Assembly: GCF_004354045.1 (NCBI RefSeq)
Contig: NZ_SMRT01000011.1
Location: forward strand, 62,001-126,000
Reading direction: 5' to 3'
DNA: 64,000 nucleotides
From: Paenibacillus piri
GTDB lineage: Bacteria; Bacillota; Bacilli; Paenibacillales; NBRC-103111
Made by a program: the position numbers and the translations under genes. The notes under the pieces are model-generated. The model searched no databases, was not told where the DNA came from, and saw nothing but the letters and a program-made list of their open reading frames with translations. Of this stretch, positions 1-64,000 are shown one piece after another. Positions within the stretch are counted from its first letter, which is position 1; every line of letters begins with the position of its first letter.

Positions 1-597
1 CTGATCCCGCGGTTTTACGACATCGAAAGCGGCAGCGTAAGGGTGGACGGTGTCGATGTGCGCGAAATGACGCAGGAAAGCTTGCGTTCGAAAATCGGCT
101 TCGTCCCTCAGCAATCGGTTCTGTTTACAGGAACCATCCGCGACAATATCCGTTTCGGCAAAGAAGAAGCAACCGACGAGGAGATCGGTAAGGCAGCCGA
201 GACTGCCTTCGCCGCTCCGTTCATCGCGGAAAAGGAAGATGGCTACGATTCGGCGATATCGCAGGGCGGCGGCAATCTGTCCGGCGGGCAGAAGCAACGG
301 CTGTCGATTGCTCGTGCGCTTGTCCGCAAGCCGGAAATTTACGTGTTCGACGACAGCTTCTCGGCGCTCGACTTTAAAACGGATGCCAATCTGCGCGCCG
401 CGCTAAAACGCGAGACGAGCAATGCGACGGTTATCATCGTCGCTCAAAGGGTCAGTACCGTCATGGACGCCGACCGGATTATCGTATTGGACGAAGGAGA
501 GATTACGGGGATCGGCACACATCGCGAATTAATGGAAACGTCCACTGTCTACCGTGAAATCGTCTCCTCACAGCTTGCAGAGGAGGAGAGCGCATGA
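1..597 (+). CDS. ABC exporter subunit, ATP-binding end (5' partial)
   Basis: C-terminal nucleotide-binding domain of a type IV (B-family) ABC exporter. The frame is open from base 1, so the membrane domain and Walker A lie outside the window. Visible are the Q-loop (FVPQQS), a perfect signature LSGGQKQR (near 277-300), Walker B ending VFDDS where the catalytic Glu is replaced by Asp, the D-loop SALD and an H-loop position changed to Gln (AQRVST). These substitutions are typical of the degenerate ATP site of heterodimeric exporters such as BmrC/YheI of Bacillus subtilis. The stop overlaps the start of the next gene (ATGA at 594-597), which encodes the partner half. Inferred role: drug or lipid export at the cytoplasmic membrane. 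Confidence 0.9.
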   Translation: MIPRFYDIESGSVRVDGVDVREMTQESLRSKIGFVPQQSVLFTGTIRDNIRFGKEEATDEEIGKAAETAFAAPFIAEKEDGYDSAISQGGGNLSGGQKQRLSIARALVRKPEIYVFDDSFSALDFKTDANLRAALKRETSNATVIIVAQRVSTVMDADRIIVLDEGEITGIGTHRELMETSTVYREIVSSQLAEEESA

Positions 598-2498
598 GCG
601 AACATAATAAATCGCAGGGAGCTGGCGAAGGTCAGCGAAGAGGTATGGGCGGCCCCGGAAGGGGCCCGATGGGCGGCGGCTTCGGTATGCCGATGGGCAT
701 GCCGGGGCAAAAGGCGAAGGACAGCAAACGTACGTTTCGCCGTCTTCTTGGTTATTTAAAGCCGTTTCGTGTACAGCTTATTTCGGTAATAGCGGCAGCG
801 ATATTAAGCACTGTGTTCAGTATCGTCAGCCCGAAAATTATGGGGAAAGCCACGACGAAGCTGTTTGAGGGCTTGATGGCGAAGCTGCAAGGGGTTCCCG
901 GCGCGGCAATCGATTTCCCTTACATTTTGAATATCGTTATGATCTTGGTCGTGCTGTACATTTTCAGCTCCTTGTTCGCATACATCCAGCAGTATTTGAT
1001 GGCGGGCGTAGCGCAAAAGACAGTGTACCGCATGAGGAAGGACGTCAATGAAAAGCTGGTGCGGCTTCCGCTCAAATATTACGATTCGCAAACGCACGGG
1101 GAGATATTGAGCCGGGCGGTAAACGATATGGACAACATCAGCGGTACGCTGCAGCAAAGCTTGACGCAGGTTATTACCTCCGTCATAACGCTTGTCGGCA
1201 TCATAGTCATGATGCTGACGATCAGCCCGCTGCTGACCTTGATTCTCGTGCTGACGCTGCCGCTCAGCTTTATCGTGATCAGGATGATCGCCTCCCGCTC
1301 GCAAAAGCATTTCATGGGGCAGCAAAAGGCATTGGGCGAGCTGAACGGGCATGTGGAGGAAATGTACACCGGGCATAAAATCGTCAAGGCGTTCGGGTAC
1401 GAACGGAAGTCGATCGGCAAATTCGACGAAGTCAACGACCGGCTGTATGAATCGGGCTGGCGGGCCCAATTCATCAGCGGCATTATGATGCCTCTGATGA
1501 CGGTCATCAACAATATCGGCTACGTGATGATCTGCGTCGTAGGCGGGGTGCTTGTGACACAAAGAGCGATCGAAATCGGCGATATTCAGGCATTCATCCA
1601 ATATGCCCGTCAATTCTCGATGCCAATCGTGCAGACGGCGAATATTGCCAATATTATTCAGTCCACATTGGCTTCGGCCGAACGGGTGTTCGAAATATTG
1701 GATGAACAGGAGGAGGTGCCGGAATCTGCGCAAGGAAAGCTGCTTCTGAAACCGCGCGGCGACGTGCGCTTCGAAAATGTCAAATTCGGCTACAAGGAAG
1801 ATGCCGTCGTGATCGACAATATGAACATCGACGTCAAACAGGGACAGACGATTGCCATCGTCGGACCGACGGGCGCAGGCAAAACGACGCTCGTCAACCT
1901 GCTGATGCGTTTTTACGAAATTAACGACGGCGCAATTACCATCGACGGTGTCAACATTACCGCTATGAAGCGGGAGCAGCTGCGTCAGCTGTTCGGCATG
2001 GTGCTCCAGGATACATGGCTGTTCAACGGCACCATCCGCGATAATATCGGGTACGGCCGCATGGGCGCGACGAAGGAGGAAATTCTCGAAGCCGCGCAGG
2101 CGGCGCACGCGGATCATTTCATACGGACTTTGCCCGACGGGTATGATACCGTGCTGAACGAAGAAGCGTCCAACATTTCGCAGGGCCAGAAGCAGCTGCT
2201 GACTATCGCGCGGGCCATCTTGGCCGATCCGGCCATTCTTATTCTTGACGAGGCGACGAGCAGCGTCGATACCCGCACGGAGATCTATATTCAAAACGCG
2301 ATGCACAGGCTCATGCAGGGCCGTACCAGCTTTGTCATCGCGCACCGTTTGTCGACGATCCGCGACGCCGATCTCATTCTCGTTATGAATCACGGCAGCG
2401 TGATCGAGCAGGGAACGCATGTGGAGCTGTTGGCGCGCAATGGCTTTTATGCGGATTTATATAACAGCCAGTTTTCCAAAGCGCCCACAGCGGGCTAG
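594..2498 (+). CDS. ABC exporter subunit, permease plus ATPase (BmrD/YheH-like)
   Basis: Half-transporter of 634 residues. It opens with an unusual Gly/Met/Arg-rich cytoplasmic tail (residues 1-45, GMGG/GPMGGG motifs), followed by a six-helix ABC exporter membrane domain (about 60-350) and an ATPase domain (about 385-620). Walker A GPTGAGKT and Walker B ILILDEATSS with the catalytic Glu are intact, and the H-loop is IAHRLST, but the signature motif is degenerate (ISQGQ instead of LSGGQ). It therefore complements the preceding subunit: one consensus and one degenerate ATP site per heterodimer. Translation is coupled to the upstream gene by a 4-nt overlap. The B. subtilis BmrCD pair is the closest familiar architecture; the substrate cannot be read from sequence. 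Confidence 0.92.
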   Translation: MSEHNKSQGAGEGQRRGMGGPGRGPMGGGFGMPMGMPGQKAKDSKRTFRRLLGYLKPFRVQLISVIAAAILSTVFSIVSPKIMGKATTKLFEGLMAKLQGVPGAAIDFPYILNIVMILVVLYIFSSLFAYIQQYLMAGVAQKTVYRMRKDVNEKLVRLPLKYYDSQTHGEILSRAVNDMDNISGTLQQSLTQVITSVITLVGIIVMMLTISPLLTLILVLTLPLSFIVIRMIASRSQKHFMGQQKALGELNGHVEEMYTGHKIVKAFGYERKSIGKFDEVNDRLYESGWRAQFISGIMMPLMTVINNIGYVMICVVGGVLVTQRAIEIGDIQAFIQYARQFSMPIVQTANIANIIQSTLASAERVFEILDEQEEVPESAQGKLLLKPRGDVRFENVKFGYKEDAVVIDNMNIDVKQGQTIAIVGPTGAGKTTLVNLLMRFYEINDGAITIDGVNITAMKREQLRQLFGMVLQDTWLFNGTIRDNIGYGRMGATKEEILEAAQAAHADHFIRTLPDGYDTVLNEEASNISQGQKQLLTIARAILADPAILILDEATSSVDTRTEIYIQNAMHRLMQGRTSFVIAHRLSTIRDADLILVMNHGSVIEQGTHVELLARNGFYADLYNSQFSKAPTAG

Positions 2499-2612
2499 AC
2501 TTCATAAAGGATTCGCTTTCGGTCAATCGTACGCTCAAACCTCTTTTCCTGAGCAATAAGCTGCTGTATTAGCGACTTCCAAACTCAGCCGCACCCAATA
2601 GGAAGGAAGCAG

Positions 2613-2651
2613 CAAGCCGGTCACCCAACCCGAACCGTTGGAACCGGCTTG
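2613..2651 (+). terminator. probable intrinsic terminator after ABC exporter
   Basis: A 9-bp perfect stem, CAAGCCGGT paired with ACCGGCTTG, follows the ABC exporter operon. The tail TTTGCG is weak, so this may be only a 3' processing hairpin. Confidence 0.4.
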
Positions 2652-2753
2652 TTTGCGTACCTGCTGTATCGGGACCCTCCTGCCGGCATACCGGACAGTC
2701 TGTTTAAAACCGTCGGCAGCGGTTTAATGATTTGATGTACTGCGAATGTCATA

Positions 2754-2781
2754 TTGACTAGCGAAAACGCTTAATTATAAG
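2754..2781 (+). promoter_or_regulatory. sigma-A-type promoter of the glycosidase gene
   Basis: TTGACT (2754-2759) and TATAAG (2776-2781) are separated by 16 bp. The spacer holds an inverted repeat AGCG-AAAA-CGCT (2760-2771), a plausible repressor site. The predicted transcript starts near 2788, downstream of the GTG at 2786, which supports the ATG at 2855 as the true start. Confidence 0.5.
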
Positions 2782-2854
2782 GGAGGTGGGAGTACCCGCT
2801 TCAACCGATTCGATGGATAAGCAAGCTTTTTACGACGGGAGGAGAGCGCCAGCC

Positions 2855-5008
2855 ATGAACAAAACCAGGAAGACCGGTTCCGTTATTATGCGTGCAGTAT
2901 TAGCGTTAATTCTGGCTTCGTCCGGATGGGTAACCTGCACGCCGGACTCGAAAGCGTATGCCGCCGATACGGCGTTCAATCAAAAAGGATCGGGCATAAT
3001 GGGATGGCATGCGACACCGTATGGAGGCAGCTTTACCGAAGAGAAAATGAAGGCGAACGTGGACTGGCTTGCCGAGCGGTTCAAAGATTACGGCTACGAA
3101 TATGTTTGCATCGACGGTTGGGTAGGCGACTCGACACTACATAATGCCGACGGTTACATTACGACGTACAAAAACGATTGGCAGCATGATTGGAAATATT
3201 GGGCCGACTATGTTCATTCCAAAGGGTTGAAGCTGGGCATTTATTATAATCCTTCATGGGTTCATAAGTCGATCGCGGACGATGCGACGAATAAAATCGC
3301 TGGTACCGATATACCGATCCAATCGATTACCGATCCGGCGCATATACACCAGACCCGGTATATAATCGATCCGGGCAAGCCGGGTGCGGAGCAGTATGTC
3401 AAAGGAATGATTCGTTATTATATAAGCGTGGGCGTCGATTTGTTGAAAATCGATTTTCTGCGTTATGTCGACGACGCCTACGGTCCGGAAGCGACAACGA
3501 CCTTATACCGTTGGATGAGGGAAGCGGCCGGCGACGAGCTGATCTTGTACTATGCCAACGAGAAAAACCGCAATCATGCCCAGGATGAAGTGAAGTATGC
3601 GGATATTATACGAGCCAGCGAGGACTGGCGAACGAATACGGATCAGCCCCGCGTCTGGTATCATACGAGCATGCGCAACCGGGGTCAGGCGAAGGACGAC
3701 ATCTGGCCGCCGGCTTACAACATTTTCGACGGATTCATTTGGCTGTCGGATGTGTCCGGCAAAGGCAAGGTCGTCATTGACGGCGATTTCAGCGTGATGA
3801 GCTCGGGGGGCACGGATGCAGAGAAGAAAACCCGCATCAGCCTGCTGGCCATGGCCGGGAGCAGCATCAATATCGGTGACAATTACGGCAATATCGGGCA
3901 AAACGACGTTTATTACAAAAACCGTGAAATTATCGATATGAACCGGAAAGGCTTTGTCGGCAAACCGTTATCGCGGGATGTCAACGATCCGCTCAGCCAA
4001 ATATGGAAAGGCCAAATGCCGGATGGAACATGGATTGTCGGCTTGTTTAACAGAGAGGATACGCCTCAGACGAGGACGATCGATTTCCAGCGGGATCTAG
4101 GTATTAACGGTATGTATACGGTTAGCGACATGTGGTCGCATACCGCTTTGGGCATCATGTCGTCCTATAGCGAGGAAGTGGAGCCGCACGGAGTACGGCT
4201 GCTCAAAATTTCTCTGGACGTCACGCCTCCGATTACGACCGCCCGGCTTGAGCCGGCTGCACAGAATGGCTGGAACCGTTCCGACGTCAGCGTTACGTTA
4301 ACTGTCTATGACGATGTATCCGGTGCGGCCGGGACGGAGTACAGACTTAAGCCTGACGACGAATGGATAAAATATACCGTTCCAATCCTTTTTCAATCGG
4401 AAGGAGTTCACTCGCTGCAGTTCCGATCGTCGGATACCGCAGGCAATGTGGAGCGTACGAAGGAACAGCCGGTGCAAATCGACAGGACCCCGCCGGACTA
4501 TACTTTAAAAGTGAACGGAAACGATTTTGCCGACGGAACGGAGTACAAGGACGACCAAATACTGCGATTCGAGCTTGCGGCGAAGGATGCCTTATCCGGA
4601 GTGGCCGCCCAGTCCATGACGATCGATGGCCAGCCTTATACGAATGGGAGCGGGTATGAGCTGGCTGGCAAACTGGGTACCCGCCATGTTATGATTACAG
4701 CTGTGGATCTGGCAGGCAATACCATAGAGCACAGCTTGCAATTCAAAGTCGGCACCGACATCAGGTCGCTCGTGAACCTGATTAATCGCTACATTGACTC
4801 CGGTGATATAAAAGGAGCATTGGTGCCCTTAATCCAAAACCTGCTGGATAAAATAACGGAACAGCTGGACAAAGGCTTGGGCAAGGAAGCCTCCAAGCTA
4901 TTGCCGGAGTTGCTCGACCGTCTGAATGTTCATCCGAAGCTGTTGGAAGTAAGCGATCGGGCCAAAACCGTACTGACAACCGATTTGCAGGCGATTTTGG
5001 CAAAGTAA
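2855..5008 (+). CDS. secreted GH27-like glycoside hydrolase with FIMAH-type C-terminus
   Basis: Exported enzyme of about 717 residues. ATG 2855 is preceded by GGGAGGAG and begins a signal peptide (basic start, hydrophobic core, SKAYA-type cleavage near residue 36). The catalytic region (about 40-370) is a clan GH-D TIM barrel: MGWHATPYGG strand-1 motif, CIDGW, the nucleophile region LLKIDFL (Asp near residue 197) and the acid/base region RASEDW (near 254). This suggests alpha-galactosidase or a related exo-alpha-glycosidase. A beta-sandwich linker (to about 475) and two Ig-like modules marked by DTAGNVE and DLAGN follow. The C-terminal helical segment (about 635-715) resembles FIMAH domains of Paenibacillus surface enzymes. 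Monocistronic between a promoter and a terminator. Substrate specificity is inferred only at family level. Confidence 0.8.
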   Translation: MNKTRKTGSVIMRAVLALILASSGWVTCTPDSKAYAADTAFNQKGSGIMGWHATPYGGSFTEEKMKANVDWLAERFKDYGYEYVCIDGWVGDSTLHNADGYITTYKNDWQHDWKYWADYVHSKGLKLGIYYNPSWVHKSIADDATNKIAGTDIPIQSITDPAHIHQTRYIIDPGKPGAEQYVKGMIRYYISVGVDLLKIDFLRYVDDAYGPEATTTLYRWMREAAGDELILYYANEKNRNHAQDEVKYADIIRASEDWRTNTDQPRVWYHTSMRNRGQAKDDIWPPAYNIFDGFIWLSDVSGKGKVVIDGDFSVMSSGGTDAEKKTRISLLAMAGSSINIGDNYGNIGQNDVYYKNREIIDMNRKGFVGKPLSRDVNDPLSQIWKGQMPDGTWIVGLFNREDTPQTRTIDFQRDLGINGMYTVSDMWSHTALGIMSSYSEEVEPHGVRLLKISLDVTPPITTARLEPAAQNGWNRSDVSVTLTVYDDVSGAAGTEYRLKPDDEWIKYTVPILFQSEGVHSLQFRSSDTAGNVERTKEQPVQIDRTPPDYTLKVNGNDFADGTEYKDDQILRFELAAKDALSGVAAQSMTIDGQPYTNGSGYELAGKLGTRHVMITAVDLAGNTIEHSLQFKVGTDIRSLVNLINRYIDSGDIKGALVPLIQNLLDKITEQLDKGLGKEASKLLPELLDRLNVHPKLLEVSDRAKTVLTTDLQAILAK

Positions 5009-5023
5009 GCATAGGATGCCCAG

Positions 5024-5049
5024 GAAGCCCACCCTTCGGCGTGGGCTTC
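5024..5049 (+). terminator. intrinsic terminator of glycosidase gene
   Basis: 9-bp stem GAAGCCCAC / GTGGGCTTC with loop CCTTCGGC, 15 nt after the stop codon, tail TCT only moderately T-rich. Confidence 0.6.
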
Positions 5050-5157
5050 TCTGCCGTCTGCCTTGTCTGCCGCGGCTCGCAGCCGTCGCAAATTGACGAA
5101 TTGCCATGAGCCCGTTGAGGAACGCTGCAACAAACCATGCAGAGAAGGAGCCGTCCC

Positions 5158-5826
5158 GTGAATTTGAAATTACGCTTGAGCGCAGCCTTCGCGCTCAGTT
5201 TTCTTTGTGCGGCCGCCTTCGGCGCGCTCGCATTATTCGTGAGGGTTTCCCAAATAAACCGTTTCGATTCTACAGTCATCCGCCTTGTTCAATCGATGGA
5301 ATCGCCTTCAATGACAGCGGTGATGAAGCTTTTTTCATTCGTCGGTTCCGGTGCTGTGATCGCCTTTCTCGTCCCGGTCATTGCATTTTGTTTGTATAGA
5401 GTGCTGGGACACAGAAGGGAGCTGGTACTGTTTGTCGGCGTTGTTATCGGATCGGCCCTGTTGAATTGGGGTCTTAAAGCCGTTTTCCATCGAGCCCGTC
5501 CGACGATACACCGGATTGTGGAGGCAACCGGCTACAGCTTTCCGAGCGGGCATTCAATGTCGGCCTTTACGTTATACGGAATAATCGCTTTTTTGCTGTG
5601 GCGCCATACATCCCCTGCAAGCAGTCGAATTGCGCTGATCGCGTTCAGCTCAGCCATGATTGTGGCTATCGGGCTAAGCCGGATCTACTTGGGCGTTCAT
5701 TACCCTAGCGACGTGCTGGGCGGTTATTTGGCAAGCGGTTCGTGGCTGGCTATCGCGATCTGGGTTTATCAAAAAGACGACCCGAACCCGAACAAAATAA
5801 AATTACCTTCACCGTCGCACCCGTAA
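5158..5826 (+). CDS. PAP2-family membrane phosphatase
   Basis: Membrane-bound acid phosphatase of the PAP2 superfamily, about 222 residues. GTG 5158 is preferred because AGAAGGAG lies 7 nt upstream; an in-frame ATG at 5137 would sit before that site. Several hydrophobic helices are present. The three phosphatase motifs are complete: K(x6)RP as KAVFHRARP (about 107-115), PSGH (about 129), and SR-x5-H-x3-D as SRIYLGVHYPSD (about 174-185). The family dephosphorylates undecaprenyl pyrophosphate, phosphatidylglycerophosphate or similar lipids on the outer membrane face. No operon partner is evident. Recycling of the cell-wall lipid carrier (BcrC/PgpB-like) is plausible but not proven. Confidence 0.85.
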   Translation: MNLKLRLSAAFALSFLCAAAFGALALFVRVSQINRFDSTVIRLVQSMESPSMTAVMKLFSFVGSGAVIAFLVPVIAFCLYRVLGHRRELVLFVGVVIGSALLNWGLKAVFHRARPTIHRIVEATGYSFPSGHSMSAFTLYGIIAFLLWRHTSPASSRIALIAFSSAMIVAIGLSRIYLGVHYPSDVLGGYLASGSWLAIAIWVYQKDDPNPNKIKLPSPSHP

Positions 5827-5875
5827 GCTTGCTTCGCTTCACTCCGAGCCTCATTAACGCATAATCATCGCATGC

Positions 5876-6160
5876 ATGTTCCACATTTCGCTCCATTACG
5901 ATTTGATATGGCTGTCCGACACTTCGGGACATGCAGGCTCCATCGCCTCGGGACTGGACCGTGTGGAAAGCGGGTTGATCGAGCAAAGCACCGTGTTTGA
6001 AAAGCATTTCAACGACTATAGCCGGGGCTTTGTGCTTCAATGGGGACCGATATTTTGGGGATTGATCGGGGCTGCGTCGGGGTCGTTATGGTTGCCAAAA
6101 TCAATTGAATGGCATGCGTCTCCCGCTCAGGGAGATGACGGGAACTGGATAAATACCTAA
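5876..6160 (+). CDS. hypothetical small membrane protein, possibly a remnant
   Basis: 94-codon frame ending in a hydrophobic segment (FWGLIGAASGSLWL) that could be one membrane helix. No ribosome binding site precedes the ATG, and an in-frame stop lies at 5855, so it is either weakly translated or a truncated relic. It stands 52 bp before a damaged dehydrogenase operon in the same orientation and may belong to the same decay zone. I recognise no family. Confidence 0.3.
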   Translation: MFHISLHYDLIWLSDTSGHAGSIASGLDRVESGLIEQSTVFEKHFNDYSRGFVLQWGPIFWGLIGAASGSLWLPKSIEWHASPAQGDDGNWINT

Positions 6161-6212
6161 ATAACGGGAAACATACAACCAACCGATTACGAGTCGAAAT
6201 GAGGTTGGGTCC

Positions 6213-6611
6213 ATGTACTGGGATTATTGGTCGATTGACCGCATTTTGGTATTGTTAGTCAGCCTGGCTTTTTTAATGCTCGGCAGTCAAGTCAGCTTGT
6301 TTCATTACCGTCAAAATTTTCACCATGCTTCCATGGGGGTTCCGGCTATTGCGGTGCCGCTCTTTTTTATCGCGGGCATCATTCTGACCTGGCTTAATGC
6401 AGGATGGCTGCATCAGCTGTTCCATGTGTTCATGTGGCTCGGGGGCGTTGCCGGACTCATCGGATTTTATTTCCATGTTCGCGGAGTCGGGCATCCGTGT
6501 CGGCGGGTGTGTGCTGTGCAATTTCATGATCGGATGGCATGTCGTGCTGCCGCTGATGTTACTGCTCTTAGTATATTGGGCCGCATTGCGATATACAGGA
6601 AGGGGATGTAG
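6213..6611 (+). pseudogene. frameshifted membrane protein, first gene of a dehydrogenase operon
   Basis: ATG 6213 is preceded by GAGGTTGGG and starts a four-helix-like membrane protein. After the helix ending GLIGFYFHVRG (near 6485) the frame turns into an Arg/Cys-rich non-hydrophobic tail. The +1 frame at the same point continues with a convincing hydrophobic helix (NFMIGWHVVLPLMLLLL, 6520-6570), so a frameshift near 6485-6500 is likely. It lies 3 bp before a gluconate-2-dehydrogenase subunit-3 gene, where small membrane proteins are common. The operon's third gene is also broken, supporting true decay over a sequencing error. A later reading of the shifted frame runs to 6654. Confidence 0.55.
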
Positions 6612-6614
6612 CTT

Positions 6615-7211
6615 TTGTCTCAGCGGACGCATTATCCACGGTTTCATGTGTTGAATGAAAAGGCAGCCTGGGATGAGCACACCCGTTCGATTGTAACTTC
6701 CCGGACCACGGATGTATCGCCTTACCGGTTTCTAACCGGGAAAGAGGCGGACGCGCTGTTTCTTATTTGCGGATTGCTGGTGAACGATTTCTCGCCGGAT
6801 GTGCTCCGTTTCGTAGTCGGCCACATCGACCGTACGCTGTACGCCTCGACTGGGGAAGGCCAGCGCCAAGAGGGTGTGCCAGCGGCGGCCGATTTGATCC
6901 GGCTCGGACTGCAGGCGCTCGATAATTGCACAAAAAGCAATTACTACATCTCGTTTCATGCGCTGGACCGTACGGCGCAAAAGCAGCTTCTGCAGTCAGT
7001 GAGCGGAGGTACGGCGCATCCTCAGTCGGAATGGAAAGCTGTGCCGCAACAACCGTTTTTCCGGAAGCTGATGAGCTTAACGGTCGAATCGTATTGTTCG
7101 CACCCTAAAGTATGGTCGGAAATCGGCTATGCGGGTCCGGCATATCCGCGCGGATATGTGCGGGCTCAATTGGGGCAGGCCGATCCATGGGAGGCGAGAC
7201 AAGAGCAATGA
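6615..7211 (+). CDS. gluconate 2-dehydrogenase subunit 3 family protein
   Basis: 198-residue protein recognised from the N-terminal pattern of the gluconate-2-dehydrogenase gamma-subunit family (PRFHVLNE start, YRFLTGKEADALF, the DVLRFVVGHIDRTL segment). TTG 6615 has AGGAAGGGG 9 nt upstream. In membrane FAD dehydrogenases this small subunit accompanies a GMC-type flavoprotein and a cytochrome. Here the flavoprotein gene begins at the overlapping ATG 7208 but has lost most of its coding sequence, so this intact subunit is probably without its partner. A canonical twin-arginine export signal is not obvious. Confidence 0.75.
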   Translation: MSQRTHYPRFHVLNEKAAWDEHTRSIVTSRTTDVSPYRFLTGKEADALFLICGLLVNDFSPDVLRFVVGHIDRTLYASTGEGQRQEGVPAAADLIRLGLQALDNCTKSNYYISFHALDRTAQKQLLQSVSGGTAHPQSEWKAVPQQPFFRKLMSLTVESYCSHPKVWSEIGYAGPAYPRGYVRAQLGQADPWEARQEQ

Positions 7212-7553
7212 AGCGAAAATACGCCAACGAGGAAGCCGACGTTGCTGATCGATCACGCCGTCCGGACGATGAGCTCGATTATGGAGGCTGAAAGCGGCAA
7301 GGTGGAGTTCGTCGTTCCGGACACGGCTCATCTGATGGGCGGGTGCAGGATGGGCGATGACGCGTCGACCTCCGTCGTTAATTCCTGCGGGCAAACGCAT
7401 GATATCGATAATCTGTTCATTTGCGACGCCAGCATTTTCGTAACGTCCGGCGCCGGCAATCCGACGAATACCGTTATGTCGCTTGCACTGCGGACGGCCG
7501 ATTACGTCAAACAAAAGGCAAAAAAATTGGAGCTGCAGGCGAGCCGGCCGTAA
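7208..7553 (+). pseudogene. GMC oxidoreductase with large internal deletion
   Basis: The ATG at 7208 overlaps the preceding stop (ATGA), and the first codons (KRKYANEEADV) match the usual start of GMC dehydrogenase large subunits just before the FAD-binding GxGxxG strand. The sequence then jumps, out of frame, to the extreme C-terminus: the GMC_oxred_C block from 7239 with AHLMGGCRMG, the FICDASIF motif and SGAGNPTNT before the stop at 7553. Families of this type run to about 550 residues, so some 400-450 residues including the FAD domain are missing. The first reading frame ends at a TGA near 7287. No active enzyme can be made from this locus. Confidence 0.85.
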
Positions 7554-7653
7554 CCGGAACGTTTGCAGTTTTTCAATTCGCGTGCGGAAGGACATGGTTT
7601 CGATTCGTTCGACCAAACAGCCCTTGGCTATATAAAAAAAGGAGGGTCCGTAT

Positions 7654-8334
7654 TTGGAAACGATACTGCGGACGGCCATTTCGTTCGTTTCCCTGCTGCT
7701 GCTTATCCGGGTTCTGGGAAAAAAGCAAATGAGCCATATTACGTTTTTTAATTACGTTACTGGCATTGCCTTCGGCTCGATTGCCGCTGTCATCGCGATT
7801 GATAAGCGAATTGCCGTTATGGACGGACTCATCAGCTTGATTGTATGGGCGCTGCTTACGATCCTGATCGAAACTTTTTCGTTAAAGTTTCCTAAATTTC
7901 GGGTCGCTATGGACGGAGAGCCGACCATCGTCATAAAAAAAGGAAAAATCGTCGAGAGAGAAATGGCTTCCATGCGCTTGAATATGGATGATTTAAGCAT
8001 GCTGCTTCGCGAGAAAAACATTTTCTCGCTCGAGGAGGTGGATTATGCAATACTCGAGCCCCACGGCAAACTCAGCGTATTAAAAAAAGCTGAATACGAG
8101 CAGATCACAAAGTCCGACATGCATCTTCCCGTGCCGCCGCGCGCTTATTTGCCGACGGAAATCATTGTTGATGGCAAGGTTATCGACAAAAATCTGAAAG
8201 AGCTGAATTTAAACGCTGAATGGCTCGAAGAGCAATTGAGAAAATCCGGCAGCGGGCTCTCCCAGCTCAGCCATATTTTTTACGCTGAACTGCAAAGCGA
8301 CGGCACGTTGTACATCGACAAAAGGGAAAATTGA
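7654..8334 (+). CDS. DUF421 (YetF-family) membrane protein
   Basis: 226-residue protein: three N-terminal membrane helices (about 1-75) followed by a cytoplasmic alpha/beta region. Family features are RVLGKKQM near residue 20, the GEPTIVIKKGKI strand (about 88-100), MDDLSMLLREKNIFSLEEV and the YAILEPHGKLSV motif. This is the YetF/YdfS/YrbG family of Bacillus, linked to spore-membrane or germination phenotypes in some members. TTG 7654 is chosen because AAAGGAGGG ends 7 nt upstream and no ATG fits. Monocistronic. Confidence 0.85.
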   Translation: METILRTAISFVSLLLLIRVLGKKQMSHITFFNYVTGIAFGSIAAVIAIDKRIAVMDGLISLIVWALLTILIETFSLKFPKFRVAMDGEPTIVIKKGKIVEREMASMRLNMDDLSMLLREKNIFSLEEVDYAILEPHGKLSVLKKAEYEQITKSDMHLPVPPRAYLPTEIIVDGKVIDKNLKELNLNAEWLEEQLRKSGSGLSQLSHIFYAELQSDGTLYIDKREN

Positions 8335-8536
8335 TTCTTGCTGATCGCGAATGTGTGCGTTCTAAATTGAAAGCGGCCCGGACTCATCCAATGAACAGTG
8401 AGAAACCGGATGGTCGAACGGGCAGGCTTTTCCGGAGGTACTAGAAAAAGATAGTACTAACCAAATCGTCCATGACCCCGTATAATTGGGATTGCATGCA
8501 GCAACCGGTCAATTCTAATGCGGAGGGGCGATGGGG

Positions 8537-8806
8537 ATGGTAAGCACGAATGAGCGTATAGCCTTGCTGAGGCATCATGAGGAGTTTTGTTACAGCATTT
8601 GCTTGTATCTCGTACGCTGCGACAAGCTCGCTTGCGAAGCTGCGGCGGCTGCGTTGTTCAACCTTGCCCATTGCGAATCATTTTTCCAGGCAGGAGAAAT
8701 GGACCGGCATCAATTGCTGCGGAAGGAATCGGCGAGATGCGCGCTTCAGACATTGATCCGGAAGGCAGGAGAAACGCAGCCGGTGGAACAGCATTATGGA
8801 ATATAA
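8537..8806 (+). CDS. small hypothetical protein
   Basis: 89-codon protein starting at ATG 8537 (GGAGGGG about 9 nt upstream; the ATG at 8531 is too close). It is helical and Cys/Ala-rich (CYSICLYLVRC, CEAAAAALF) with no membrane segment. The shape recalls N-terminal regions of small sigma-factor-like proteins, but I cannot name a family. A strong terminator follows at 8842. Confidence 0.6.
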   Translation: MVSTNERIALLRHHEEFCYSICLYLVRCDKLACEAAAAALFNLAHCESFFQAGEMDRHQLLRKESARCALQTLIRKAGETQPVEQHYGI

Positions 8807-8841
8807 GCCTTACATACATCACATACGATTAGCAATCGATG

Positions 8842-8867
8842 ACGCGCGCGCGCAGCGCGTTTTTTTG
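8842..8867 (+). terminator. intrinsic terminator
   Basis: Stem ACGCGC / GCGCGT with loop GCGCGCA followed by seven T and a second T-run; ends the small gene at 8537. Confidence 0.75.
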
Positions 8868-8899
8868 TTTTTTGGGTAGGCCGCTTGTTCAATAAACCT

Positions 8900-9004
8900 A
8901 TGGGAGTTGTGCCATTTCTTCGGATTGAAGACGATTTTACGATAGCAAATTGGAGATATAAAGTTTTAAATAAGATGGAGAAAGGAAGCTTCAAAAAGGT
9001 ATAA
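8900..9004 (+). CDS. possible 34-codon ORF or gene tail
   Basis: Short frame from ATG 8900 in AT-richer DNA with protein-like composition (acidic then basic, RIEDDF and WRYKVLNK segments). No good ribosome binding site is present, and the frame is open upstream into the terminator. It may be the tail of a lost gene. No family recognised. Confidence 0.2.
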   Translation: MGVVPFLRIEDDFTIANWRYKVLNKMEKGSFKKV

Positions 9005-9046
9005 TGATTTAAATCCCCTATTAAAAAGAGTATAAGGAGGAGCAGC

Positions 9047-9148
9047 ATGATATCGTTTAATGCCAGCGGAAAACAAGTGTCGGTCTTGTTATCGATTGAA
9101 TCGGAAGTCTGCGCTCAGACTCAGAGGCTACGAGGAGGTATACGATGA
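9047..9148 (+). CDS. 33-codon leader peptide coupled to PLD gene
   Basis: ATG 9047 is preceded by an excellent site (AAGGAGGAG, spacing about 5-6). The frame runs 33 codons to a TGA at 9146-9148 that overlaps the ATG of the next gene (ATGA). The ribosome binding site of the PLD gene (CGAGGAGG, 9131-9138) lies inside this leader. The layout indicates translational coupling or leader control. The peptide has no hydrophobic helix, so a regulatory or purely mechanical role is more likely than a membrane peptide. Confidence 0.5.
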   Translation: MISFNASGKQVSVLLSIESEVCAQTQRLRGGIR

Positions 9149-10539
9149 TGCAAAGCGAAGGTTTATCCACTGCCGGCTCCGGACCGCAAGTCCCTTTTCT
9201 CGCATCCGCCTCTTACCCAGTGCGGCATGGCAATGCGGTTCGTCCGCTTGTAGATAGCGGCCCTACCTTCCGACGGATTTGCGAGGCGATTGAAGCCGCC
9301 CGGCACAGTGTCTGGCTTGCGGTTACCTTCATGGCGCCGGATTTTCAGATGCCGGATGGCCGGGGCACCGTGTTAGATGTGCTGGACCGTGCGGCTGCGC
9401 GAGGGTTGGACGTTCGGATTATTTTCTGGCGCCCAAATCCGGAGAGCAGCGGGTACGGCCAAGCATTCGCGGGATCGCAAGCCGACCTTGAATTGCTCGG
9501 CGCACGCGGATCGCGTTTCCGCGCCCGCTGGGATCGTGCTCACGGCTATTATTGTCAGCACCAAAAAATTTGGCTTATGGATGCAGGACATTCGTCCGAG
9601 ACGACATTCGTCGGCGGCATTAATCCGACTTTCAAAGTATTCGAACCGGGACACATGGGCGAGGGTCAGCGCCACGACGTCTATGTCGAAGTGACGGGAC
9701 CGTCCGCGACCGACGTCCATCACAATTTCGTCCAGAGATGGAACGAAGCAAGCGAGAGAATGGAGGCTGACGGCGTGTGGGGGCACAACGGCGACGACGA
9801 TTTGCCTTTTCCTGTACATGTATCCGCCCCTCAAGGGGACAGCCCGGTGCAGATTCAAAGGAACATCTATGCGGGACGCTATAGCAATAGTTATCCGACT
9901 CCCGGGGGTCCTCTCTTCAACATTGCAGCCGGCGAACGGTCCGTTTCCGAGCAATACATACAGGCGATCGATGCCGCCTGCCGCTCCATCTATATCGAGA
10001 ATCAGGCTTTCCCGATTCCGGAGGTCGCTGTCAGACTGGAGGAAGCCCTGAAACGCGGTGTGGATGTTGTTATCCTTGTTCCGGCCGAACCCGAGGAACA
10101 CGTACGCGCTGCCCGCCACAATCCGGCCCGCAAAGGCTTCTTTGATCATATTGAGGCGCTCGGCCGATACGAAAATTTCGCGCTTGTCGGAATTGCCGGG
10201 CCAAATGAACAAGGCAGGCGCAGCGCTATCTACGTACATGCCAAAATAATGCTCGTCGACGACGCATGGGCGACAATCGGGTCCTGCAATCTTCACTCGA
10301 ATTCGCTGTTCGGCCACTCGGAGATGAATGCTGCGATATGGGATCCGAAAGTGGTGCAGACGCTGCGCCGCCAACTGTTATCCGAACACTTAGGTCAGGA
10401 TACCGGGCAGTTGGACGACCGCGCTGCGCTTCGGCTCTACCGGAACGTTGCTTGCGAAAACCGCCTTAGCGGAGAGCGCGGCGACTTTAACTGGCAAGGT
10501 CTAGCGTACAGCCTGGACCCGACGACGTATGGTGAATAA
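9145..10539 (+). CDS. phospholipase D / cardiolipin synthase family protein
   Basis: 464-residue soluble protein with two HKD half-sites: HQKIWLMD (about residue 139, followed by FVGGIN) and VHAKIMLVDD (about 364, followed by IGSCNL and an SEMN motif). The second half also holds YIENQAF, typical of PLD phosphatidyltransferases. There is no signal peptide or N-terminal membrane helix, unlike ClsA-type cardiolipin synthases. The family cleaves or transfers phosphodiester bonds through a phospho-His intermediate. Bacterial relatives act on phospholipids, but a nuclease or other phosphodiesterase role cannot be excluded. Start ATG 9145 follows CGAGGAGG and overlaps the 33-codon leader. Confidence 0.85.
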   Translation: MMQSEGLSTAGSGPQVPFLASASYPVRHGNAVRPLVDSGPTFRRICEAIEAARHSVWLAVTFMAPDFQMPDGRGTVLDVLDRAAARGLDVRIIFWRPNPESSGYGQAFAGSQADLELLGARGSRFRARWDRAHGYYCQHQKIWLMDAGHSSETTFVGGINPTFKVFEPGHMGEGQRHDVYVEVTGPSATDVHHNFVQRWNEASERMEADGVWGHNGDDDLPFPVHVSAPQGDSPVQIQRNIYAGRYSNSYPTPGGPLFNIAAGERSVSEQYIQAIDAACRSIYIENQAFPIPEVAVRLEEALKRGVDVVILVPAEPEEHVRAARHNPARKGFFDHIEALGRYENFALVGIAGPNEQGRRSAIYVHAKIMLVDDAWATIGSCNLHSNSLFGHSEMNAAIWDPKVVQTLRRQLLSEHLGQDTGQLDDRAALRLYRNVACENRLSGERGDFNWQGLAYSLDPTTYGE

Positions 10540-10616
10540 CAGTATCGTAATAACCGGCCGGAACATTGAGTGATAGCTATGATTTGTAGGATACTGCCAT
10601 AATAATAACTTGTCAG

Positions 10617-10643
10617 AGGCTGCCTGCGTTGGATTGGCGGCCT
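10617..10643 (+). terminator. weak hairpin after PLD gene
   Basis: AGGCTGCC pairs with GGCGGCCT (one G-T pair), 78 nt after the stop, with a poor T-tail. Confidence 0.3.
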
Positions 10644-10804
10644 TCTGTACGAAAAGCCTGAAAGTATAATGAAATCAAGGCAATAAATCGTGTTTGAGCT
10701 CCGAAGTCGTATCCATTGTATGTTCCCCACAATTAATCGTCAGTCTCAACGCGGTTAGAGGCAGAGAAAATTACACTTTACATTATTATGAAATTGCGTT
10801 ATAT

Positions 10805-10820
10805 TTGTATGTGCAAGCAA
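10805..10820 (+). promoter_or_regulatory. MarR-like operator, copy 1
   Basis: TTGTATGTGCAAGCAA, an imperfect palindrome matching the site at 11018-11033 at 13 of 16 positions. It lies just before the regulator remnant. Dyads with TTG/CAA ends are typical of MarR-family operators. Confidence 0.5.
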
Positions 10821-10849
10821 TTAATATATAAATGAGGCTGAAACCATAA

Positions 10850-10990
10850 GGCAAAGCATTGGATGGGACGATCAATGAGTGCTGGAATAACCTTCGTAAA
10901 CGATACGCCGTATTATTGGGAGAAAAGGAAGGAGATGAGCTGTCGCTTCACTTGCACAATGTGAGTAATCAATTGGAAAATATGGAATGA
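10850..10990 (+). pseudogene. C-terminal remnant of a MarR-like regulator
   Basis: After a stop at 10847 a frame of about 46 codons runs to TGA 10988. Its C-terminal part (LRKRYAVLLGEKEGDELSLH, then a helix ending LENME) resembles the C-terminal dimerisation helix of MarR proteins. No DNA-binding wing-helix is left, and no good start exists. The remnant lies between two near-identical palindromes, the arrangement expected of an autoregulated MarR gene followed by its target. The rest of the stretch 10540-11088 holds only a weak hairpin. Confidence 0.4.
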
Positions 10991-11017
10991 CAGGGAATTT
11001 TTTATTTAGGAAATTAT

Positions 11018-11033
11018 TTGCTTGTGCAAACAA
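11018..11033 (+). promoter_or_regulatory. MarR-like operator, copy 2
   Basis: TTGCTTGTGCAAACAA, 55 bp before the NmrA gene start; near-identical to 10805-10820. It probably overlaps the promoter of the NmrA gene. Confidence 0.5.
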
Positions 11034-11088
11034 TCGTAAATCATTGAACCTACGTGTATAAAATGAAATTATGAAAAGGAGTGTTTAT

Positions 11089-11967
11089 ATGAACTATAAT
11101 GCAGGCAATAAAACAGTTGTCGGGGCTGTGAAGCCGATTTTGATCCTTGGAGGTACGGGAAAAACCGGTCGCCGCGTGGCGGAGCGGTTAACGGAGCGCG
11201 GCTTGCCCGTACGGATCGGTTCACGCTCGGGCGAACCATCCTTTGATTGGGAGAACCGGTCTACCTGGGAATCGTCTCTGCAAAATGTGGGAGCGGTTTA
11301 TATTACGTATTATCCTGATCTGGCGGTACCGGGTGCCGCGGCGGCGATCGGTGCTTTCGCCGAGCTGGCGGTGAACAACGGGATCAAGCGGCTCGTATTG
11401 TTGTCCGGCCGAGGCGAAGAGGAGGCTCAGCTCAGCGAGCGGGCGGTGCAAGATTCGGGTGCTGACTGGACGATCGTGCGGGCAAGCTGGTTCTGCCAAA
11501 ATTTCAGCGAGAGCTTCCTGCTCGGATCGGTGTTGAGCGGTATGGTTGCTCTTCCGGCCGCGGACGTGGCGGAGCCGTTCATCGACGCTGAGGACATCGC
11601 AGATGTCGTAGTCGCGTCTTTGACTGAGGACGGACATATCGGGCAACTTTACGAGTTGACCGGTCCGCGTGCGCTCACCTTTGCAGAAGCGACCGAAGAA
11701 ATTGCCAAGGCGAGCGGCAGGCATGTCCGCTACGTTCAACTCTCCGCAGAGCAATTTACATCCATGCTGTCGCAGCAGGGCATACCGGCCGAATTTATAG
11801 CGCTGTTGACCGATTTGTTCACAAAGGTATTGGACGGCCGCAACTCCCACCTGACGGACGGCGTTCAGCGCGCCTTGGGCCGGGGTCCCCGGGATTTTGC
11901 CGACTACGCTCGAGATGCAGCCGCTAGCGGTGTGTGGGAGGTTCATGATGAGCGACCGCTTGCTTAA
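11089..11967 (+). CDS. NmrA-like NAD(P)-binding oxidoreductase
   Basis: 292-residue atypical short-chain dehydrogenase of the NmrA/QOR2 type. The N-terminal Rossmann motif ILGGTGKTGRRVAERL (GGxGxxG) is at about residues 17-32, SGRGEEEAQLSERA in the middle and WTIVRASWFCQNF beyond. The family covers redox sensors and quinone or aldehyde reductases. ATG 11089 follows AAAAGGAG at 7-8 nt; the upstream in-frame ATG 11071 precedes that site and is rejected. It overlaps the next gene by 23 nt. A palindromic operator lies just upstream, while the regulator that would bind it appears deleted. Confidence 0.85.
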   Translation: MNYNAGNKTVVGAVKPILILGGTGKTGRRVAERLTERGLPVRIGSRSGEPSFDWENRSTWESSLQNVGAVYITYYPDLAVPGAAAAIGAFAELAVNNGIKRLVLLSGRGEEEAQLSERAVQDSGADWTIVRASWFCQNFSESFLLGSVLSGMVALPAADVAEPFIDAEDIADVVVASLTEDGHIGQLYELTGPRALTFAEATEEIAKASGRHVRYVQLSAEQFTSMLSQQGIPAEFIALLTDLFTKVLDGRNSHLTDGVQRALGRGPRDFADYARDAAASGVWEVHDERPLA

Positions 11968-12436
11968 TGGCTTGACATTATTTTCGGCTATAGGCTCGGG
12001 ATTGATTGCCGGAATATTTTTTGCCTTTTCAGTGTTCGTAATGACCGCCCTGGCCCGACTTCCGTCCGCTCAAGGTATTGCAGCCATGCAGTCTATCAAT
12101 GTCGTTATACTCAATCCATTGTTTGGCGTGGTCTTTACTGGTACGGCACTGGCGTGCGCAGTCCTGGCGATCACTTCATACTTCAGGTGGGGCGAAGCAG
12201 GCGCTATTTATTTGCTGATCGGCAGCTTGATCTATCTCATTGGCTCATTTCTGGCGACTCTCATGTTCAACGTGCCGTTGAACGACGCACTGGCAGCCGC
12301 GGATCCCAATAGCGCCAATGGCGCTGAACTTTGGTTGCATTACAGCTCCAACTGGACGGCATGGAATCACGTGCGGACTGTCGCGTCCATTGCGGCACTG
12401 ACGTCATTTATCGTCGCATTCCGGCAATTCGGCTAG
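11945..12436 (+). CDS. DUF1772 (anthrone oxygenase-like) membrane protein
   Basis: About 163 residues with four membrane helices. Features are SGLIAGIFFAFSVFVMTAL (helix 1), MQSINVVILNPLF, FNVPLNDALAA and a C-terminal WNHVRTVAS motif, all typical of DUF1772, which includes anthrone-oxygenase-like fungal proteins. Start ATG 11945 or 11948 follows GGGAGG. The gene overlaps the NmrA gene, so the two are co-translated. NmrA plus DUF1772 pairs under MarR or TetR control suggest detoxification of small aromatic or quinone compounds (inference). Confidence 0.8.
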   Translation: MMSDRLLNGLTLFSAIGSGLIAGIFFAFSVFVMTALARLPSAQGIAAMQSINVVILNPLFGVVFTGTALACAVLAITSYFRWGEAGAIYLLIGSLIYLIGSFLATLMFNVPLNDALAAADPNSANGAELWLHYSSNWTAWNHVRTVASIAALTSFIVAFRQFG

Positions 12437-12494
12437 TAAAATATGTGACGAATATCCCGACACGCTGCGATCAACCGGCCGATTTTTTAAAAAA

Positions 12495-12529
12495 GCAGAC
12501 CAAGACGGTTGTCGTTTTGGTCTGTTTCA
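12495..12529 (+). terminator. intrinsic terminator after NmrA-DUF1772
   Basis: Stem GCAGACCAAGAC / GTTTTGGTCTG, loop around GGTTGTC, tail TTTC. Confidence 0.55.
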
Positions 12530-12607
12530 CGTTTACTTTTCATAACGTTCATTTGTTGGAGGAACCGCATTTTTTAAAAAAATATTATTTTGTGTCGATA
12601 AAGTACA

Positions 12608-12636
12608 TTGACAGTCATAGTAATATGATTTATATT
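12608..12636 (+). promoter_or_regulatory. consensus sigma-A promoter for PadR operon
   Basis: TTGACA (12608-12613), 17-bp spacer, TATATT (12631-12636), 22 bp before the PadR start. PadR proteins often repress themselves, so the AT-rich dyads here are the expected binding region. Confidence 0.65.
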
Positions 12637-12657
12637 GTAATCAAGGAGGTGAGGGTA

Positions 12658-12987
12658 ATGGCCGATTACAAAATGTCATCCGATCTGCTCAGGGGACATA
12701 CCGATACGATTGTGCTGAAATTGCTGCTCAGCGGCGATAAATACGGATACGAAATTTCCAAGCTGGTTCATTCCACCTCCAAAGGCGAATACGAGCTTAA
12801 GGAAGCCACGATGTATTCAAGCCTGAAAAGGCTGGAGCAGGAAGGAAATATTACCTCATATTGGGGTGACGAAACGCAAGGCGGCAGGAGAAAATATTAC
12901 CGGATCACAAGCAAGGGCAAATTGACGTATGACGATAATAAAAAAAACTGGGAAACCGCCAAGCATATTTTGGACCAATTAATATAA
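12658..12987 (+). CDS. PadR-family transcriptional regulator
   Basis: 109-residue winged-helix regulator of the short PadR subfamily 2. It shows LLRGHTDTIVLKLL, the GDKYGYEIS recognition segment, the wing KEATMYSSLKRLEQEG, and the GGRRKYYRIT hairpin. ATG 12658 follows AAGGAGGTGAGGG. It is transcribed from a near-consensus promoter together with the next gene. PadR plus a HAAS-domain membrane or scaffold protein is a recurring two-gene unit in Bacillota, in which the partner is usually a target or modulator of the PadR protein (inference). Confidence 0.92.
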   Translation: MADYKMSSDLLRGHTDTIVLKLLLSGDKYGYEISKLVHSTSKGEYELKEATMYSSLKRLEQEGNITSYWGDETQGGRRKYYRITSKGKLTYDDNKKNWETAKHILDQLI

Positions 12988-13004
12988 GGAAGGTGGAAAA
13001 AGAA

Positions 13005-13721
13005 ATGAACGACAAGCTGAAAAATTATTTGGACGCCATCTTTTCTCCGTATGAAAATAATCCGCAGGTGCGCGAGCTGAAGGAGGAGCTGTACAACGAT
13101 CTGCAGGAAAAGCTGAACGATTTGAAGCAGGAAGGCTACGAAGAAGCGGAGGCTTATCATATGACGATCGAGACGATTGGGGAAATCAACGACTTGGTGG
13201 AAACGATCCAAATCAAGACCAACGAGCTCCAGCAAAAAATCGGCATGGATTTTTCCAAAAGCAATCTGAAGCATTCCGATTTGAGGTCATCGAACCTGCA
13301 GGACGGGAAATTCAATTACTGCGATCTGCAAGGCTCCGACTTCAGCCTTTCCAACTTGACCAACAGCTCTTTTAAATGCAGCAATCTGGATAAATCGAAG
13401 TTTGACGGCGCCAACCTGACCCGTTCGATCTTCAACAAATCGAATCTGAAAGGTGCGAGCTTCGCTAATTGTATTTTAGACCATACGTCTTTTCTGATGT
13501 CCGAACTGTCCGGCGTCTGTTTCGATCATCTGGTGTTTAACGGAACCGTGTTCGATAACTCCGGCTTGCGGGGCGCTTCGTTTCGTCATGCCATTTTCCG
13601 GAACGTATCGTTTAAAACGGATGTAAAGAAAGTCAACTTCGACGGAGCGACGATGGATAAAATGACATACGCCATTTTGAAGGGCTATAAAGCGGATCTT
13701 AAAAATGTGACTGTCGTATAA
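13005..13721 (+). CDS. HAAS-like/pentapeptide-repeat protein
   Basis: 238 residues. The first 75 form a helical HAAS/permease-prefix-like domain (NDKLKNYLDAIFSPY, ELKEELYNDLQEKL, GYEEAEAYHMTIETIG). From about residue 84 onward come tandem pentapeptide repeats (A/S-D/N-L-x-x), for example SKSNLKHSDLRSSNL and KGASFANCILDHTSF, predicted to fold as a quadrilateral beta-helix. Start ATG 13005 is preferred over GTG 12993 because GGAAGGTGG gives an 8-nt spacing. It lies 17 bp after the PadR gene, so the two form an operon. Some pentapeptide proteins mimic DNA and shield gyrase; others are scaffolds. The HAAS head points to membrane-linked regulation. Confidence 0.8.
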   Translation: MNDKLKNYLDAIFSPYENNPQVRELKEELYNDLQEKLNDLKQEGYEEAEAYHMTIETIGEINDLVETIQIKTNELQQKIGMDFSKSNLKHSDLRSSNLQDGKFNYCDLQGSDFSLSNLTNSSFKCSNLDKSKFDGANLTRSIFNKSNLKGASFANCILDHTSFLMSELSGVCFDHLVFNGTVFDNSGLRGASFRHAIFRNVSFKTDVKKVNFDGATMDKMTYAILKGYKADLKNVTVV

Positions 13722-13760
13722 AATGAGTAGGTGCATATAGGCTTGGGTTCACTCCATCAA

Positions 13761-13797
13761 TACTGACAAGATGCTGTCAGTAAGGTGCCTTTATAAT
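13761..13797 (+). promoter_or_regulatory. dyad plus -10 box before MFS pump
   Basis: Inverted repeat TACTGAC-8-GTCAGTA (13761-13782) sits upstream of TATAAT (13792-13797) with no consensus -35 box. An activator (MerR- or MarR-type) acting at this dyad would fit. Confidence 0.45.
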
Positions 13798-13833
13798 AAA
13801 TATTGAACTTAAATCAATGGAGGGAACTTCAAC

Positions 13834-15384
13834 ATGCACAATGTGCAAAAACAAAAAACAGGCATCGTGGTCGCAGGCTTGCTGCTAGCCATTTTGATGG
13901 CCTCGATGGACAACACCATTATGGCGACCGCGATGGGAACGATCATCGGCGAGCTTGGAGGACTTGACAAGTTCGTGTGGGTGACCTCGGCTTATATGGT
14001 AGCGGAGATGGCCGGCATGCCGATTTTCGGCAAGCTGTCCGACATGTATGGCCGCAAGCGATTTTTCGTCTTCGGCATTATCGTCTTTATGTTTGGCTCT
14101 GTTTTGTGCGGAACCGCCGGCTCTATCGTGCAGTTGAGCATTTTCCGCGCGATTCAAGGGATCGGTGCGGGAGCGCTCGTACCGATTACATTCACCATTA
14201 TGATGGATGCCGTCGCGCCGGAGAACAGAGGCAAGCTCGGCGGACTGTTCGGCGCCGTATTCGGCATGTCCAGCATATTCGGGCCGCTGCTTGGCGCTTA
14301 TTTTACCGATCATCTGCATTGGGTATGGATTTTCTATATTAATTTGCCGCTCGGCGTGATCGCTTTGGCGATGATTGCGTTCTTTTACAAGGAATCGCTG
14401 GAGCATTCGAAGCAGCGCATCGACGGATGGGGCGCCATATCGCTTATCGGCGCGGTTATCTGCCTCATGTTCGCGCTTGAGCTCGGCGGCAAGCAGTTTG
14501 CGTGGAGCTCGCTGCCAATCCTCGGCATGTTCGTCGGGTTCGTCCTGTTCGCGATATGTTTTATTATCGCCGAAAAACGCGCGGAAGAACCAATCATTTC
14601 GTTCGCCATGTTTAAAAACCGGCTGTATGCGTCCAGCAATGCGCTGGCCCTTTTCAGCGGCGCCGCCTTTATTACGGCTTCCGTATATATACCGATCTTT
14701 ATCCAAGGGGTGTTGGGCGGAAGCGCGACGAATGCCGGGCTGGTACTGCTGCCGATGATGCTGGGCTCGGTCGTGACCGCAACTGCCGGGGGAGCCTTCA
14801 TGACACGGCTGCCGTACCGCACAATCATGATCCCGACGCTTGTTCTGCTTGCCGGAGGGCTCGCGCTGCTGACAACGCTGACGCCGGGCTCGTCGCGGCT
14901 TACGATCACAATCTATATGATCATGGTCGGACTTGGGATCGGAGCATCGTTCTCGGTACTGAGCAATGCGGCGATACACGGATTGCCGATGCGGCAGCGG
15001 GGAAGCGCCAGCTCAACGCTGAACTTTCTCCGCTCACTGGGTATGACGCTCGGCATTACCGTATTTGGCATCATTCAGAACCACAGCTTGACGAATAAGC
15101 TGACCGAGGCGTTTGCGCAAAGCGGCGGCCAGGCCGCAATGCCGTCAGGCATCGACTTCAGCGATCCGCACGCGCTGCTGGATCCCGTATCCCGCGCCCA
15201 CATCCCGGAATCGGCGCTGCGCCTCATCACGGAGGGACTTTCGTCTTCCATCGTATTCACCTTTGCGCTCGGTCTGATCCCCGCATTTTGTGCGCTGGCT
15301 GCAGCTTTCATGATGAGCAGGGAAAAGCTCGACCCGCAGGCTGAATCCAGGCAGTTCGAAGCAGCCCGGGAATCCAGCGTCTGA
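13834..15384 (+). CDS. MFS drug exporter, DHA2 (EmrB/QacA) family
   Basis: 516-residue, 14-helix major facilitator antiporter. Family marks are LLLAILMASMDNTIMATAMG (motif D1), FGKLSDMYGRKRFFVFG (motif A, about 60-77), FRAIQGIGAGALVP (motif B) and GPLLGAYFTDHLHWVWIF (motif C region). It would export hydrophobic or cationic compounds using the proton gradient. RBS ATGGAGGG before ATG 13834. Monocistronic, closed by a very strong terminator. The upstream dyad suggests inducible expression. No adjacent regulator gene other than the PadR gene two genes upstream. Confidence 0.93.
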   Translation: MHNVQKQKTGIVVAGLLLAILMASMDNTIMATAMGTIIGELGGLDKFVWVTSAYMVAEMAGMPIFGKLSDMYGRKRFFVFGIIVFMFGSVLCGTAGSIVQLSIFRAIQGIGAGALVPITFTIMMDAVAPENRGKLGGLFGAVFGMSSIFGPLLGAYFTDHLHWVWIFYINLPLGVIALAMIAFFYKESLEHSKQRIDGWGAISLIGAVICLMFALELGGKQFAWSSLPILGMFVGFVLFAICFIIAEKRAEEPIISFAMFKNRLYASSNALALFSGAAFITASVYIPIFIQGVLGGSATNAGLVLLPMMLGSVVTATAGGAFMTRLPYRTIMIPTLVLLAGGLALLTTLTPGSSRLTITIYMIMVGLGIGASFSVLSNAAIHGLPMRQRGSASSTLNFLRSLGMTLGITVFGIIQNHSLTNKLTEAFAQSGGQAAMPSGIDFSDPHALLDPVSRAHIPESALRLITEGLSSSIVFTFALGLIPAFCALAAAFMMSREKLDPQAESRQFEAARESSV

Positions 15385-15411
15385 AAAAAACCTAATTATG
15401 ATTCAACATAA

Positions 15412-15456
15412 ACAGCTGCCGCGGGCATCATTCCAATGCCCGCGGCAGCTGTTTTT
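15412..15456 (+). terminator. strong intrinsic terminator of MFS gene
   Basis: 17-bp perfect stem, arms 15412-15428 and 15436-15452 (CTGCCGCGGGCAT core), 7-nt loop, then TTTTT. Confidence 0.85.
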
Positions 15457-15457
15457 C

Positions 15458-15495
15458 GGCGATTCCTTACGTTTCGGGCGATTCCTTACGTTTCG
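15458..15495 (+). repeat. two tandem copies of a 19-bp unit
   Basis: GGCGATTCCTTACGTTTCG occurs twice, head to tail and without mismatch, directly after the terminator. The remaining part of the gene-free stretch 15496-15719 shows no convincing element. Confidence 0.8.
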
Positions 15496-15719
15496 AATGT
15501 GAAAGCGTACCGGGTATGGGGACGACGATTGCAGTTACGATTCCGAAATTTACGGAGGAAGAAATCAAGTCTTTTTGAAGCAAATTTCGTTATACTCTTG
15601 ACCGGACGAGACGAGAAAGCGCGTATAGGTGGCCGCCGTGCTTCATTGGCTGTGCGGGTCATAGACTGTTGTTATGAGCATTTTATTCCCTACATATCGA
15701 GGTTCGAGGGGAGAACGGA

Positions 15720-16733
15720 ATGATGGTGGCATCCAGACGGCGGCTCAGTCTCGCTCTCAATCAGGTCTCGCGTTTATACGGTATACGGTTGAACCGGCAT
15801 TATTCGTACAATTCCTATTATCGCGCCAATGTCGCTTTTCGCGCCGAGACGGATCAAGGCGTATATTTAATCAAGCCGGTCCCTAACGAATATTTGAGGG
15901 TTCTGAGAGCGCATCGTTGGGTACGGATGCTTGAAAGCGCAGGGTATCCCCATATTCCGCATTGGCTCCGTTCCCTTAAAGGGAAGCCTATCGTCCGGCT
16001 CAATCGGCGCTATTACTATATGACGTCCTGGATCGAAGGCAAGGAGCTCGGTGCCGCCGAGCCGGAATTGGAGGAGCTTGGCCGCGTGCTGGGCCGGCTG
16101 CATCAAACGTCGAAGCAGCTGTTAGAGGGAACCTGCGGCGCTTCGTATACCGGATTGTTTTGGAATAAACAGGTGCTGTTAAAAAAGCAGTTCACCCTGC
16201 ATCTGCCGCGGCTGATGAGGCACAAAGGCAGGATCGGCCGGTGGTTCCGCCGGGAGCGCGGACGCTGCGTGCTGCTGGCGGCGGAAGCCGCACGTACGCT
16301 GCGCAGTGCCGGCGTGCAGGCTCTGCTCCGCAGCGAAAAACTGCGGCCGGCGATCATTCACGGGGATGTAACTCGGCCGAATATCGTATGCACAGACGAG
16401 CGGATTTATCTCATCGACTGGGACAGGGCGCGCCGCGGCTCTGTCTATATGGAGCTCGCCAAATTGCTGACGAACACGACCCATTTCTCGATTCCGCTTA
16501 TGGCGGCGGCGCTGCGGGGCTACGAGGAGCAGTGCCCGTTAACGAGGGAGGAGAGACTGCTTGTCAGCGCATTATTCCGCATGCCAAGCGAGGTTTGGTA
16601 CGCGGCCAGGGACATTGCGGCCGGCAAAAGCACCGCCCCGGCGTTGTTCGATACCGTCGAAAAAACGTGGAGCAGCCGGCTGGCCGCTATCGCATGGCTC
16701 GATCGTTGGGCAGCGGGCGGCTTAACCTCATAA
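15720..16733 (+). CDS. CotS-family spore-coat kinase-like protein
   Basis: 337 residues with an aminoglycoside-phosphotransferase/choline-kinase fold: IIHGDVTRPNIV (catalytic loop, about 217-228) and YLIDWDRARRG (metal-binding DxD-like segment, about 234-244). The N-terminal ALNQVSRLYGI and the Tyr/Arg-rich middle are typical of CotS/YutH/YsxE-type spore proteins. In Bacillus these are deposited in the spore coat, and substrates are unknown. Start ATG 15720 follows GAGGGGAGAACGGA; ATG 15723 is an alternative. This gene supports a spore-forming host. Confidence 0.8.
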   Translation: MMVASRRRLSLALNQVSRLYGIRLNRHYSYNSYYRANVAFRAETDQGVYLIKPVPNEYLRVLRAHRWVRMLESAGYPHIPHWLRSLKGKPIVRLNRRYYYMTSWIEGKELGAAEPELEELGRVLGRLHQTSKQLLEGTCGASYTGLFWNKQVLLKKQFTLHLPRLMRHKGRIGRWFRRERGRCVLLAAEAARTLRSAGVQALLRSEKLRPAIIHGDVTRPNIVCTDERIYLIDWDRARRGSVYMELAKLLTNTTHFSIPLMAAALRGYEEQCPLTREERLLVSALFRMPSEVWYAARDIAAGKSTAPALFDTVEKTWSSRLAAIAWLDRWAAGGLTS

Positions 16734-16748
16734 CACGGCAGCAAGCGG

Positions 16749-16780
16749 GAGACAGCGGTCGCAAACCGGTTGTCTCTTTT
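16749..16780 (+). terminator. intrinsic terminator after CotS-like gene
   Basis: GAGACA(GCGG) pairs with (CCGGT)TGTCTC, followed by TTTT. Confidence 0.55.
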
Positions 16781-16841
16781 ATTAGGTAAACGGAGACAAC
16801 AATGATGCTATAAATATGATATTTCAATTATAGTATTAGTT

Positions 16842-16849
16842 GTTATAAT
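16842..16849 (+). promoter_or_regulatory. extended -10 promoter element
   Basis: GTTATAAT within TTGTTATAATAG, about 75 bp before the aldolase start; the TG extension compensates for a poor -35 region. Confidence 0.35.
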
Positions 16850-16925
16850 AGTTATGGAGAAATCAATCCCTGTTCAGTTGAATGCGGTTTCGTACTAAAT
16901 CTTTTTACAGAAAGTAGCTGATCCA

Positions 16926-17699
16926 ATGTTCACCAATTCATTCAAACAGACGCTGGCCGCGGGGCAATCCGTACCTCAAGGCGTATTTATCGGGTTTCCT
17001 TCCACGCAAATGGTCGAAATGGCGGCATACAACGGATTTGACGTCATTGTTATCGACAATGAACATGGGATGCTGAGCGATGAGAACGTCGAGCATATGG
17101 TTATTGCCGCCGAGCTTGCCGGGGCGACTCCGCTTGTGAGAGTCGTATCCAGCGTTCCCGGCGATATCCTCAAGGCTATGGATCGCGGGGCGCATGGCGT
17201 GCATGTGCCGCAGATCGATACCCGCGAGCTGGCCGAGCAGGTTGTCGCCGCGGTCAAATACCCGCCGTACGGTAAGCGCGGGGCTGCTTTTTCGATGAGG
17301 GCGGCAAGATACGGGACTGTGCCGATCCGCGATTATTTGCAGCATGCGAATGAACAGTCGCTCGTCTGCGTACATATTGAAAGTGAGAAAGCGCTGACGA
17401 ATCTGGAGCGTATTTTGAGCGTGAAGGGTATTGATGTCGTCTATATCGGCCCGACGGATTTGTCGGTATCGCTCGGCTATGAAGGACAGATCGATCACCC
17501 GGAGGTTTTAAAAGCGTCGGATCTTATTTTGTCCACAGCCAAAAGGTACGGTGTCAAGGTAGGCATTCATACGAAGGATGCCCAAGGCGCAAAGGCGAGA
17601 AAAGAATGGGGAGCCGACTATGTCGGACTAACGGCAACGTCCCTCATCAATCAAGCGTTCAGCGATCATACGAAGCAGGTCCGTGCCCAAACGATCTGA
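16926..17699 (+). CDS. HpcH/HpaI-family aldolase
   Basis: 257-residue class II (metal-dependent) pyruvate aldolase. Key segments are FDVIVIDNEHGMLS (about 40-53), ATPLVRVVSS, the RGAHGVHVPQIDT metal and substrate strand (about 95-107), KYPPYGKRGAAFSMRAARYG and VYIGPTDLSVSLG. Relatives cleave 4-hydroxy-2-oxoheptanedioate or 2-keto-3-deoxy-sugar acids such as 2-keto-3-deoxy-L-rhamnonate to pyruvate and an aldehyde. No sugar-acid dehydratase or kinase gene is adjacent, so the substrate stays open. The RBS before ATG 16926 is weak (GAAAG). Confidence 0.88.
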   Translation: MFTNSFKQTLAAGQSVPQGVFIGFPSTQMVEMAAYNGFDVIVIDNEHGMLSDENVEHMVIAAELAGATPLVRVVSSVPGDILKAMDRGAHGVHVPQIDTRELAEQVVAAVKYPPYGKRGAAFSMRAARYGTVPIRDYLQHANEQSLVCVHIESEKALTNLERILSVKGIDVVYIGPTDLSVSLGYEGQIDHPEVLKASDLILSTAKRYGVKVGIHTKDAQGAKARKEWGADYVGLTATSLINQAFSDHTKQVRAQTI

Positions 17700-17719
17700 T
17701 CATGGAGGAGGAAAACACG

Positions 17720-17839
17720 ATGAAAAGATTGCGGTTAACCGAACCAGGGGAAGACCACCATCTGAACTCCGGCACCGAGCAGCCGATCGTCACGTTATGG
17801 CTGCATGCCGGACCGAGTCCGCACAAAAATCAGCTATAG
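17720..17839 (+). CDS. 39-codon hypothetical protein after aldolase
   Basis: ATG 17720 has a strong site (GGAGGAG, spacing about 9) and lies 20 nt after the aldolase stop. The 39-residue product is His/Pro-containing (EDHHLNSG, HAGPSPHK) and lacks hydrophobic helices. It may be a real small partner or the head of a truncated gene. No family recognised. Confidence 0.35.
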   Translation: MKRLRLTEPGEDHHLNSGTEQPIVTLWLHAGPSPHKNQL

Positions 17840-17963
17840 CCGCATGTTCATGCTTCACTTGAAAGCGGTGCCATAAATGTAATCACATTAAGCGAACGAA
17901 TGCTTGTTCGTTACTGGTTGCCGCTATTGCCAGCACGAATGCAGCCATTAGAAAGGGGGCTTC

Positions 17964-18377
17964 ATGAGGTCATTACTAGTAGTTGCGCTTTTAAGCTTGC
18001 TGCTGTTCAATGCTTGCTCCTCTAAACAAAAGTATACTTCGGTTATTGAAGCCATTAAATCCGAAGGAATTCAAGTCACTTCCGTCGAATCGCCCAAGGA
18101 AGCCGAGCTTCAAAACGTCAGTCCGCTCAGCTATAAAATCGATAATGATGAAATCATCCGGGTGTATGACTTCGGATCGAAAGAAAAGCGGGAGCTCGGG
18201 ATGAAACAGTTTCAGGAACGTCAACAGGTTTTAAGCTCTCATGCGCCGATAGCTTACGAAGTACGCGATTATTTCATTCTTTATTACAGCGCTTCCCCTT
18301 CGAAAACACAAACCCCCAAGCTCGCCGAAACGAAATACGGAACCCAAATTCAAAAAGCGATGGACCTCATCCGTTAA
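17964..18377 (+). CDS. hypothetical lipoprotein
   Basis: 137 residues beginning with a lipoprotein signal (hydrophobic core then lipobox LFNAC, Cys at about residue 18). The mature part is a compact alpha/beta domain of about 110 residues with a DEIIRVYDFGS strand and a KREL-rich helix. AGAAAGGGGG precedes ATG 17964 by about 5 nt. It would be anchored to the outer face of the membrane. Function unknown. Confidence 0.7.
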   Translation: MRSLLVVALLSLLLFNACSSKQKYTSVIEAIKSEGIQVTSVESPKEAELQNVSPLSYKIDNDEIIRVYDFGSKEKRELGMKQFQERQQVLSSHAPIAYEVRDYFILYYSASPSKTQTPKLAETKYGTQIQKAMDLIR

Positions 18378-18418
18378 AATACCGGTAACTGCAACCGGTC
18401 GAAGGGAGGCTGCACTTT

Positions 18419-18973
18419 ATGCAGCGGCTGCAGGCAGTATTCTTGGATCGCGATGGTACGATTGGCGGAGACGGGCATTTTATTCATCCGCGGGATTTCG
18501 AACTTTTTCCTTTTTCTTTAAACGCGATCGGTCGTCTTAAGAAGAAAGGTCTCCTTGTATTTGCTTTCACGAACCAGCATCGCATTGCTCGTGGACAGGC
18601 CGACGAAGCGGATTTTGTCCGGCAGTTTGCCGCATATGGATTCGACGGCTCCTATATTTGTCCGCATGCTGCCGATGCAGGCTGCAACTGCCATAAACCG
18701 AAGCCGGGCATGCTGCTGAAGGCGGCGCGGGAGCACGGGCTCGACCTGACCCGCTGCGCGGTGATCGGCGATGTCGGCTCAACGGACATGTTAGCGGCCG
18801 CAGCGGTCGGAGCCGTCAAAATTATGGTTTTGACGGGCTGGGGGAAAACGTCGCTTGAACAATATAAGGACAATTGGTATGATGTCGCACGTCCCGATTA
18901 TATCGCCACGGATTTGGCAGATGCGGTAAATTGGCTTGCTGCGCAATCTGTTGAGGACGGGGACCGATTATGA
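18419..18973 (+). CDS. HAD-IIIA phosphatase (GmhB/histidinol-phosphatase-like)
   Basis: 184 residues. HAD motif I is FLDRDGTIGG (about 7-16, DxD nucleophile pair), motif II FAFTNQ (about 50), motif III KPKPGM and motif IV VIGDVGSTDM (about 118-127; the usual GDRxxD is altered to GDVGSTD). Between them CPHAADAGCNCHKPKP gives the C-x-H and C-x-C ligands of the structural zinc of GmhB-type enzymes. Substrates in the family are heptose bisphosphate or histidinol phosphate. No heptose genes are nearby, so it is probably a general sugar-phosphate phosphatase. RBS GAAGGGAGG. Confidence 0.82.
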   Translation: MQRLQAVFLDRDGTIGGDGHFIHPRDFELFPFSLNAIGRLKKKGLLVFAFTNQHRIARGQADEADFVRQFAAYGFDGSYICPHAADAGCNCHKPKPGMLLKAAREHGLDLTRCAVIGDVGSTDMLAAAAVGAVKIMVLTGWGKTSLEQYKDNWYDVARPDYIATDLADAVNWLAAQSVEDGDRL

Positions 18974-19079
18974 ATGCGAAGCAGGCTTCCGTAAAGCGTG
19001 CGTCCATGCAAAGAGTCTGCCGTTTATGATATGATAATGGATATATTCTGGGCTTCAGCAGTTTAAGGGGAATCGATGT

Positions 19080-19406
19080 ATGAATCGTGATATTCAACAG
19101 TTTAAAGCGGAATTTTTCAAAGCATTGGCTCATCCGATGCGCATACGAATCCTTGAGGTGCTGTGCGAAGGGGATAAAAACGTTAACGAGCTTCAGGCCA
19201 TTCTGGGCAGCGAAGGCTCGGCCGTGTCGCAGCAGTTGGCCGTGCTGCGCAATAAAAATGTGGTCTTCGGATCCAAAGAAGGGACGTCGGTCATATATTC
19301 GCTTCGCGATCCGCTCATCAAAGACCTTCTCGGGGTGGCCAGACAAATTTTTGACAATCATTTGGTGGACGCTATTTCCTTGCTGGAAAACATCAGAAAC
19401 GAATAA
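19080..19406 (+). CDS. ArsR-family transcriptional regulator
   Basis: 108-residue winged helix protein: KALAHPMRIRILEVL (helix 1-2), NELQAILGSEGSAVSQQLAVL (helix-turn-helix, about 38-57) and GTSVIYSLRDPLIKDLL. It lacks the ELCVCD metal-binding motif of CadC, so it probably senses something other than soft metals. This ArsR type is often found directly upstream of SulP transporters. Here the SulP gene with an ArsR-like operator lies 2.4 kb downstream, beyond a low-GC insert. Start ATG 19080; the RBS is AAGGGG. Confidence 0.88.
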   Translation: MNRDIQQFKAEFFKALAHPMRIRILEVLCEGDKNVNELQAILGSEGSAVSQQLAVLRNKNVVFGSKEGTSVIYSLRDPLIKDLLGVARQIFDNHLVDAISLLENIRNE

Positions 19407-19510
19407 ACACAACCTATTTTTGAGAAGTCAAGAAATACTAAAATTATCCTGAACTACATTGCTACCAATTCCCCTTTGTCTTATAATCATTATACAATGG
19501 AGGGGAACGT

Positions 19511-19801
19511 ATGAGCGTACAGCAAACAGAAAAAGAGAAGCATTTGCAGATGATCTACAAGAACAATGTTGTTATTGCTAAAGATGGTGACAGGATTATA
19601 GTCGTACATAGTAAGCGAAGTGTGAAGCCATTGGTACCTTTTGAAATAACTCAAGAAGTTTTGGATCAGTGGAAGAAAAGAGATAGCAGGGTAGCAGAGA
19701 CAGTGACACCGTACAAGGAATTGTTTGCTTCATCTGTTAATAGTATAAATGATCTGATAGTTGTAAGTGATTTTAATGAAATTGAGTTCAGCGAAGATTA
19801 A
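19511..19801 (+). CDS. hypothetical protein in low-GC insert
   Basis: 96-residue soluble protein from ATG 19511 (RBS TGGAGGGG, 8 nt). Basic N-half, acidic C-half ending FNEIEFSED. Codon use is clearly more AT-rich than the surrounding genes, pointing to foreign origin. A TATAAT at about 19482 and two tandem terminators (19810, 19854) make it a complete transcription unit. No family recognised. Confidence 0.6.
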   Translation: MSVQQTEKEKHLQMIYKNNVVIAKDGDRIIVVHSKRSVKPLVPFEITQEVLDQWKKRDSRVAETVTPYKELFASSVNSINDLIVVSDFNEIEFSED

Positions 19802-19809
19802 AACATAAT

Positions 19810-19840
19810 AAAGGGTGAGCATCTTGTATTGCTCCCTTTT
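19810..19840 (+). terminator. intrinsic terminator 1
   Basis: AAAGGG(T)GAGCA pairs with TGCTCCCTTT, followed by TTGGGG; ends the 96-residue gene. Confidence 0.6.
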
Positions 19841-19853
19841 GGGGTCAATAATA

Positions 19854-19879
19854 ACGCCATATAAGGCGTTTTTCTTTTG
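19854..19879 (+). terminator. intrinsic terminator 2
   Basis: ACGCC / GGCGT stem followed by TTTTTCTTTT. Confidence 0.65.
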
Positions 19880-19929
19880 TCTATAAGGTTGGATCAATAT
19901 TTGTACAAATCTACTGAGAATCGATTTTG

Positions 19930-20090
19930 TGTTATGATAGCCATATCATTAATTCTTAGAGACTGCCTAACCGCGTCGCGGCTGGGACTACGTCCCTTAA
20001 GGCAGTGAGGGTTCGTAGATACAAGAACGTTAGTGAAAGATTGTCCCTAAACACTTGTGTAAGTTATTTATTCGCAACGTCCTGTTGCTT
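19930..20090 (+). ncRNA. candidate structured RNA with own promoter
   Basis: An extended -10 box TGTTATGAT (19930-19938) leads into a segment without an ORF. From 19963 it folds as a three-way junction: closing stem CTGCCTAA / TTAAGGCAG (one bulge), arm CCGC-GTC-GCGG and arm GGGAC-TAC-GTCCC. A GTTC/GAAC hairpin and a GCAAC/GTTGC hairpin (near 20073-20090) follow. Two terminators isolate it from upstream transcription. It matches no riboswitch that I know. A guide-type RNA left by an IS200/IS605 element is one possibility. The 3' end is not clear. The stretch 19880-20103 holds nothing else. Confidence 0.35.
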
Positions 20091-20103
20091 GAAGTAAAAC
20101 AAT

Positions 20104-20131
20104 AAAAAATCCAACCCCGGAAGGGCTGGAT
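20104..20131 (-). terminator. minus-strand intrinsic terminator
   Basis: On the minus strand ATCCAGCCC / GGGTTGGAT (one G-T pair), loop TTCCG, followed by TTTTTT. It closes the minus-strand gene remnant at 20134-20313. Confidence 0.7.
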
Positions 20132-20133
20132 GA

Positions 20134-20313
20134 TTACTGTTTATTTATCCGTTCTAAATCAGATTCTACTTTAAAAACTCTTTTGTTAAGCACAGTAATT
20201 TCTGAATCCTTAGTATCCAATTTATGATCAATGTTCTCGAGTATTGCGAATATGTCAAGAGGCGGGTCTGTAAAATAAATTGTGTAACCTCTCAACTGAG
20301 ATAAATGTGTCAA
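20134..20313 (-). pseudogene. 3' remnant of a coiled-coil protein gene
   Basis: Minus-strand frame of 59 codons, from a possible TTG at 20313 without any ribosome binding site to TAA at 20134, 3 bp before its own terminator. The C-terminal half is a heptad-like coiled coil (LENIDHKLDTKDSEITVLNK then VESDLERINKQ). A stop directly upstream and the adjoining IS fragment suggest the 5' part was lost. Low GC. Confidence 0.4.
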
Positions 20314-20350
20314 TACTGACTACTAGATCAAAGTTGGAGGGAATCAATAC

Positions 20351-20476
20351 ATGGCGACCCGAAGCGGACTGCTGTCCAAACAAGAACTACGTCAATTTGT
20401 AAAGGAACACAACTTTCAATCTGCTGAAGACATTCAGAAGACGTTGAAGGAACTTTTTGCGGATGAATTATTGTAG
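20351..20476 (+). mobile_element. IS256-family transposase, N-terminal fragment
   Basis: ATG 20351 with a good RBS (TTGGAGGGA) encodes 41 residues ending in a premature TAG. The segment SKQELRQFVKEHNFQSAEDI followed by QKTLKELFADELL matches the N-terminus of Mutator/IS256 transposases (helix before the TLQEMLEAEL motif). The remaining 350 or so residues with the DDE catalytic domain are absent. Only a relic of the element is left. Terminal inverted repeats cannot be paired. Confidence 0.55.
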
Positions 20477-20629
20477 CACAAAGAGTTTGAAATAACATAA
20501 TACAACATAATAATCTGATTAAATTCTGCAAGAGGGATATCAAGGAAGCTCATTCAGCAGACAACCTTGCACCGACTAAACGCGTTTATTTAGAGAAGGA
20601 ACCAATTCAACTGTTTTAATTGAATGAAA

Positions 20630-20663
20630 ACAAGTCAGATCAACTGGACATGACCTGACTTGT
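20630..20663. repeat. 9-bp inverted repeat
   Basis: ACAAGTCAG / CTGACTTGT with a 16-nt loop, in gene debris between the IS fragment and the toxin; no T-tail on either side. Confidence 0.4.
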
Positions 20664-20728
20664 ACGGCGGCTTGTAGCTGGCGGTTTAAATTAGTATGGT
20701 TTCAAACCAAAACTAGTGCCAATTTAGA

Positions 20729-20815
20729 TCATTTCCTCTTGTCAATGTAACTTAGCAATGTGAGAATAAACAATCCAAATGCAAACATGATTGAAAGAGC
20801 TTGAAATATATCCAT
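20729..20815 (-). CDS. putative holin-like type I toxin
   Basis: 28-residue minus-strand peptide with the layout of the 'putative holin-like toxin' family of Bacillota: a short polar start (MDIFQ), one transmembrane helix (ALSIMFAFGLFILTLLSY) and a charged tail (IDKRK). The start ATG at 20815 has a strong ribosome binding site (AGGTGGAGG, 20823-20831 on the complement, spacing about 8). Such peptides insert into the membrane and are usually held in check by a cis-antisense RNA. A hairpin at 20691-20716 could end its mRNA. Low-GC context and neighbouring IS debris fit a prophage or plasmid relic. Confidence 0.55.
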   Translation of the reverse strand: MDIFQALSIMFAFGLFILTLLSYIDKRK

Positions 20816-21089
20816 GTTTACAGCCTCCACCTTTCCAGTAAGGTGTCCGCCTTTGTACAAGTCGTCTTATTGTGAATATTACTTTAAAATGGTTAAATAT
20901 GGAAGTGCGGATGGAACTATTCTTGTGCGTTTTCTTTCTACATAATTCGATTAAAATGGCCTTTTTAAGGAAATCAAGAATGGGAGAAAAAATTTCAATC
21001 ATTGAATTCAGTATTAATTGTCTACTATTCTATCATCATGACAAAATTTTTCGTGATATGACGCAACATTTGAGAAATGGACAGCCATT

Positions 21090-21472
21090 ATGAAATTTAA
21101 TGATTTTCAAATAAAACAGTTCTTCTTGGTTTTGCAGTAAATCTTGCAAGGACTTATTTGTCCACTGGTTTATTGATTTTTTGTTATTACACTATAAAGG
21201 GTATTAGTATTACTGCAATTAACGAAAACGAAAAAAGTTTACTTTTACTAGTTGGATCAACATGTTCTATGATTGGTGGATATATATGTGCTCGAATTGC
21301 GAAGAAGTCTGAATATTTTAATGCAGCAACAATTGGGGTCATCGGAATCGCAATAACTTCTTATAGTTATGTAACAGGCGACATTTCGCCTGATTGGTAT
21401 AAGTCGGCTGCATTAGTTGTAGAGATTCCAATTACATTATTGGGTGTAAAATTAGCAAAGATGAGAGCATGA
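21090..21472 (+). pseudogene. frameshifted small membrane protein
   Basis: The ATG at 21090 opens a frame (KFNDFQIK...) that stops after about 16 codons. In the neighbouring frame a continuous hydrophobic protein runs from about 21117 to 21472 (LLGFAVNLARTYLSTGLLIF, GSTCSMIGGYICARI, AATIGVIGIAITSYSYV). Joining the two at about codon 9 gives a natural protein start, so a single-base indel near 21115 is likely. Four possible membrane helices. If a TTG at 21158 were used, 104 residues could still be made. No family recognised. AT-rich. Confidence 0.5.
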
Positions 21473-21512
21473 AAAATTTGTCTTAATGAAAACAGAAGGT
21501 GGCCTCCAAAAT

Positions 21513-21686
21513 ATGTTTAAGTGTCCAAATTGCTTAAAAATTACTGAACTCCAAAAGGTTAGATGCTCACATTGTGGCGAGACTCTTAAGTACAGTATCG
21601 CTCAAAAGTTTGATATTTTGGCTGAGTCTGTTGAATCCGCTCTCAAGATGGAACTGAAAAACAGGAAAAAGGGTAAAGATACCTAG
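21513..21686 (+). CDS. zinc-ribbon small protein
   Basis: 57 residues from ATG 21513 (RBS AAGGTGG, 8 nt). The N-terminus is a four-Cys zinc ribbon, FKCPNCLKI and VRCSHCGET (CxxC-x13-CxxC), followed by a basic helical tail (LKNRKKGKD). It lies 40 bp after the damaged membrane-protein gene in the low-GC insert. Possibly an accessory nucleic-acid- or membrane-associated protein. Confidence 0.55.
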   Translation: MFKCPNCLKITELQKVRCSHCGETLKYSIAQKFDILAESVESALKMELKNRKKGKDT

Positions 21687-21765
21687 TCTAGAAGCATATA
21701 TCAAAATTCAACCATTTCTTTTCGAGGACTATAAAGGGTTCCTTTTTGCATGGTTAAATCGTTCA

Positions 21766-21794
21766 TTGACAATACAAATAGCCGGGTGTATATT
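21766..21794 (+). promoter_or_regulatory. consensus sigma-A promoter of SulP gene
   Basis: TTGACA (21766-21771), 17-bp spacer, TATATT (21789-21794). It defines the right-hand limit of the low-GC insert. Confidence 0.7.
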
Positions 21795-21799
21795 TCCTA

Positions 21800-21821
21800 T
21801 ATATTCAAATAATCAAATATA
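21800..21821 (+). promoter_or_regulatory. ArsR-type operator overlapping transcription start
   Basis: 22-bp imperfect dyad with outer arms TATATT and AATATA, 5 bp after the -10 box. It has the same length and outline as the operator at 55820-55841 near the other ArsR gene. The ArsR protein encoded at 19080 is the likely ligand. Confidence 0.5.
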
Positions 21822-21838
21822 TGAAAAGAAGGGCTCAT

Positions 21839-23590
21839 ATGAAATGGACAGGAAGATTTGAAGGCTACAATGTCCACGCATTCCGCCGGGATCTCATTGC
21901 CGGGCTGATCGTCGGCGTCGTTGCGATTCCGCTTGCCATGTCTTTTGCAATTGCTTCCGGGGTTAAGCCTCAATACGGGATTTATACAACCATTGCAGCC
22001 GGCTTCCTCATTTCATTGCTGGGTGGTTCCAGGTTTCAAATCGGGGGTCCGACCGGCGCTTTTGTGCCGATCTTATTGGCCATTGTATTGCAATACGGAT
22101 ATGAAAATTTGCTTCTCGCCGGTATGATCGCGGGCTTTTTACTTGTTTTAATGGGCGTTTTCAAGCTCGGCATGCTGATTCAATTCATCCCCCGGCCCGT
22201 TACAATCGGGTTTACTACTGGCATCGCCGTCATTATATTTACCGGGCAGATCGCGAATTTCCTCGGTTTGCGAAATATAAAGAACCATGAGTATTTTTTG
22301 TCCAATGTATATGAAATCGGTACCCGACTGTCTTCATGGAATGGGTACAGCATCCTGACTGCATGGATTTGCCTTGCGGTCATCCTCATTTTTCCGAAAA
22401 TATTCCCCAAAATCCCGCCTTCATTAGTCGGACTTATCGTTTCAAGCGCAGTCGCCGCGTTGTTTTTCGATGGAAAGGTTGAAACGATCGGCTCCACCTA
22501 TGGGGCCATTCCGGATACGCTGCCGACACTCTCCTTGCCGCATATTACAATTGAAAAAATAGTAGAGCTGCTGCCTCCCGCTCTCGTTATCGCTTTACTC
22601 GGCGGCATTGAATCGCTCCTGTCGGCCGTTGTGGCTGACGGCATGTCGGGAAGCAAGCATAATAGCAATCGCGAGCTGATCGGGCAGGGGATCGCGAATT
22701 TGGTCACCCCGCTGTTCGGGGGAATTCCTGCTACCGGCGCGATTGCGCGTACGGCCACGAATATTAAAAACGGCGCCGCTTCTCCTGTCTCAGGAATGGT
22801 TCACGCGATCGTTGTATTGTTGGTGCTAATTTTGCTGGCCCCTTTTGCTTCTGCGATTCCGCTTGCAGGCATGGCGCCGATCCTGATGGTGGTGGCCTGG
22901 AATATGAGCGAAAGGAAGCATTTTGTCCGCATTTTAACAATGAGAACGAGCGATTCGATCGTGCTGGCGATTACATTTTTGCTTACTGTACTGACGAATT
23001 TGACTACAGCCGTTGAAGTCGGGTTGGCGCTTGCGGTGCTTATTTTTGTCAAACGGATGCGGGATAGTATAACGGTTTCCAAGGGGCTGCCTGATCCGTC
23101 GCAAAAAGAAAAGGTAAGAGCCCATATGGTCAAAGAAGGCCATGATTGCCCGCAAATCAGCATTTATACGATTGAAGGGCCTTTATTTTTCGGCGCGGCC
23201 GACCTGTTTGAGACATCGATTACGGACTCGATTCGCTCGCATCCGAAAGTCGTGCTGCTGCGGATGGGGAGGGTGCCGCTTATGGACGCTGACGGCGAGG
23301 CCAATCTTGGCGTTATTTTGAAACAGGTGAAAAGCTCCGGCGGCAGTCTGTTCATCTCGGGCATGCAAATGCAGCCCCGCGCATATTTGAATAAATCCGG
23401 GTTGGATCGGCATATTGGGGTTAACCATTTCTTTGAACATACTGGCGCAGCCATTACGAGCGCATTGGATAAGCTGGATGACAAGCAATGTCTGGGCTGC
23501 AAACATTTCGCCTTTCGCGAATGCACGGCGTTGTCCTCCCATACCGGGCAGCAGGTTGCCGGAAAGCGGACTCATTTATCCGATCGGTAA
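21839..23590 (+). CDS. SulP-family anion transporter
   Basis: About 583 residues. The membrane part holds RRDLIAGLIVGVVAIPLAMS (helix 1, SulP signature), GGSRFQIGGPTGAFVP (helix 3 anion site), FTTGIAVIIFTGQI and GIPATGAIARTATN. A C-terminal STAS domain spans about 440-545, and a short Cys-containing tail (CLGCKHFAFREC) follows. SulP proteins carry sulfate, bicarbonate or other anions by symport or exchange. Start ATG 21839 follows AAGAAGGG; the in-frame ATG 21821 lies within the operator. Likely controlled by an ArsR regulator. No sulfate-assimilation gene is adjacent, but cysJI lie 9 kb downstream. Confidence 0.92.
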   Translation: MKWTGRFEGYNVHAFRRDLIAGLIVGVVAIPLAMSFAIASGVKPQYGIYTTIAAGFLISLLGGSRFQIGGPTGAFVPILLAIVLQYGYENLLLAGMIAGFLLVLMGVFKLGMLIQFIPRPVTIGFTTGIAVIIFTGQIANFLGLRNIKNHEYFLSNVYEIGTRLSSWNGYSILTAWICLAVILIFPKIFPKIPPSLVGLIVSSAVAALFFDGKVETIGSTYGAIPDTLPTLSLPHITIEKIVELLPPALVIALLGGIESLLSAVVADGMSGSKHNSNRELIGQGIANLVTPLFGGIPATGAIARTATNIKNGAASPVSGMVHAIVVLLVLILLAPFASAIPLAGMAPILMVVAWNMSERKHFVRILTMRTSDSIVLAITFLLTVLTNLTTAVEVGLALAVLIFVKRMRDSITVSKGLPDPSQKEKVRAHMVKEGHDCPQISIYTIEGPLFFGAADLFETSITDSIRSHPKVVLLRMGRVPLMDADGEANLGVILKQVKSSGGSLFISGMQMQPRAYLNKSGLDRHIGVNHFFEHTGAAITSALDKLDDKQCLGCKHFAFRECTALSSHTGQQVAGKRTHLSDR

Positions 23591-23630
23591 GCGGGATAGG
23601 GAAGGAACCGCCTGGTCTCAAGCTTCGATT

Positions 23631-24221
23631 TTATCGCAATGCCGGAATGAAATGAGGGATGTGCTCTTTAACCAGCAGCATCGCCGCCTTGCAAAAATGA
23701 TCGCAAACTTCCTCTGCTTCATACATGTAGACGGTCATGACTGCGCCATTGTACAATATTTCCAGCTGCTTCGCCAATGCATCGGGGTCATGAGCTCCGG
23801 CTGCGATGGCGATTTGTTTTATACGGTTCCACGATTCCCGGCGGCATTCTGTTGCTTTATGATGGCCGGGATGATCTTCATCGGGAAACTCGACAGTTGT
23901 ATTCATAAACGGGCAGCCGCGAAAGTCGGGCTCCTTCATTCTGGAAGCGAGACTTCGGAGCAGCTCACATAGCTGTTCGGCAGGATGGTCCGGATACCGG
24001 CTGCAGGCGTCCTCGATCCGGCGCATCGTTCTTTGCCGGCGCTGCTCCAGAAATGCGACAACAAGATCGTCCTTCGTCGCGAAATTACGGTAGAAGCTCG
24101 CTTTGGCAACTCCCGACTCCGCAATAATCCGGTCGATACCGACAGCGCGTACACCTTCCCGGTAAAACAAGTCCGATGCAATCTGTAAAATGCGTTCCTT
24201 GGCCGATTCTTTCTTTTCCAT
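23631..24221 (-). CDS. TetR-family repressor
   Basis: 196-residue regulator, minus strand, divergent from the MFS gene at 24340. Helix-turn-helix GVRAVGIDRIIAESGVAKAS then FYRNFATKDDLV (about 23-54). The C-terminal half shows FRGCPFMNTTVEFPD, a segment typical of the LmrA/QacR-like group that responds to hydrophobic ligands. ATG 24221 (complement) has AGGAGTG 9 nt upstream; a longer in-frame start at 24263 would overlap the operator. Two near-identical palindromes in the shared intergenic space make it the probable repressor of itself and of the pump. Confidence 0.92.
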   Translation of the reverse strand: MEKKESAKERILQIASDLFYREGVRAVGIDRIIAESGVAKASFYRNFATKDDLVVAFLEQRRQRTMRRIEDACSRYPDHPAEQLCELLRSLASRMKEPDFRGCPFMNTTVEFPDEDHPGHHKATECRRESWNRIKQIAIAAGAHDPDALAKQLEILYNGAVMTVYMYEAEEVCDHFCKAAMLLVKEHIPHFIPALR

Positions 24222-24256
24222 GGCAGATTCACTCCTGTAAACATGTAAAATATGGA

Positions 24257-24307
24257 TTGACATGAGACAGATCTGTCTGTATTATTTTACAAGAGACAGA
24301 ACTGTCT
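24257..24307 (+). promoter_or_regulatory. pump promoter with two TetR operators
   Basis: TTGACA (24257-24262), 17-bp spacer, TATTAT (24280-24285). AGACAGATCTGTCT (24265-24278, perfect palindrome) fills the spacer. AGACAGAACTGTCT (24294-24307) lies just after the start point, 29 bp centre to centre. Occupancy of either would block the MFS gene. Confidence 0.75.
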
Positions 24308-24339
24308 ACCCCATTATATCACATCCGAAAGGAGAATGC

Positions 24340-26010
24340 ATGGTGTCTTTTCAACAATCAGCCTTATCCCCGGCACGGCAGGCTGCGCAAACGGAGGACC
24401 GAACCCGATCCCTCATGCTGCTGGCAGTTATGCTGTTCACCGTATTTTTGTCGGTAGCCAATATATTTATCGTCAACGTAGCTACACCTTCAATCCAACG
24501 CGGACTGCACGCCAGTTTCTCCGAGGTGCAGCTCGTTATTACAAGCTATACGCTTGCCTATGCTGTCACCCTTATTATCGGCGGTCGTCTGGGGGACCGG
24601 TTCGGACGCAAGCGGATGCTGTTCGTCGGCGTGGCGGGTTTTACCGCCGCTTCCTTTCTTTGTGGAATTGCATCGGGCGTGACAATGCTGATTGTCATGC
24701 GAATCATTCAAGGGCTGTCGGCGGCGCTTATGGCGCCGCAGGTGTTGTCGCTGATTCAGGCCAATTATGCCCCTGAGCGGCGTGCGGCCGTGTTCGGTAT
24801 GTACGGCGCGGCGCAAGGTATCGCCGCTACAAGCGGACAACTGATCGGCGGCTTGCTGCTGCGCTGGAACCCGCTTGCTCTCGATTGGAGGACGGTGTTC
24901 TTTTTCAGTGTTCCAATCGGCATCGTCATTATTGGGCTGATTCCGTTTATCGCGGAGTCCAGAGGCGAATCACAGGCGAAGCTGGATTGGATCGGCGCTG
25001 CCGGCGCCGCTGCCGGTTTGCTTATGCTCATTTATCCGCTGGTACAGGGACAAAAGGAAGGCTGGCCGCTCGGTCTGATTGTTTGCCTCGTCTTATCGTT
25101 CCCGGTGCTGGCAGCCTTTGTCTGGTATGAACGCAGGCTGACCCGCAAAGGCGAATCGCCGTTCATGAATGTCGATTTGTTTCGCCAGCGCAGCTTTACG
25201 TACGGCATGGTGATCGTGTTTCTCCTTTTTTGCTCGCAATCCGCCTATTTTCTCGTATCGGCCTATTTTTTGCAAATCGGGCTCGGCTATACGGCGCTTA
25301 AAGCGGGGCTCATCATCCTGCCGATGGGAACGGGGTACTTTCTCGCCTCGCTGTACTCCGCCAAAGCCGTCGCCAAATTCGGCCTGCATGTACTGACATG
25401 CGGAGCGGTTATGACTTCACTCGGTTATGTGTATTTCGCTTGGTCCTTGCATTCGACGGGACTGACCGCCTTCGGATTCGAATGGATTCCCGCCTTATTC
25501 GTGCTGGGCTTCGGACAGGGTGCGATCGCAGCTCCGTTGACTCATGTTATATTGGCGCAAATTCGCAGCAGCGACATCGGCTCCGCTTCCGGAATTTTAA
25601 CGACCGGCATGCAGGTCGCCTTCGCGATCGGAATTGCGTTAATCGGTCTGCTGTTCCTGAATACGCTCGGATCGCATGCTGACACTGTAGGCCGGCAGTT
25701 CGCCCCGCAGCTGCAGCAAGCAATAGCGGATTTCAATCCGACTGGCGGTCAGGGCGAAGCGGTGCTGCGCCAATTTCAAAGCTGCTATGCCGAATATGCG
25801 CGTTCAACGAATCCGACTGTACTGCCGACCGGCTGCAGCACGGATAATTCGAACGTCAGAGGCGTGCTGACGGACGTATTAAAGCAGGCCAATGCGCGCA
25901 ATTATGCCGAATCGTTCGTGTTTTGCCTCTACGTATTGGCTGTTTTTACGGCAGGCCTGACGCCGCTCGTGCTCGGCCTGATCCGGCGAAAACAGACTGG
26001 CAGCGTATAG
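24340..26010 (+). CDS. MFS drug exporter, DHA2 family
   Basis: About 556 residues, 14 membrane helices. It shows IFIVNVATPSIQRGL (motif D1-like), GGRLGDRFGRKRMLFVG (motif A), MRIIQGLSAALMAPQVLS (motif B) and AAQGIAATSGQLIGG (motif C). An extracellular loop near the C-terminus holds two Cys (SCYAEYAR, GCSTDNS) that could form a disulfide. Start ATG 24340 with AAGGAG 6 nt upstream; GTG 24343 is an alternative. Divergent from its TetR repressor gene with operators inside the promoter, so expression should be induced by its substrate. Confidence 0.93.
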   Translation: MVSFQQSALSPARQAAQTEDRTRSLMLLAVMLFTVFLSVANIFIVNVATPSIQRGLHASFSEVQLVITSYTLAYAVTLIIGGRLGDRFGRKRMLFVGVAGFTAASFLCGIASGVTMLIVMRIIQGLSAALMAPQVLSLIQANYAPERRAAVFGMYGAAQGIAATSGQLIGGLLLRWNPLALDWRTVFFFSVPIGIVIIGLIPFIAESRGESQAKLDWIGAAGAAAGLLMLIYPLVQGQKEGWPLGLIVCLVLSFPVLAAFVWYERRLTRKGESPFMNVDLFRQRSFTYGMVIVFLLFCSQSAYFLVSAYFLQIGLGYTALKAGLIILPMGTGYFLASLYSAKAVAKFGLHVLTCGAVMTSLGYVYFAWSLHSTGLTAFGFEWIPALFVLGFGQGAIAAPLTHVILAQIRSSDIGSASGILTTGMQVAFAIGIALIGLLFLNTLGSHADTVGRQFAPQLQQAIADFNPTGGQGEAVLRQFQSCYAEYARSTNPTVLPTGCSTDNSNVRGVLTDVLKQANARNYAESFVFCLYVLAVFTAGLTPLVLGLIRRKQTGSV

Positions 26011-26061
26011 AGAACAGAACTTTTAGTGTTGACAGCAGAGTGAAAGTAATATAAATTGATT

Positions 26062-26080
26062 ATTGACTGAAACAGTCAAT
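26062..26080 (+). promoter_or_regulatory. TetR-type operator, copy 1
   Basis: ATTGACTGAAACAGTCAAT, perfect 8-bp arms. It includes a TTGACT that can act as -35 with AT-rich -10 candidates near 26086, placing it inside the promoter of the monooxygenase unit. Confidence 0.65.
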
Positions 26081-26122
26081 CAATAATTATTTCGTTCATC
26101 CAAACCGATATCCAGTCCATAC

Positions 26123-26200
26123 CAGGCTGCGCGGTACCGCTGCCGCTTTGCATGCTTCGCTGCCGCGTACAGTGACAGGGCAAGCATACGACGCAGCCTG
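26123..26200 (+). other. long inverted repeat in 5' leader
   Basis: CAGGCTGCG (26123-26131) and CGCAGCCTG (26192-26200) pair perfectly around a GC-rich 60-nt internal segment. The gene-free stretch 26011-26300 therefore holds two operators flanking a structured leader; no ORF is seen. Confidence 0.45.
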
Positions 26201-26257
26201 AAACATACGCAGATGGGGAGAATGCTGGAAATGAGGGGAGGTTTTTTTCACTCAATT

Positions 26258-26276
26258 ATTGACTGAATTAGTCAAT
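26258..26276 (+). promoter_or_regulatory. TetR-type operator, copy 2
   Basis: ATTGACTGAATTAGTCAAT, arms ATTGACT / AGTCAAT, same length and arms as copy 1, centred 196 bp away and 25 bp before the monooxygenase start. Confidence 0.65.
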
Positions 26277-26300
26277 CATAAATCTAGGGAGACTGGAGTA

Positions 26301-27803
26301 ATGAAACATGTTCAAACAGGTGATCATGCAATGAATGGGGGGCAAGCTGGCGGGTCCGCGCTTGTAATAGGAGGGGGCTTTGCCGGACTGCTGACGGCAC
26401 GAATTTTATCCGGTTACTTCAAGGAGGTTGTGATCGTGGAAAAGGATGAGCTTCCTGCGCATCCCGGAGAACGGACGGGAACGCCGCAGGCATTTCACCC
26501 GCACCGTTTTACGTCGCGCGGCAAAGCTGTGGTCGAACGCCTTTTCCCGGGATATGAGAACGATCTAATGGCGCATGGCGCGCCTTCCGTACTAAATAAG
26601 ACCGTTTATAATATGAATCAATACGGCAGTGTGGAGATGCAATACCCGCGCAACGATTACAAGTTCAGCCGGGCGCTGCTGGAATGGGTGCTGCGGCAGC
26701 GGGTAGAGGCGATTCCGAATGTGCGGTTCCTTGCGAAGCATGATGCGCTGCGACTATTGACGAAACAGGATTGTTCCGCCGTCATCGGGATTCAAGTGCG
26801 GGAGCGAAATGGATTCGGGCGGGAACGTGCGCTGTATGCCGATTTGGTCATAGACGCGAGCGGCCGTTCTTCCAAGCTCGATCGATGGCTTGCCGAAATC
26901 GGGTACGAGGTGCCGCAGCCGGATTTGCTGAAGGTCGATATCGGTTACAGCACCCGCCGCTATAAAGTGCCGTCCGACCGGATGCATCTTATCGAAACAT
27001 GGGATACGATCAACATTGCGGGTCAGCCTGCCAATGGTACATTCACCGGCGTGTTTTCATTTATCGAGAATCATACGGCCGAGCTGCTGCTCTATCGTCC
27101 GGGAGGACAGTATCCGCCGGCGGATGGCGAAGCGTACGAGCAGGAGATCATCCGTCTGCCAAGCCCGAAGATTGCCGAGCTGCTGCAAGGGCTTGAGCCG
27201 ATCACGCCGCCCCGCGGCTTCCGCGTTCCCGAGTTGTACCGGCGGCATTATGAACGAATGCAAAGCTGGCCGACAGGACTACTGGTTCTTGGGGATGCCT
27301 TTTGCATCTTTGATCCGATTTTCGGCCAAGGCATGACGGTCGCCGCGATAGAAGCGGAAACGCTGGAGCGCTGCTTGCGTGAACAATGGGATGCCCCCAA
27401 GCCCGATTTCGAGAAACGAGTGCTTCAAAGCATACAGCATGTAATCGAACCGGCATGGTGGTTGAACTGCGCCAACGACTTGCAATGGCAGGGAGTGGAA
27501 TATGCGGGCAGCGAGCCGCTCCAAGGCATTTCATTTGGCCGGAATTTTATGGATTTGCTGCTCAAATATATAATGACCGAGCGCAAATTGGAGCTGTACG
27601 GTTTGTACTGGACGGTCAATACATTATCATTGTCGCCGCGCAGCATACTGAATGCACAGACGGTCGGGACGGTTTTAAATGCATCCGTTGAAGGCCGACA
27701 GCGGCTTGAGGAACTAACGGGGCGCTACGGGACGCCGCTGGAGCAAATATTGGAGGAGGTGCTTCCTACATTCTCCGAGGCGCCTTTTGTTCCGCTTGCT
27801 TAA
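26301..27803 (+). CDS. FAD-dependent monooxygenase (halogenase/hydroxylase fold)
   Basis: About 500 residues. FAD fingerprint VIGGGFAGLLTARILSGYF (GxGxxG, residues about 17-35) ending in an acidic strand VVIVEKDE, DLVIDASGRSS, and the distal motif GLLVLGDAFCIFDPIFGQGM (GD box). No WxWxIP motif of tryptophan halogenases was seen, so a group A-like hydroxylase or epoxidase without its own reductase domain is more likely. ATG 26301 follows GGGAGACTGGAG; ATG 26331 is a weaker option. A TetR gene lies 100 bp downstream, and palindromic operators flank the leader. Substrate unknown; detoxification of or biosynthesis from an aromatic or polyketide compound is possible. Confidence 0.85.
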   Translation: MKHVQTGDHAMNGGQAGGSALVIGGGFAGLLTARILSGYFKEVVIVEKDELPAHPGERTGTPQAFHPHRFTSRGKAVVERLFPGYENDLMAHGAPSVLNKTVYNMNQYGSVEMQYPRNDYKFSRALLEWVLRQRVEAIPNVRFLAKHDALRLLTKQDCSAVIGIQVRERNGFGRERALYADLVIDASGRSSKLDRWLAEIGYEVPQPDLLKVDIGYSTRRYKVPSDRMHLIETWDTINIAGQPANGTFTGVFSFIENHTAELLLYRPGGQYPPADGEAYEQEIIRLPSPKIAELLQGLEPITPPRGFRVPELYRRHYERMQSWPTGLLVLGDAFCIFDPIFGQGMTVAAIEAETLERCLREQWDAPKPDFEKRVLQSIQHVIEPAWWLNCANDLQWQGVEYAGSEPLQGISFGRNFMDLLLKYIMTERKLELYGLYWTVNTLSLSPRSILNAQTVGTVLNASVEGRQRLEELTGRYGTPLEQILEEVLPTFSEAPFVPLA

Positions 27804-27903
27804 ACGGAATGTATAGCGGCGGAATAAACATATGAAACGTCCGGACCATCAATGATATACTCATATACGTAATCGGCTAAATCAAGTGAAGGAGGGGCAG
27901 TCT

Positions 27904-28500
27904 TTGACGCCTTTAAACGATGAACAATTGCATCAAATACGCGATGAACGCAAAGAACAAATTATAAGGGCGGCGCTGAGCGTCTTTGCCCGGCGGGGAA
28001 TCGCCGGCACGAAAATGAGCATGATCGCAGCCGAAGCCGGCATCAGCCACGGACTGTTTTATCATTATTTTAAATCGAAAGACGAGCTTTTCACAACGCT
28101 TGTTCAGCAGGCAATGACGGAAGCGCTCCATGAATTGGACAACATCTATGCCATGCCGGGCTCGCCGCTTCAAAAAATAAGAGTGTTAACCGAAGCGATT
28201 CTGGACGAAGGCGGAAAGCCGTATTTTTTGCTGATCTATCAGGCGCGTACTTCCGACGGAGTTCCCGAACAGGTCAAGCAGCTCATGGAGCAGTATTCGA
28301 TGAATGCGTTTGTCGACCGGCTGCTTCCCTTGTTTGCGGAAGGACAGCGTGCTGGCGAGCTTGCCGCCGGCGATCCTGCGGATCTGATCGCTTCTTATTT
28401 ATCGGTTTTATCCGGCTTGATGGTGCTGAACGCGTGGGATGACGCAAACTACAAAATCCCTCAAACCGACATGCTGCTGAGGCTTTTGACTGCGCGATAA
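27904..28500 (+). CDS. TetR/AcrR-family regulator
   Basis: 198 residues. Helix-turn-helix: IIRAALSVFARRGIAGTKMS, IAAEAGISHGLFYHYFKSKD (about 22-62). C-terminal ligand domain with PYFLLIYQARTSDG. TTG 27904 is chosen since GGAGGGGC ends 6-7 nt upstream; GTG 27886 would precede that site. It sits in the same direction behind the monooxygenase and probably binds the two ATTGACT dyads upstream of it. Own promoter possible (TATACT near 27857). Confidence 0.9.
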   Translation: MTPLNDEQLHQIRDERKEQIIRAALSVFARRGIAGTKMSMIAAEAGISHGLFYHYFKSKDELFTTLVQQAMTEALHELDNIYAMPGSPLQKIRVLTEAILDEGGKPYFLLIYQARTSDGVPEQVKQLMEQYSMNAFVDRLLPLFAEGQRAGELAAGDPADLIASYLSVLSGLMVLNAWDDANYKIPQTDMLLRLLTAR

Positions 28501-28571
28501 CCGCTCGTCAGAGGCGCATCGCGAAGCACGCTGCGCGGCGGTACAAGAGCCGTATTTTCGGCTGTGCCGGC

Positions 28572-29690
28572 TCAGCTGTAGCTGCTCCCGTCCCATTTGT
28601 AAAAACGGAGCAGCTCCATGTCGATTTCAAGTCCGGTTCCGTGACCTTCCGGCAGCATAAGCTCGCCTTGTACGGGTCGTACCGGGACCGTATGAGCAAA
28701 CGGATTGTCCATCACATCCCATTCGACGGGCTCAATCGCTTCCGTCTCCATTTTACTCCAAGGTTCCAGGCAGGCATGGGCCATAACGGCATACAGCCGC
28801 GACAGCGCGCCGTCGAAGCTGTGGGGGGATACGCGAGCGCCAAACTGTCTGGCGAGCTTGAGCGTCCCCAAATAATCGTCTATTCCTGCAACATGCAGCG
28901 GATCGGGAGTTACGATATCGATCGCATGCCGGGTCAGGAGCGGAATAAAGTCAGCGGCCGCTTCAATATTTTCGCCGCCTGCAAGCGGGACGGACAGACG
29001 CTGCCTGAGGCATGCATATTCGTCCGTGTGCTTGACCGGAATCGGCTCCTCCAGCCACATGACGTTAGGCCATGCTTCCAGCAGAGCCTTCCACTTTAGC
29101 GCAGCCGCCGCATCATAGCTTTGATTGGCGTCCAACGCCAGTCCGATACGATCCTGCAGCAGCGCTTGAGCGTCACTGATATGCTGCTGATCGCAGGCAA
29201 TCGATTTTCCGCCGATTTTGAGCTTCACCATCCCGAAACCGTCCGCAATCGCCCGTTCGATAGAGAGCAAGGATTGCTTCGTCCAGTCGGAGCCATCCGT
29301 ATACGATTGAAAGGAAGCATAGACCGGAACGGCATTCCGGCGCTTGCCGCCCCACAGCCCGCATACCGACAAGCCGCATGCTTTGGCGGTAATTTCCGTT
29401 AAGGCCATGCTGACGGCCGATGCCGCACGGGAATGCCATTGACTGATTGTTGGAACGAGAGTGTTCCGCTCCGCGGCCGACTTGCCTGTCAAATAAGGGA
29501 TGATCCGGTCCCGAAAGCCTTTGTCCAGTGCCGGCAGCCAATCGGCGCATTCGCCCCAGCCTTCGACACCGTCTTCGGTTGTAAGTCGAATCATATAGCA
29601 GGCCCGGTATGATTTGATGCCATTGGCATCTCCGTACGGCTTCGGAATCCGGTAGAAGAGGGGAAAGGTGTCTACTTTTTGTATTCGCAA
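28572..29690 (-). CDS. mandelate racemase/muconate-lactonizing enzyme family protein
   Basis: 372-residue enolase-superfamily enzyme. The catalytic KxK is present (MVKLKIGGK, about 155-163), as are metal ligands in the order LDANQSYD (Asp, about 192), WLEEP (Glu, about 220) and GGENIE (Glu, about 245), then DIVTPDPL and SPHSFDGA, whose His may act as a base. The pattern is nearest to the MLE/MR-type acid-sugar dehydratases and dipeptide epimerases; the exact substrate is undecided. Start TTG 29690 (complement) follows GGAGG by 7 nt. Monocistronic, convergent with the TetR gene. Confidence 0.85.
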   Translation of the reverse strand: MRIQKVDTFPLFYRIPKPYGDANGIKSYRACYMIRLTTEDGVEGWGECADWLPALDKGFRDRIIPYLTGKSAAERNTLVPTISQWHSRAASAVSMALTEITAKACGLSVCGLWGGKRRNAVPVYASFQSYTDGSDWTKQSLLSIERAIADGFGMVKLKIGGKSIACDQQHISDAQALLQDRIGLALDANQSYDAAAALKWKALLEAWPNVMWLEEPIPVKHTDEYACLRQRLSVPLAGGENIEAAADFIPLLTRHAIDIVTPDPLHVAGIDDYLGTLKLARQFGARVSPHSFDGALSRLYAVMAHACLEPWSKMETEAIEPVEWDVMDNPFAHTVPVRPVQGELMLPEGHGTGLEIDMELLRFYKWDGSSYS

Positions 29691-29858
29691 TTTTATCCTC
29701 CAGACCGTTTATTTCCAGTTTATCCGTTTAGTATGCCGTAAAATTTATCCTTTCATCCAAGTTCATCTTTTGCTGAAAGCTTTGATACGGCGGTACATCG
29801 ACCTGTTTCTCAATTTTAAAAACAGCGCCGCGGACGGCTTGAAATTGACCTCTATCTT

Positions 29859-29923
29859 TTGACAAGTGCCAATTTCATACTAAAGTCGCATATACGCTCA
29901 TCCGAACGGATGAGCGTTTTTTT
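29859..29923 (+). other. promoter-like boxes running straight into a terminator
   Basis: TTGACA (29859-29864), 16 bp, TAAAGT (29881-29886), and 7 bp later a strong terminator: ACGCTCATCCG / CGGATGAGCGT (29894-29917) with TTTTTTT. Either the terminator serves a lost plus-strand gene or a very short RNA is made. The rest of the gene-free stretch 29691-30089 shows no ORF with a start signal. Confidence 0.5.
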
Positions 29924-30089
29924 GTCATAGTTCATTCCCCGTGCTGACGCTCAAAGCTTCCTTATGCGGTAATCTAAGAGCGTGGTGAATAAATCGCGGA
30001 GAGGGCGGAATCGTTCTGGAGAAGCGTGAGCGAATCGCCTTTGTCCCCGGATTTCTACCGCTAATGCGGGTAAAAAAGGAGTGGTTGAG

Positions 30090-30839
30090 ATGGCACGGTT
30101 ACACGGAAAAGTAGTCATGATTACAGGAGGTTCGAAAGGTCTGGGGAGAGCGCTCGCATTTGCGTTTGCCAAGCAGGGAGCGAAGCTCGCGATTGCGGCG
30201 CGGGGAGAGCGAGCGCTAATGAGCGTCAAACGGGAGCTGGAGGCATTGGGCGTCGAGGTGCTGGCGACAGTCGGAGATATGTCCGTGTCCCGCGACGTGG
30301 AACGGTTTGTCGCGGCCGCGGAAGACAGGTTCGGACGGATCGATGTGCTGATCAATAACGCGTCCGTCCTCGGTCCGAGTCCGATGCCGCTGCTGCTGGA
30401 TTATCCGGAAACGGACTTTGCCGAGGTGCTTCGCGTTAATGCCGTCGGTCCGTTCCTGGTGACCCGGCGCGTCATCGCGAATATGCTGGTCCGTGGAGAC
30501 GGCTCCATTATTAACGTTACGTCGGCCGCAGGAAATGTCGGCTACGCCGGGTGGGGCGCCTACGGAATTTCCAAGTTCGCCTTGGAAGGATTGACGGAAA
30601 CTTGGGCCGACGAGCTGCAGGAAACGGAGGTGCGTGTCAATATGGTAGACCCCGGCGAGATGGATACGCAGATGCACGCCCTGGCCGTCCCGGACTGCGA
30701 CTATGAGCTTGCAGTTCCTAATGATGTGACCGGCGTGTTTTTGTATCTCGCCTCCGAGGATTCGGCGCATGCCAACGGGCAGCGATTTATAGCCCCGCAA
30801 TTTCTTCGGCAGGAAGGAGGCGGCGGGCATGGATACTAA
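30090..30839 (+). CDS. short-chain dehydrogenase/reductase, first gene of QueA-like operon
   Basis: 249-residue classical SDR: MITGGSKGLGRALAFAF (TGxxxGxG, about 10-26), INNAS (NNAG-like), NVTSAAGNVGYAGWGAYGISK (catalytic Ser then YxxxK). ATG 30090 follows AAGGAG at 9 nt. Its last codons overlap the start of the QueA-like gene by 11 nt, so the two are co-translated. An alcohol/ketone oxidoreductase using NAD(P)H. The genetic coupling suggests that it acts on the substrate or product of the QueA-like enzyme (inference). Confidence 0.9.
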   Translation: MARLHGKVVMITGGSKGLGRALAFAFAKQGAKLAIAARGERALMSVKRELEALGVEVLATVGDMSVSRDVERFVAAAEDRFGRIDVLINNASVLGPSPMPLLLDYPETDFAEVLRVNAVGPFLVTRRVIANMLVRGDGSIINVTSAAGNVGYAGWGAYGISKFALEGLTETWADELQETEVRVNMVDPGEMDTQMHALAVPDCDYELAVPNDVTGVFLYLASEDSAHANGQRFIAPQFLRQEGGGGHGY

Positions 30840-31866
30840 AACGGTCGTATTCGAGCTGCCCGACGAATTAAACGCGGCCTCGCCTCCGGAAAGGAGAGGC
30901 ATCCGGCGCGATCATGTCAAGCTGCTTGTTCTTGACCGGCAAACGGGTCACAGGTCGCACGCCCATTTTCATCAACTAGGCGAATATGTGCAGCCTGGGG
31001 ATTTGCTCGTCTTGAATGCAAGCCGGACGATCCCCTGCGTGCTGTACGGCGTCTGGAGAAGAAGTGGCGCAGTCATGGCGGCGCGCGTCGAAATCCGGCT
31101 TGCCCGGCGATTGAACGGTGCGGCTTGGGAAGCGCTGGCGGTAGATGCCACGGTGGAAGCCGGCGATACGTTCGAATTTTCACCCGCACTGTCCGCCGTG
31201 GCGGAGGGCACATCCGTCAAGCCTTTGATCCGGATCGTTTTTTCATTGGAGGGTGCTGCATTAATGGATCAAATATATGCGTGGGCCGAGCCGGTCCGCT
31301 ATGAATATATCCGTCAACCGTGGGAGCTGGACTACTACCAGACGGTGTATGCATCCGTGCCGGGTTCGGTTGAAATGCCGTCGGCAGGCAGGGCGTTCAG
31401 TTGGGAGCTGCTGTTCAAATTGCAGCGAAGCGGCGTACGTATTGCGTACGTTCAGCTTCATACCGGCTTGAGCTATATACCGGAAAGCGGCGGTCATCCC
31501 GACCCGACATATAATTTCGAACAGTTTGAGGTGCCTGCCGAAACGATCGAGGCCATCAAGCAAACGATGCAGCGCGGCGGAAAAGTGATCGCCGTGGGCA
31601 CGACTGTCGTTCGCGCCCTGGAATCGTCCGTCGACGCCAGCCGTGAGCCGGTCGCCATGTCCGGCTGGACGAATTTGATGATTAACCGCACTACTCCTCT
31701 TCAGGTCGTAAACGGATTAATCAGCGGATTCCATGAGCCGGAAGCGAGCCATCTCGAGCTGTTATCCGCTTTTGTCGACCCGGATATGCTGTATGACGCT
31801 TACCGGGAGGCGATTGAGCTCGGCTATTTGTGGCATGAATTCGGCGATATGAATTTGATTATATAA
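30829..31866 (+). CDS. diverged QueA paralogue (SAM:tRNA ribosyltransferase-isomerase fold)
   Basis: 345 residues, same length and motif order as QueA: FELPDELNAASPPERR, NASRTIPCVLYG, VEIRLARRL, YYQTVYASVPGSVEMPSAGR, LHTGLSYIPE, GGKVIAVGTTVVRALES, GFHEPEASHLELLSAF, YREAIELGYLWHEFGDMNLI. Several usually invariant QueA stretches are changed: LHVGxGTFxPV to LHTGLSYIPE, the MHSE motif to NFEQFE, and TNFHLPxSTLL to SGFHEPEASHL. QueA transfers the ribosyl part of SAM to preQ1 in tRNA. These changes at tRNA/substrate regions suggest another acceptor. ATG 30829 has AGGAGG 8 nt upstream. No tgt, queG or queC-F genes are adjacent. Confidence 0.85.
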   Translation: MDTKTVVFELPDELNAASPPERRGIRRDHVKLLVLDRQTGHRSHAHFHQLGEYVQPGDLLVLNASRTIPCVLYGVWRRSGAVMAARVEIRLARRLNGAAWEALAVDATVEAGDTFEFSPALSAVAEGTSVKPLIRIVFSLEGAALMDQIYAWAEPVRYEYIRQPWELDYYQTVYASVPGSVEMPSAGRAFSWELLFKLQRSGVRIAYVQLHTGLSYIPESGGHPDPTYNFEQFEVPAETIEAIKQTMQRGGKVIAVGTTVVRALESSVDASREPVAMSGWTNLMINRTTPLQVVNGLISGFHEPEASHLELLSAFVDPDMLYDAYREAIELGYLWHEFGDMNLII

Positions 31867-31883
31867 AGGATGGGATAAGATTG

Positions 31884-32303
31884 ATGCTTCATCATGTATC
31901 CATCGAAGTCGCATATTTGGAAAGATCGGTTGCCTTCTATGAGCGTTGGCTGGGTTTCACAATGGAAGCGCGAATGGAATGGGAAAACGAACGGATCGCT
32001 TTTTTGAAGCTGGGGACGGACCGACTGGAGCTGGTGCAGCCCGAAACGTTCGTTCCATCCCCGGCTCGTACGCACATCGCGTTCGAAGTGGAGAATACGG
32101 ACGCGTTATGCAACCGATTGCGGTCTGTACGTTCGGTACGGATCGAAGAACAGCCGGTTGTAATGGCGAACGGATGGAAGGTCGTGTTTATATCAGGGCC
32201 GGACGGCGAGCTGCTCGAGTTCATTGAAATTGTAAAAAATCCGGCGAGCGGGTTTAGCGCCAGCATCATGGGAAACGAAACATATGGGATGGAATATGAC
32301 TAA
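31884..32303 (+). CDS. VOC (glyoxalase/bleomycin-resistance fold) protein
   Basis: 139 residues with paired beta-alpha-beta-beta-beta modules: LHHVSIEVAYLERSVAFYER at the start, HIAFEVENTDAL in the middle and VFISGPDGELLEFIEIV at the end. Metal-ligand positions are His (HHVS), Glu (ELVQPE), His (HIAFEVE) and Glu (LLEFIE), so a metal-dependent isomerase, lyase or dioxygenase activity is possible. It follows the QueA-like gene by 17 bp (RBS AAGGATGGGA) and is the third operon member, before a terminator. Confidence 0.85.
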   Translation: MLHHVSIEVAYLERSVAFYERWLGFTMEARMEWENERIAFLKLGTDRLELVQPETFVPSPARTHIAFEVENTDALCNRLRSVRSVRIEEQPVVMANGWKVVFISGPDGELLEFIEIVKNPASGFSASIMGNETYGMEYD

Positions 32304-32307
32304 TTTG

Positions 32308-32339
32308 ACAGGCTTCCGGGGCGCCGGCAGCCTGTTTTT
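32308..32339 (+). terminator. intrinsic terminator of SDR-QueA-VOC operon
   Basis: ACAGGCT / AGCCTGT with GC-rich inner pairs (CCGG), then TTTTT. Confidence 0.7.
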
Positions 32340-32522
32340 GTATATATCTGGAAATACAAGCGGTTGATCCGCAGTTTATCAATATATTTGATAAAACTTA
32401 TAAGATGATTCTAATTGACCTGGCTCGTAAGCTATGATAGGTTCTAATGAGTATCATTAATTATATATTAATACTTGGAATTAAAGCTCATATTTCATGC
32501 ATGCTACGCGAGGTGGATAGTG

Positions 32523-34343
32523 GTGGAACTTAAAGTAACGAACAGTCCTTTTAATCAGGAGCAGGTCGAGCTGCTCAATCGCCTTCTGCCTGCGCTGACG
32601 GAAACGCAGCGGATGTGGTTGAGCGGATTTCTTACAGCGCTTCAAAGTCCGGCGGCTGCTGCAACGGCAGGTACGCCGTTGGCGGGTACAGTCGCGAATG
32701 CGGTACCCGTCTCCAAGGAAGTCACCGTACTCGTCGGTTCTCAGACGGGCAATTGCAACGGCTTGGCGAAAAAGCTGTCGAAAAAGCTGGAGGAGCAAGG
32801 ATTTCAGGTGACGCTCTCGGCGATGAGCGCCTTTAAAACGAACAATTTAAAAACGATTCAGCATTTGCTTGTTCTGGTGAGCACTCATGGGGAGGGCGAA
32901 CCGCCGGACAACGCGATTTCGTTCCATGAATACCTGCACAGCAAGCGGGCGCCCCGACTGGAAGGGCTGCGGTTTTCCGTGCTTGCGCTCGGCGACACAT
33001 CGTATGAGTTCTTTTGCCAGACGGGCAAAGATTTCGACAAGCGTCTGGAAGAGCTCGGCGCCAAGCGGATTGCTCCGCGCGTCGATTGCGACGTGGATTT
33101 TGACGAGTCCGCCGCAGAGTGGATGAAACAAGTGCTTGGCGCTTTAAGCGAGGCTTCTGCGGTACCGGCCGCTGTCGATCCCGGAAGCGCGGCGCTATTA
33201 AGCAGGACCGAGTCGGAATATTCGAGAACGAATCCGTTCCAGGCCGAGGTGCTTGAGAATTTGAATCTGAACGGCCGCGGATCGAGCCGGGAAACCCGTC
33301 ATGTCGAGCTGTCCCTGGAGGGCTCGAACTTTGAATACGAGCCTGGCGACAGCCTGGGCATATATCCGGAAAACCATCCTCGTCTCGTAGACGAGTTGAT
33401 TGAGGCTATGGGCTGGAAAGCGGAGGAGCCCGTTGCCGTAAATAAGAACGGCGAAGAACAGCCTTTGCGCGAAGCGCTGCTGCGCCATTTCGAAATCACT
33501 GTGCTGACGAAGCCGCTGCTCGAGCAAGCGGCCAAGCTGACTCCGGACAGCAGCCTGAATGAGCTGCTGGAGGCGGGACGCGAGCAGGAGCTCAGAGCTT
33601 ATTTGACCGGCCGGGATCTGCTTGATTTGGTGCAGGATCATAATTTGCGCGGCGTTCCGGCGCGCGATTTTACGGCGATTATGCGGAAAATGCCTGCTCG
33701 CTTGTATTCGATCGCAAGCAGCTCGAAGGCGTATCCGGATGAGGTTCATGTTACGGTCCGCACCGTGCGTTATAACGCTCTGGGCCGCGACCGTTACGGC
33801 GTCTGCTCCGTACAGCTCGCAGAGCGCGTGCAGTCCGGCGCAACGCTGCCGGTATTCATTCAGCAAAATTCGAATTTCAAGCTGCCTGAAAGTCCGGATA
33901 CGCCGATCATCATGATCGGACCGGGTACGGGCGTCGCTCCGTTCAGAGCCTTCCTTGGCGAACGGGAGGAGACAGGAGCGGCCGGTAAAGCATGGCTGTT
34001 TTACGGAGACCAGCATTTCGCCACCGATTTCCTTTACCAGGTCGAATGGCAGGGCTGGCTTAAAAGCGGCGTGCTGACGCGCATGGATGTCGCGTTCTCC
34101 CGCGATACCGATCAGAAAGTATATGTGCAGCACCGGATGATGGAAAAAAGCCGCGAATTTTACAAATGGCTGCAGGAAGGCGCTTGCGTCTACGTCTGCG
34201 GCGACGAGAAAAAAATGGCGCATGACGTCCATGCGGCGCTCGCAGCCATACTCGAGCAGGAGGGCAAGTTTAGCCCTGAAGAAGCCGCCGAATATTTGAC
34301 CCGTATGCAACAGCAGAAACGTTATCAGCGGGACGTGTACTAG
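32523..34343 (+). CDS. cysJ: sulfite reductase (NADPH) flavoprotein alpha-component
   Basis: About 606 residues. N-terminal helical segment (MELKVTNSPFN, LLPALTETQRMWLSGFL), flavodoxin domain with FMN loop GSQTGNCNGLA (about 73-83) and STHGEGEPPDN, an FAD domain with RLYSIASSS and YGVCS, and an NADPH domain with GPGTGVAPFRAFLGE and the CVYVCGDEKKMAHDV end. It supplies electrons from NADPH to the CysI hemoprotein. Start GTG 32523 (or 32520) with GAGGTGG 5-8 nt upstream. The 200-bp region before it shows TTGACC/TATGAT-like boxes but no certain CymR or CysL site. Operon with cysI. Confidence 0.96.
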   Translation: MELKVTNSPFNQEQVELLNRLLPALTETQRMWLSGFLTALQSPAAAATAGTPLAGTVANAVPVSKEVTVLVGSQTGNCNGLAKKLSKKLEEQGFQVTLSAMSAFKTNNLKTIQHLLVLVSTHGEGEPPDNAISFHEYLHSKRAPRLEGLRFSVLALGDTSYEFFCQTGKDFDKRLEELGAKRIAPRVDCDVDFDESAAEWMKQVLGALSEASAVPAAVDPGSAALLSRTESEYSRTNPFQAEVLENLNLNGRGSSRETRHVELSLEGSNFEYEPGDSLGIYPENHPRLVDELIEAMGWKAEEPVAVNKNGEEQPLREALLRHFEITVLTKPLLEQAAKLTPDSSLNELLEAGREQELRAYLTGRDLLDLVQDHNLRGVPARDFTAIMRKMPARLYSIASSSKAYPDEVHVTVRTVRYNALGRDRYGVCSVQLAERVQSGATLPVFIQQNSNFKLPESPDTPIIMIGPGTGVAPFRAFLGEREETGAAGKAWLFYGDQHFATDFLYQVEWQGWLKSGVLTRMDVAFSRDTDQKVYVQHRMMEKSREFYKWLQEGACVYVCGDEKKMAHDVHAALAAILEQEGKFSPEEAAEYLTRMQQQKRYQRDVY

Positions 34344-34381
34344 TTGACGATCCCGAAGATCGCGAGAGGAGATAAGCAAGC

Positions 34382-36106
34382 ATGTCAGATAACAATTTAG
34401 TGTCGCCGCATAGTGCGCCGCACAGCGACGTTGAAGATATTAAACGAAACAGCAATTACTTGCGCGGAAGTCTTAACGATACGCTGGAAGATCCTATTAC
34501 CGGCTCCATTCCGGAAGACGATAACCGGCTGATGAAGTTTCACGGCAGCTATATGCAGGATGACCGGGATTTGCGCAACGAGCGGAGTAAGCAGAAGCTG
34601 GAGCCGGCATATCAGTTCATGCTTCGTGTGCGCGCGGCCGGCGGGATTGTCACGCCCGATCAGTGGCTGATGATGGACCGGATCGCACAAAAATACGGCA
34701 ACGGATCGATCCGGTTGACGACCCGTCAATCGTTCCAACTGCACGGCGTCATCAAATGGAATCTGAAGAAGACGATTCGCGAAGTGAACGACGCTTTGTT
34801 AAGCACACTGGCCGCCTGCGGAGACGTCAACCGCAACGTCATGTGCAATCCGAATCCGTACCAATCGGAGGTTCATTCCGAGGTGTACGAATGGGCCCGC
34901 CGGATCAGCGATCACCTAGATCCGCGAACTAGGGCCTATCACGAAATTTGGCTGGATGGGGAGAAAGTGGTCGACAGCCAATCGAGCGGGGAAGAGCAGG
35001 AGCCGATTTATGGCAAGGTATATTTGCCGCGCAAGTTTAAAATCGGAATGGCCGTTCCGCCTTCCAACGATGTCGACGTATTTTCCCAGGATCTCGGGTT
35101 TATCGCGATAATCGAGGATGGCCGATTGAAGGGCTTTAATGTAACGGTCGGCGGCGGGATGGGAATGACGCACGGCGATCCGCTGACTTACCCGCAAGTC
35201 GCTCAAGTGATCGGGTTTTGTACGCCGGAGCGGATTGTCGACGTAGCCGAGAAGACGGTTACGATCCAACGGGATTACGGCGACCGTTCGGTTCGGAAGC
35301 ATGCGCGCTTTAAATATACGATCGACGACCGCGGCATCGATTGGTTCATCCATGAACTATCCGACCGTCTCGGATGGAAGCTGGAGGAAGCGCGTCCCTA
35401 CCATTTTGACCATAACGGAGACCGTTACGGATGGGTGAAAGGCAGCAACGGCAAATGGCATTTCACATTCTTTATCGAGAACGGCCGGATCAAGGATGAA
35501 GAGAATTATCAGCTGATGACCGGTCTCAGAGAAATCGCCAAGGTGCATAACGGAGATTTCCGTCTTACCCCGAATCAGAACCTGATCATCGGCAGCATCA
35601 GCAGCCAGAAAAAGAAGCGCATTGAAGAATTGATCAAGGAGTACGGGATCGCCGACGGTATCCATAATTCCGCATTGCGAAAAAATTCAATGGCCTGCGT
35701 TGCGCTGCCTACTTGCGGGATGGCGATGGCTGAAGCGGAGCGTTACCTCCCGACGCTGCTTGATAAAATCGAGCCGATGCTGGAGGAATCCGGACTTCGC
35801 GACGAGGAAATCGTCATCCGCATGACCGGCTGTCCGAACGGCTGCGCCCGTCCTATGCTGGCGGAAATTGCGTTCATCGGCAAAGCTCCGGGCAAATACA
35901 ATATGTATTTGGGCGGCGGGCATGCCGGAAACCGTCTGAACAAGCTGTACAAGGAAAATATCGGCGAGACGGAAGTTTTGGAGTCGCTGAAGCCGATTAT
36001 TGCCCAATACGCGAAGGAACGGCGGGATGGAGAGCATTTTGGCGACTTTGTCATTCGTGCCGGATACGTAAAAGAAGTGCGTTCCGGACAAGATTTCCAT
36101 TCCTGA
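34382..36106 (+). CDS. cysI: sulfite reductase (NADPH) hemoprotein beta-component
   Basis: 574-residue assimilatory sulfite reductase. Ferredoxin-like half-repeats precede the siroheme/4Fe-4S binding segments: [19 protein letters not shown] (C-x5-C, about 438-456) and [10 protein letters not shown] (C-x3-C, about 480-489). [13 protein letters not shown] is the conserved siroheme-contact segment. It reduces sulfite to sulfide in cysteine biosynthesis, using CysJ as electron donor. RBS GAGAGGAGA before ATG 34382; 38 bp after cysJ. A strong terminator follows. cysH, cysC and sat genes are not in the window. Confidence 0.97.
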
Positions 36107-36130
36107 TGGACTCCCGGATACAATAAACCG

Positions 36131-36170
36131 AACAACGAAGCGCCCTGGTGGAGCGCTTCGTTGTTTTTCT
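36131..36170 (+). terminator. strong intrinsic terminator of cysJI
   Basis: 13-bp perfect stem AACAACGAAGCGC / GCGCTTCGTTGTT, loop CCTGGTGGA, followed by TTTCTTTTT. Confidence 0.85.
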
Positions 36171-36319
36171 TTTTATCGGCTCGAACAGCTCGCGAAATTA
36201 GGTCTGAGGACTTATTTTAGTTAAATTTACAGCTTTTATTAGCAAAATTTAATACCATAAACTTCCTGAATATGCTATTCTACACAATAGTTTCGACATC
36301 ATAGGGAGGTAATAGGATC

Positions 36320-37936
36320 TTGTTAAAACTTGGACGTCTTTTCACAGTTTGTATCGTCTTGATCGCGATGCTCTTCGCCGGTGCGGGCAGCCCGATTCAT
36401 GCGGAAGAAAGCAAGGTGAGCTTTTACAGGCCGTTTCCGCAAGGAGCGGTGGGGGTAACCCGGCCCATGATAGGAATCTTGTTTGAGCTGAAGGGAAACC
36501 CGGAGTTGGAATCGTACAAGTTGAATTTGGATGGCAAACAAGTATCATTGACATGGAATCCGGTTGATCCGAAGTTTGTTTATATTCCGGACAAAGATTT
36601 AACGCCGGGGGAGCACAAGGCCGAACTGATCATTCATTTTAAAGGATTTCGGGAAATATACAGAAGCTGGACCTTTACGATTGCTGCAAGCCCGGTAAAA
36701 ACGATAGCCCAGCCGGCACAATACCAGCAGTTCGGTATTACCGCCATTAACGATTTCCGGAAAATACTCGGTCTGCAGTCCGTTCAATGGAATGACAGGC
36801 TGGCCGGCTCCGCAACCAAGCACGTGGAATATTTAAAAGCCAACTATCCGGATGATTACAAAGGCTCTTACCCGTTATCCCATTACCAGGAATCGGATGG
36901 TGCGGGCTTTTTCGGTAAAACGCCTGCGGAGCGCGCGAAATATTTTGGATACCCGTACTTTACAGGGGAAGTTAACCGAATCAGGGGAAACAATACAATT
37001 TGGACCGATATCGACAATCTGTTCCATGCGCCGTATCATCGTTTTGCTTATATGGTGCCCGATGCCAAGGAGGTCGGTCTGGCCCGGTCCGAAAATTTTA
37101 CCGTGATCAATTTTGGCGGCTCGCCGGACAGCAGAGTAAATCCGCTCATGATCGTGTCGCCTGCTGAATCGCAGACGCATGTACCGATCCAATGGGAAAA
37201 TCGCGAAACGCCGGATCCGCTGAGGATGCATGCCAATGCTCCCAAAATCGTCGGTTATCCGATCGCCGTAACGGTTCATGGTACATATGTCAAGCGGATT
37301 GACGTTGCATCGGCCGAGCTCGCCTCATCTACCGGCGACCAAGTCGAGCTGTACGTCAATAGGCCCGGACAGGATGAAAACCTGAGCACCGAAGCGGTGT
37401 TTATTCCGAAAAAACCGCTGCAAGCATTTACAATGTACACCATGAATGTAAAGCTTAAAGTGACGATGGAAGACGACACGATAGTGCCGTTGGACAAAGA
37501 GTGGTCATTTTCCACGGAGAAGAAAAAAAATTACTGGAAATCGGCTGTTCATAAAGGAACGACTCATACGGCCGTATTCGGACTGGAAAACGATTATTTC
37601 GACGCGGACGGGATCAGGTTCAAAACGTCGGTGAAGCCGGAAACGGTTGACGGCAGCGCCTATTTGTATGTCCGTGACTTGGCTGTGGCGTTTGGAGCCG
37701 ACGTGGCTTGGGACAATAAGCTGCAAGCGGCTATTTATGAAAGGGGGGAACGGAGAATCGTGCTGTATACGACAAGAAATCAATACGAGGCTGACGGTCA
37801 GGTCAATATGACCGACACTCCCGCCAAGCTGATCCATGACAACACGATGATTCCCGTTCGTCTGTTGGCTGAAGTGCTGGGAAGTACGGTAGCATACGAT
37901 CCGAACACCCGTACTGTTACGGTCACTTTCGAGTGA
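36320..37936 (+). CDS. secreted CAP/SCP-domain protein with stalk domain
   Basis: 538-residue exported protein: signal peptide (VCIVLIAMLFAGAGSPIHAEE), an Ig-like region (about 30-120), a CAP/SCP superfamily domain (about 140-250; INDFRKILGLQSVQWNDRLA, HVEYLKAN, LSHYQ, NLFHAPYHRFAYM), a middle beta domain, and a C-terminal copper-amine-oxidase-N/stalk domain (about 430-538; YLYVRDLAVAFGADVAWDN, IPVRLLAEVLGSTVAYD). The stalk domain is common on Paenibacillus surface proteins and is not an enzyme. TTG 36320 follows TAGGGAGG at about 12 nt. Probably attached to or acting at the cell surface. Confidence 0.85.
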   Translation: MLKLGRLFTVCIVLIAMLFAGAGSPIHAEESKVSFYRPFPQGAVGVTRPMIGILFELKGNPELESYKLNLDGKQVSLTWNPVDPKFVYIPDKDLTPGEHKAELIIHFKGFREIYRSWTFTIAASPVKTIAQPAQYQQFGITAINDFRKILGLQSVQWNDRLAGSATKHVEYLKANYPDDYKGSYPLSHYQESDGAGFFGKTPAERAKYFGYPYFTGEVNRIRGNNTIWTDIDNLFHAPYHRFAYMVPDAKEVGLARSENFTVINFGGSPDSRVNPLMIVSPAESQTHVPIQWENRETPDPLRMHANAPKIVGYPIAVTVHGTYVKRIDVASAELASSTGDQVELYVNRPGQDENLSTEAVFIPKKPLQAFTMYTMNVKLKVTMEDDTIVPLDKEWSFSTEKKKNYWKSAVHKGTTHTAVFGLENDYFDADGIRFKTSVKPETVDGSAYLYVRDLAVAFGADVAWDNKLQAAIYERGERRIVLYTTRNQYEADGQVNMTDTPAKLIHDNTMIPVRLLAEVLGSTVAYDPNTRTVTVTFE

Positions 37937-37940
37937 ACTC

Positions 37941-38016
37941 GTTCAGCTTTGCTGAACATCGGGGAATCAGATGGGGACTCTACCCCACCTGATTCAAGGC
38001 CCGCCTTAGAGGCGGG
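37941..38016. repeat. cluster of three hairpins
   Basis: Consecutive dyads: GTTCAGC-TTT-GCTGAAC (37941-37957), AATCAGATGGGG / CCCCACCTGATT (37965-37994, one mismatch) and CCCGCC-TTAGA-GGCGGG (38000-38016). No T-tract follows, so it is not a simple terminator. The dense folded RNA or DNA recalls the right ends of IS200/IS605-type elements. The rest of 38017-38157 holds no ORF. Confidence 0.6.
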
Positions 38017-38157
38017 GGTCTTAACCCGATAAAGTCGTAATCGAATAAAAGAGCAATCGAGAAGAAAGCGCAAACGGCACAAGATGTTAAAATATAATAC
38101 ATACTGGCTTGCGGTCCATCCGGTATCCTATTCCAATTTCGAGGTAGGTGATGATCA

Positions 38158-38577
38158 ATGGCTCTTACAGCGGACAAAATTTTTGTCAATTTACCGGTTA
38201 AAAATATGAATGCGTCCATCGATTTTTTCACGAACGTCGGTTTTGCTTTTAACGCTCAGTTTACCGACGAAAACGCAACCTGTATGATCGTAAGCGAGCA
38301 TATTTACGTTATGCTGCTGGTGGAAAGCAACTTCAAGTCGTTTATCAAAAAAGAAATCGCGGACACAACCCGGAGCACCGAATGCATCCTGGCTTTGTCC
38401 GCCGACAGCAAGGAAAAAGTAGACGAAATTGTAAATAAGGCACTATCCGCCGGAGGCACCGCTTACAATGAACCGGTCGACCATGGCTTTATGTATACGT
38501 GGAGCTTTCAGGATTTGGACGGCCATCTGTGGGAATTCATGTACATGGATCCAAGCGATATCGAGCAGCAGGGCTAA
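38158..38577 (+). CDS. VOC-family protein (PhnB/YaeR-like)
   Basis: 139-residue glyoxalase-fold protein: FVNLPVKNMNASIDFFTNVG at the start, IYVMLLVESNFKSF, a loop TTRSTECILALSADS and WSFQDLDGHLWEFMYMDPS at the C-terminus. This matches the 'VOC family, PhnB-like/lactoylglutathione lyase relative' often called glyoxalase in Bacillota. RBS GAGGTAGGTGA before ATG 38158. Convergent with the nucleotidyltransferase gene. Substrate unknown. Confidence 0.85.
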   Translation: MALTADKIFVNLPVKNMNASIDFFTNVGFAFNAQFTDENATCMIVSEHIYVMLLVESNFKSFIKKEIADTTRSTECILALSADSKEKVDEIVNKALSAGGTAYNEPVDHGFMYTWSFQDLDGHLWEFMYMDPSDIEQQG

Positions 38578-38602
38578 AGCTGAGCCTCCTGTATGCTACG
38601 GG

Positions 38603-38630
38603 ATTATGGCTGACAGCTGTCAGCCATAAT
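38603..38630. repeat. 28-bp perfect palindrome across a stop codon
   Basis: ATTATGGCTGACAG followed at once by its exact reverse complement. It encodes the last eight codons and stop of the minus-strand nucleotidyltransferase gene and lies 26 bp after the stop of the convergent VOC gene. It could extrude as a cruciform or act as a bidirectional 3' hairpin. Confidence 0.9.
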
Positions 38631-39638
38631 CGCTTCGGCGGTCTCCCACAATACGGGCAGAAACCGGATAACCTGCTCGGCACGGCCGGTGAGATCGCCG
38701 GCACTAGTGATCCCGAGATCGGCAATCATCGCTTCGAATGCCGGCAAGAGCGTCCGCTGGAGCTCCGGCGGTGCATCCGCCGCCAATATTTTGTGGCAGC
38801 GCGCGAACGTAGCGACGATCCAGAACACAGCTTCACGGTGACTTCCGGATTGAATGAGCTCGCGGCTGCCGTCGATTGCGATGGGCCGCGCCGCAGCGGT
38901 GATGTCGGTGCTGAAGAAAAACGGCGTCCTGGCTGCGGCTGCAGCGGCGTCGAACGTCCGGGCAAGCTCGCCGAGATGCTGCTCGACGCGCTGCGGACTC
39001 AGCTGATCGCAACCGAGCAGCTTCAGAAGCTCCGGATACAAATCGGCATGACCGTAATCCGTCAGCGCGCTGCGTGCGGCAAGATAGCGCAGGCGCACGG
39101 TCGGGTTGCGAAGCGCTGCCACCAGTAGAACATGCGTCGTTACGCCGGTCGGAAACAACCATGACATTACCTGATCATGCAGCGGCGCGGAAGCATCGAT
39201 GGACCGCAATCCGTTCTCGATCTTGATCCGGGCATTTGCGCAGCGGCGGCGTACCCAGTCCCGCTCCGCAAAATGACGGGACACCTCTGCCTGCAAACTG
39301 CGCAGATGTCCGGTCGGATCGTCAATGATCGTATTTGTGCGGAAGCTGCCCGCCAGATGGTAGGAAGTGAGAACCACCTCGACAGAGGCAATCTCGTTCC
39401 AGGATAAATAAGTAATTTCCAAAAGCGTGCCGCGGTAGAAGAGCTTTCCAAGCTTGATCGGTGGCTCCGCCTGTTCTGTGACGACTACGACGTCGACGTC
39501 CGATGACGCCGGCAGCTCCGCATCATCGGCGAGAATTATCGTGGAACCGCTGAAATAAGCCCCGCAATATCCGTCTGCACGGCTGGCATGCTCCTTAACC
39601 CACTCAGCCGCAGCAGCCCGCGCCAGTCCTACATTCAT
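38604..39638 (-). CDS. nucleotidyltransferase domain protein
   Basis: 344 residues. The N-terminal polymerase-beta-like motif is GSTIILADDAELPASSDVDV (about 31-50, G-S-x(n)-D-x-D), where the first loop is longer than in classical GSx10DxD enzymes. LEITYLSWNE and a C-terminal all-helical domain follow (HDQVMSWLFPTGVTTHVLL, RTLLPAFEAMIADLG). Antibiotic nucleotidyltransferases and HEPN-linked MNT proteins share this outline. Start at 39638 (complement) has GGAGGAG 9 nt upstream. No antitoxin-type partner is adjacent, so a housekeeping or resistance role is open. Confidence 0.78.
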   Translation of the reverse strand: MNVGLARAAAAEWVKEHASRADGYCGAYFSGSTIILADDAELPASSDVDVVVVTEQAEPPIKLGKLFYRGTLLEITYLSWNEIASVEVVLTSYHLAGSFRTNTIIDDPTGHLRSLQAEVSRHFAERDWVRRRCANARIKIENGLRSIDASAPLHDQVMSWLFPTGVTTHVLLVAALRNPTVRLRYLAARSALTDYGHADLYPELLKLLGCDQLSPQRVEQHLGELARTFDAAAAAARTPFFFSTDITAAARPIAIDGSRELIQSGSHREAVFWIVATFARCHKILAADAPPELQRTLLPAFEAMIADLGITSAGDLTGRAEQVIRFLPVLWETAEAIMADSCQP

Positions 39639-39756
39639 TTACATTCTCCTCCATTTCGCCAAACAATTGGAAAGCAATTATATCATTGGAAGATGAAACA
39701 TGTAAAGGTCGGTGACGAATATCGTACAATCCGCCCGTAAATTAACCTTCCAGCGC

Positions 39757-39786
39757 AAAAAAAAGCCAATACTAAGCAAGATTGGC
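39757..39786 (-). terminator. orphan minus-strand terminator
   Basis: On the minus strand GCCAAT / ATTGGC with a 10-nt loop, followed by TTTTTTTT. No minus-strand gene lies upstream of it (39790-39970), so it may end an unannotated small RNA or prevent antisense read-through. The gene-free stretch 39639-39969 otherwise carries only the promoter at 39892. Confidence 0.55.
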
Positions 39787-39891
39787 CATTCCTTTAACAG
39801 AGCTGACAGGATCGATTCAGGAGAAACGCTGGCGGGCAAATCGATGGTACGGTGGAACCGTCCGACAAATCGTTCCTTCCGGTGAGTGAAA

Positions 39892-39900
39892 TGGTATAAT
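39892..39900 (+). promoter_or_regulatory. extended -10 promoter of DUF1697 gene
   Basis: TGGTATAAT (TG extension plus perfect TATAAT) 70 bp before the start codon. Confidence 0.5.
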
Positions 39901-39969
39901 ATAATGTATCTGCAAGGACATGCCTGAACGCTTCGAATTTACATTTCATTTCAAAAAGGTTGTGGGATC

Positions 39970-40533
39970 ATGGCGATTTATGTTGCGCTGCTGCGGGGCA
40001 TTAATGTAGGCGGGAAAAATAAGATCAAAATGGCGGAATTGAGGCAGAAGCTGGAAGCGATAGGGCTAAACCGGGTTCAAACGTATATTCAAAGCGGCAA
40101 TGTTTTGTTTGAGGCGAACGAGGAGGAACAGGTGCTGCGCCAACGGATTGAAGAACAGATTGAGGCTGGCTTCGGCATAAAAGCAGCCGTTGCATTGCGT
40201 ACTGCCGATGAAATCAGACATGTAGCCGCAAACTGCCCGTTTTCGGAAGAGGCTGTGACTCAAGCCCAGACAACGGCAGTAGGTGAGAGTCTGCATGTAT
40301 CGTTTTTGCTTGCAGAGCCTGCGCAGGAGGCGGTTGAACGGCTCGAACCCTACAAGAGCGACAATGACGAATATCGAATAATTGGGCGGGAGATGTATCT
40401 TCTATTCCATCACAGCATCCGCGACTCCAAGCTCGCGATGAATCTGCACAAGCTGAACGTCGCAGGAACCGTGCGCAATTGGAAAACGGTCAATAAGCTC
40501 GTCGCATTGGCGGATGCGATGGAATCACCATAA
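39970..40533 (+). CDS. DUF1697-family protein
   Basis: 187 residues with the family's opening YVALLRGINVGGKNKIKMAE, QTYIQSGNVLFEANE and late SKLAMNLHKLNVAGTVRNWKT blocks (quoted in parts). DUF1697 proteins are common cytosolic proteins of unknown function in Bacillota and Actinobacteria. ATG 39970 (AAAGGTTGTGG upstream). It lies 17 bp before a DUF2277 gene and is probably co-transcribed. Confidence 0.88.
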   Translation: MAIYVALLRGINVGGKNKIKMAELRQKLEAIGLNRVQTYIQSGNVLFEANEEEQVLRQRIEEQIEAGFGIKAAVALRTADEIRHVAANCPFSEEAVTQAQTTAVGESLHVSFLLAEPAQEAVERLEPYKSDNDEYRIIGREMYLLFHHSIRDSKLAMNLHKLNVAGTVRNWKTVNKLVALADAMESP

Positions 40534-40550
40534 ACGAAAAGGAGAAAACT

Positions 40551-40829
40551 ATGTGCCGAAACATCAAAACTTTGTTTAACTTCGAACCTCCGGCTACCGA
40601 CGATGAGATTCAAGCCGCTTCGATTCAATTCGTAAGGAAAATTTCGGGCTTCACCGTGCCTTCCAAGGTGAACGAAGAGGCGTTCAACCGCGCCGTTCAA
40701 GAGGTAACCGCAGCTGCCCGGAGCTTGATGGACTCTCTCGTAACCCAGGCCGAACCGCGCAACCGGGAGGTCGAAATCGAGCGCGCCCGCGCGAGATCCG
40801 CGAAACGATTCGGAACTGGAAAGGCTTAA
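40551..40829 (+). CDS. DUF2277-family protein
   Basis: 92 residues: MCRNIKTLFNFEPPATDDEI at the N-terminus and FVRKISGFTVPSKVNEEAFN are the family hallmarks; a basic helix ends the protein. Function unknown. RBS AAAGGAG, 7 nt before ATG 40551. The pair with DUF1697 looks like an operon. Confidence 0.88.
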   Translation: MCRNIKTLFNFEPPATDDEIQAASIQFVRKISGFTVPSKVNEEAFNRAVQEVTAAARSLMDSLVTQAEPRNREVEIERARARSAKRFGTGKA

Positions 40830-41025
40830 GGCGGCCCTGCGGTGACATAACTTGCATCAGGGGAGGGGGCATCCGATATATGCGACCTCCTTTATTAGTA
40901 TACATAATATTTAATATGTAAACTAATAGTTTTCTCTTTATTGTCAGTTCCTGTATAATGCGGCTCATTCCGTGTAAGCTTATTAATGAAGTGACGGCCG
41001 AAAAGCAGCAGCTTTCAATAAGGAG

Positions 41026-41625
41026 ATGATTCCTATTCTTCATCCAAAGCGAACGGACCGGATGAATCATTATTTTGAGCTTGCCTTATACGCGCTTGCC
41101 GCTGTGTGCTTCGTTTATTTTTTAATCCGCGGCATATACGCCAAAGTGTTTGAGGCGGTGTTAATCGTTGCGGTGCTGGCGCTCATCCGGGCAGTCATCA
41201 AATTTACGAAGGTCGAGCTGTTTCCCGCACTGCGCTTTTCTATTTTGCTTTTTATTTTTGTCGCGATGTTTTTGGCTAATGAATTTGGATTTTACACGAT
41301 CTTTCCCCAGTTGGATAAAATCGAGCATCTGTGTTCGGGGGTCATTCTATGCTTTGTCGGACTGTTAATCTTCAGGCAAATCAACAAAAATAAAGAAGCG
41401 GTTAAGCTGCATGCTTCGACTGCGGTATGGTTCAGTCTTTTTTTTGCAGTCGCGATGGCCGGTTGCTGGGAAATTTACGAATATACGACGGATCAGCTGT
41501 TCGGGCTTCATTCGCAAAACGACAGTCTTGTCGATACGATGTGGGACATTATTTGCGGAACTGTCGGGGCTGGGGCGACCGGTCTTTATTTGTCGTTTAA
41601 AGCTAAGAATCAAATCTTGACGTGA
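41026..41625 (+). CDS. membrane protein, YjdF/DUF2238-like
   Basis: About 190-199 residues with five hydrophobic helices. The segment PQLDKIEHLCSGVILCFVGL, then AGCWEIYEYTTDQLFG and DSLVDTMWDIICGTVGA are typical of the YjdF/DUF2238 integral membrane family. The start is uncertain: ATG 41026 immediately follows AAGGAG (too close), ATG 41062 has no visible site. A non-ATG start near 41035 is possible. A TATAAT lies at about 40952. Confidence 0.75.
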   Translation: MIPILHPKRTDRMNHYFELALYALAAVCFVYFLIRGIYAKVFEAVLIVAVLALIRAVIKFTKVELFPALRFSILLFIFVAMFLANEFGFYTIFPQLDKIEHLCSGVILCFVGLLIFRQINKNKEAVKLHASTAVWFSLFFAVAMAGCWEIYEYTTDQLFGLHSQNDSLVDTMWDIICGTVGAGATGLYLSFKAKNQILT

Positions 41626-41660
41626 AGCAGCCGATCCGATCCGCAATCGATTATATTATT

Positions 41661-41688
41661 TTGACAATGATATCGATTAGTATATAAA
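41661..41688 (+). promoter_or_regulatory. sigma-A promoter of small membrane protein
   Basis: TTGACA (41661-41666), 16-bp spacer, TATAAA (41683-41688), 32 bp before the start codon. Confidence 0.6.
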
Positions 41689-41720
41689 ACGATGGATTTA
41701 GTTTAAGGAAGGGGTACCTT

Positions 41721-41909
41721 TTGACAACGGACGATGTTCAATTCGGAATTATCATCATGATCTTCACGGTAACCGCTATCTGTTTTCTTCTGCGTGCGAA
41801 GTCGGGCTATCGCTGGTTCGGCGGCGCGCTCATTGCGATGACGGTTGTGCTTGCTATTTTTGGCGTGTTGTTTCATCTCGAGGCGGCTTTGCACAATCGG
41901 ATGCATTAA
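41721..41909 (+). CDS. small membrane protein
   Basis: 62 residues, two predicted transmembrane helices (FGIIIMIFTVTAICFLL and FGGALIAMTVVLAIFGVLF) with short polar ends. TTG 41721 is supported by AAGGAAGGGG 6 nt upstream and a clear promoter. No family recognised. Confidence 0.65.
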   Translation: MTTDDVQFGIIIMIFTVTAICFLLRAKSGYRWFGGALIAMTVVLAIFGVLFHLEAALHNRMH

Positions 41910-41943
41910 GCAAGCTCATTTTCCATGACGGGCAATCGGCCTT

Positions 41944-43548
41944 TCATGATTGCTTGCACTTTGCCTGCTGATCTTGGCGGTGACAGCGGCGCCGGCCGCA
42001 TGAGGCCGCCTCGTACTGCGACAGGCTGAGCCCGGTCTTGTTTTTAAAAATGCGGCTGAAATAATTGGGGTCGGTATAGCCGACCATTTCGCCGATTTCC
42101 TTGAAGCTCAGCTCCGGTTCGCACTCGATAAGCCGCTGCGCCTCCGCGACGCGCAGCGCTATGACAAACTTGAGCGGAGTCGTACATTTGTATTTTTTGA
42201 ACAACTTGGTCAAATACGATGCGTTGTAATGAAAGCTTTCGGAAATTTCCTCAAGCGATAGGGAAGGGTTGGCGTAACAGGTCCGAAGATAATGCTCGAG
42301 ACGCTCGACAAGCTCGCCCGCTGAATCATGATCCATTTCTTCCTCGGCATACGCAATGTATTCAAAGGCAGATACGACATGCTCTATCATGCAACTAAAA
42401 TCCGGGGAAAGAGCGAACCGGTTCAGCAGCTCATATTCAAGATGAAATATTTCTTCCTCCGGGATAAGCAGCTTTTGCTGCCAGGCAAGGTGAATAAGAT
42501 GAATTATTTTCTGCTGCAGCCGCAGCTGCGTAATCTCTTTTCGGGTCAAGCCGAGCAGCGCTCTCCGCATTTCGTTGCGGAATACGCCGCGGTTGTTAAG
42601 CTCCATCAGGTTAAGCAACTGGTGCTGGAGGCTGCAGGGCGGCCCATCAGCGGATTCCTTCGCAGCCGGAAGCTCATCGCATACAATTACGGACGATTGC
42701 CCCATAACGAGCCGCTCCTCCATAGCGGCGCGCAAGTTCAGCGCACAATAAAACAATTGCCGCAGCTGGAAACTTTCCCGCATCATACAGATGTTGACGG
42801 GGAGCGGAGCGGATAGTTCGGTAAGCCGCTTCAGCAGCCGTTCGGCGAAATCTGCCGGATCCGGCGCGGAATGGCGGGGAAGCGCCAAATATTTGCCTCC
42901 AGGCATCGTTTGATCGATCAAATGCCATCTGCCCGAGCCGTTCAGCTCCTGAATGATGTCATGAATCGGTGCGGACTTCCATAAGTCGGTCAAAAACGCG
43001 ATCGATTCCTCCGACAACCGCTGCGCAGGCAAATGTCCCAATTGAATCAGAAGCATGACATACGTTTCGCCATCGAGACCGCTGTCCGTTCCGTCCCACG
43101 GTCCAGCGCTCCCTTGAACGGCCGCCTCGATCAACGCCCGTTCCCGGTTCGTCCTGCATTCCGTCAAAATGTGGTGAAATCCTTCCAGCGTTGCTTGAAT
43201 TTCGTCCTTGTCGACCGGCTTCAGCAAATAATCTTTAACCCCGTATTTGATTGCCTGCCGCGCGTATTCAAACTGGTTGTAGCCGCTGATGATCGCCGTC
43301 AGCGTATCGGGGTAGCGTGCCGAAACGTGACGGACGAGCTCAATGCCGCTCATTCGCGGCATCTGGACGTCGGTGATAAGGACATGCGGTCTCGTCTGTT
43401 GGATGAGCCGCAAAGCTTCGAGGCCGTCGTATGCGGAGCCCGTTACTTGGAAGGGAAGAGCGGTGGAGTTGATTTTGTCCACGATATTGCGCAGGATGAT
43501 CGGTTCATCTTCAACGACAACGACATGAAACTTCTCATCTAGTCCCAT
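41944..43548 (-). CDS. YesN-type response regulator (AraC output)
   Basis: About 534 residues. Receiver domain at the N-terminus: VVVVEDEPIILRNIVDKI (acidic pocket), VLITDVQMPRMSG (phospho-Asp, about 58) and KDYLLKPVDKDEI (Lys). A long linker follows, then an AraC/HTH_18 DNA-binding domain (YNASYLTKLFKKYKCTTPLK, IGEMVGYTDPNYFSRIFK). ATG 43548 (complement) lies inside the end of the kinase gene with GGAGGTGG about 10 nt upstream, so the two are translationally coupled. It probably activates the divergent transporter operon at 45568. Confidence 0.93.
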   Translation of the reverse strand: MGLDEKFHVVVVEDEPIILRNIVDKINSTALPFQVTGSAYDGLEALRLIQQTRPHVLITDVQMPRMSGIELVRHVSARYPDTLTAIISGYNQFEYARQAIKYGVKDYLLKPVDKDEIQATLEGFHHILTECRTNRERALIEAAVQGSAGPWDGTDSGLDGETYVMLLIQLGHLPAQRLSEESIAFLTDLWKSAPIHDIIQELNGSGRWHLIDQTMPGGKYLALPRHSAPDPADFAERLLKRLTELSAPLPVNICMMRESFQLRQLFYCALNLRAAMEERLVMGQSSVIVCDELPAAKESADGPPCSLQHQLLNLMELNNRGVFRNEMRRALLGLTRKEITQLRLQQKIIHLIHLAWQQKLLIPEEEIFHLEYELLNRFALSPDFSCMIEHVVSAFEYIAYAEEEMDHDSAGELVERLEHYLRTCYANPSLSLEEISESFHYNASYLTKLFKKYKCTTPLKFVIALRVAEAQRLIECEPELSFKEIGEMVGYTDPNYFSRIFKNKTGLSLSQYEAASCGRRRCHRQDQQAKCKQS

Positions 43549-45391
43549 ATAGGGGTGCCACCTCCAGATTGGATGCCGGCTTGACATGCCCGCCGAGCGA
43601 AATATGGGCTCCGCCTTCACGATTGTTGGATATGCGGAACTCGGCGCCGTTTCCATATACCATTCGAAGCCGCTCATCGATATTTACCATGCCAATGCCT
43701 TTGGACGGGTTTCGTTGGAAGTCGCGCTCCTGGTCTATACGGGTAGCCCACTCAGGAAATTTCTCGATCATTTCCGGCGAAAAGCCGGTGCCGTTGTCTG
43801 CAATTTGAATGCTCCATCGCGTATCGTCCATTTGTCCCAGGATGGAAATCCGCCAAGGCGGAGGAACATGAAGGCCGTGCTTGAAAAAATTTTCGACAAT
43901 CGGCTGAACGGTCATCGCCGGAATGACAATATGCCGCATATCGGGATGAATGTCGATTTCATAATACAGCATCCCTTCATAGCGGATTTGCATCAATTGC
44001 AAATAGTCGATCGTATAATCGAGCTCCATGCCGATCGTCGTAGCGGGCTTGTCATGATCCAGTATGTAGCGGAGCATCTTCGATAACAGCTTGCACGTCC
44101 GGACGATTTCATGATGTCCGGCTTCCTCCGCCATGACGCTGATGACCGTTATCGTGTTGTACAGAAAATGCGGATTCATCTGCGATTGCAGCGCCGCCAT
44201 CCTCGCCTGAATTTCCTTCGAGCGGGAGAGGAGCGTTTCCTCCAGCGACAGCTCGAGCCGCAGGCACATTTGCTTGAACGCTGTCGAGAGCATCTCCAGT
44301 TCGTTAAGCTCGGCATTGATTTGCTGCTGCGAGGCAGGCAGCAGCGTGTTCAGGCTCAACGAACGGAACAGCTTATGCATCTGCTTGATGGGCGCCGTTA
44401 AGCTTTTGGCAACGTAGAACGAAACGAGCAGCGTAACGATCAGCAGGCCGAAAGCTCCGATCAGCATCTGATTCCGAAACCGCACAAGCGGCACCAGCAG
44501 CACGCGCTCGGATTGGGAGACGGCGACCGTCCAGCCGGTATAGTCCGATCTCGTGAATGAGACGATCTCATTGCCGCCGGCCCGCATCAGCTCAAGCTTG
44601 CCGGAAGGAGTTGCGTTCGCTTGAACGCGGCTCCAATACAGCTTGGCGGCGGTGGAGTCCGCTCCGAGCGGGTAGACGAGGGTGCCGTTGCGATCGAACA
44701 CCATGTACGACCGGGTTTCCGATACACCGGAGGATGGCGTGATCCGCTTGTTGATCGCTGCCGTAAGCCGCTGGTAATCGGTTTGGACCTCGACGATAGC
44801 ATATCGTGACGAGCCGAGGTCCCACGGAAAACGCCGCGAAACGGATATGACCGTCCTATCGCCCGGAAACCAATCATCTTTACGGGGTGTGGAGATCCAT
44901 TTTCTGCCGTCCAGCTCGTTCGTCGACCGAATCCAGTCAAGCGCTTCCATTTTATAAAGAGGCAAAAACGTATTGATCGAATAATCGCCCGTCCCCCAAA
45001 TTCTGCCCTTCATATTCATAATATTGATCTGCCAGTCGGACTGCAGAGGACCCATAATCGAAAAAATATGACTGTTCAGCTCTCGCTGGTTCGCGAACAT
45101 CGAAATTTCGCTGGTCGGATCGGGCTCGTTAAAAAACAGTTTTTTAATGTTGTCGGAAAAAATGATTTTGACCACCGTATTGTCCATTTCCTGCAGCAGC
45201 GCGTCCAGACCTACGGAAATATTGTTGGCCGATTGGTAGATCGTCTCCGACGCGTTCAGGCTGATCTGCCTGGCCATGAAAATGTAGAACGTAATGGCGG
45301 CAATCATGAAGACGGAAACGATCAGAAGCGAATAAGTGCAAAACAGCTTCGTTTGAATCGATTTGAGATGAAAAGGGACAACGTATTTCAT
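43535..45391 (-). CDS. YesM-type sensor histidine kinase
   Basis: 618 residues. N-terminal helix (about 20-40), an extracellular sensor region (about 41-295), a second helix (about 300-320), HAMP (about 325-375), His_kinase block with QMNPHFLYNTITVIS (phospho-His) and an HATPase_c end (FFKHGLHVPPPW, IADNGTGFSPEM, GIGMVNIDERL). These kinases sense extracellular saccharides, often with the help of the solute-binding protein. The start at 45391 has AGGAGG with a 12-nt spacing. Divergent from the ABC operon. Confidence 0.93.
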   Translation of the reverse strand: MKYVVPFHLKSIQTKLFCTYSLLIVSVFMIAAITFYIFMARQISLNASETIYQSANNISVGLDALLQEMDNTVVKIIFSDNIKKLFFNEPDPTSEISMFANQRELNSHIFSIMGPLQSDWQINIMNMKGRIWGTGDYSINTFLPLYKMEALDWIRSTNELDGRKWISTPRKDDWFPGDRTVISVSRRFPWDLGSSRYAIVEVQTDYQRLTAAINKRITPSSGVSETRSYMVFDRNGTLVYPLGADSTAAKLYWSRVQANATPSGKLELMRAGGNEIVSFTRSDYTGWTVAVSQSERVLLVPLVRFRNQMLIGAFGLLIVTLLVSFYVAKSLTAPIKQMHKLFRSLSLNTLLPASQQQINAELNELEMLSTAFKQMCLRLELSLEETLLSRSKEIQARMAALQSQMNPHFLYNTITVISVMAEEAGHHEIVRTCKLLSKMLRYILDHDKPATTIGMELDYTIDYLQLMQIRYEGMLYYEIDIHPDMRHIVIPAMTVQPIVENFFKHGLHVPPPWRISILGQMDDTRWSIQIADNGTGFSPEMIEKFPEWATRIDQERDFQRNPSKGIGMVNIDERLRMVYGNGAEFRISNNREGGAHISLGGHVKPASNLEVAPLYGTR

Positions 45392-45519
45392 GCAGCCATC
45401 AGACCTCCTGTGCGGATTGGTTCAATTATATTCATGGACAACCGTATTGAGAAACGAATAACGAAAAAATCCAGCAAACCATATCTATTTTATGCATCGA
45501 AGAAACGGACGCGTCCCTC

Positions 45520-45545
45520 TATAATACATATTGTAAACGCATTCA
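45520..45545 (+). promoter_or_regulatory. promoter -10 box and cre-like site of sugar operon
   Basis: TATAAT (45520-45525) with a poor -35 box, consistent with an activated promoter. TGTAAACGCATTCA (45532-45545) matches the CcpA consensus TGWAANCGNTNWCA except at one position and overlaps the start point. Confidence 0.55.
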
Positions 45546-45567
45546 AATTGAAAGGAGGGTTAACGCA

Positions 45568-46929
45568 TTGAACAAACGATTGCACCAGACGACAAGCATT
45601 ATAATGCTGATCCCGGCACTGCTTCTGGGAGCCTGCAGCGGCGGCGGGGGCGGGAACGGCACATCGAACAATACGGCGCCGCCGGCGGACAATTCGGCAG
45701 CCGCGAACAAGAACGCGACGGCACCGGCCGCGCCAAAGCCGGAACCAAAGTCCGATGCGACGATTACCGTGGGTGCCTCGCAAAACTGGATCAAGGACGT
45801 CGACCGGAAGCTGGCGGAGGAATTTACCAAGGAAAGCGGCATCAAGATCGATTTTCAGGTGAATCCGGACGACCAGTATAAGAACGTCATGAAAACGAAG
45901 CTGGCAACCGGCGAAGCGCCCGATATTATGTACTTGAATTCCGGCATTACGCTGTCGGATTACCAGCCGGAAAAAAATTTCCTTGATTTGACCAAAGAAC
46001 CGTGGGTGGCGAAGCAGCGGGATTGGGCGATTCAAGGCTCAACGGTTGACGGCAAAATTTACGGCTTTAACACCTGGTCCGCCGATGGCTGGGCGATGCT
46101 GTACAACACGAAGCTTTTTGCGGATAACGGCTTGACGGCGCCCAAAAGCTTCGACGAACTGCTCAAGGTATGCGACGTTCTGCTCAAGAAGGGAATTACC
46201 CCGATCTACGACAACACGAAAGATACATGGCATGTAGGGCAATGGTTCGCCTCGATGTCATACGCGTTCCAGCAGGAAGATCCGGGCATTTTCAAAAAAT
46301 TGAACGAGAACCAGGCGAAATTTTCCGATCTTAAATCGGCGAAGCAGGGCTTGGTCGATTACAAAACGTTGTATGACAAAGGCTATTTCGGAAAAAACTC
46401 GTTATCCAACGAATGGACGCGCGGTTATGACGCGATGGGCTCGCAGAAGTATGCCATGATTCTTGTGTACACGACGTATCAGAACGAAGTAGCCGCCAAA
46501 TTTCCCGAATCGAACGCGAAGGATTGGAAAATGTTCCCGGTCCCGATCGGCGGTAATACAGGCTTTACTTACGGTCCGGGTATCGTGCGCGTGGTGAACA
46601 AAGGAACAAAGCATGTGCCGGAGATTCAAAAATATTACGAGTTTCTGAGCCGGGAGAAAAACTTGAAATCGTTTTATGAGGCGAGAACGGACCTGGGCGA
46701 AATGTCGTTCAAGGATATGGAGGTAAGACCGCCGTCGAACGCCTACAAGAGCGTAACGGAGATGGCCGGACAAAGCCAGAGCCTGTCGTTGACGAATACG
46801 ACCAAATTTATTGACGGCGATCTGATGGGCAAGCTGATGCAGGATATGCTGATCGGTCAATTGAAGCCGGAACAAGTGCTGCAAAAGTTCGATGAAAGCC
46901 GAATCAAGTCTTTCACGGTCGCGAAGTGA
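45568..46929 (+). CDS. carbohydrate ABC transporter solute-binding lipoprotein
   Basis: 453 residues. Signal peptide with lipobox LLLGACSGG (Cys at about 22), a flexible Gly/Asn/Ala/Pro linker, then an extracellular solute-binding domain type 1: GIKIDFQVNPDDQYKNVMKT, GEAPDIMYLNSG, KIYGFNTWSADGWAMLYNTK. The family binds oligosaccharides or sugar alcohols. TTG 45568 follows AAAGGAGGG. First gene of a six-gene operon controlled by the divergent YesM/YesN system and probably by CcpA. Confidence 0.93.
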   Translation: MNKRLHQTTSIIMLIPALLLGACSGGGGGNGTSNNTAPPADNSAAANKNATAPAAPKPEPKSDATITVGASQNWIKDVDRKLAEEFTKESGIKIDFQVNPDDQYKNVMKTKLATGEAPDIMYLNSGITLSDYQPEKNFLDLTKEPWVAKQRDWAIQGSTVDGKIYGFNTWSADGWAMLYNTKLFADNGLTAPKSFDELLKVCDVLLKKGITPIYDNTKDTWHVGQWFASMSYAFQQEDPGIFKKLNENQAKFSDLKSAKQGLVDYKTLYDKGYFGKNSLSNEWTRGYDAMGSQKYAMILVYTTYQNEVAAKFPESNAKDWKMFPVPIGGNTGFTYGPGIVRVVNKGTKHVPEIQKYYEFLSREKNLKSFYEARTDLGEMSFKDMEVRPPSNAYKSVTEMAGQSQSLSLTNTTKFIDGDLMGKLMQDMLIGQLKPEQVLQKFDESRIKSFTVAK

Positions 46930-46994
46930 CGGTTAGTCCGGCTTCCAATGGGCCGCCAAACGGCAATGATTTTTGAAAAGAATGTGGTGAGAAC

Positions 46995-47873
46995 ATGAAG
47001 ACCGGCAATGTATACCCGATGTACTTCTTGTCCGGAGTATTGCTGATCTATTCCGGACTGTTCTTCTTTCCGAGCTTATACGGTTTCTATCTCTCCTTAA
47101 CCGACTGGAACCAATTCAGCGATGCTGTCCATTTCATCGGTCTGGACAATTACAGGCAAATGATTGCGGATCATGCGCTCTTCTCCGGAATTATCGTCAA
47201 TACAATCATGTTCGCATTATTTACGACGCTGCTGAAGAACGTTATCGGTCTCGCGCTCGCCTTGGCGCTCAATGAAGGATTGCGGTCGAAAGCTTTACTG
47301 CGCACGGTCTTTTATTTGCCCGTTACGTTATCGCCCTTGATCATCGGCTTGATCTTCTCCTCCGTATTCGATGCCAATTCGGGCATATTGAACGGCTTCC
47401 TCATCCGGATCGGCTTGGACGATTGGGCCATGGCCTGGCTCGCCGACGTCCGATTCGCGATGGGGACGATCATCTCGGTCGAGACGTGGAAATATGCGGG
47501 CTTCAATATGGTCATTTATTTGGCGGGCCTGCAGATGATTCCAAAAACGTATTACGAAGCGGCCGAAATCGACGGTGCCAGCTCGTGGAAACGGTTCGTA
47601 CACATTACATTTCCGCTGGTCATGCCGGCGATTACAATCAATCTCATTTTGAATCTGATTCACGGCTTTAAAATATTCGATCTTGTGTATGTGTTGACCG
47701 GAGGGGGACCGGGCAGCGCAACCGAGGTTCTGAATACGGCCGTTTTCCGTGAATTTTCGGCAGGGCGTTTCGGCTCGGCCACGGCGATCAACGTCGTCAT
47801 CTTCTTGTTGATTACGGTCGTGACCTTGGCAACGCTGTCCATCTTGTCCAAACGATCGGAGGTGGAGGCATGA
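46995..47873 (+). CDS. carbohydrate ABC transporter permease 1 (MalF-type)
   Basis: 292 residues, six membrane helices. The EAA loop is YEAAEIDGASSWKRFVHITF (about 192-211), with FDLVYVLTGGGPGSATEV after it, typical of MalF/UgpA permeases. It overlaps the following permease gene by 4 nt (ATGA). No ATPase gene is present in the operon, so a shared MsmX/UgpC-type ATPase encoded elsewhere would energise transport. Confidence 0.95.
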   Translation: MKTGNVYPMYFLSGVLLIYSGLFFFPSLYGFYLSLTDWNQFSDAVHFIGLDNYRQMIADHALFSGIIVNTIMFALFTTLLKNVIGLALALALNEGLRSKALLRTVFYLPVTLSPLIIGLIFSSVFDANSGILNGFLIRIGLDDWAMAWLADVRFAMGTIISVETWKYAGFNMVIYLAGLQMIPKTYYEAAEIDGASSWKRFVHITFPLVMPAITINLILNLIHGFKIFDLVYVLTGGGPGSATEVLNTAVFREFSAGRFGSATAINVVIFLLITVVTLATLSILSKRSEVEA

Positions 47874-48742
47874 ACGTTGCCAATGAAGCGGAGATGGTCC
47901 GGCAAGCGCGGTCGGTTCGAAGGCCCGGGCGCAGACGATTTCCGGTTGTCAAAGAATTGCTCATGTGGCTGCTGGCGCTGCTTATCTTGATCCCGCTTTT
48001 TCTCGTCGCGATCAATTCGTTGAAAACAGAAGCCGAAGCCGACCTGATGAACCTGGAGCTGCCCAAACAATTCATGTTTGACAACTACGCAAATGTGATC
48101 AAGACGGGCAAGATGGTTCAGGCGTACCGAAACAGTCTAATCATATCGGCCGGCTCGACATTGGTGACGAGTCTTTTTTCGGCGATGGGCGCATTCGTGC
48201 TGTCGCGCAGGAGGACGAAGCTGAACAGACTCATTTATTACTATTTCATCATCGGTCTGATCGCGCCGGTCAACTTTATCGCGACGATCAAGGTCATGCA
48301 AATGACGCAATTGTTCAACACGTTCCATGGCATTATCCTGCTGTATTCGGCGCTCATGATCCCGTTCACGGTATTTCTGTTTTACGGCTTTATTCAGTCG
48401 GTGCCGAAGGAGCTCGACGAATCGGCGATGATGGACGGATGCAGGAGCCTGCAGCTGTTTTTCCGGATTATTTTTCCGCTGCTGCTGCCGGTCACGATTA
48501 CGTGCGTGCTCATTAATTTCATGAATGCGTGGAATGAGTTTATTTTGCCGCTATACGTATTCAACAAATCGGATTATTATCCGGTAACATTGGCGGTTTA
48601 CAGCTTTTACGGGACGTTTATTTCCAGCTGGAATCTGGTTTGCGCGACTATCGTACTGACGACGCTGCCGATCGTTCTCGTCTATATTTTCGGTCAGCGG
48701 TATTTGATCTCAGGGATGACGGCGGGCGCCGTAAAAGGATAA
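47870..48742 (+). CDS. carbohydrate ABC transporter permease 2 (MalG-type)
   Basis: 290 residues. Six helices, EAA loop ELDESAMMDGCRSLQLFFRI (about 183-202), WNEFILPLYVF motif and a GAVKG C-terminus common in MalG/UgpE permeases. Translationally coupled to the upstream permease gene. Partner of the MalF-type subunit in the cytoplasmic membrane. Confidence 0.95.
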   Translation: MNVANEAEMVRQARSVRRPGRRRFPVVKELLMWLLALLILIPLFLVAINSLKTEAEADLMNLELPKQFMFDNYANVIKTGKMVQAYRNSLIISAGSTLVTSLFSAMGAFVLSRRRTKLNRLIYYYFIIGLIAPVNFIATIKVMQMTQLFNTFHGIILLYSALMIPFTVFLFYGFIQSVPKELDESAMMDGCRSLQLFFRIIFPLLLPVTITCVLINFMNAWNEFILPLYVFNKSDYYPVTLAVYSFYGTFISSWNLVCATIVLTTLPIVLVYIFGQRYLISGMTAGAVKG

Positions 48743-48792
48743 CCATCGTAATGATTGCCGCAAAATGGTAAAAAGAGGAGGCGACAAAACTC

Positions 48793-49902
48793 ATGCGTAA
48801 AACAATCGGTATTGGAGTTGCCGGTGCAGGCGCAATCGGGATCAGAGGCGCACTGTCGCATCTCAGCTTGCAGGATGTCAAGGATTATGGCGTAAGACTG
48901 GCCGCCATCTGCGATCCCGTACCGGGACGCGCCAAGGCTGCGGCGGAAAAATTCGGCGTTACCGCCTACTACGAAAGCTACGAGGAGCTGCTGCAGGATC
49001 CGAACGTCGATATCGTCACGCTCTGCACGCCGATCGGGCTTCATTACAAGCAGGGCGTTCAGGCGATCGAGGCCGGCAAGCATGTACATTTCAACAAGAC
49101 GATGACGACCCGGGTCGAGGAAGCCGACGATATTATCCGGCGGGCTGCCGAGAACAATATCCGTGTCGTAGCTTCGCCCGGCATGATGCTCAGACCGGAA
49201 AACCGGAAGAAGCGGAAACTGATTCTCGAAGGTGAGCTCGGTCAGCTGGGATGGGCTATTGCGGGCACGGCGAGAGGAACCGTCGCCTTTCACTTTGAAG
49301 AAGAATTCCGCACGGGGGAAAATATTTTGACCAGCGTGAACCCGGAATGGTATTTCAAGAAGCCCGGCGGTGGGCCGATGTACGATATTACGTCCTACAT
49401 GCTGCACGAGCTGACCGGAATTCTCGGACCGGTTCAACGTGTGACCGCTTTGTCCGGCCAGGCGGTTCCCGAAGTGTTTTACCAAGGAAAGCGCATTGCC
49501 AAGGAAATGGATGACTCCACCATCCTGATGCTCGACTTCGGCAGCTGCCTATATGCAGTCGTCTATACGACGATCGCCGGCGAGATTACCGGCTGGTCCC
49601 CCAATATATACGGAACGCATGGAGCGTTGATCGGTTCGAAATTCGGCGATACCGAATTGAAAGACCCTGCATTGACGCAGCCGCACGTCAAGGGCGAGCA
49701 TGCGCATATGCGCGAAGCTCACGTGTTCGCGGATATTATGCAGCTGGTCGATTGGGTAAGAGACGGTACGCCTTCGATCGTAACCGCCGAGCATGCCAGA
49801 CATGTCGTGGATATCATCGAATCCGGCTACCGGGCCGCTGAAACCGGGCAAACCCAGCAATTGTGCACAACCTTCGAGCCGCTCCCGCTTGAGCAGCTGT
49901 AA
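48793..49902 (+). CDS. Gfo/Idh/MocA-family oxidoreductase
   Basis: 369 residues. Rossmann start IGIGVAGAGAIGIRGALSHL (GxGxxG near residue 10), ICDPVPGRAKAAAEKFGV, DIVTLCTPIGLHYKQGV, then HFNKTMTTRVEEAD, where the usual EKP motif reads NKT. GGGPMYDITSYMLHELTGIL is the substrate-domain motif with Asp and His. Members oxidise sugars, inositols or amino-sugar derivatives with NAD(P). RBS AAGAGGAGG. The altered EKP motif means catalytic properties need testing. Confidence 0.9.
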   Translation: MRKTIGIGVAGAGAIGIRGALSHLSLQDVKDYGVRLAAICDPVPGRAKAAAEKFGVTAYYESYEELLQDPNVDIVTLCTPIGLHYKQGVQAIEAGKHVHFNKTMTTRVEEADDIIRRAAENNIRVVASPGMMLRPENRKKRKLILEGELGQLGWAIAGTARGTVAFHFEEEFRTGENILTSVNPEWYFKKPGGGPMYDITSYMLHELTGILGPVQRVTALSGQAVPEVFYQGKRIAKEMDDSTILMLDFGSCLYAVVYTTIAGEITGWSPNIYGTHGALIGSKFGDTELKDPALTQPHVKGEHAHMREAHVFADIMQLVDWVRDGTPSIVTAEHARHVVDIIESGYRAAETGQTQQLCTTFEPLPLEQL

Positions 49903-49974
49903 CGTTTACAGGCGAAGACGGAAATTCGTCAATGCTTGCATCTAATTTTATAAAAGAATGGTGGTTGAGACAAA

Positions 49975-50832
49975 ATGAGACTGAGTCAGGAAGAGCTTGC
50001 CAGCGGACAGCTGCTGCCCGAAACGTTGGAGCTTGCAGCCAATCTTGTCAGAGTCAACGGCTTCGTTACGTTCGAGGAAATTATCCCGAGAGCTGTCATC
50101 GACAAGCTGTACGATGCTTATATCGACATATTGGAGCCGTATTTGGCCGAGCATCACGAGGAGGTTTACAATCCGAAAAACGGCTTTAACGACGGCACCA
50201 ATCACATCCGCCTGTACTTGCCGTTCGAGAAGCCGTTCGTCGACGAGCAAATATTGGCTCACCCGTTCGTCCTCTCGGTCGTGGATCAAGTTTTGGGCGA
50301 CGATTGCGCCATCCGTTATTTCGCGACGAATACTTCGCTGCCCGGAGGCAGGAATGCCCAGCCGGTGCATTCGGATATGCATTCGATGTTCGGCTTGCGA
50401 TACGGCGCCAATTTGCCGATCTCGAATCTGATCGTCAACGTTCCGCTCGTCGATACGACCGAAAACAACGGTCCGATGGAATATTGGCCGGGCGGCACGC
50501 ATCTGCAGCCCGACTATATGTACGACCGCAAATCGTTCCCGAAGGCGAAGCTGGCCGAGCATATGACCGTACTGAAGGCGACTATGCCGGCAGGATCGAT
50601 TATGATCCGCGATGACCGCATGTGGCATCGGGGCACACCGAACAAATCCGATAAGCCGCGTCCGAATATCGCGGTCATTTATTCCGCGCCGACCACCAAT
50701 CCGTCCAAAGGAACGATTCCAATTCCGCAAGAAACGTTTGACGGCCTGTCGCCAAGGCTGCAGAAGCTGCTCCGGTTCGAGAAGATCGGCCATCCGGCGC
50801 TTAAACCTACCCACTATGAAGTTAAGCCTTAA
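49975..50832 (+). CDS. phytanoyl-CoA dioxygenase (PhyH)-family oxygenase
   Basis: 285 residues, Fe(II)/2-oxoglutarate oxygenase fold. The facial triad is visible as HSDMH (H-x-D, about 126-130) and the distal HRGTPN (about 219). A GPMEYWPGGTHLQP strand precedes it, and Arg in KPRPNIAV may bind 2-oxoglutarate. Within a sugar-uptake operon such an enzyme could hydroxylate or O-demethylate the imported compound. This is inference. The ribosome binding site is weak (GGTGGTTGAG). Confidence 0.85.
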   Translation: MRLSQEELASGQLLPETLELAANLVRVNGFVTFEEIIPRAVIDKLYDAYIDILEPYLAEHHEEVYNPKNGFNDGTNHIRLYLPFEKPFVDEQILAHPFVLSVVDQVLGDDCAIRYFATNTSLPGGRNAQPVHSDMHSMFGLRYGANLPISNLIVNVPLVDTTENNGPMEYWPGGTHLQPDYMYDRKSFPKAKLAEHMTVLKATMPAGSIMIRDDRMWHRGTPNKSDKPRPNIAVIYSAPTTNPSKGTIPIPQETFDGLSPRLQKLLRFEKIGHPALKPTHYEVKP

Positions 50833-50919
50833 CGGTTCGCGGTTGATAAACATTATCCCGTATCGGTTGGGATTCATGCAATTCGCAGCCGATATCCCGA
50901 GAGGAAACGTGATTGTGCC

Positions 50920-51690
50920 ATGAAAATCGATTTATGCGACAAAATCGCGCTGGTGACAGGCGGTGCGGGCATGCTTGGCCGCGTTATGATCCGGTCCCTC
51001 GCGGCATGCGGCGCCGATGTAGTGATTCATTACAATACGAAAGCGGAAAAAGCCCAGCAGCTGAAGCGGGAAGCGGAAGCGATGGGAAGGCAGGCCTATG
51101 CCGTACAGGCGGATATTACCGATCTGACATCCGTGCTCGCCATGCGGGATCAAATTCAGGAGCATTTTGGGAAATTGCCCCATATTATCGTAGCGAATGC
51201 GGTCGCGCAGTATAAATGGACCTCGATATTGGAGCAGCAGCCGGCCGATTACGAAAGCCAGTTCAAAACATGCGTCATGCAGAGCGTCTATTTGGCGAAG
51301 GCATTCATGCCGGCGCTGATCGAGCGCCGGGCGGGTCGGTTTATCGGGATCAACACGGAATGCGCCATGCAGAACTTCCCTACGCAGTCGGCTTATGTTG
51401 CGGGCAAGCGCGGGATGGACGGCGTATACCGGATTCTGGCCAAAGAAGTGGGCGAGTACGGCATAACCGTCAACCAGGTCGCGCCCGGATGGACGTTCAG
51501 TGACAGAGACCGCGAGCGGGGCTTCGCGCCGCCGCTGGAGGACGGCTATTTAACGACCGTGCCGATGAAACGGCGCGGGACGGATCAGGAAATCGCCAAC
51601 ACGGTGGCGTTCCTCGCATCGGATCTGGCTTCCTTCATCAGCGGGGTCTATATTCCGGTCTGCGGTGGGAACGTCATGCCGGCAATCTAG
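50920..51690 (+). CDS. short-chain dehydrogenase/reductase
   Basis: 256 residues: ALVTGGAGMLGRVMIRSL (TGxxxGxG), IIVANAVAQY (in place of NNAG), GINTECAMQNFPTQSAYVAG with YxxxK and VNQVAPGWTFSD. The usual catalytic Ser position reads Thr/Glu (INTE), a conservative change that still may work. Last gene of the operon, followed by a 16-bp terminator stem. It would oxidise a hydroxyl produced or exposed by the upstream enzymes. Confidence 0.88.
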   Translation: MKIDLCDKIALVTGGAGMLGRVMIRSLAACGADVVIHYNTKAEKAQQLKREAEAMGRQAYAVQADITDLTSVLAMRDQIQEHFGKLPHIIVANAVAQYKWTSILEQQPADYESQFKTCVMQSVYLAKAFMPALIERRAGRFIGINTECAMQNFPTQSAYVAGKRGMDGVYRILAKEVGEYGITVNQVAPGWTFSDRDRERGFAPPLEDGYLTTVPMKRRGTDQEIANTVAFLASDLASFISGVYIPVCGGNVMPAI

Positions 51691-51792
51691 TCCGGCGAGC
51701 CGGCCGGACACGTCGAAGCAACCGGTTTAAGCATCGGATGAAGCTTTTTGATCGGATCATCGGCCTAAAGTTGAAATAGTTGTCGATCATCG

Positions 51793-51828
51793 CAAACAGA
51801 CTGGCTGCGGGAGCAGCCGGTCTGTTTG
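51793..51828 (+). terminator. intrinsic terminator of sugar operon
   Basis: 16-bp stem (arms 51793-51808 and 51813-51828, one G-T pair), loop GGGA, tail TTGTTG. Confidence 0.7.
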
Positions 51829-51924
51829 TTGTGAGTTCGAAGTTATAATGAAACATCTGTTGCATTTTTATCCTTCGAGTGATAATCTAAATTTTGGAAG
51901 AATTGTTCCGGAAGGGTGAAGATG

Positions 51925-54537
51925 ATGAATCATTCAACCTCTTGGCACTCCGTTTCCAAGGTGGAGATTATTCGTACATTTGACGTCGGGACAGACGTCG
52001 GTCTGACATCGTCCGAAGCGGAGCTAAGAAAACGAAAATATGGAAAAAATGAATTGCCCGCCGCCCCGGACAAGCCTTTGCGGAAAGAAATCATTGAGGA
52101 GTTAACCGAACCGATGATTTTGCTCTTGATGGCGGTGGGAGCGATATACGGATTTCTTGGCGAGATACGGGATGCGATGACGATCATGGTCATTATTGTC
52201 GCCGTGCTGGCTATTGAGATCGGCAACGAAAGCAGAGCGAAAGGGGCCATTAAGGCGTTAGCCAAGTTTAATGTCACTACATGCCCGGTATTACGGGACG
52301 GTACGTATCAGGAAATCGGATCGGCCGGGCTGGTGCCGGGAGACATCGTATTTTTACGCGCGGGGGAGCGGGTTCCGGCTGACCTGCGATTATTGGAATG
52401 CGCCGGACTGCGCATTGACGAATCGAGCCTGACCGGGGAATCCGTCCCGGTTGACAAGAATGCCGTTCTGCTTCTTGCCCGCGATACCGCGCTCGGCGAA
52501 CGACAAAACCTTGCTTATTCCGGAACTTTGGTTGTGAGCGGAAAGGGCAAAGGACTCGTCGTCGGCACGGGCGCATCGACGGAGCTTGGCCAAATTGCCG
52601 GGTACGTTCAAACGGCGAAGGAGCCGAGAACACCGCTGCAGCTTCATATGCGCGAGCTGGCAAAACGGATGGTTTGGATCGCGCTCGGGTTCAGCCTTCT
52701 GATCGCGGCGATCGGATGGATCGGCGGCACAGGCTGGAAAAACACCGTCTTGACGGCGCTGTCGCTCGCATTTGCAACCATTCCCGAGGAATTGCCGATA
52801 TTGATTGCTATGGTTCTCGGGCTGGGGGCTTACCGGCTTTCGAAAAAGAAGGCCATCGTCCGGCGTCTCAAAACCGCGGAAACGCTAGGCAGCGTTACGG
52901 TTGTCGCTACGGATAAGACGGGAACGTTAACCGAAAACCGGATGCAGGTTCAAAAATGGTTTATTGACGGGAAATGGCACAGCCAATCTGACTGGAACCG
53001 GTCGCAATGGACGGACATGGCTGTACAAATCAGCGTGCTTGCCAACGATGCGGTTATTACTGAGCTGGATGAGTCAATCGGCTTTCACGGCGACCCGACG
53101 GACGCCGCATTTTGCCGGTTTGCCGCGGATACGGGCTATGATGTCGTCCAATTGAAAAGAAGCGCCCGCCCGGTCCGAGAGTTTCCGTTAACCGAGGATA
53201 GCAAACGCATTACCATTGCACTGCAAAAAAAGGGCGGCTTCACGGTTATGACCAAAGGAGCGCCTGAACAAGTTCTCGCACTATCGTCATATGCTGTTGT
53301 AGACGGAACGGTAACACCGCTCACCCGTGAGCTTCGTTCGCGATTCAGCGAACAGGCCGGACAGCTTGCGGATCAAGGCTACCGGATCATCGCCGCTGCT
53401 TATAAAGAAGGAGCGACCGAAGCCGAATTCGAGGAAAACGCTTTTACTTGGGTCGGACTGGCCGCTATGATTGATCCGCCAAGACCGAATGTGGGGGAAG
53501 CGATCGAAGCTTTACATCAAGCCGGGGTCAGGGTCGTTATGATGACGGGAGACCATGCGGGAACTGCGGCAACGGTCGGCCGTCAAATTGGTCTTAAGTC
53601 GACTCGCGTCGCTACCGGAAACGAGCTTGATTTGATGACGGAGGGCGAGCTCGTCTCCCGGCTTGAGCATACGAACGTTTACGCCAGAACGGCACCGCAG
53701 CATAAACTGCGGCTTGTCCGAGCTTTGCAGCAGCAGGGCGAAGTTGTCGCGCTAACGGGAGACGGAGTCAACGACGGTCCGGCATTAAAGGAAGCGGCTG
53801 TCGGCATAGCCATGGGGAAGTCGGGAACGGACGTAGCCAAGGAATCGGCCGATCTCATTTTGACGGACGACGATTTTTCAACCTTGCCGGTCGCCATACA
53901 AGAAGGAAGAAAGCTGTTTGCCAATTTGCGAAAATCGGTAGCGTATTATCTTGCGGCGAAAACGGCTTTGATCGCCAGCACTCTGGTTCCGGTATTGGCA
54001 GGAATGACATTGCCTTTCACTCCAATCCAGATCATCGTGATGGAATTGTTTTTGGATATCGGCGCCGCCTCCAGCTTTACGGCCGAGCCCCCGGAATCCG
54101 ATGTGATGAAGCGCCCTCCCGAACGTACGCGGCGATTTTTGGACAAAAGGATGATGACAGGCATCTTTTCAGGCGGGCTCTCTTTAGGCTTGGCCGTTTT
54201 GGCAGCCTATTTAATATCATGGTCCATGAGGGCAAATACGGAGTATGCGCAGACGGTTGCTTTTTCGACATGGATGCTCGGCCATTTATGGTTAGCCATG
54301 ATGATGCGTTCCGAGCGGGAGCCACTGCTATCGTTAGGTTTGTTGACCAACAAAGTGATGCTTTTATGGATCGCGGCGGCCGCCCTATTCCTCGCGTTGA
54401 CCCAAACTTTGCCTGTTTTGAGCGGTCTGCTGCACCTCGTTGAACTGAAGGGAACGGATTGGATATTCGTGCTCGGATGCTCGTTTGTTGTTCCGCTATG
54501 GATGGAAATCAAAAAAATGATCGCTTGGCATAAGTAA
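51925..54537 (+). CDS. P2-type cation-transporting ATPase
   Basis: About 870 residues. N-terminal cation-ATPase domain (WHSVSKVEIIRTFDV), A-domain motif LTGESVPV, M4 motif TIPEELPILIAMVLGLGAY (PEEL replaces the PEGL of SERCA-like pumps), phosphorylation site DKTGTLTENRM, KGAPEQVL, MMTGDHAGTA and GDGVNDGPALK hinge, and a C-terminal membrane domain. Pumps of this type move Ca2+, Mn2+ or other divalent ions. Start ATG 51925 or 51922, GGAAGGG upstream. It forms a unit with the ChrB-N-like gene 27 bp downstream and an ArsR gene close by. Confidence 0.93.
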   Translation: MNHSTSWHSVSKVEIIRTFDVGTDVGLTSSEAELRKRKYGKNELPAAPDKPLRKEIIEELTEPMILLLMAVGAIYGFLGEIRDAMTIMVIIVAVLAIEIGNESRAKGAIKALAKFNVTTCPVLRDGTYQEIGSAGLVPGDIVFLRAGERVPADLRLLECAGLRIDESSLTGESVPVDKNAVLLLARDTALGERQNLAYSGTLVVSGKGKGLVVGTGASTELGQIAGYVQTAKEPRTPLQLHMRELAKRMVWIALGFSLLIAAIGWIGGTGWKNTVLTALSLAFATIPEELPILIAMVLGLGAYRLSKKKAIVRRLKTAETLGSVTVVATDKTGTLTENRMQVQKWFIDGKWHSQSDWNRSQWTDMAVQISVLANDAVITELDESIGFHGDPTDAAFCRFAADTGYDVVQLKRSARPVREFPLTEDSKRITIALQKKGGFTVMTKGAPEQVLALSSYAVVDGTVTPLTRELRSRFSEQAGQLADQGYRIIAAAYKEGATEAEFEENAFTWVGLAAMIDPPRPNVGEAIEALHQAGVRVVMMTGDHAGTAATVGRQIGLKSTRVATGNELDLMTEGELVSRLEHTNVYARTAPQHKLRLVRALQQQGEVVALTGDGVNDGPALKEAAVGIAMGKSGTDVAKESADLILTDDDFSTLPVAIQEGRKLFANLRKSVAYYLAAKTALIASTLVPVLAGMTLPFTPIQIIVMELFLDIGAASSFTAEPPESDVMKRPPERTRRFLDKRMMTGIFSGGLSLGLAVLAAYLISWSMRANTEYAQTVAFSTWMLGHLWLAMMMRSEREPLLSLGLLTNKVMLLWIAAAALFLALTQTLPVLSGLLHLVELKGTDWIFVLGCSFVVPLWMEIKKMIAWHK

Positions 54538-54564
54538 CTACTGCTGAAGCAGGAGGAATGAGGC

Positions 54565-55128
54565 ATGCGTATAGATCAAGGCTGGTTCATCTTTTCTTAC
54601 AAAGTTCCTTCCGAGCCTTCCACGCTGCGCGTGCGCGCCTGGAGGACACTGAAATCATTGGGCGCCATGTACATTCAGCAGTCGGTTTGCGTTGCACCGG
54701 ATACGGCTGAGGTAAGGAAAAAGATGATGGCCATGAAAAAGCTGATCGAAGCAAACGAAGGCGAAGCGCTCTTATTGGAAGTAAGCCAGTTGGCCGGCTA
54801 TTCGGAGGAGCATCTTTGCGGGTTGTTTAATCAGCAGCGAATGACCGAGTATGAGGAGTTTCTTGGAGGCTGCAAAAGCTTTTTACAGGAGCTTGAGCTT
54901 GAAACGGGCAAAGGCAATTTTTCATTTCACGAAGTGGAGGAAAACGAAGCCGAGCTTGCCAAATTGGAGAGATGGGTTCGCAAAATCGCAAAGCGGGATT
55001 TTTTCAATTGTTCGAGGCTGTATGCGGCAATGAAAAAATTAGAGCAGTGCGAACATGCGTTCAGCGAATTTACCTCGATGGTTTATCGGACGGAGGGGCG
55101 TACGGAAGGCGACATCAGTGCCGACTGA
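54565..55128 (+). CDS. ChrB N-terminal-domain-like protein
   Basis: 187 residues matching the N-terminal domain of ChrB chromate-resistance regulators: GWFIFSYKVPSEPSTLRVRA, RTLKSLGAMYIQQSVCV, then an EYEEFLGGC helix and a C-terminal helical stretch RKIAKRDFFNCSRL. The C-terminal ChrB catalytic or metal domain is not present. In Gram-positives such stand-alone ChrB-N proteins lie near ChrA or, as here, cation ATPases. AGGAGG precedes ATG 54565. Same operon as the P-type ATPase. Confidence 0.8.
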   Translation: MRIDQGWFIFSYKVPSEPSTLRVRAWRTLKSLGAMYIQQSVCVAPDTAEVRKKMMAMKKLIEANEGEALLLEVSQLAGYSEEHLCGLFNQQRMTEYEEFLGGCKSFLQELELETGKGNFSFHEVEENEAELAKLERWVRKIAKRDFFNCSRLYAAMKKLEQCEHAFSEFTSMVYRTEGRTEGDISAD

Positions 55129-55167
55129 TGAAGCTTGGCCCGATTGCAGGTATGCAGTTGAAACAAC

Positions 55168-55198
55168 GGCTCAGACGGTTGCCGCGAGCCTTATTTTT
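55168..55198 (+). terminator. intrinsic terminator of ATPase/ChrB-like unit
   Basis: GGCTC / GAGCC with a GC-rich 13-nt loop, then TTATTTTT. Confidence 0.55.
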
Positions 55199-55224
55199 AA
55201 CATTGCGGCGACAGGGCTACTTTC

Positions 55225-55233
55225 TGCTATAAT
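55225..55233 (+). promoter_or_regulatory. extended -10 promoter of ArsR gene
   Basis: TGCTATAAT, 46 bp before the TTG start of the ArsR gene. Confidence 0.5.
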
Positions 55234-55279
55234 ATAACGTAAATCGATATAGCGGCAAATAGAGAAGGTGGTGCATAAG

Positions 55280-55642
55280 TTGGAAAAGGTGCTACAGGAT
55301 CAATGCGACGAAACTTGTGTCGGGACCTCCAATGTGGTCACGCTGAAGCAAAATTTGATAGCCGAGAACACAGCCGCCAGCCTGGCTGATATATTTAAAG
55401 CGCTGGGCGACCCTACGCGTGTGAAAATTATTTATACGTTGCTGCAGCACGAGCTTTGCGTGCACGATTTGACTGAAATATTGGAAATGGGCCAATCGGC
55501 CGTTTCTCATCAATTGCGCTACTTGCGAAATCTTCGCATCGTGAAGCGCCGTAAGGCTGGAAAAACGGTATTTTATTCATTGGATGACGAGCATATCGAG
55601 CAAATTTTTGTCCAGATGCTGCAGCATTTGAAACATGAATAA
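55280..55642 (+). CDS. CadC/SmtB-like ArsR metal-sensing repressor
   Basis: About 120 residues. N-terminal Cys pair CDETCVG, DIFKALGDPTRVKIIYTLL, metal motif ELCVHDLTEILEMG (CadC has ELCVCD; the second Cys is His), recognition helix QSAVSHQLRYLRNL, and the alpha5 site DDEHIEQIF (D and H ligands of SmtB/CadC). The site set suggests Zn, Cd, Pb or Co sensing. TTG 55280 with AAGGTGG 8-9 nt upstream; GTG 55271 is an alternative. It likely binds the dyad at 55820 before the broken metal-ATPase gene. Confidence 0.9.
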   Translation: MEKVLQDQCDETCVGTSNVVTLKQNLIAENTAASLADIFKALGDPTRVKIIYTLLQHELCVHDLTEILEMGQSAVSHQLRYLRNLRIVKRRKAGKTVFYSLDDEHIEQIFVQMLQHLKHE

Positions 55643-55689
55643 CCGTATCGGAATACGAAGCCGACGGGCGTCCATAACCAAAGCGCGGC

Positions 55690-55722
55690 AAAAGCAGAGG
55701 TGCTTCCTCTGCTTTTTTGTTT
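55690..55722 (+). terminator. strong intrinsic terminator of ArsR gene
   Basis: 11-bp stem AAAAGCAGAGG / CCTCTGCTTTT, loop TGCTT, followed by TTGTTTTTTT. Confidence 0.85.
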
Positions 55723-55784
55723 TTTTCGAACCGGGACGATTGACCTGCGATTCCGTGATCGCTTCGAATTAGGCAGTTGCACAA

Positions 55785-55841
55785 TTGACACCCGGATCAG
55801 AAAGGCATAATATTGTTAATATATGAACAATTAATCATATA
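55785..55841 (+). promoter_or_regulatory. promoter and ArsR/SmtB operator of heavy-metal ATPase pseudogene
   Basis: TTGACA (55785-55790), 17-bp spacer, TAATAT (55808-55813). Directly after it comes the dyad TATATGA-8-TCATATA (55820-55841), the classic ArsR/SmtB operator outline. The control region is intact although its target gene is broken. Confidence 0.75.
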
Positions 55842-55864
55842 TAGGTAAAAGGATCCTGATTCCT

Positions 55865-56846
55865 GTGTCTGAAAAGTTACTCGCAGCACAAAAAGGAACC
55901 GGCACATGAATCATGCTCTTGTGACCGGTCCGGGAGACGAGATCATCATTCCGCCGAGCGTGGAAGCCATAACCATTGTCATGACGAAGAACATCTGCAT
56001 GGATCACGCGATAATCATGAGAATCATGCTCATGACCATCTTCATCATCACGATCATGATCATAGTCGGGATCACGATCATCTGCATAAACACGACCATC
56101 AATACGGTGATCATCAAGGCTACAGCCATGACGGGCATGAAGAACATAGTCATGGACATCACCGCGACCACAGCCATGAGCATCATCATGAAGCTTCGTG
56201 CTGCGGGAGCCACGATGCGAATACAGTAAACCGGACAGTAAGCCTCGAAGGCATGCACTGCGCCGACTGTACCTTGAAGCTGGAAAAGTCGATTTCACGG
56301 TTAACGGGTGTCGCTCATGTTCAGGTGAATTTTGCCACGGCGAAGATGAGCCTCGGTTACGATCAATCCGCGATCGATTTCGATTTCATTAAAAAGCGAG
56401 TGAGCAGCCTCGGGTACAGCGTTCAAGAAAGTGCTGCGGCCAAACATGCCTCGGTTTTCCGAATAGACGGCATGGACTGCGCGGACTGCGCGCAAAAGCT
56501 GGAGAAACGCGTTAGCGCCCTTGCTTCCGTCAAGTAGGTTACCGTCAACTTCGGCGCGGCCAAGATGACGGTCGAGCATGACGGCAATGCCGAGCAGGCT
56601 GTCATTCAAACGGTTCAACAGGCCGATTATACAGCAACGCCGGAGTCCTCAGGAGGAATCCGCCAAGCCGCTGAGCGGAGCTTTTGGAGACGCAATCATA
56701 AAGTCGTGCCGACCGCGTTGAGCGGATTGGTCTTTATCATAACTTGGGGGCTTGAGCTGGGCAGCCTGATCCCCGATACGGCGGCAGCTGTATTGTATGG
56801 CCTTGCCATGGTGACCGCGAATGTAATTGGTAGAAATATTTTATAA
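55865..56846 (+). pseudogene. broken His-rich heavy-metal P1B-ATPase
   Basis: In frame 0 (from about 55860 to 56537) the DNA encodes a long His/Asp-rich metal-binding stretch (repeats such as HDHLHHHDHDH, HSHGHHRDHSH; 55920-56200) and two HMA domains (GMHCADCTLKLEKS, near 56250; GMDCADCAQKLEKR, near 56470). A TAG at 56535 interrupts the second HMA domain. The frame continues afterwards with TVNFGAAKM, a linker and the first transmembrane helices, then ends at 56846 after VIGRNIL. The ATPase core (TGES, CPC, DKTGT) is missing. The GTG 55865 near a weak AAAGGA is out of frame with the His region, suggesting another indel in the AAAAA run near 55890. Confidence 0.8.
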
Positions 56847-56925
56847 ATGACTGCTATATTAGACCACAGCTAATGTAACATGAACAGGAGTGTTTGCGAA
56901 GACGGACAGCCAGATGGATCATAAT

Positions 56926-56963
56926 TGTAAACGGTTGCAATGAATTTGATTACTTGATATGAT
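56926..56963 (+). promoter_or_regulatory. cre-like box and promoter of second YesM/YesN module
   Basis: TGTAAACGGTTGCA (56926-56939) matches the CcpA consensus except at one position and covers the -35 box TTGCAA (56935-56940). After a 17-bp spacer comes TATGAT (56958-56963). Confidence 0.6.
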
Positions 56964-56974
56964 AGATGTAATTC

Positions 56975-57003
56975 AGCCGCTGGAGATCATTCCGCGGCTT
57001 TTT
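56975..57003 (+). terminator. terminator or leader attenuator
   Basis: AGCCGC / GCGGCT stem with 13-nt loop followed by TTTTT, starting only about 5 nt after the predicted transcription start of the kinase gene. It may stop read-through from upstream or attenuate the leader. Confidence 0.55.
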
Positions 57004-57046
57004 CCATTCGTGTTCATGGACAAGCATCGGTTTCGGTACGGGGAGG

Positions 57047-58783
57047 GTGAAGCTAGGCTTGGTAACGAGATTTCATGATTTGCGGATACAATATAAGCTT
57101 CTGGTTGTGTTTGCCCCATTGTTCGTTATCTGTCTTCTCGCAATATCGTCGATCGTCTACTACAACGTAGAAAAGACGATGATCCGGAATATTTGTGAGT
57201 TCAATGTAAGCAAGCTGAAACAAATATCGGATAAGATCGAAATTTTAAACCGCAATATTATTTCCGTGACGAACGTGTATTATTTGAATCAGGACATCCG
57301 GGCTTTTCTAAAGTATGATTCCGGTCAAGGCGAATACGACAGAAGTCGACAGCTCTCGATGATGACGGATACGGTCCAAACGATTCGCAGCAACTTTGAC
57401 TATTTAAAATTTTCTACGACGATTGTCGGTATGAACAGCCGTTTCTTCTCCGACGCAGACCAAAACGAGCAAAAAAACCGGCAGCGCACCGAGAAGTGGA
57501 AAATGGACATTTCCCGAAAACCCGGCGAAATTTATTGGTCGAACACCTATGATTATAACAACAAGTATATTTTTTCCGCAGTCCGATATTTGCAGGACAT
57601 TTATACCGGCAATCCGCTCGGCTATTTGATCATCGATTTCGACGAGGACATTTTATTCCGCACCTATGAGAATAAACAAGGGGAAAATCATTTTATTATG
57701 GATTCACAGGGAACCGTCATCTCGAACAAGGACAAGCAGCTGCTTTCCGTCAGCTTATCCGGCGAGCCATTCCTTCAGCGAATGGGCGACTACGATTCCG
57801 GCTATTTTCAATCGTCGTACCGCAAAACCAAAATGCTTGTTTCTTTTTACAAGGTACCCAATCTGAATTGGTATATTGTCGATATGGTGCCGGAGAACGA
57901 AGTGCTTCAAGGCGTATACGGGACCAAAAAGTTTATTTATTTGCTTACGCTGCTCAGTCTCGTATTCATTCTGCTGCTTACTTATATGCTGGCCAATATG
58001 ATCTCATCCCCGCTCAAAAAGCTGGCTCTTTCCATGAACTCGTTACAGGCAGGCAACGTACAAGTTTCTTTGGAGCTTGACCGTAAAGACGAGGTCGGCA
58101 TATTGGCCTTTCGCTTCAACGCAATGGTGAATCGGATCAATGAGCTGATTCAAGAGGTGGTCCAAGAGCATGAGGAGCGGAGAAAATACGAATTCAAAGC
58201 GCTGCAGGCACAAATCAATCCGCATTTCTTATACAATACGCTCAGCTCGATCCGCTGGATGGCCAGATCCAACCGGCCCGAGGTAGTCAATAATATGATT
58301 ATTTCTTTAGTGCGTCTGCTGCGCCAGTCCATCAGCTCGCAGGAAGAGTATTTCAGCTTCCGTGACGAATTGCAGTTTTTACAGGATTATGTGTACATCC
58401 AGAAAATCCGCTATGCAGACAAATTTCAGGTTCAGTTTCAATTCAAGCCGACAGTGCTTTCCTGCAAGACGTTGAAGCTCATAATCCAGCCGCTGCTGGA
58501 AAACGCGATCTTCCACGGGATCGAACCGAAGGACGGAACGGGTACGATTCAGGTGAATGCGTATCCGGCGGATTCCGTGATCCTCATCGAAGTTATCGAT
58601 GACGGAGTCGGATTTAACTATGCGCGAAAGCAGGTTGCGGACAGCTCCTCGGAAGGCGGCCTGGCTCTTGAAAATATTCAGCGCCGCATCCGGCAGCATT
58701 ACGGTCCGCAGTACGGGTGCCGGGTAGAAAGCTCTCCCGGCCGTGGCACGAAGATAACTGTCACATTGCCCATGATCCGATAG
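57047..58783 (+). CDS. YesM-type sensor histidine kinase (second system)
   Basis: About 575 residues. First helix about 20-40 (YKLLVVFAPLFVICLLAI), extracellular sensor domain, second helix about 295-318, HAMP, His_kinase block AQINPHFLYNTLSSIRWM (phospho-His) and HATPase_c end (NAIFHGIEPKDGTG, DDGVGFNYA). GTG 57047 directly abuts GGGGAGG, while TTG 57059 gives a 12-nt spacing; the exact start is uncertain. Followed at 12 bp by its response regulator and then by transporter genes. A sugar-sensing role is inferred from context. Confidence 0.92.
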   Translation: MKLGLVTRFHDLRIQYKLLVVFAPLFVICLLAISSIVYYNVEKTMIRNICEFNVSKLKQISDKIEILNRNIISVTNVYYLNQDIRAFLKYDSGQGEYDRSRQLSMMTDTVQTIRSNFDYLKFSTTIVGMNSRFFSDADQNEQKNRQRTEKWKMDISRKPGEIYWSNTYDYNNKYIFSAVRYLQDIYTGNPLGYLIIDFDEDILFRTYENKQGENHFIMDSQGTVISNKDKQLLSVSLSGEPFLQRMGDYDSGYFQSSYRKTKMLVSFYKVPNLNWYIVDMVPENEVLQGVYGTKKFIYLLTLLSLVFILLLTYMLANMISSPLKKLALSMNSLQAGNVQVSLELDRKDEVGILAFRFNAMVNRINELIQEVVQEHEERRKYEFKALQAQINPHFLYNTLSSIRWMARSNRPEVVNNMIISLVRLLRQSISSQEEYFSFRDELQFLQDYVYIQKIRYADKFQVQFQFKPTVLSCKTLKLIIQPLLENAIFHGIEPKDGTGTIQVNAYPADSVILIEVIDDGVGFNYARKQVADSSSEGGLALENIQRRIRQHYGPQYGCRVESSPGRGTKITVTLPMIR

Positions 58784-58795
58784 GGAGGATACAGT

Positions 58796-60400
58796 ATGAA
58801 AATATTGATTGTCGACGATGAGAGGCCGATCCGCCAATGGTTTCGATACGTCATTCAGCAGTATGGCCAGGAACTTGAGGTTGCAGGCGAAGCGGCCAAC
58901 GGACAGGAAGCTTTGGCGCTAACTCATTTCCTGCAGCCGGATTTGGTCATTACGGACATCCGGATGCCGCTCATGGATGGCTTGGAGCTGATCGCTCAAC
59001 TGAACCGCGCCGCCGATCCGTCACCGCCGTACATCTTAATTTTAAGCAACTATGACGATTTTGAATTTGTGAAAAAAGGGCTGGTTGCGGGTGCCAAAAA
59101 CTATTTGCTCAAGGCAGAGACTGCCGACGAAGAAATTATTGCGGCCATTCGCGCCATTCAGGAACAAATGAAGCAGGAGCGAGAACAGAAATCATTGACG
59201 AACAGCCTTCAACTCAGGCTGCATGATCTCAAATCCGTATTCATCCGCGACTGGCTGACCCATGACTTAATGAGCTGGGAGCATGTGGAGCAGCAGCTCG
59301 ATGATCTGGACCTTCGATTTCCGCATGATTCGCTTGGCATGATCGCGTTCGAGCTGGATGAAACGCCAATATCCGAACAAGGTACCGACGGCGATGCGCT
59401 TCGGCGGCAGCTCATTAACTTTAGTCGGGCGGAGCTTGCCAAATGGTATCCCGACGTCGAAGTGTTTCATATGAAGGGAGAATTGTTTCTCGCTATATTT
59501 GGCGTGGAGAGCGGGAAGATAATGGCGTCCACGGTGGAGCGGATATGCGGCGATATGCTTGTGCAAGCCCGAAAGCATGCCGGACTCACCCTCTCTTTTT
59601 GTTACCGCTTTGACCTGCGGAACCGATCCGACATTCATCGTGCATACGGCGACTGCGTCCGATGCCTGGATTATAAAATGTATTACGGCCTCGGTTGCAC
59701 ACTCAATCAGGCTGAACTGGCGGGTGGCGACAATTCTTCTATGCAGGCCGTTCAGCTATTATTGCGCCGGGCGCTTCAGCAATTCCAACTGCTGAACCAG
59801 CAATCGTTCCGAGCCATTGACGATGTGCTGCGTCGGATCGGAGAGACTAAGGCGCTCGGATCGACGGAGGCGAGAGACCTGCTGCGCAAAATTTGGGAGC
59901 ATGCCGCAGACCAGCTTATGCAGCTGTCGCTGCATAAGCTGCCGGAGCCATTTGCCGAGCATCCGTTTCATCCCGGCCGATGCTTATATTGGGAGCAATA
60001 TTGCGAATTGCTGATGGACGGAATCGTGCAGATGCATCGTACGGCCTACAAGCAGGTGTACGTCTATTCGGAAGCGGTCAATCAAATCATCCAAATCCTT
60101 GAGACGCACTACGATCAAAAAATCAATATGCGCATGGTAGCCGAGCGCGTTCATTTGAATGAAAATTATATTTCCCAGCTGTTCAAAAAGGAAACCGGGA
60201 TCACGCTGCAAAAATTTGTGATGAAAATCCGCATGGAGCGCGCCTTGCAGCTGCTGCTTGAAGGTCATTATAAGATCAACGAAATTGCCGGCAAGATCGG
60301 ATACTCCAACGAATCCCACTTTTGTACGTCATTTAAGCTGTATTATGGCGAATCGCCGACCCAAGTCCTGCAAAAAACAAAACAAAAGCTAAGAATTTGA
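58796..60400 (+). CDS. YesN-type response regulator (AraC output, second system)
   Basis: 534 residues. Receiver: KILIVDDERPIRQWFRYVI, LVITDIRMPLMDGLEL (phospho-Asp about 55), NYLLKAETADEE (Lys). A coiled and helical linker leads to the C-terminal AraC domain, MRMVAERVHLNENYISQLFK and EIAGKIGYSNESHFCTSFK. RBS GGGAGGA before ATG 58796. Same strand as the kinase and the transport genes, and likely their activator. Confidence 0.93.
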   Translation: MKILIVDDERPIRQWFRYVIQQYGQELEVAGEAANGQEALALTHFLQPDLVITDIRMPLMDGLELIAQLNRAADPSPPYILILSNYDDFEFVKKGLVAGAKNYLLKAETADEEIIAAIRAIQEQMKQEREQKSLTNSLQLRLHDLKSVFIRDWLTHDLMSWEHVEQQLDDLDLRFPHDSLGMIAFELDETPISEQGTDGDALRRQLINFSRAELAKWYPDVEVFHMKGELFLAIFGVESGKIMASTVERICGDMLVQARKHAGLTLSFCYRFDLRNRSDIHRAYGDCVRCLDYKMYYGLGCTLNQAELAGGDNSSMQAVQLLLRRALQQFQLLNQQSFRAIDDVLRRIGETKALGSTEARDLLRKIWEHAADQLMQLSLHKLPEPFAEHPFHPGRCLYWEQYCELLMDGIVQMHRTAYKQVYVYSEAVNQIIQILETHYDQKINMRMVAERVHLNENYISQLFKKETGITLQKFVMKIRMERALQLLLEGHYKINEIAGKIGYSNESHFCTSFKLYYGESPTQVLQKTKQKLRI

Positions 60401-60450
60401 AAAGTGGCTGAGAATTAGCGCATACGCAAGCCGAAAAACTAATTGAAATG

Positions 60451-60489
60451 AAAAAGCGGATAACCAGGGCTAATGGTTATTTGCTTTTT
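60451..60489 (+). terminator. intrinsic terminator after response regulator
   Basis: AAAAAGCGGATAACCA pairs with TGGTTATTTGCTTTTT (two G-T pairs), T-tail within the right arm. It separates the regulatory pair from the transporter genes. Confidence 0.7.
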
Positions 60490-60509
60490 CTATTTGTACA
60501 ATGTTGAGT

Positions 60510-60523
60510 TGTAAGCACTTACA
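60510..60523 (+). promoter_or_regulatory. cre-like site before second transporter operon
   Basis: TGTAAGCACTTACA, palindromic apart from the central two bases; differs from the CcpA consensus only by CA for the central CG. 25 bp before the permease start. Confidence 0.6.
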
Positions 60524-60547
60524 TTGCTGGAAAAGGAGGTTAATCGT

Positions 60548-61447
60548 TTGCTGTCTTTCAAGCTCAACAACCGAAGAAGAAGTCTCATCGCGTTTTACTT
60601 GTTTATCGGTCCATGGCTGATCGGCTACCTGGCGTTCACCCTTGGTCCGATACTCGCATCCGGCTGGCTCAGCTTCACGAATTATGATGGCGTAAATCCG
60701 GCCGCGTTTATCGGGCTGGACAATTATCGGGAAATATGGGATTCGAGCTTGTTCTGGAAATCGCTTTGGGTCACGTTCTATTACACGCTGGGACATGTTC
60801 CGCTCAGTGTAATCGGGGCATTATGTCTGGCGGTACTGCTGAATCAGAAAATACCGCTGTTGTCCTTATGGCGAACTATTTTTTATTTGCCGGTCGTCAC
60901 TTCGGGTGTAGCGGTCGCCTTGTTATGGTCGTGGATTTTCCAGCCGAGCTACGGACTGATCAACATTTTTATTTACCAGGTATTCGGCGTGCAGGGGCCG
61001 GGATGGTTTTTCTCGGATCAATGGTCGGTTCCGGCCTTCATCATCATGAGCCTGTGGGGCGTCGGCGGTCCGATGCTCATTTACCTGGCGGGCTTGCAGG
61101 GGATACCGACCCAGTTCTATGAAGCGGCCGAGATTGACGGCGCCGGTGCTTTCAAGAAGTTTTGGCACATCACGCTGCCGATGGTGACGCCCGTCATTTT
61201 TTTCAATATGGTCATCACGATTATTATGTCGTTTCAGGTGTTTACACCCGCATTCGTCATTACGAAAGGCGGTCCAAATTACTCCACTTATTTCTATGTG
61301 CTTTATTTGTATCAAAGCGCGTTTGAAAATTTCCGGCTCGGATTTGCATCGGCTCTGGCCTGGATTTTGTTTGCAATCATTTTGATTATTACTGTGCTGT
61401 TGTTCCGATGGCAGCGCAAATGGGTTCATTACGAGTCAGTGAGGTAA
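60548..61447 (+). CDS. carbohydrate ABC transporter permease 1 (MalF-type, second system)
   Basis: About 299 residues, six helices: LIAFYLFIGPWLIGYLAF at the start, EAA loop YEAAEIDGAGAFKKFWHITL (about 196-215) and VFTPAFVITKGGPNYST. TTG 60548 follows AAAGGAGG by 7 nt; the upstream TTG 60524 would include that site and the cre box. First transporter gene of the module; no ATPase gene nearby. Confidence 0.94.
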   Translation: MLSFKLNNRRRSLIAFYLFIGPWLIGYLAFTLGPILASGWLSFTNYDGVNPAAFIGLDNYREIWDSSLFWKSLWVTFYYTLGHVPLSVIGALCLAVLLNQKIPLLSLWRTIFYLPVVTSGVAVALLWSWIFQPSYGLINIFIYQVFGVQGPGWFFSDQWSVPAFIIMSLWGVGGPMLIYLAGLQGIPTQFYEAAEIDGAGAFKKFWHITLPMVTPVIFFNMVITIIMSFQVFTPAFVITKGGPNYSTYFYVLYLYQSAFENFRLGFASALAWILFAIILIITVLLFRWQRKWVHYESVR

Positions 61448-61453
61448 CGAAAA

Positions 61454-62347
61454 ATGGATAACCGAACGTTATACGCCAGACGCTCTGCCGCTCATGTACA
61501 AAGTCATTTCAACAAGCAGCATAAAGAGCGGTTGCTGAAATCGATTTATACCGTCGTTGTCGCCGCAGGAGCGATCTTTGTGCTGGCTCCCACCCTGTGG
61601 ATGGTTTCCACCTCCTTGAAGGAAGACGGCAAGGTGCTGCTCATGCCGCCGCAATGGATTCCAAGCCCGATCGTCTGGAAAAATTATGTCGAAGCGCTGG
61701 ATTTCATGAACGCGGCCCAAGTTTTCGGCAACACCTTTTTCATTGTTATTTTGTCGATTATCGGCCAGCTCGTTTCCAGCACCTTGGCAGGCTACGCCTT
61801 CGCCCGCATTGATGTGCCAGGTAAAAATCTTTTATTTATTCTCGTTTTGACCGGGTTTATGCTGCCTGTTCAAATTACGCTTATTCCGCAGTTTATTATG
61901 TTCAGCAAATTGAATTGGATCGACACGTTTTTTCCGCTGGTCGTCCCCGAATTTATGGGCGCACCGTTTTATATTTTTTTGGCGAGGCAGTTTTTCCTCA
62001 GTATCCCGGGGGAGATGGACGAGGCGGCGCGAATGGACGGATGCGGATTTTTCGGCATTTATTGGCGAATTATATTGCCGCTATCCAAGCCGCTGCTCGG
62101 CATCATCGCAATCCAAACGTTTATGCATGCGTGGAACGATTTCTTGCGGCCGCTGATTTTTATTCATTCCGCCAAAAATCAGACCGTGGCGCTGGCGCTG
62201 CAGTCGTTTACGGCCGATTACGGGATGACGCCGTGGCATTTGCTCATGGCCGCTTCGTTGTTTGCTCTGCTGCCATGCATTTTGTTGTTTTTCTTCGCGC
62301 AAAAATATTTTATTCAAGGCATCGTCATATCCGGCGTCAAAGGGTAG
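61454..62347 (+). CDS. carbohydrate ABC transporter permease 2 (MalG-type, second system)
   Basis: 297 residues. A polar N-terminal extension (about 35 residues) comes before helix 1 (TVVVAAGAIFVLAPTLWMVS). The EAA loop is EMDEAARMDGCGFFGIYWRI (about 190-209), with WNDFLRPLIFIHS and a VISGVKG end. RBS GAGGTAACG. 6 bp after permease 1. Forms the membrane channel with it. Confidence 0.94.
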   Translation: MDNRTLYARRSAAHVQSHFNKQHKERLLKSIYTVVVAAGAIFVLAPTLWMVSTSLKEDGKVLLMPPQWIPSPIVWKNYVEALDFMNAAQVFGNTFFIVILSIIGQLVSSTLAGYAFARIDVPGKNLLFILVLTGFMLPVQITLIPQFIMFSKLNWIDTFFPLVVPEFMGAPFYIFLARQFFLSIPGEMDEAARMDGCGFFGIYWRIILPLSKPLLGIIAIQTFMHAWNDFLRPLIFIHSAKNQTVALALQSFTADYGMTPWHLLMAASLFALLPCILLFFFAQKYFIQGIVISGVKG

Positions 62348-62393
62348 ACCTTCGCGTTGCAACAAACACACCATTTTTCAGGGAGCTGATCGT

Positions 62394-63761
62394 ATGAACA
62401 AACAAATCGCGGCGTGTGCCGCATGCAGTCTGATTGTGCTCGTCAGCGCCTGCTCTGCGCCGTCATCCGGCGGATCGGGCGGCGCTAATAAGAGCGGCAA
62501 AAACGAAGTGGTCGAATTGAAATGGCTGATGCGCAGTAATCCGGTCGAAAACAAGTGGGAGAAAGAAACCGTGATCGAAAAGTTTCAAAAGCTGCATCCG
62601 AACATCAAAGTCAATCTGATCGTCGTGCCAAGCAACGAGGTCGATCCGAAGCTGGCTACGATGGTTGCGGCGGGAGACCCTCCCGATGTTTTCTCCATGT
62701 GGGGTGAATCCGGCTTCAATGAGTATTATAATAAAGGCATGCTGCTTGAGCTGACCGATTATATTAAAAAAGATATTACCAAGGACGACTTTATTAAAGG
62801 CATGTTCGATATATACGCCGTGGACGGCAAATATTACTCGGTGCCTCAAGTGACCAATTTCGGGCAAATGCTGGTGTACAACAAAGATTTGTTTAAAGAA
62901 GCCGGCTTGCCCGATCTGCCTACCCGCTGGGACGACAAGTCGTGGACATGGGACAAGATGGTCGAATACGCCAAAAAGCTGACGAAAAATTACGGTCAGG
63001 GCGTCAATGCGCAATACGGCATCGCACCGACTTATGAGGCTCATCAAATCGCCTATATGTGGGGAGCCGATCCGTTCCTGCCCGAGCATTACAAAACCGG
63101 GTTCGCGGAAAAAAGCCGGCTGGACGATCCTGCGGTCATCGAGGGGCTGCAGGCTACCGCGGATTTGGTCTATAAGGACAAGGTCGCGCCGACTCCGGCC
63201 GAAACGAAAACGTTGGAGCAGATGGGCAATATATTCGCCACCGGAAAGGTGGGCATGTCCGTCGTGCTGCCGACGCAAGCCTATGGCAACTTGAAAAACG
63301 TGCCGTTTAAGTGGGGACTGGCGCCCTTGCCGACAAAGAAGGACAACAAGACGGCTCTCTTTAACGGCGCCTGGTTTATCGCCAAAAAGAGCAAGCATCC
63401 GGAGGAAGCGTGGGAGCTAATCAAATATTTGCTGACTCCCGAAAATGCCAAGGACATGAGCGAAATTACCGGTTTTCTCGTCCCGCATAAAGACGCGGTG
63501 GAGACATGGCTGGATCTGTTTGTCAAACCGACGGGCATGACGAAAGACCAGCTGAGAGAAGTCATTACGGGAACGCCTTCCAATTCCGTCGAAAACGTCA
63601 ACCATCTGTTCGCCAATTTCAGGGAGATGAGTACGACGCTCAAGCAGGGACTGGACCCGTTATGGACCGGGAAAGCGACGGCCGAGGAAACGGTCAAGCA
63701 AGTGAAGCCCAAGGTGGATGCCGTTCTCAAACGAACCAACGACAGCAAGGATAAAAAATAA
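62394..63761 (+). CDS. carbohydrate-binding lipoprotein of second ABC system
   Basis: 455 residues. Signal peptide with lipobox LVSACSAPS (Cys about 20), Ser/Gly/Lys linker, then SBP type 1 fold: EKFQKLHPNIKVNLIVVPSN, AAGDPPDVFSMWGESGFNE, YSVPQVTNFGQMLVYNKDLF, GKVGMSVVLPTQAYG. Start ATG 62394 (RBS AGGGAGC). The binding-protein gene comes last rather than first in the operon, which is less usual. Ligand probably an oligosaccharide or glycoside. Confidence 0.93.
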   Translation: MNKQIAACAACSLIVLVSACSAPSSGGSGGANKSGKNEVVELKWLMRSNPVENKWEKETVIEKFQKLHPNIKVNLIVVPSNEVDPKLATMVAAGDPPDVFSMWGESGFNEYYNKGMLLELTDYIKKDITKDDFIKGMFDIYAVDGKYYSVPQVTNFGQMLVYNKDLFKEAGLPDLPTRWDDKSWTWDKMVEYAKKLTKNYGQGVNAQYGIAPTYEAHQIAYMWGADPFLPEHYKTGFAEKSRLDDPAVIEGLQATADLVYKDKVAPTPAETKTLEQMGNIFATGKVGMSVVLPTQAYGNLKNVPFKWGLAPLPTKKDNKTALFNGAWFIAKKSKHPEEAWELIKYLLTPENAKDMSEITGFLVPHKDAVETWLDLFVKPTGMTKDQLREVITGTPSNSVENVNHLFANFREMSTTLKQGLDPLWTGKATAEETVKQVKPKVDAVLKRTNDSKDKK

Positions 63762-63779
63762 GGGCTGGAGGAATCTTTC

Positions 63780-63817
63780 GAGACTGTCGATGAATCCCGC
63801 AATTCATCGACAGTCTC
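63780..63817 (+). terminator. 16-bp hairpin after binding-protein gene
   Basis: Perfect arms 63780-63795 and 63802-63817 (GAGACTGTCGATGAAT and its complement), loop CCCGCA. The tail CGTTCCCCC has no T-run, so it may be an mRNA-stabilising hairpin rather than a full terminator. Confidence 0.55.
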
Positions 63818-63849
63818 CGTTCCCCCTTTAAATAAGGAGGCTGATGCAC

Positions 63850-64000
63850 ATGTCGACATCCGGATTTTACGATCAAATGTCCGATTATTATCATCTGATT
63901 TATCCCGATTGGCCGAACAGTATCCGGCGTCAAGCCGGACATCTGGATGCCATCCTGACCGAGCATTGCCGTTCCGGCGGCAGGCAGCTATTGGATGCAG
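63850..64000 (+). CDS. SAM-dependent methyltransferase (3' partial)
   Basis: About 50 residues up to the window end. FYDQMSDYYHLIYPDWPNSI is the usual N-terminus of small class I methyltransferases, and the frame ends at RQLLDA, just where the GxGxG SAM-binding motif should begin. ATG 63850 has AAGGAGG with 9-nt spacing; ATG 63844 is too close. It follows the second sugar-transport operon. Substrate unknown. Confidence 0.75.
   Translation, partial: MSTSGFYDQMSDYYHLIYPDWPNSIRRQAGHLDAILTEHCRSGGRQLLDA

Follow-up and report, generated by a model that had tools for sequence, protein, structure and literature searches.

QueA is the tRNA preQ1(34) S-adenosylmethionine ribosyltransferase-isomerase, and TGT makes its tRNA substrate. 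Keyword searches of open papers (which covered neither preprints nor most subscription papers) retrieved no description of a QueA paralogue together with an SDR, and no role for a QueA homologue outside queuosine-type chemistry. We analysed a 64 kb stretch of Paenibacillus piri DNA, here called the window, in which an earlier note made from the letters alone had singled out a gene set of SDR, QueA paralogue and VOC. Open reading frame calls and Pfam matches bore out this set: positions 30090-32303 hold three co-directional genes in the order SDR, QueA homologue and VOC (Table 1), matching adh_short (186 bits), PF02547 (261.8 bits, residues 6-344) and Glyoxalase (54.2 bits), respectively.

The SDR and QueA-like genes overlap by 11 bp, and the VOC gene starts 17 bp downstream of the QueA-like gene. 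Given this overlap, the first two genes are coupled and not "translationally fused", as they had been described; an SDR-QueA gene fusion was rejected, none occurring in the 123 loci examined. For the candidate leader, promoter-like plus hairpin sites in the region were no more numerous than in shuffles, and an Rfam search upstream of the operon left it without a match.

Table 1. Features of the SDR-QueA-like-VOC region, in window positions.
Feature	Position	Strand	Remarks
Candidate leader	29859..29917	+	TTGACA-16-TAAAGT promoter-like site (29859-29886), then directly a 10-bp hairpin and T run (29894-29917)
SDR oxidoreductase, classical fold	30090..30839	+	ATG start, 249 aa; in-frame GTG at 30081
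QueA-like paralogue, SDR-linked subfamily	30829..31866	+	ATG start, 345 aa
VOC (glyoxalase-fold) protein	31884..32303	+	ATG start, 139 aa

A QueA subfamily with its own conserved residues

The window's QueA-like protein scored 185.8 with TIGR00113 (cut-off 267.45) and 212.4 with PRK00147 (cut-off 324), below both thresholds. The curated QueA cut-off was missed by all 19 paralogues scored, the window's included; by TIGR00113 the 18 others reached 169-225, as against 437-491 for their canonical counterparts in those genomes. Alignment confirmed the claim that near-invariant QueA motifs are altered: in the window protein GTFxPV reads SYIPES, MHxE reads YNFE, NFHLPxSTL reads GFHEPEASH, AAPTAGLHF reads EMPSAGRAF and YRFFSFGD reads YLWHEFGD. 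These changes are common to more than 100 other loci, and their recurrence there together with the gene linkage excludes chance. Across 132 paralogue and 41 canonical rows (one locus with a broken frame, L110, was dropped), the paralogues did not carry the canonical residues of AAPTAGLHF, GTFxPV, HxMHxE and NFHLPxSTL, some single residues excepted, such as Glu of MHxE and His of FHLP.

The full QueA fold order, read from the sequence by the earlier note, was found again over the whole length by the PF02547 match, by an AlphaFold model (mean pLDDT 92.2) and by Foldseek, in which the only matches under E 0.001 were the QueA structures 1vky (E 1.9e-28), 1yy3 and 1wdi. A solved QueA-SAM complex, sought for residue mapping, was not among these structure matches.

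The tree of QueA homologues that the earlier note had proposed placed the paralogues in a separate, supported clade. In this tree, for which rows were thinned by identity and duplicate loci removed, 105 paralogues and 24 of the 41 canonical QueAs were split by one label change, on a branch with an SH-aLRT of 97. Conserved in both groups are 51 columns, including D58, N63, Y170, Q171, E231, GTT257-259, R262, E265, H302 and D340 (window numbering). A further 16 positions are fixed differently in the paralogues, among them E182, M183, S185, R188, G300, E303, H308, W335 and E337 (window numbering), and there is an insertion around R23-G24. Canonical H189, H228, M230, H231 and T216-F217-x-P219, numbered by the canonical QueA of the same genome, are lost. 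The SDR-linked QueA-like proteins are a separate QueA subfamily with a re-tooled, well-conserved residue set.

Residue conservation of this kind bears on the donor. Sixteen positions fixed in a different state would suit a fold reused for SAM-free chemistry, whose substrate might for instance be a different nucleoside sulphonium, a nucleotide cofactor or what the SDR itself produces; with no QueA-SAM complex among the structures found, individual residues give no basis for arguing that SAM binding has been kept. The 51 shared columns speak against this reading, being most simply read as a retained donor site, and we consider it quite unlikely.

Queuosine genes in the host genomes

The genome of the window has a canonical queA on another contig (C45:267540-268586, 477.5 bits; the window lies on C3), adjoining tgt, so that the gene in the window is a paralogue, as the earlier note had suspected and proposed to check. 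TGT was found on C45 only, and QueC-type matches on C59 (258.3 bits) and C57 (27.5 bits); all lie outside the window's contig, in agreement with the claim that no other queuosine gene is near. Canonical gene and paralogue were both present in all 18 Bacillota hosts tested.

TGT was absent from 17 of 20 actinobacterial hosts, with a TGT control search positive in 14 of 14 genomes, and in these 17 hosts the paralogue was the only QueA-family match. The three actinobacterial hosts with TGT were those with a second QueA, in the canonical range. QueC was absent from the 17 TGT-less hosts or gave at most 31.5 bits, the two clear QueC matches having 258.3 and 199.8 bits. The missing TGT makes the case for independence from queuosine stronger than the earlier note could know, and a queuosine label on SDR-linked QueA-like genes would be erroneous in TGT-less hosts at the very least. 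In phyla other than the actinobacterial one TGT does occur, for example in the genome of the window and in four of the five bins that, among 19 named hosts, carried the paralogue without canonical QueA. In these TGT-bearing bins the paralogue could do QueA's work, provided that the bins are complete.

A redundant, back-up or stand-in QueA in ordinary queuosine synthesis would agree with the PF02547 match, the coexistence of both genes in Bacillota and the TGT of these four bins, and may still apply in bins of that type. As a general explanation it is disfavoured by the tree, the residues, the NCBIfam cut-offs and the absence of TGT and clear QueC from many hosts, and is highly improbable. The original interpretation found partial support: the gene is not the only queA of its genome and its linkage recurs, and the SAM-ribosyl chemistry is a candidate.

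Partner genes and redox sensors

One scan for related loci retained the top 80 relatives from a total of at least 566, so the named sample is biased towards near relatives. Four loci, judging from the length and position of their contigs, were second contig copies; they were removed from the tree and from the VOC, regulator and fusion counts (132 to 128) and retained in the residue comparison, the SDR-linkage count, the SDR and VOC conservation and the identity correlation. The SDR-QueA-like pair occurs in many bacterial phyla, and an SDR match lay directly upstream of the QueA-like gene in 127 of 132 loci; with 7.3 kb of upstream sequence at L119 and 787 bases at L098, these two loci had room for an SDR gene but lacked one. 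Pairwise identities of SDR and QueA-like proteins were correlated over 120 loci (r 0.89). The window's SDR has a complete Asn-Ser-Tyr-Lys tetrad (N117, S145, Y158, K162), conserved in 120, 121, 121 and 121 of 121 linked SDRs including its own, a TGxxxGxG motif (T12, G13, G17 and G19, in 119-120 of 120) and, after the second strand, R38, which is also conserved.

A VOC gene was present at 57 of 72 Bacillota loci (duplicates removed; L205, whose genome belongs to the same phylum, counted) and was seen at none of the loci outside Bacillota, so VOC was rejected as a general core partner, and the step assigned to it would be dispensable or otherwise done elsewhere. Of the three-gene linkage proposed earlier, the SDR part is thus near-universal and the VOC part was seen in Bacillota alone. 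A conserved wider cluster in Paenibacillaceae was also rejected, since neighbours vary apart from SDR and VOC, and a search of IMG/VR found no relative carried by viruses. H4, E49, H64 and E112 are the same in all 59 VOCs compared, that of the window among them, and are likely a four-ligand metal site, judging from the fold.

VOC enzymes whose metal site is complete act as proton-transfer catalysts on sugar fragments such as would arise if SAM or a damaged derivative were split without an outside acceptor. Salvage or repair of SAM or adenosyl metabolites, with SDR and VOC processing the sugar fragment, would suit these invariant ligands and the retained core common to QueA. Such a general role predicts neither the patchy presence of the operon (12 of 104 family genomes, 0 of 12 other genus genomes) nor redox regulators, and the residues that have switched point to a particular new ligand; we give this reading a small chance.

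Nucleic-acid modification under redox stress is a further, unlikely explanation, in which the QueA-like protein would act on another RNA or DNA nucleoside and the SDR would reduce an epoxide-type product, replacing QueG/QueH. QueA moves a SAM ribosyl unit onto a modified tRNA base (PMC1282579, in part), its fold is retained over the whole length of the paralogue, and queuosine loss in E. coli disturbs metal and oxidative-stress homeostasis (PMC9508795, in part). Against this stand the 17 actinobacterial hosts without TGT and with at most weak QueC matches, the loss of the canonical residues listed above, and the VOC beside most Bacillota operons, which suggests small-molecule chemistry.

The regulators recurring beside the operon were SoxR, AirS-like kinases with a Cys motif, other GAF kinases and SufR-like proteins. 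Matches to histidine kinases (HK), SoxR and SufR-like proteins numbered 64 in 0.67 Mb near the operon and 3 in 1.03 Mb far from it, a comparison in which queries taken from the loci themselves favour the near side. None was found in 21 canonical queA neighbourhoods or within the 64 kb of the window, and 60 of 105 tree rows had no such regulator within reach, some contigs being short. On the tree, HK changed separately 13 times, SoxR 3 times and SufR-like 6 times. This redox-sensor context of the relatives was not visible to the earlier note, which had named the SDR and VOC as partners.

One representative linked SoxR scored 195.1 with TIGR01950 (cut-off 116.9), and the Cys-X2-Cys-X-Cys-X5-Cys motif of SoxR was present in 10 of 10 aligned proteins; the other two of the 12 actinobacterial loci are tblastn matches only. 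Two SufR-like proteins scored 99.1 and 126.1 with TIGR02702, below its cut-off of 178.8. Kinase clusters were built as connected components, which put GAF kinases bearing the Cys motif together with those lacking it: Cys-X3-Cys-X-Cys plus a further Cys was found in 18 of the cluster's 21 Bacillota kinases and in 0 of 18 other members. The full motif is missing from many of the linked GAF kinases, so the signal that they sense is a guess.

One long-spacer palindromic promoter, of the form TTGACTT-palindrome, was shared by 11 of 12 SoxR-linked loci, always just 5' of the SDR gene, and was found nowhere else in the fetched loci or the window. The E. coli-type SoxR box is CCTCAAG-N4-CTTGAGG; allowing up to two mismatches, it had no match in 10 SoxR-linked loci scanned and was rejected as the shared element, the shared palindrome having other letters. 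At L187 and L191 no soxR match lies within the scanned stretch, yet a palindrome near the E. coli box precedes the SDR gene, its pattern matching only these two loci and their shorter copies.

Proposed function and comparison with known systems

The QueA fold probably has a second job besides queuosine. We tentatively favour a patchily distributed redox-stress pathway, separate from queuosine, in which the SDR-QueA-like operon would carry out SAM-ribosyl chemistry on a small-molecule acceptor. The QueA-like protein would keep the basic QueA reaction, with S-adenosylmethionine as ribosyl donor and loss of adenine and methionine, and its acceptor would be a small molecule and not preQ1-tRNA. Oxidation or reduction by the SDR may follow, either of the cyclitol derived from the sugar or of the acceptor; the VOC may isomerise the resulting compound or open its epoxide. 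Redox-cycling compounds, NO or oxygen stress would call for this chemistry, which would either yield the product or conjugate a toxic redox-active compound. More speculatively, the QueA fold might serve, outside queuosine and also in queuosine-less organisms, to make a sensor-controlled SAM-derived cyclopentane or ribosyl compound or to conjugate it to redox-active toxins. A large sister subfamily that also occurs in TGT-less hosts, is tied to an SDR and is repeatedly found beside SoxR, AirS-like or SufR-like sensors is a testable gap in enzyme annotation. Signature residues (E182-M183, R188, E303, H308, W335-H336-E337) and possible inducers (redox cyclers, NO, oxygen) come with it, and the operon may lead to novel SAM-ribosyl chemistry and to an additional arm of the redox response in bacteria.

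Among known systems, QueA (PF02547, TIGR00113; 1vky, 1yy3, 1wdi) shares with the window protein its full-length fold and the 51 conserved columns. The window protein differs by its score below the curated cut-off, its separate clade, 16 switched positions, the insertion and the lost canonical histidines; an SDR partner and TGT-less hosts are features of the paralogue. A QueA homologue on Geobacillus thermodenitrificans pGeo12a (NZ_CP020031.1), in a cluster of biosynthetic look, has E182, M183, R188 and E337 as in the SDR-linked family, but has the canonical His at 189 and Asn at 300 (window numbering), branches with canonical QueA and has no SDR or VOC among 29 annotated features of 28 kb.

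In S. coelicolor, an NAD-dependent epimerase/dehydratase and several oxidoreductases are among the published SoxR targets (PMC7674942, in part); no QueA homologue was found as a published SoxR target in the literature searched by keyword. Non-enteric SoxR regulons resemble the SoxR-linked loci in that the SoxR gene diverges from the operon and a long-spacer palindromic promoter lies at the operon start. No NCBIfam model named the AirS-like kinase at cut-off. It shares with AirSR of Staphylococcus aureus the Cys-X-Cys-X17-Cys part of the [2Fe-2S] motif, which in AirS is Cys-X7-Cys-X-Cys-X17-Cys (PMC4601167, in part), and differs in its first spacing (X3 in the operon-linked kinase, X7 in AirS) and in its linkage to the SDR-QueA-like operon.

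A QueA paralogue with switched motifs

The operon of an SDR gene, a QueA homologue and a VOC gene is present as the earlier note had described it (see table). The QueA homologue fills PF02547 with 261.8 bits and scores far below the curated QueA models (185.8 versus 267.45 and 212.4 versus 324). Elsewhere in the same assembly, a second QueA gene (477.5 bits) is followed by tgt on contig C45, and contig C59 carries a clear QueC. Since the genome thus holds queuosine genes elsewhere, the QueA homologue of the window is a paralogue, as had been proposed.

Features of the operon, of its surroundings and of related loci
Feature	Sequence	Position	Strand	Remark
Promoter-like site	window	29859-29917		
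SDR	window	30090-30839	+	first gene of operon
QueA homologue	window	30829-31866	+	11 bp overlap with SDR gene
VOC	window	31884-32303	+	17 bp after QueA homologue
Sulphite-reductase-like gene pair	window	32475-36106		after operon
Second QueA gene	C45, own genome	267540-268586		
tgt	C45, own genome	268668-269729		after second QueA gene
QueA-like gene of L110	G109:C1	3141454-3142440		one in-frame TAG
pGeo12a locus (L249)	NZ_CP020031.1	27309-39922		another QueA homologue

The promoter-like site, approximately 170 bp before the SDR gene, has a perfect TTGACA hexamer and runs straight into a strong hairpin and a T run; it is possibly an attenuator, a tiny transcript or a chance occurrence. The two genes after the operon resemble, as judged by reading, the flavoprotein and hemoprotein of assimilatory sulphite reductase, and the matches listed next to the operon in 11 family loci include neither of them.

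In a maximum-likelihood tree of QueA homologues, a single label change separates 105 paralogues from 24 canonical QueAs (SH-aLRT 97). The paralogue closest to the canonical side of this unrooted tree is that of L119, a Chloroflexi locus without SDR. Residues were compared at a conservation threshold of 85%, with 132 rows (some of them duplicates) for the paralogues and 41 for canonical QueA. Fifty-one columns are conserved in both groups, and 16 positions are conserved within each group yet differ between them. In the paralogue rows, canonical AAPTAGLHF reads EMPSAGRAF, NFHLPxSTL reads GFHEPEASH and RFFSFGD reads LWHEFGD. Besides the switched positions, paralogues carry an insertion around R23-G24. 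They have lost H189, H228, M230, H231 and T216-F217-x-P219-V220 (numbering of the own genome's canonical QueA) and have kept D58, N63, Y170, Q171, E231, G257-T259, R262, E265, H302 and D340 (window numbering). The confident AlphaFold model of the window protein (mean pLDDT 92.2) matched only QueA structures in the PDB at E < 0.001, namely 1vky (two chains), 1yy3 and 1wdi. We found no QueA structure with bound SAM; the common core would form the SAM side and the switched residues the acceptor side.

Another QueA homologue, 37% identical to the window protein, is encoded on the conjugative plasmid pGeo12a of Geobacillus thermodenitrificans. It has E182, M183, R188 and E337 in common with the SDR-linked family but, unlike that family, retains the canonical His at 189. 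Its neighbours are a PLP decarboxylase, two PqqD family proteins, two thymidylate synthase-like proteins, a thymidylate kinase-like protein, a NUDIX protein, an APH-fold kinase and an ABC transporter, possibly a nucleoside-type natural product cluster.

Distribution, partner genes and relation to queuosine

Within the same family the paralogue is found in 12 of 104 genomes, own genome included (at least 264.8 bits; next match 176.1), and in none of the 12 other members of the genus; of 398 genomes drawn from the phylum, three carry it, again including the own genome. The named-genome scan yielded at least 566 confirmed stretches, the best 80 of which were taken as loci; these come from Bacillota, Verrucomicrobiota, Chloroflexota, Cyanobacteriota, Fibrobacterota, Acidobacteriota, Actinomycetota and one bin labelled Nitrososphaerales, many of the non-Bacillota loci being metagenome bins. 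Of 198 genomes in the phylum to which one actinobacterial host belongs, 39 (host included) reached at least 284.7 bits to the subfamily profile (next 246.1). The in-frame TAG in the gene of Alkalihalophilus pseudofirmus OF4 (L110) may reflect recent pseudogenisation or faulty sequencing; unlike it, the matching gene of A. marmarensis (L111) is open.

The gene linkage, whose absence from other genomes would have counted against the earlier note's reading, recurs. An SDR match lies directly upstream of the QueA-like gene in 127 of 132 loci, some being fragments at contig ends. Among the other five, L079 and L125 are cut by a contig end, the SDR of L177 lies approximately 1 kb further upstream, and no SDR was seen in the 787 available bases of L098 or in 7.3 kb of L119. 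The SDR stop falls -60 to +40 bases from the QueA match start in 105 of 123 loci, the SDR tetrad is kept in 120-121 of 121 and R38 in 120 of 120, and the identities of SDR and QueA-like proteins correlate (r 0.89, 120 loci). A VOC gene follows in 55 of 63 named Bacillota loci, in 2 of 8 family loci and in none of 57 others, which include the Bacillota locus L205; four likely metal ligands are invariant (59/59).

No TGT was found in 17 of 20 actinobacterial hosts (control: TGT in 14/14 genomes), and in these 17 the paralogue is the sole QueA-family match. Their QueC matches are absent or weak (at most 31.5 bits, some above Pfam's low cut-off of 22; compare 258.3 in the own genome and 199.8 in genome G617). 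In the remaining three, TGT directly adjoins a second QueA of canonical score range. A canonical gene is also present in all 18 Bacillota hosts tested (437-491 bits). Evidence in the opposite direction comes from 19 named hosts: both genes are present in 14, but five, all metagenome bins, have only the paralogue; as four of these five contain TGT, the paralogue might serve as QueA there, or the bins might be incomplete. In the Chloroflexota bins G112 and G121 (contigs C151 and C170), the TGT match is split by approximately 29 extra codons into two pieces that share a single open frame; this frame is 414-417 aa long and lies approximately 14-15 kb from the QueA-like gene; canonical QueA was not found in these possibly incomplete bins.

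Redox regulators and promoter elements

Within -4 to +5 kb of the 132 loci we found GAF histidine kinases (42), SoxR (12) and a SufR-like regulator (9). With four duplicate loci removed, 64 regulator matches fell in 0.67 Mb within approximately 3.5-3.8 kb of the operon versus 3 in 1.03 Mb beyond, an enrichment whose size is biased upward because the queries were drawn from the loci themselves. The same queries gave no match in 21 canonical queA neighbourhoods, and none of the three regulators is present in the 64-kb window. Changes on the tree (kinases 13, SoxR 3, SufR-like 6) indicate that the pairing was gained or lost several times. Gene order varies: in Bacillota the kinase usually lies downstream, in actinobacteria it is either upstream or divergent, and one Chloroflexi and one other bin have it upstream. 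The one linked SoxR scanned exceeded its curated cut-off (195.1 versus 116.9), and two kinases and two SufR-like proteins received no NCBIfam name at cut-off. Cys-X3-Cys-X-Cys plus a further Cys is found in 18 of 21 Bacillota members of the kinase cluster, and the full motif is absent from its 18 members of other phyla, some of which may resemble DevS.

Where soxR and the SDR gene diverge, the stretch between them contains, at the 10 loci first examined, a TTGACTT-type -35 box (TTGCCTT in L186), then either a palindrome or a near-palindrome, and a -10-like box, arranged as in MerR-family promoters. Of the 12 SoxR-linked loci, 11 have the pattern TTGACTTnAAnnTnAnTTnAACT, which is absent from all other loci scanned for it and from the window; eight further matches are shorter versions of these sites. 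The pattern differs in sequence from the E. coli sox box. Among the single lines of evidence that SoxR may control the operon at SoxR-linked loci, this shared promoter is the strongest. At L187 and L191 only, approximately 780 bases before the QueA match and in front of the SDR, stands TTGACCTC(G/A)AGNNNGGTCGAGGTC, which resembles the E. coli-type sox box, with no soxR seen next to it. Repeated CCTAGG or GAAGGGCCC-like words, possibly response-regulator sites, stand upstream of the SDR at six actinobacterial loci whose GAF kinase is divergent (L185, L192-L195, L199).

Proposed role and comparison with known systems

The operon most likely encodes a redox-stress pathway. A small acceptor would receive a ribosyl (or cyclopentane) unit from SAM through the QueA-like enzyme; the SDR would transfer hydride and the VOC protein, where present, would carry out a metal-dependent isomerisation or epoxide opening. 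The data directly show only which parts the operon has, how they are conserved, that TGT-less hosts carry it and which regulators lie around it; we infer every chemical step.

Keyword searches of the open literature found no paper on the pairing of a QueA homologue with an SDR; the word QueA-like stands in one open paper, where it denotes a fold class (PMC1282579). The fold and the probable donor are familiar from earlier work, unlike the partner, the regulation and the acceptor. In PMC4601167 and PMC8774646, SoxR is reported to answer redox-cycling molecules and NO, and AirS to answer oxygen, H2O2 and NO. The cysteines of the Bacillota kinases come close to the [2Fe-2S] motif reported for AirS, Cys-X7-Cys-X-Cys-X17-Cys (PMC4601167).
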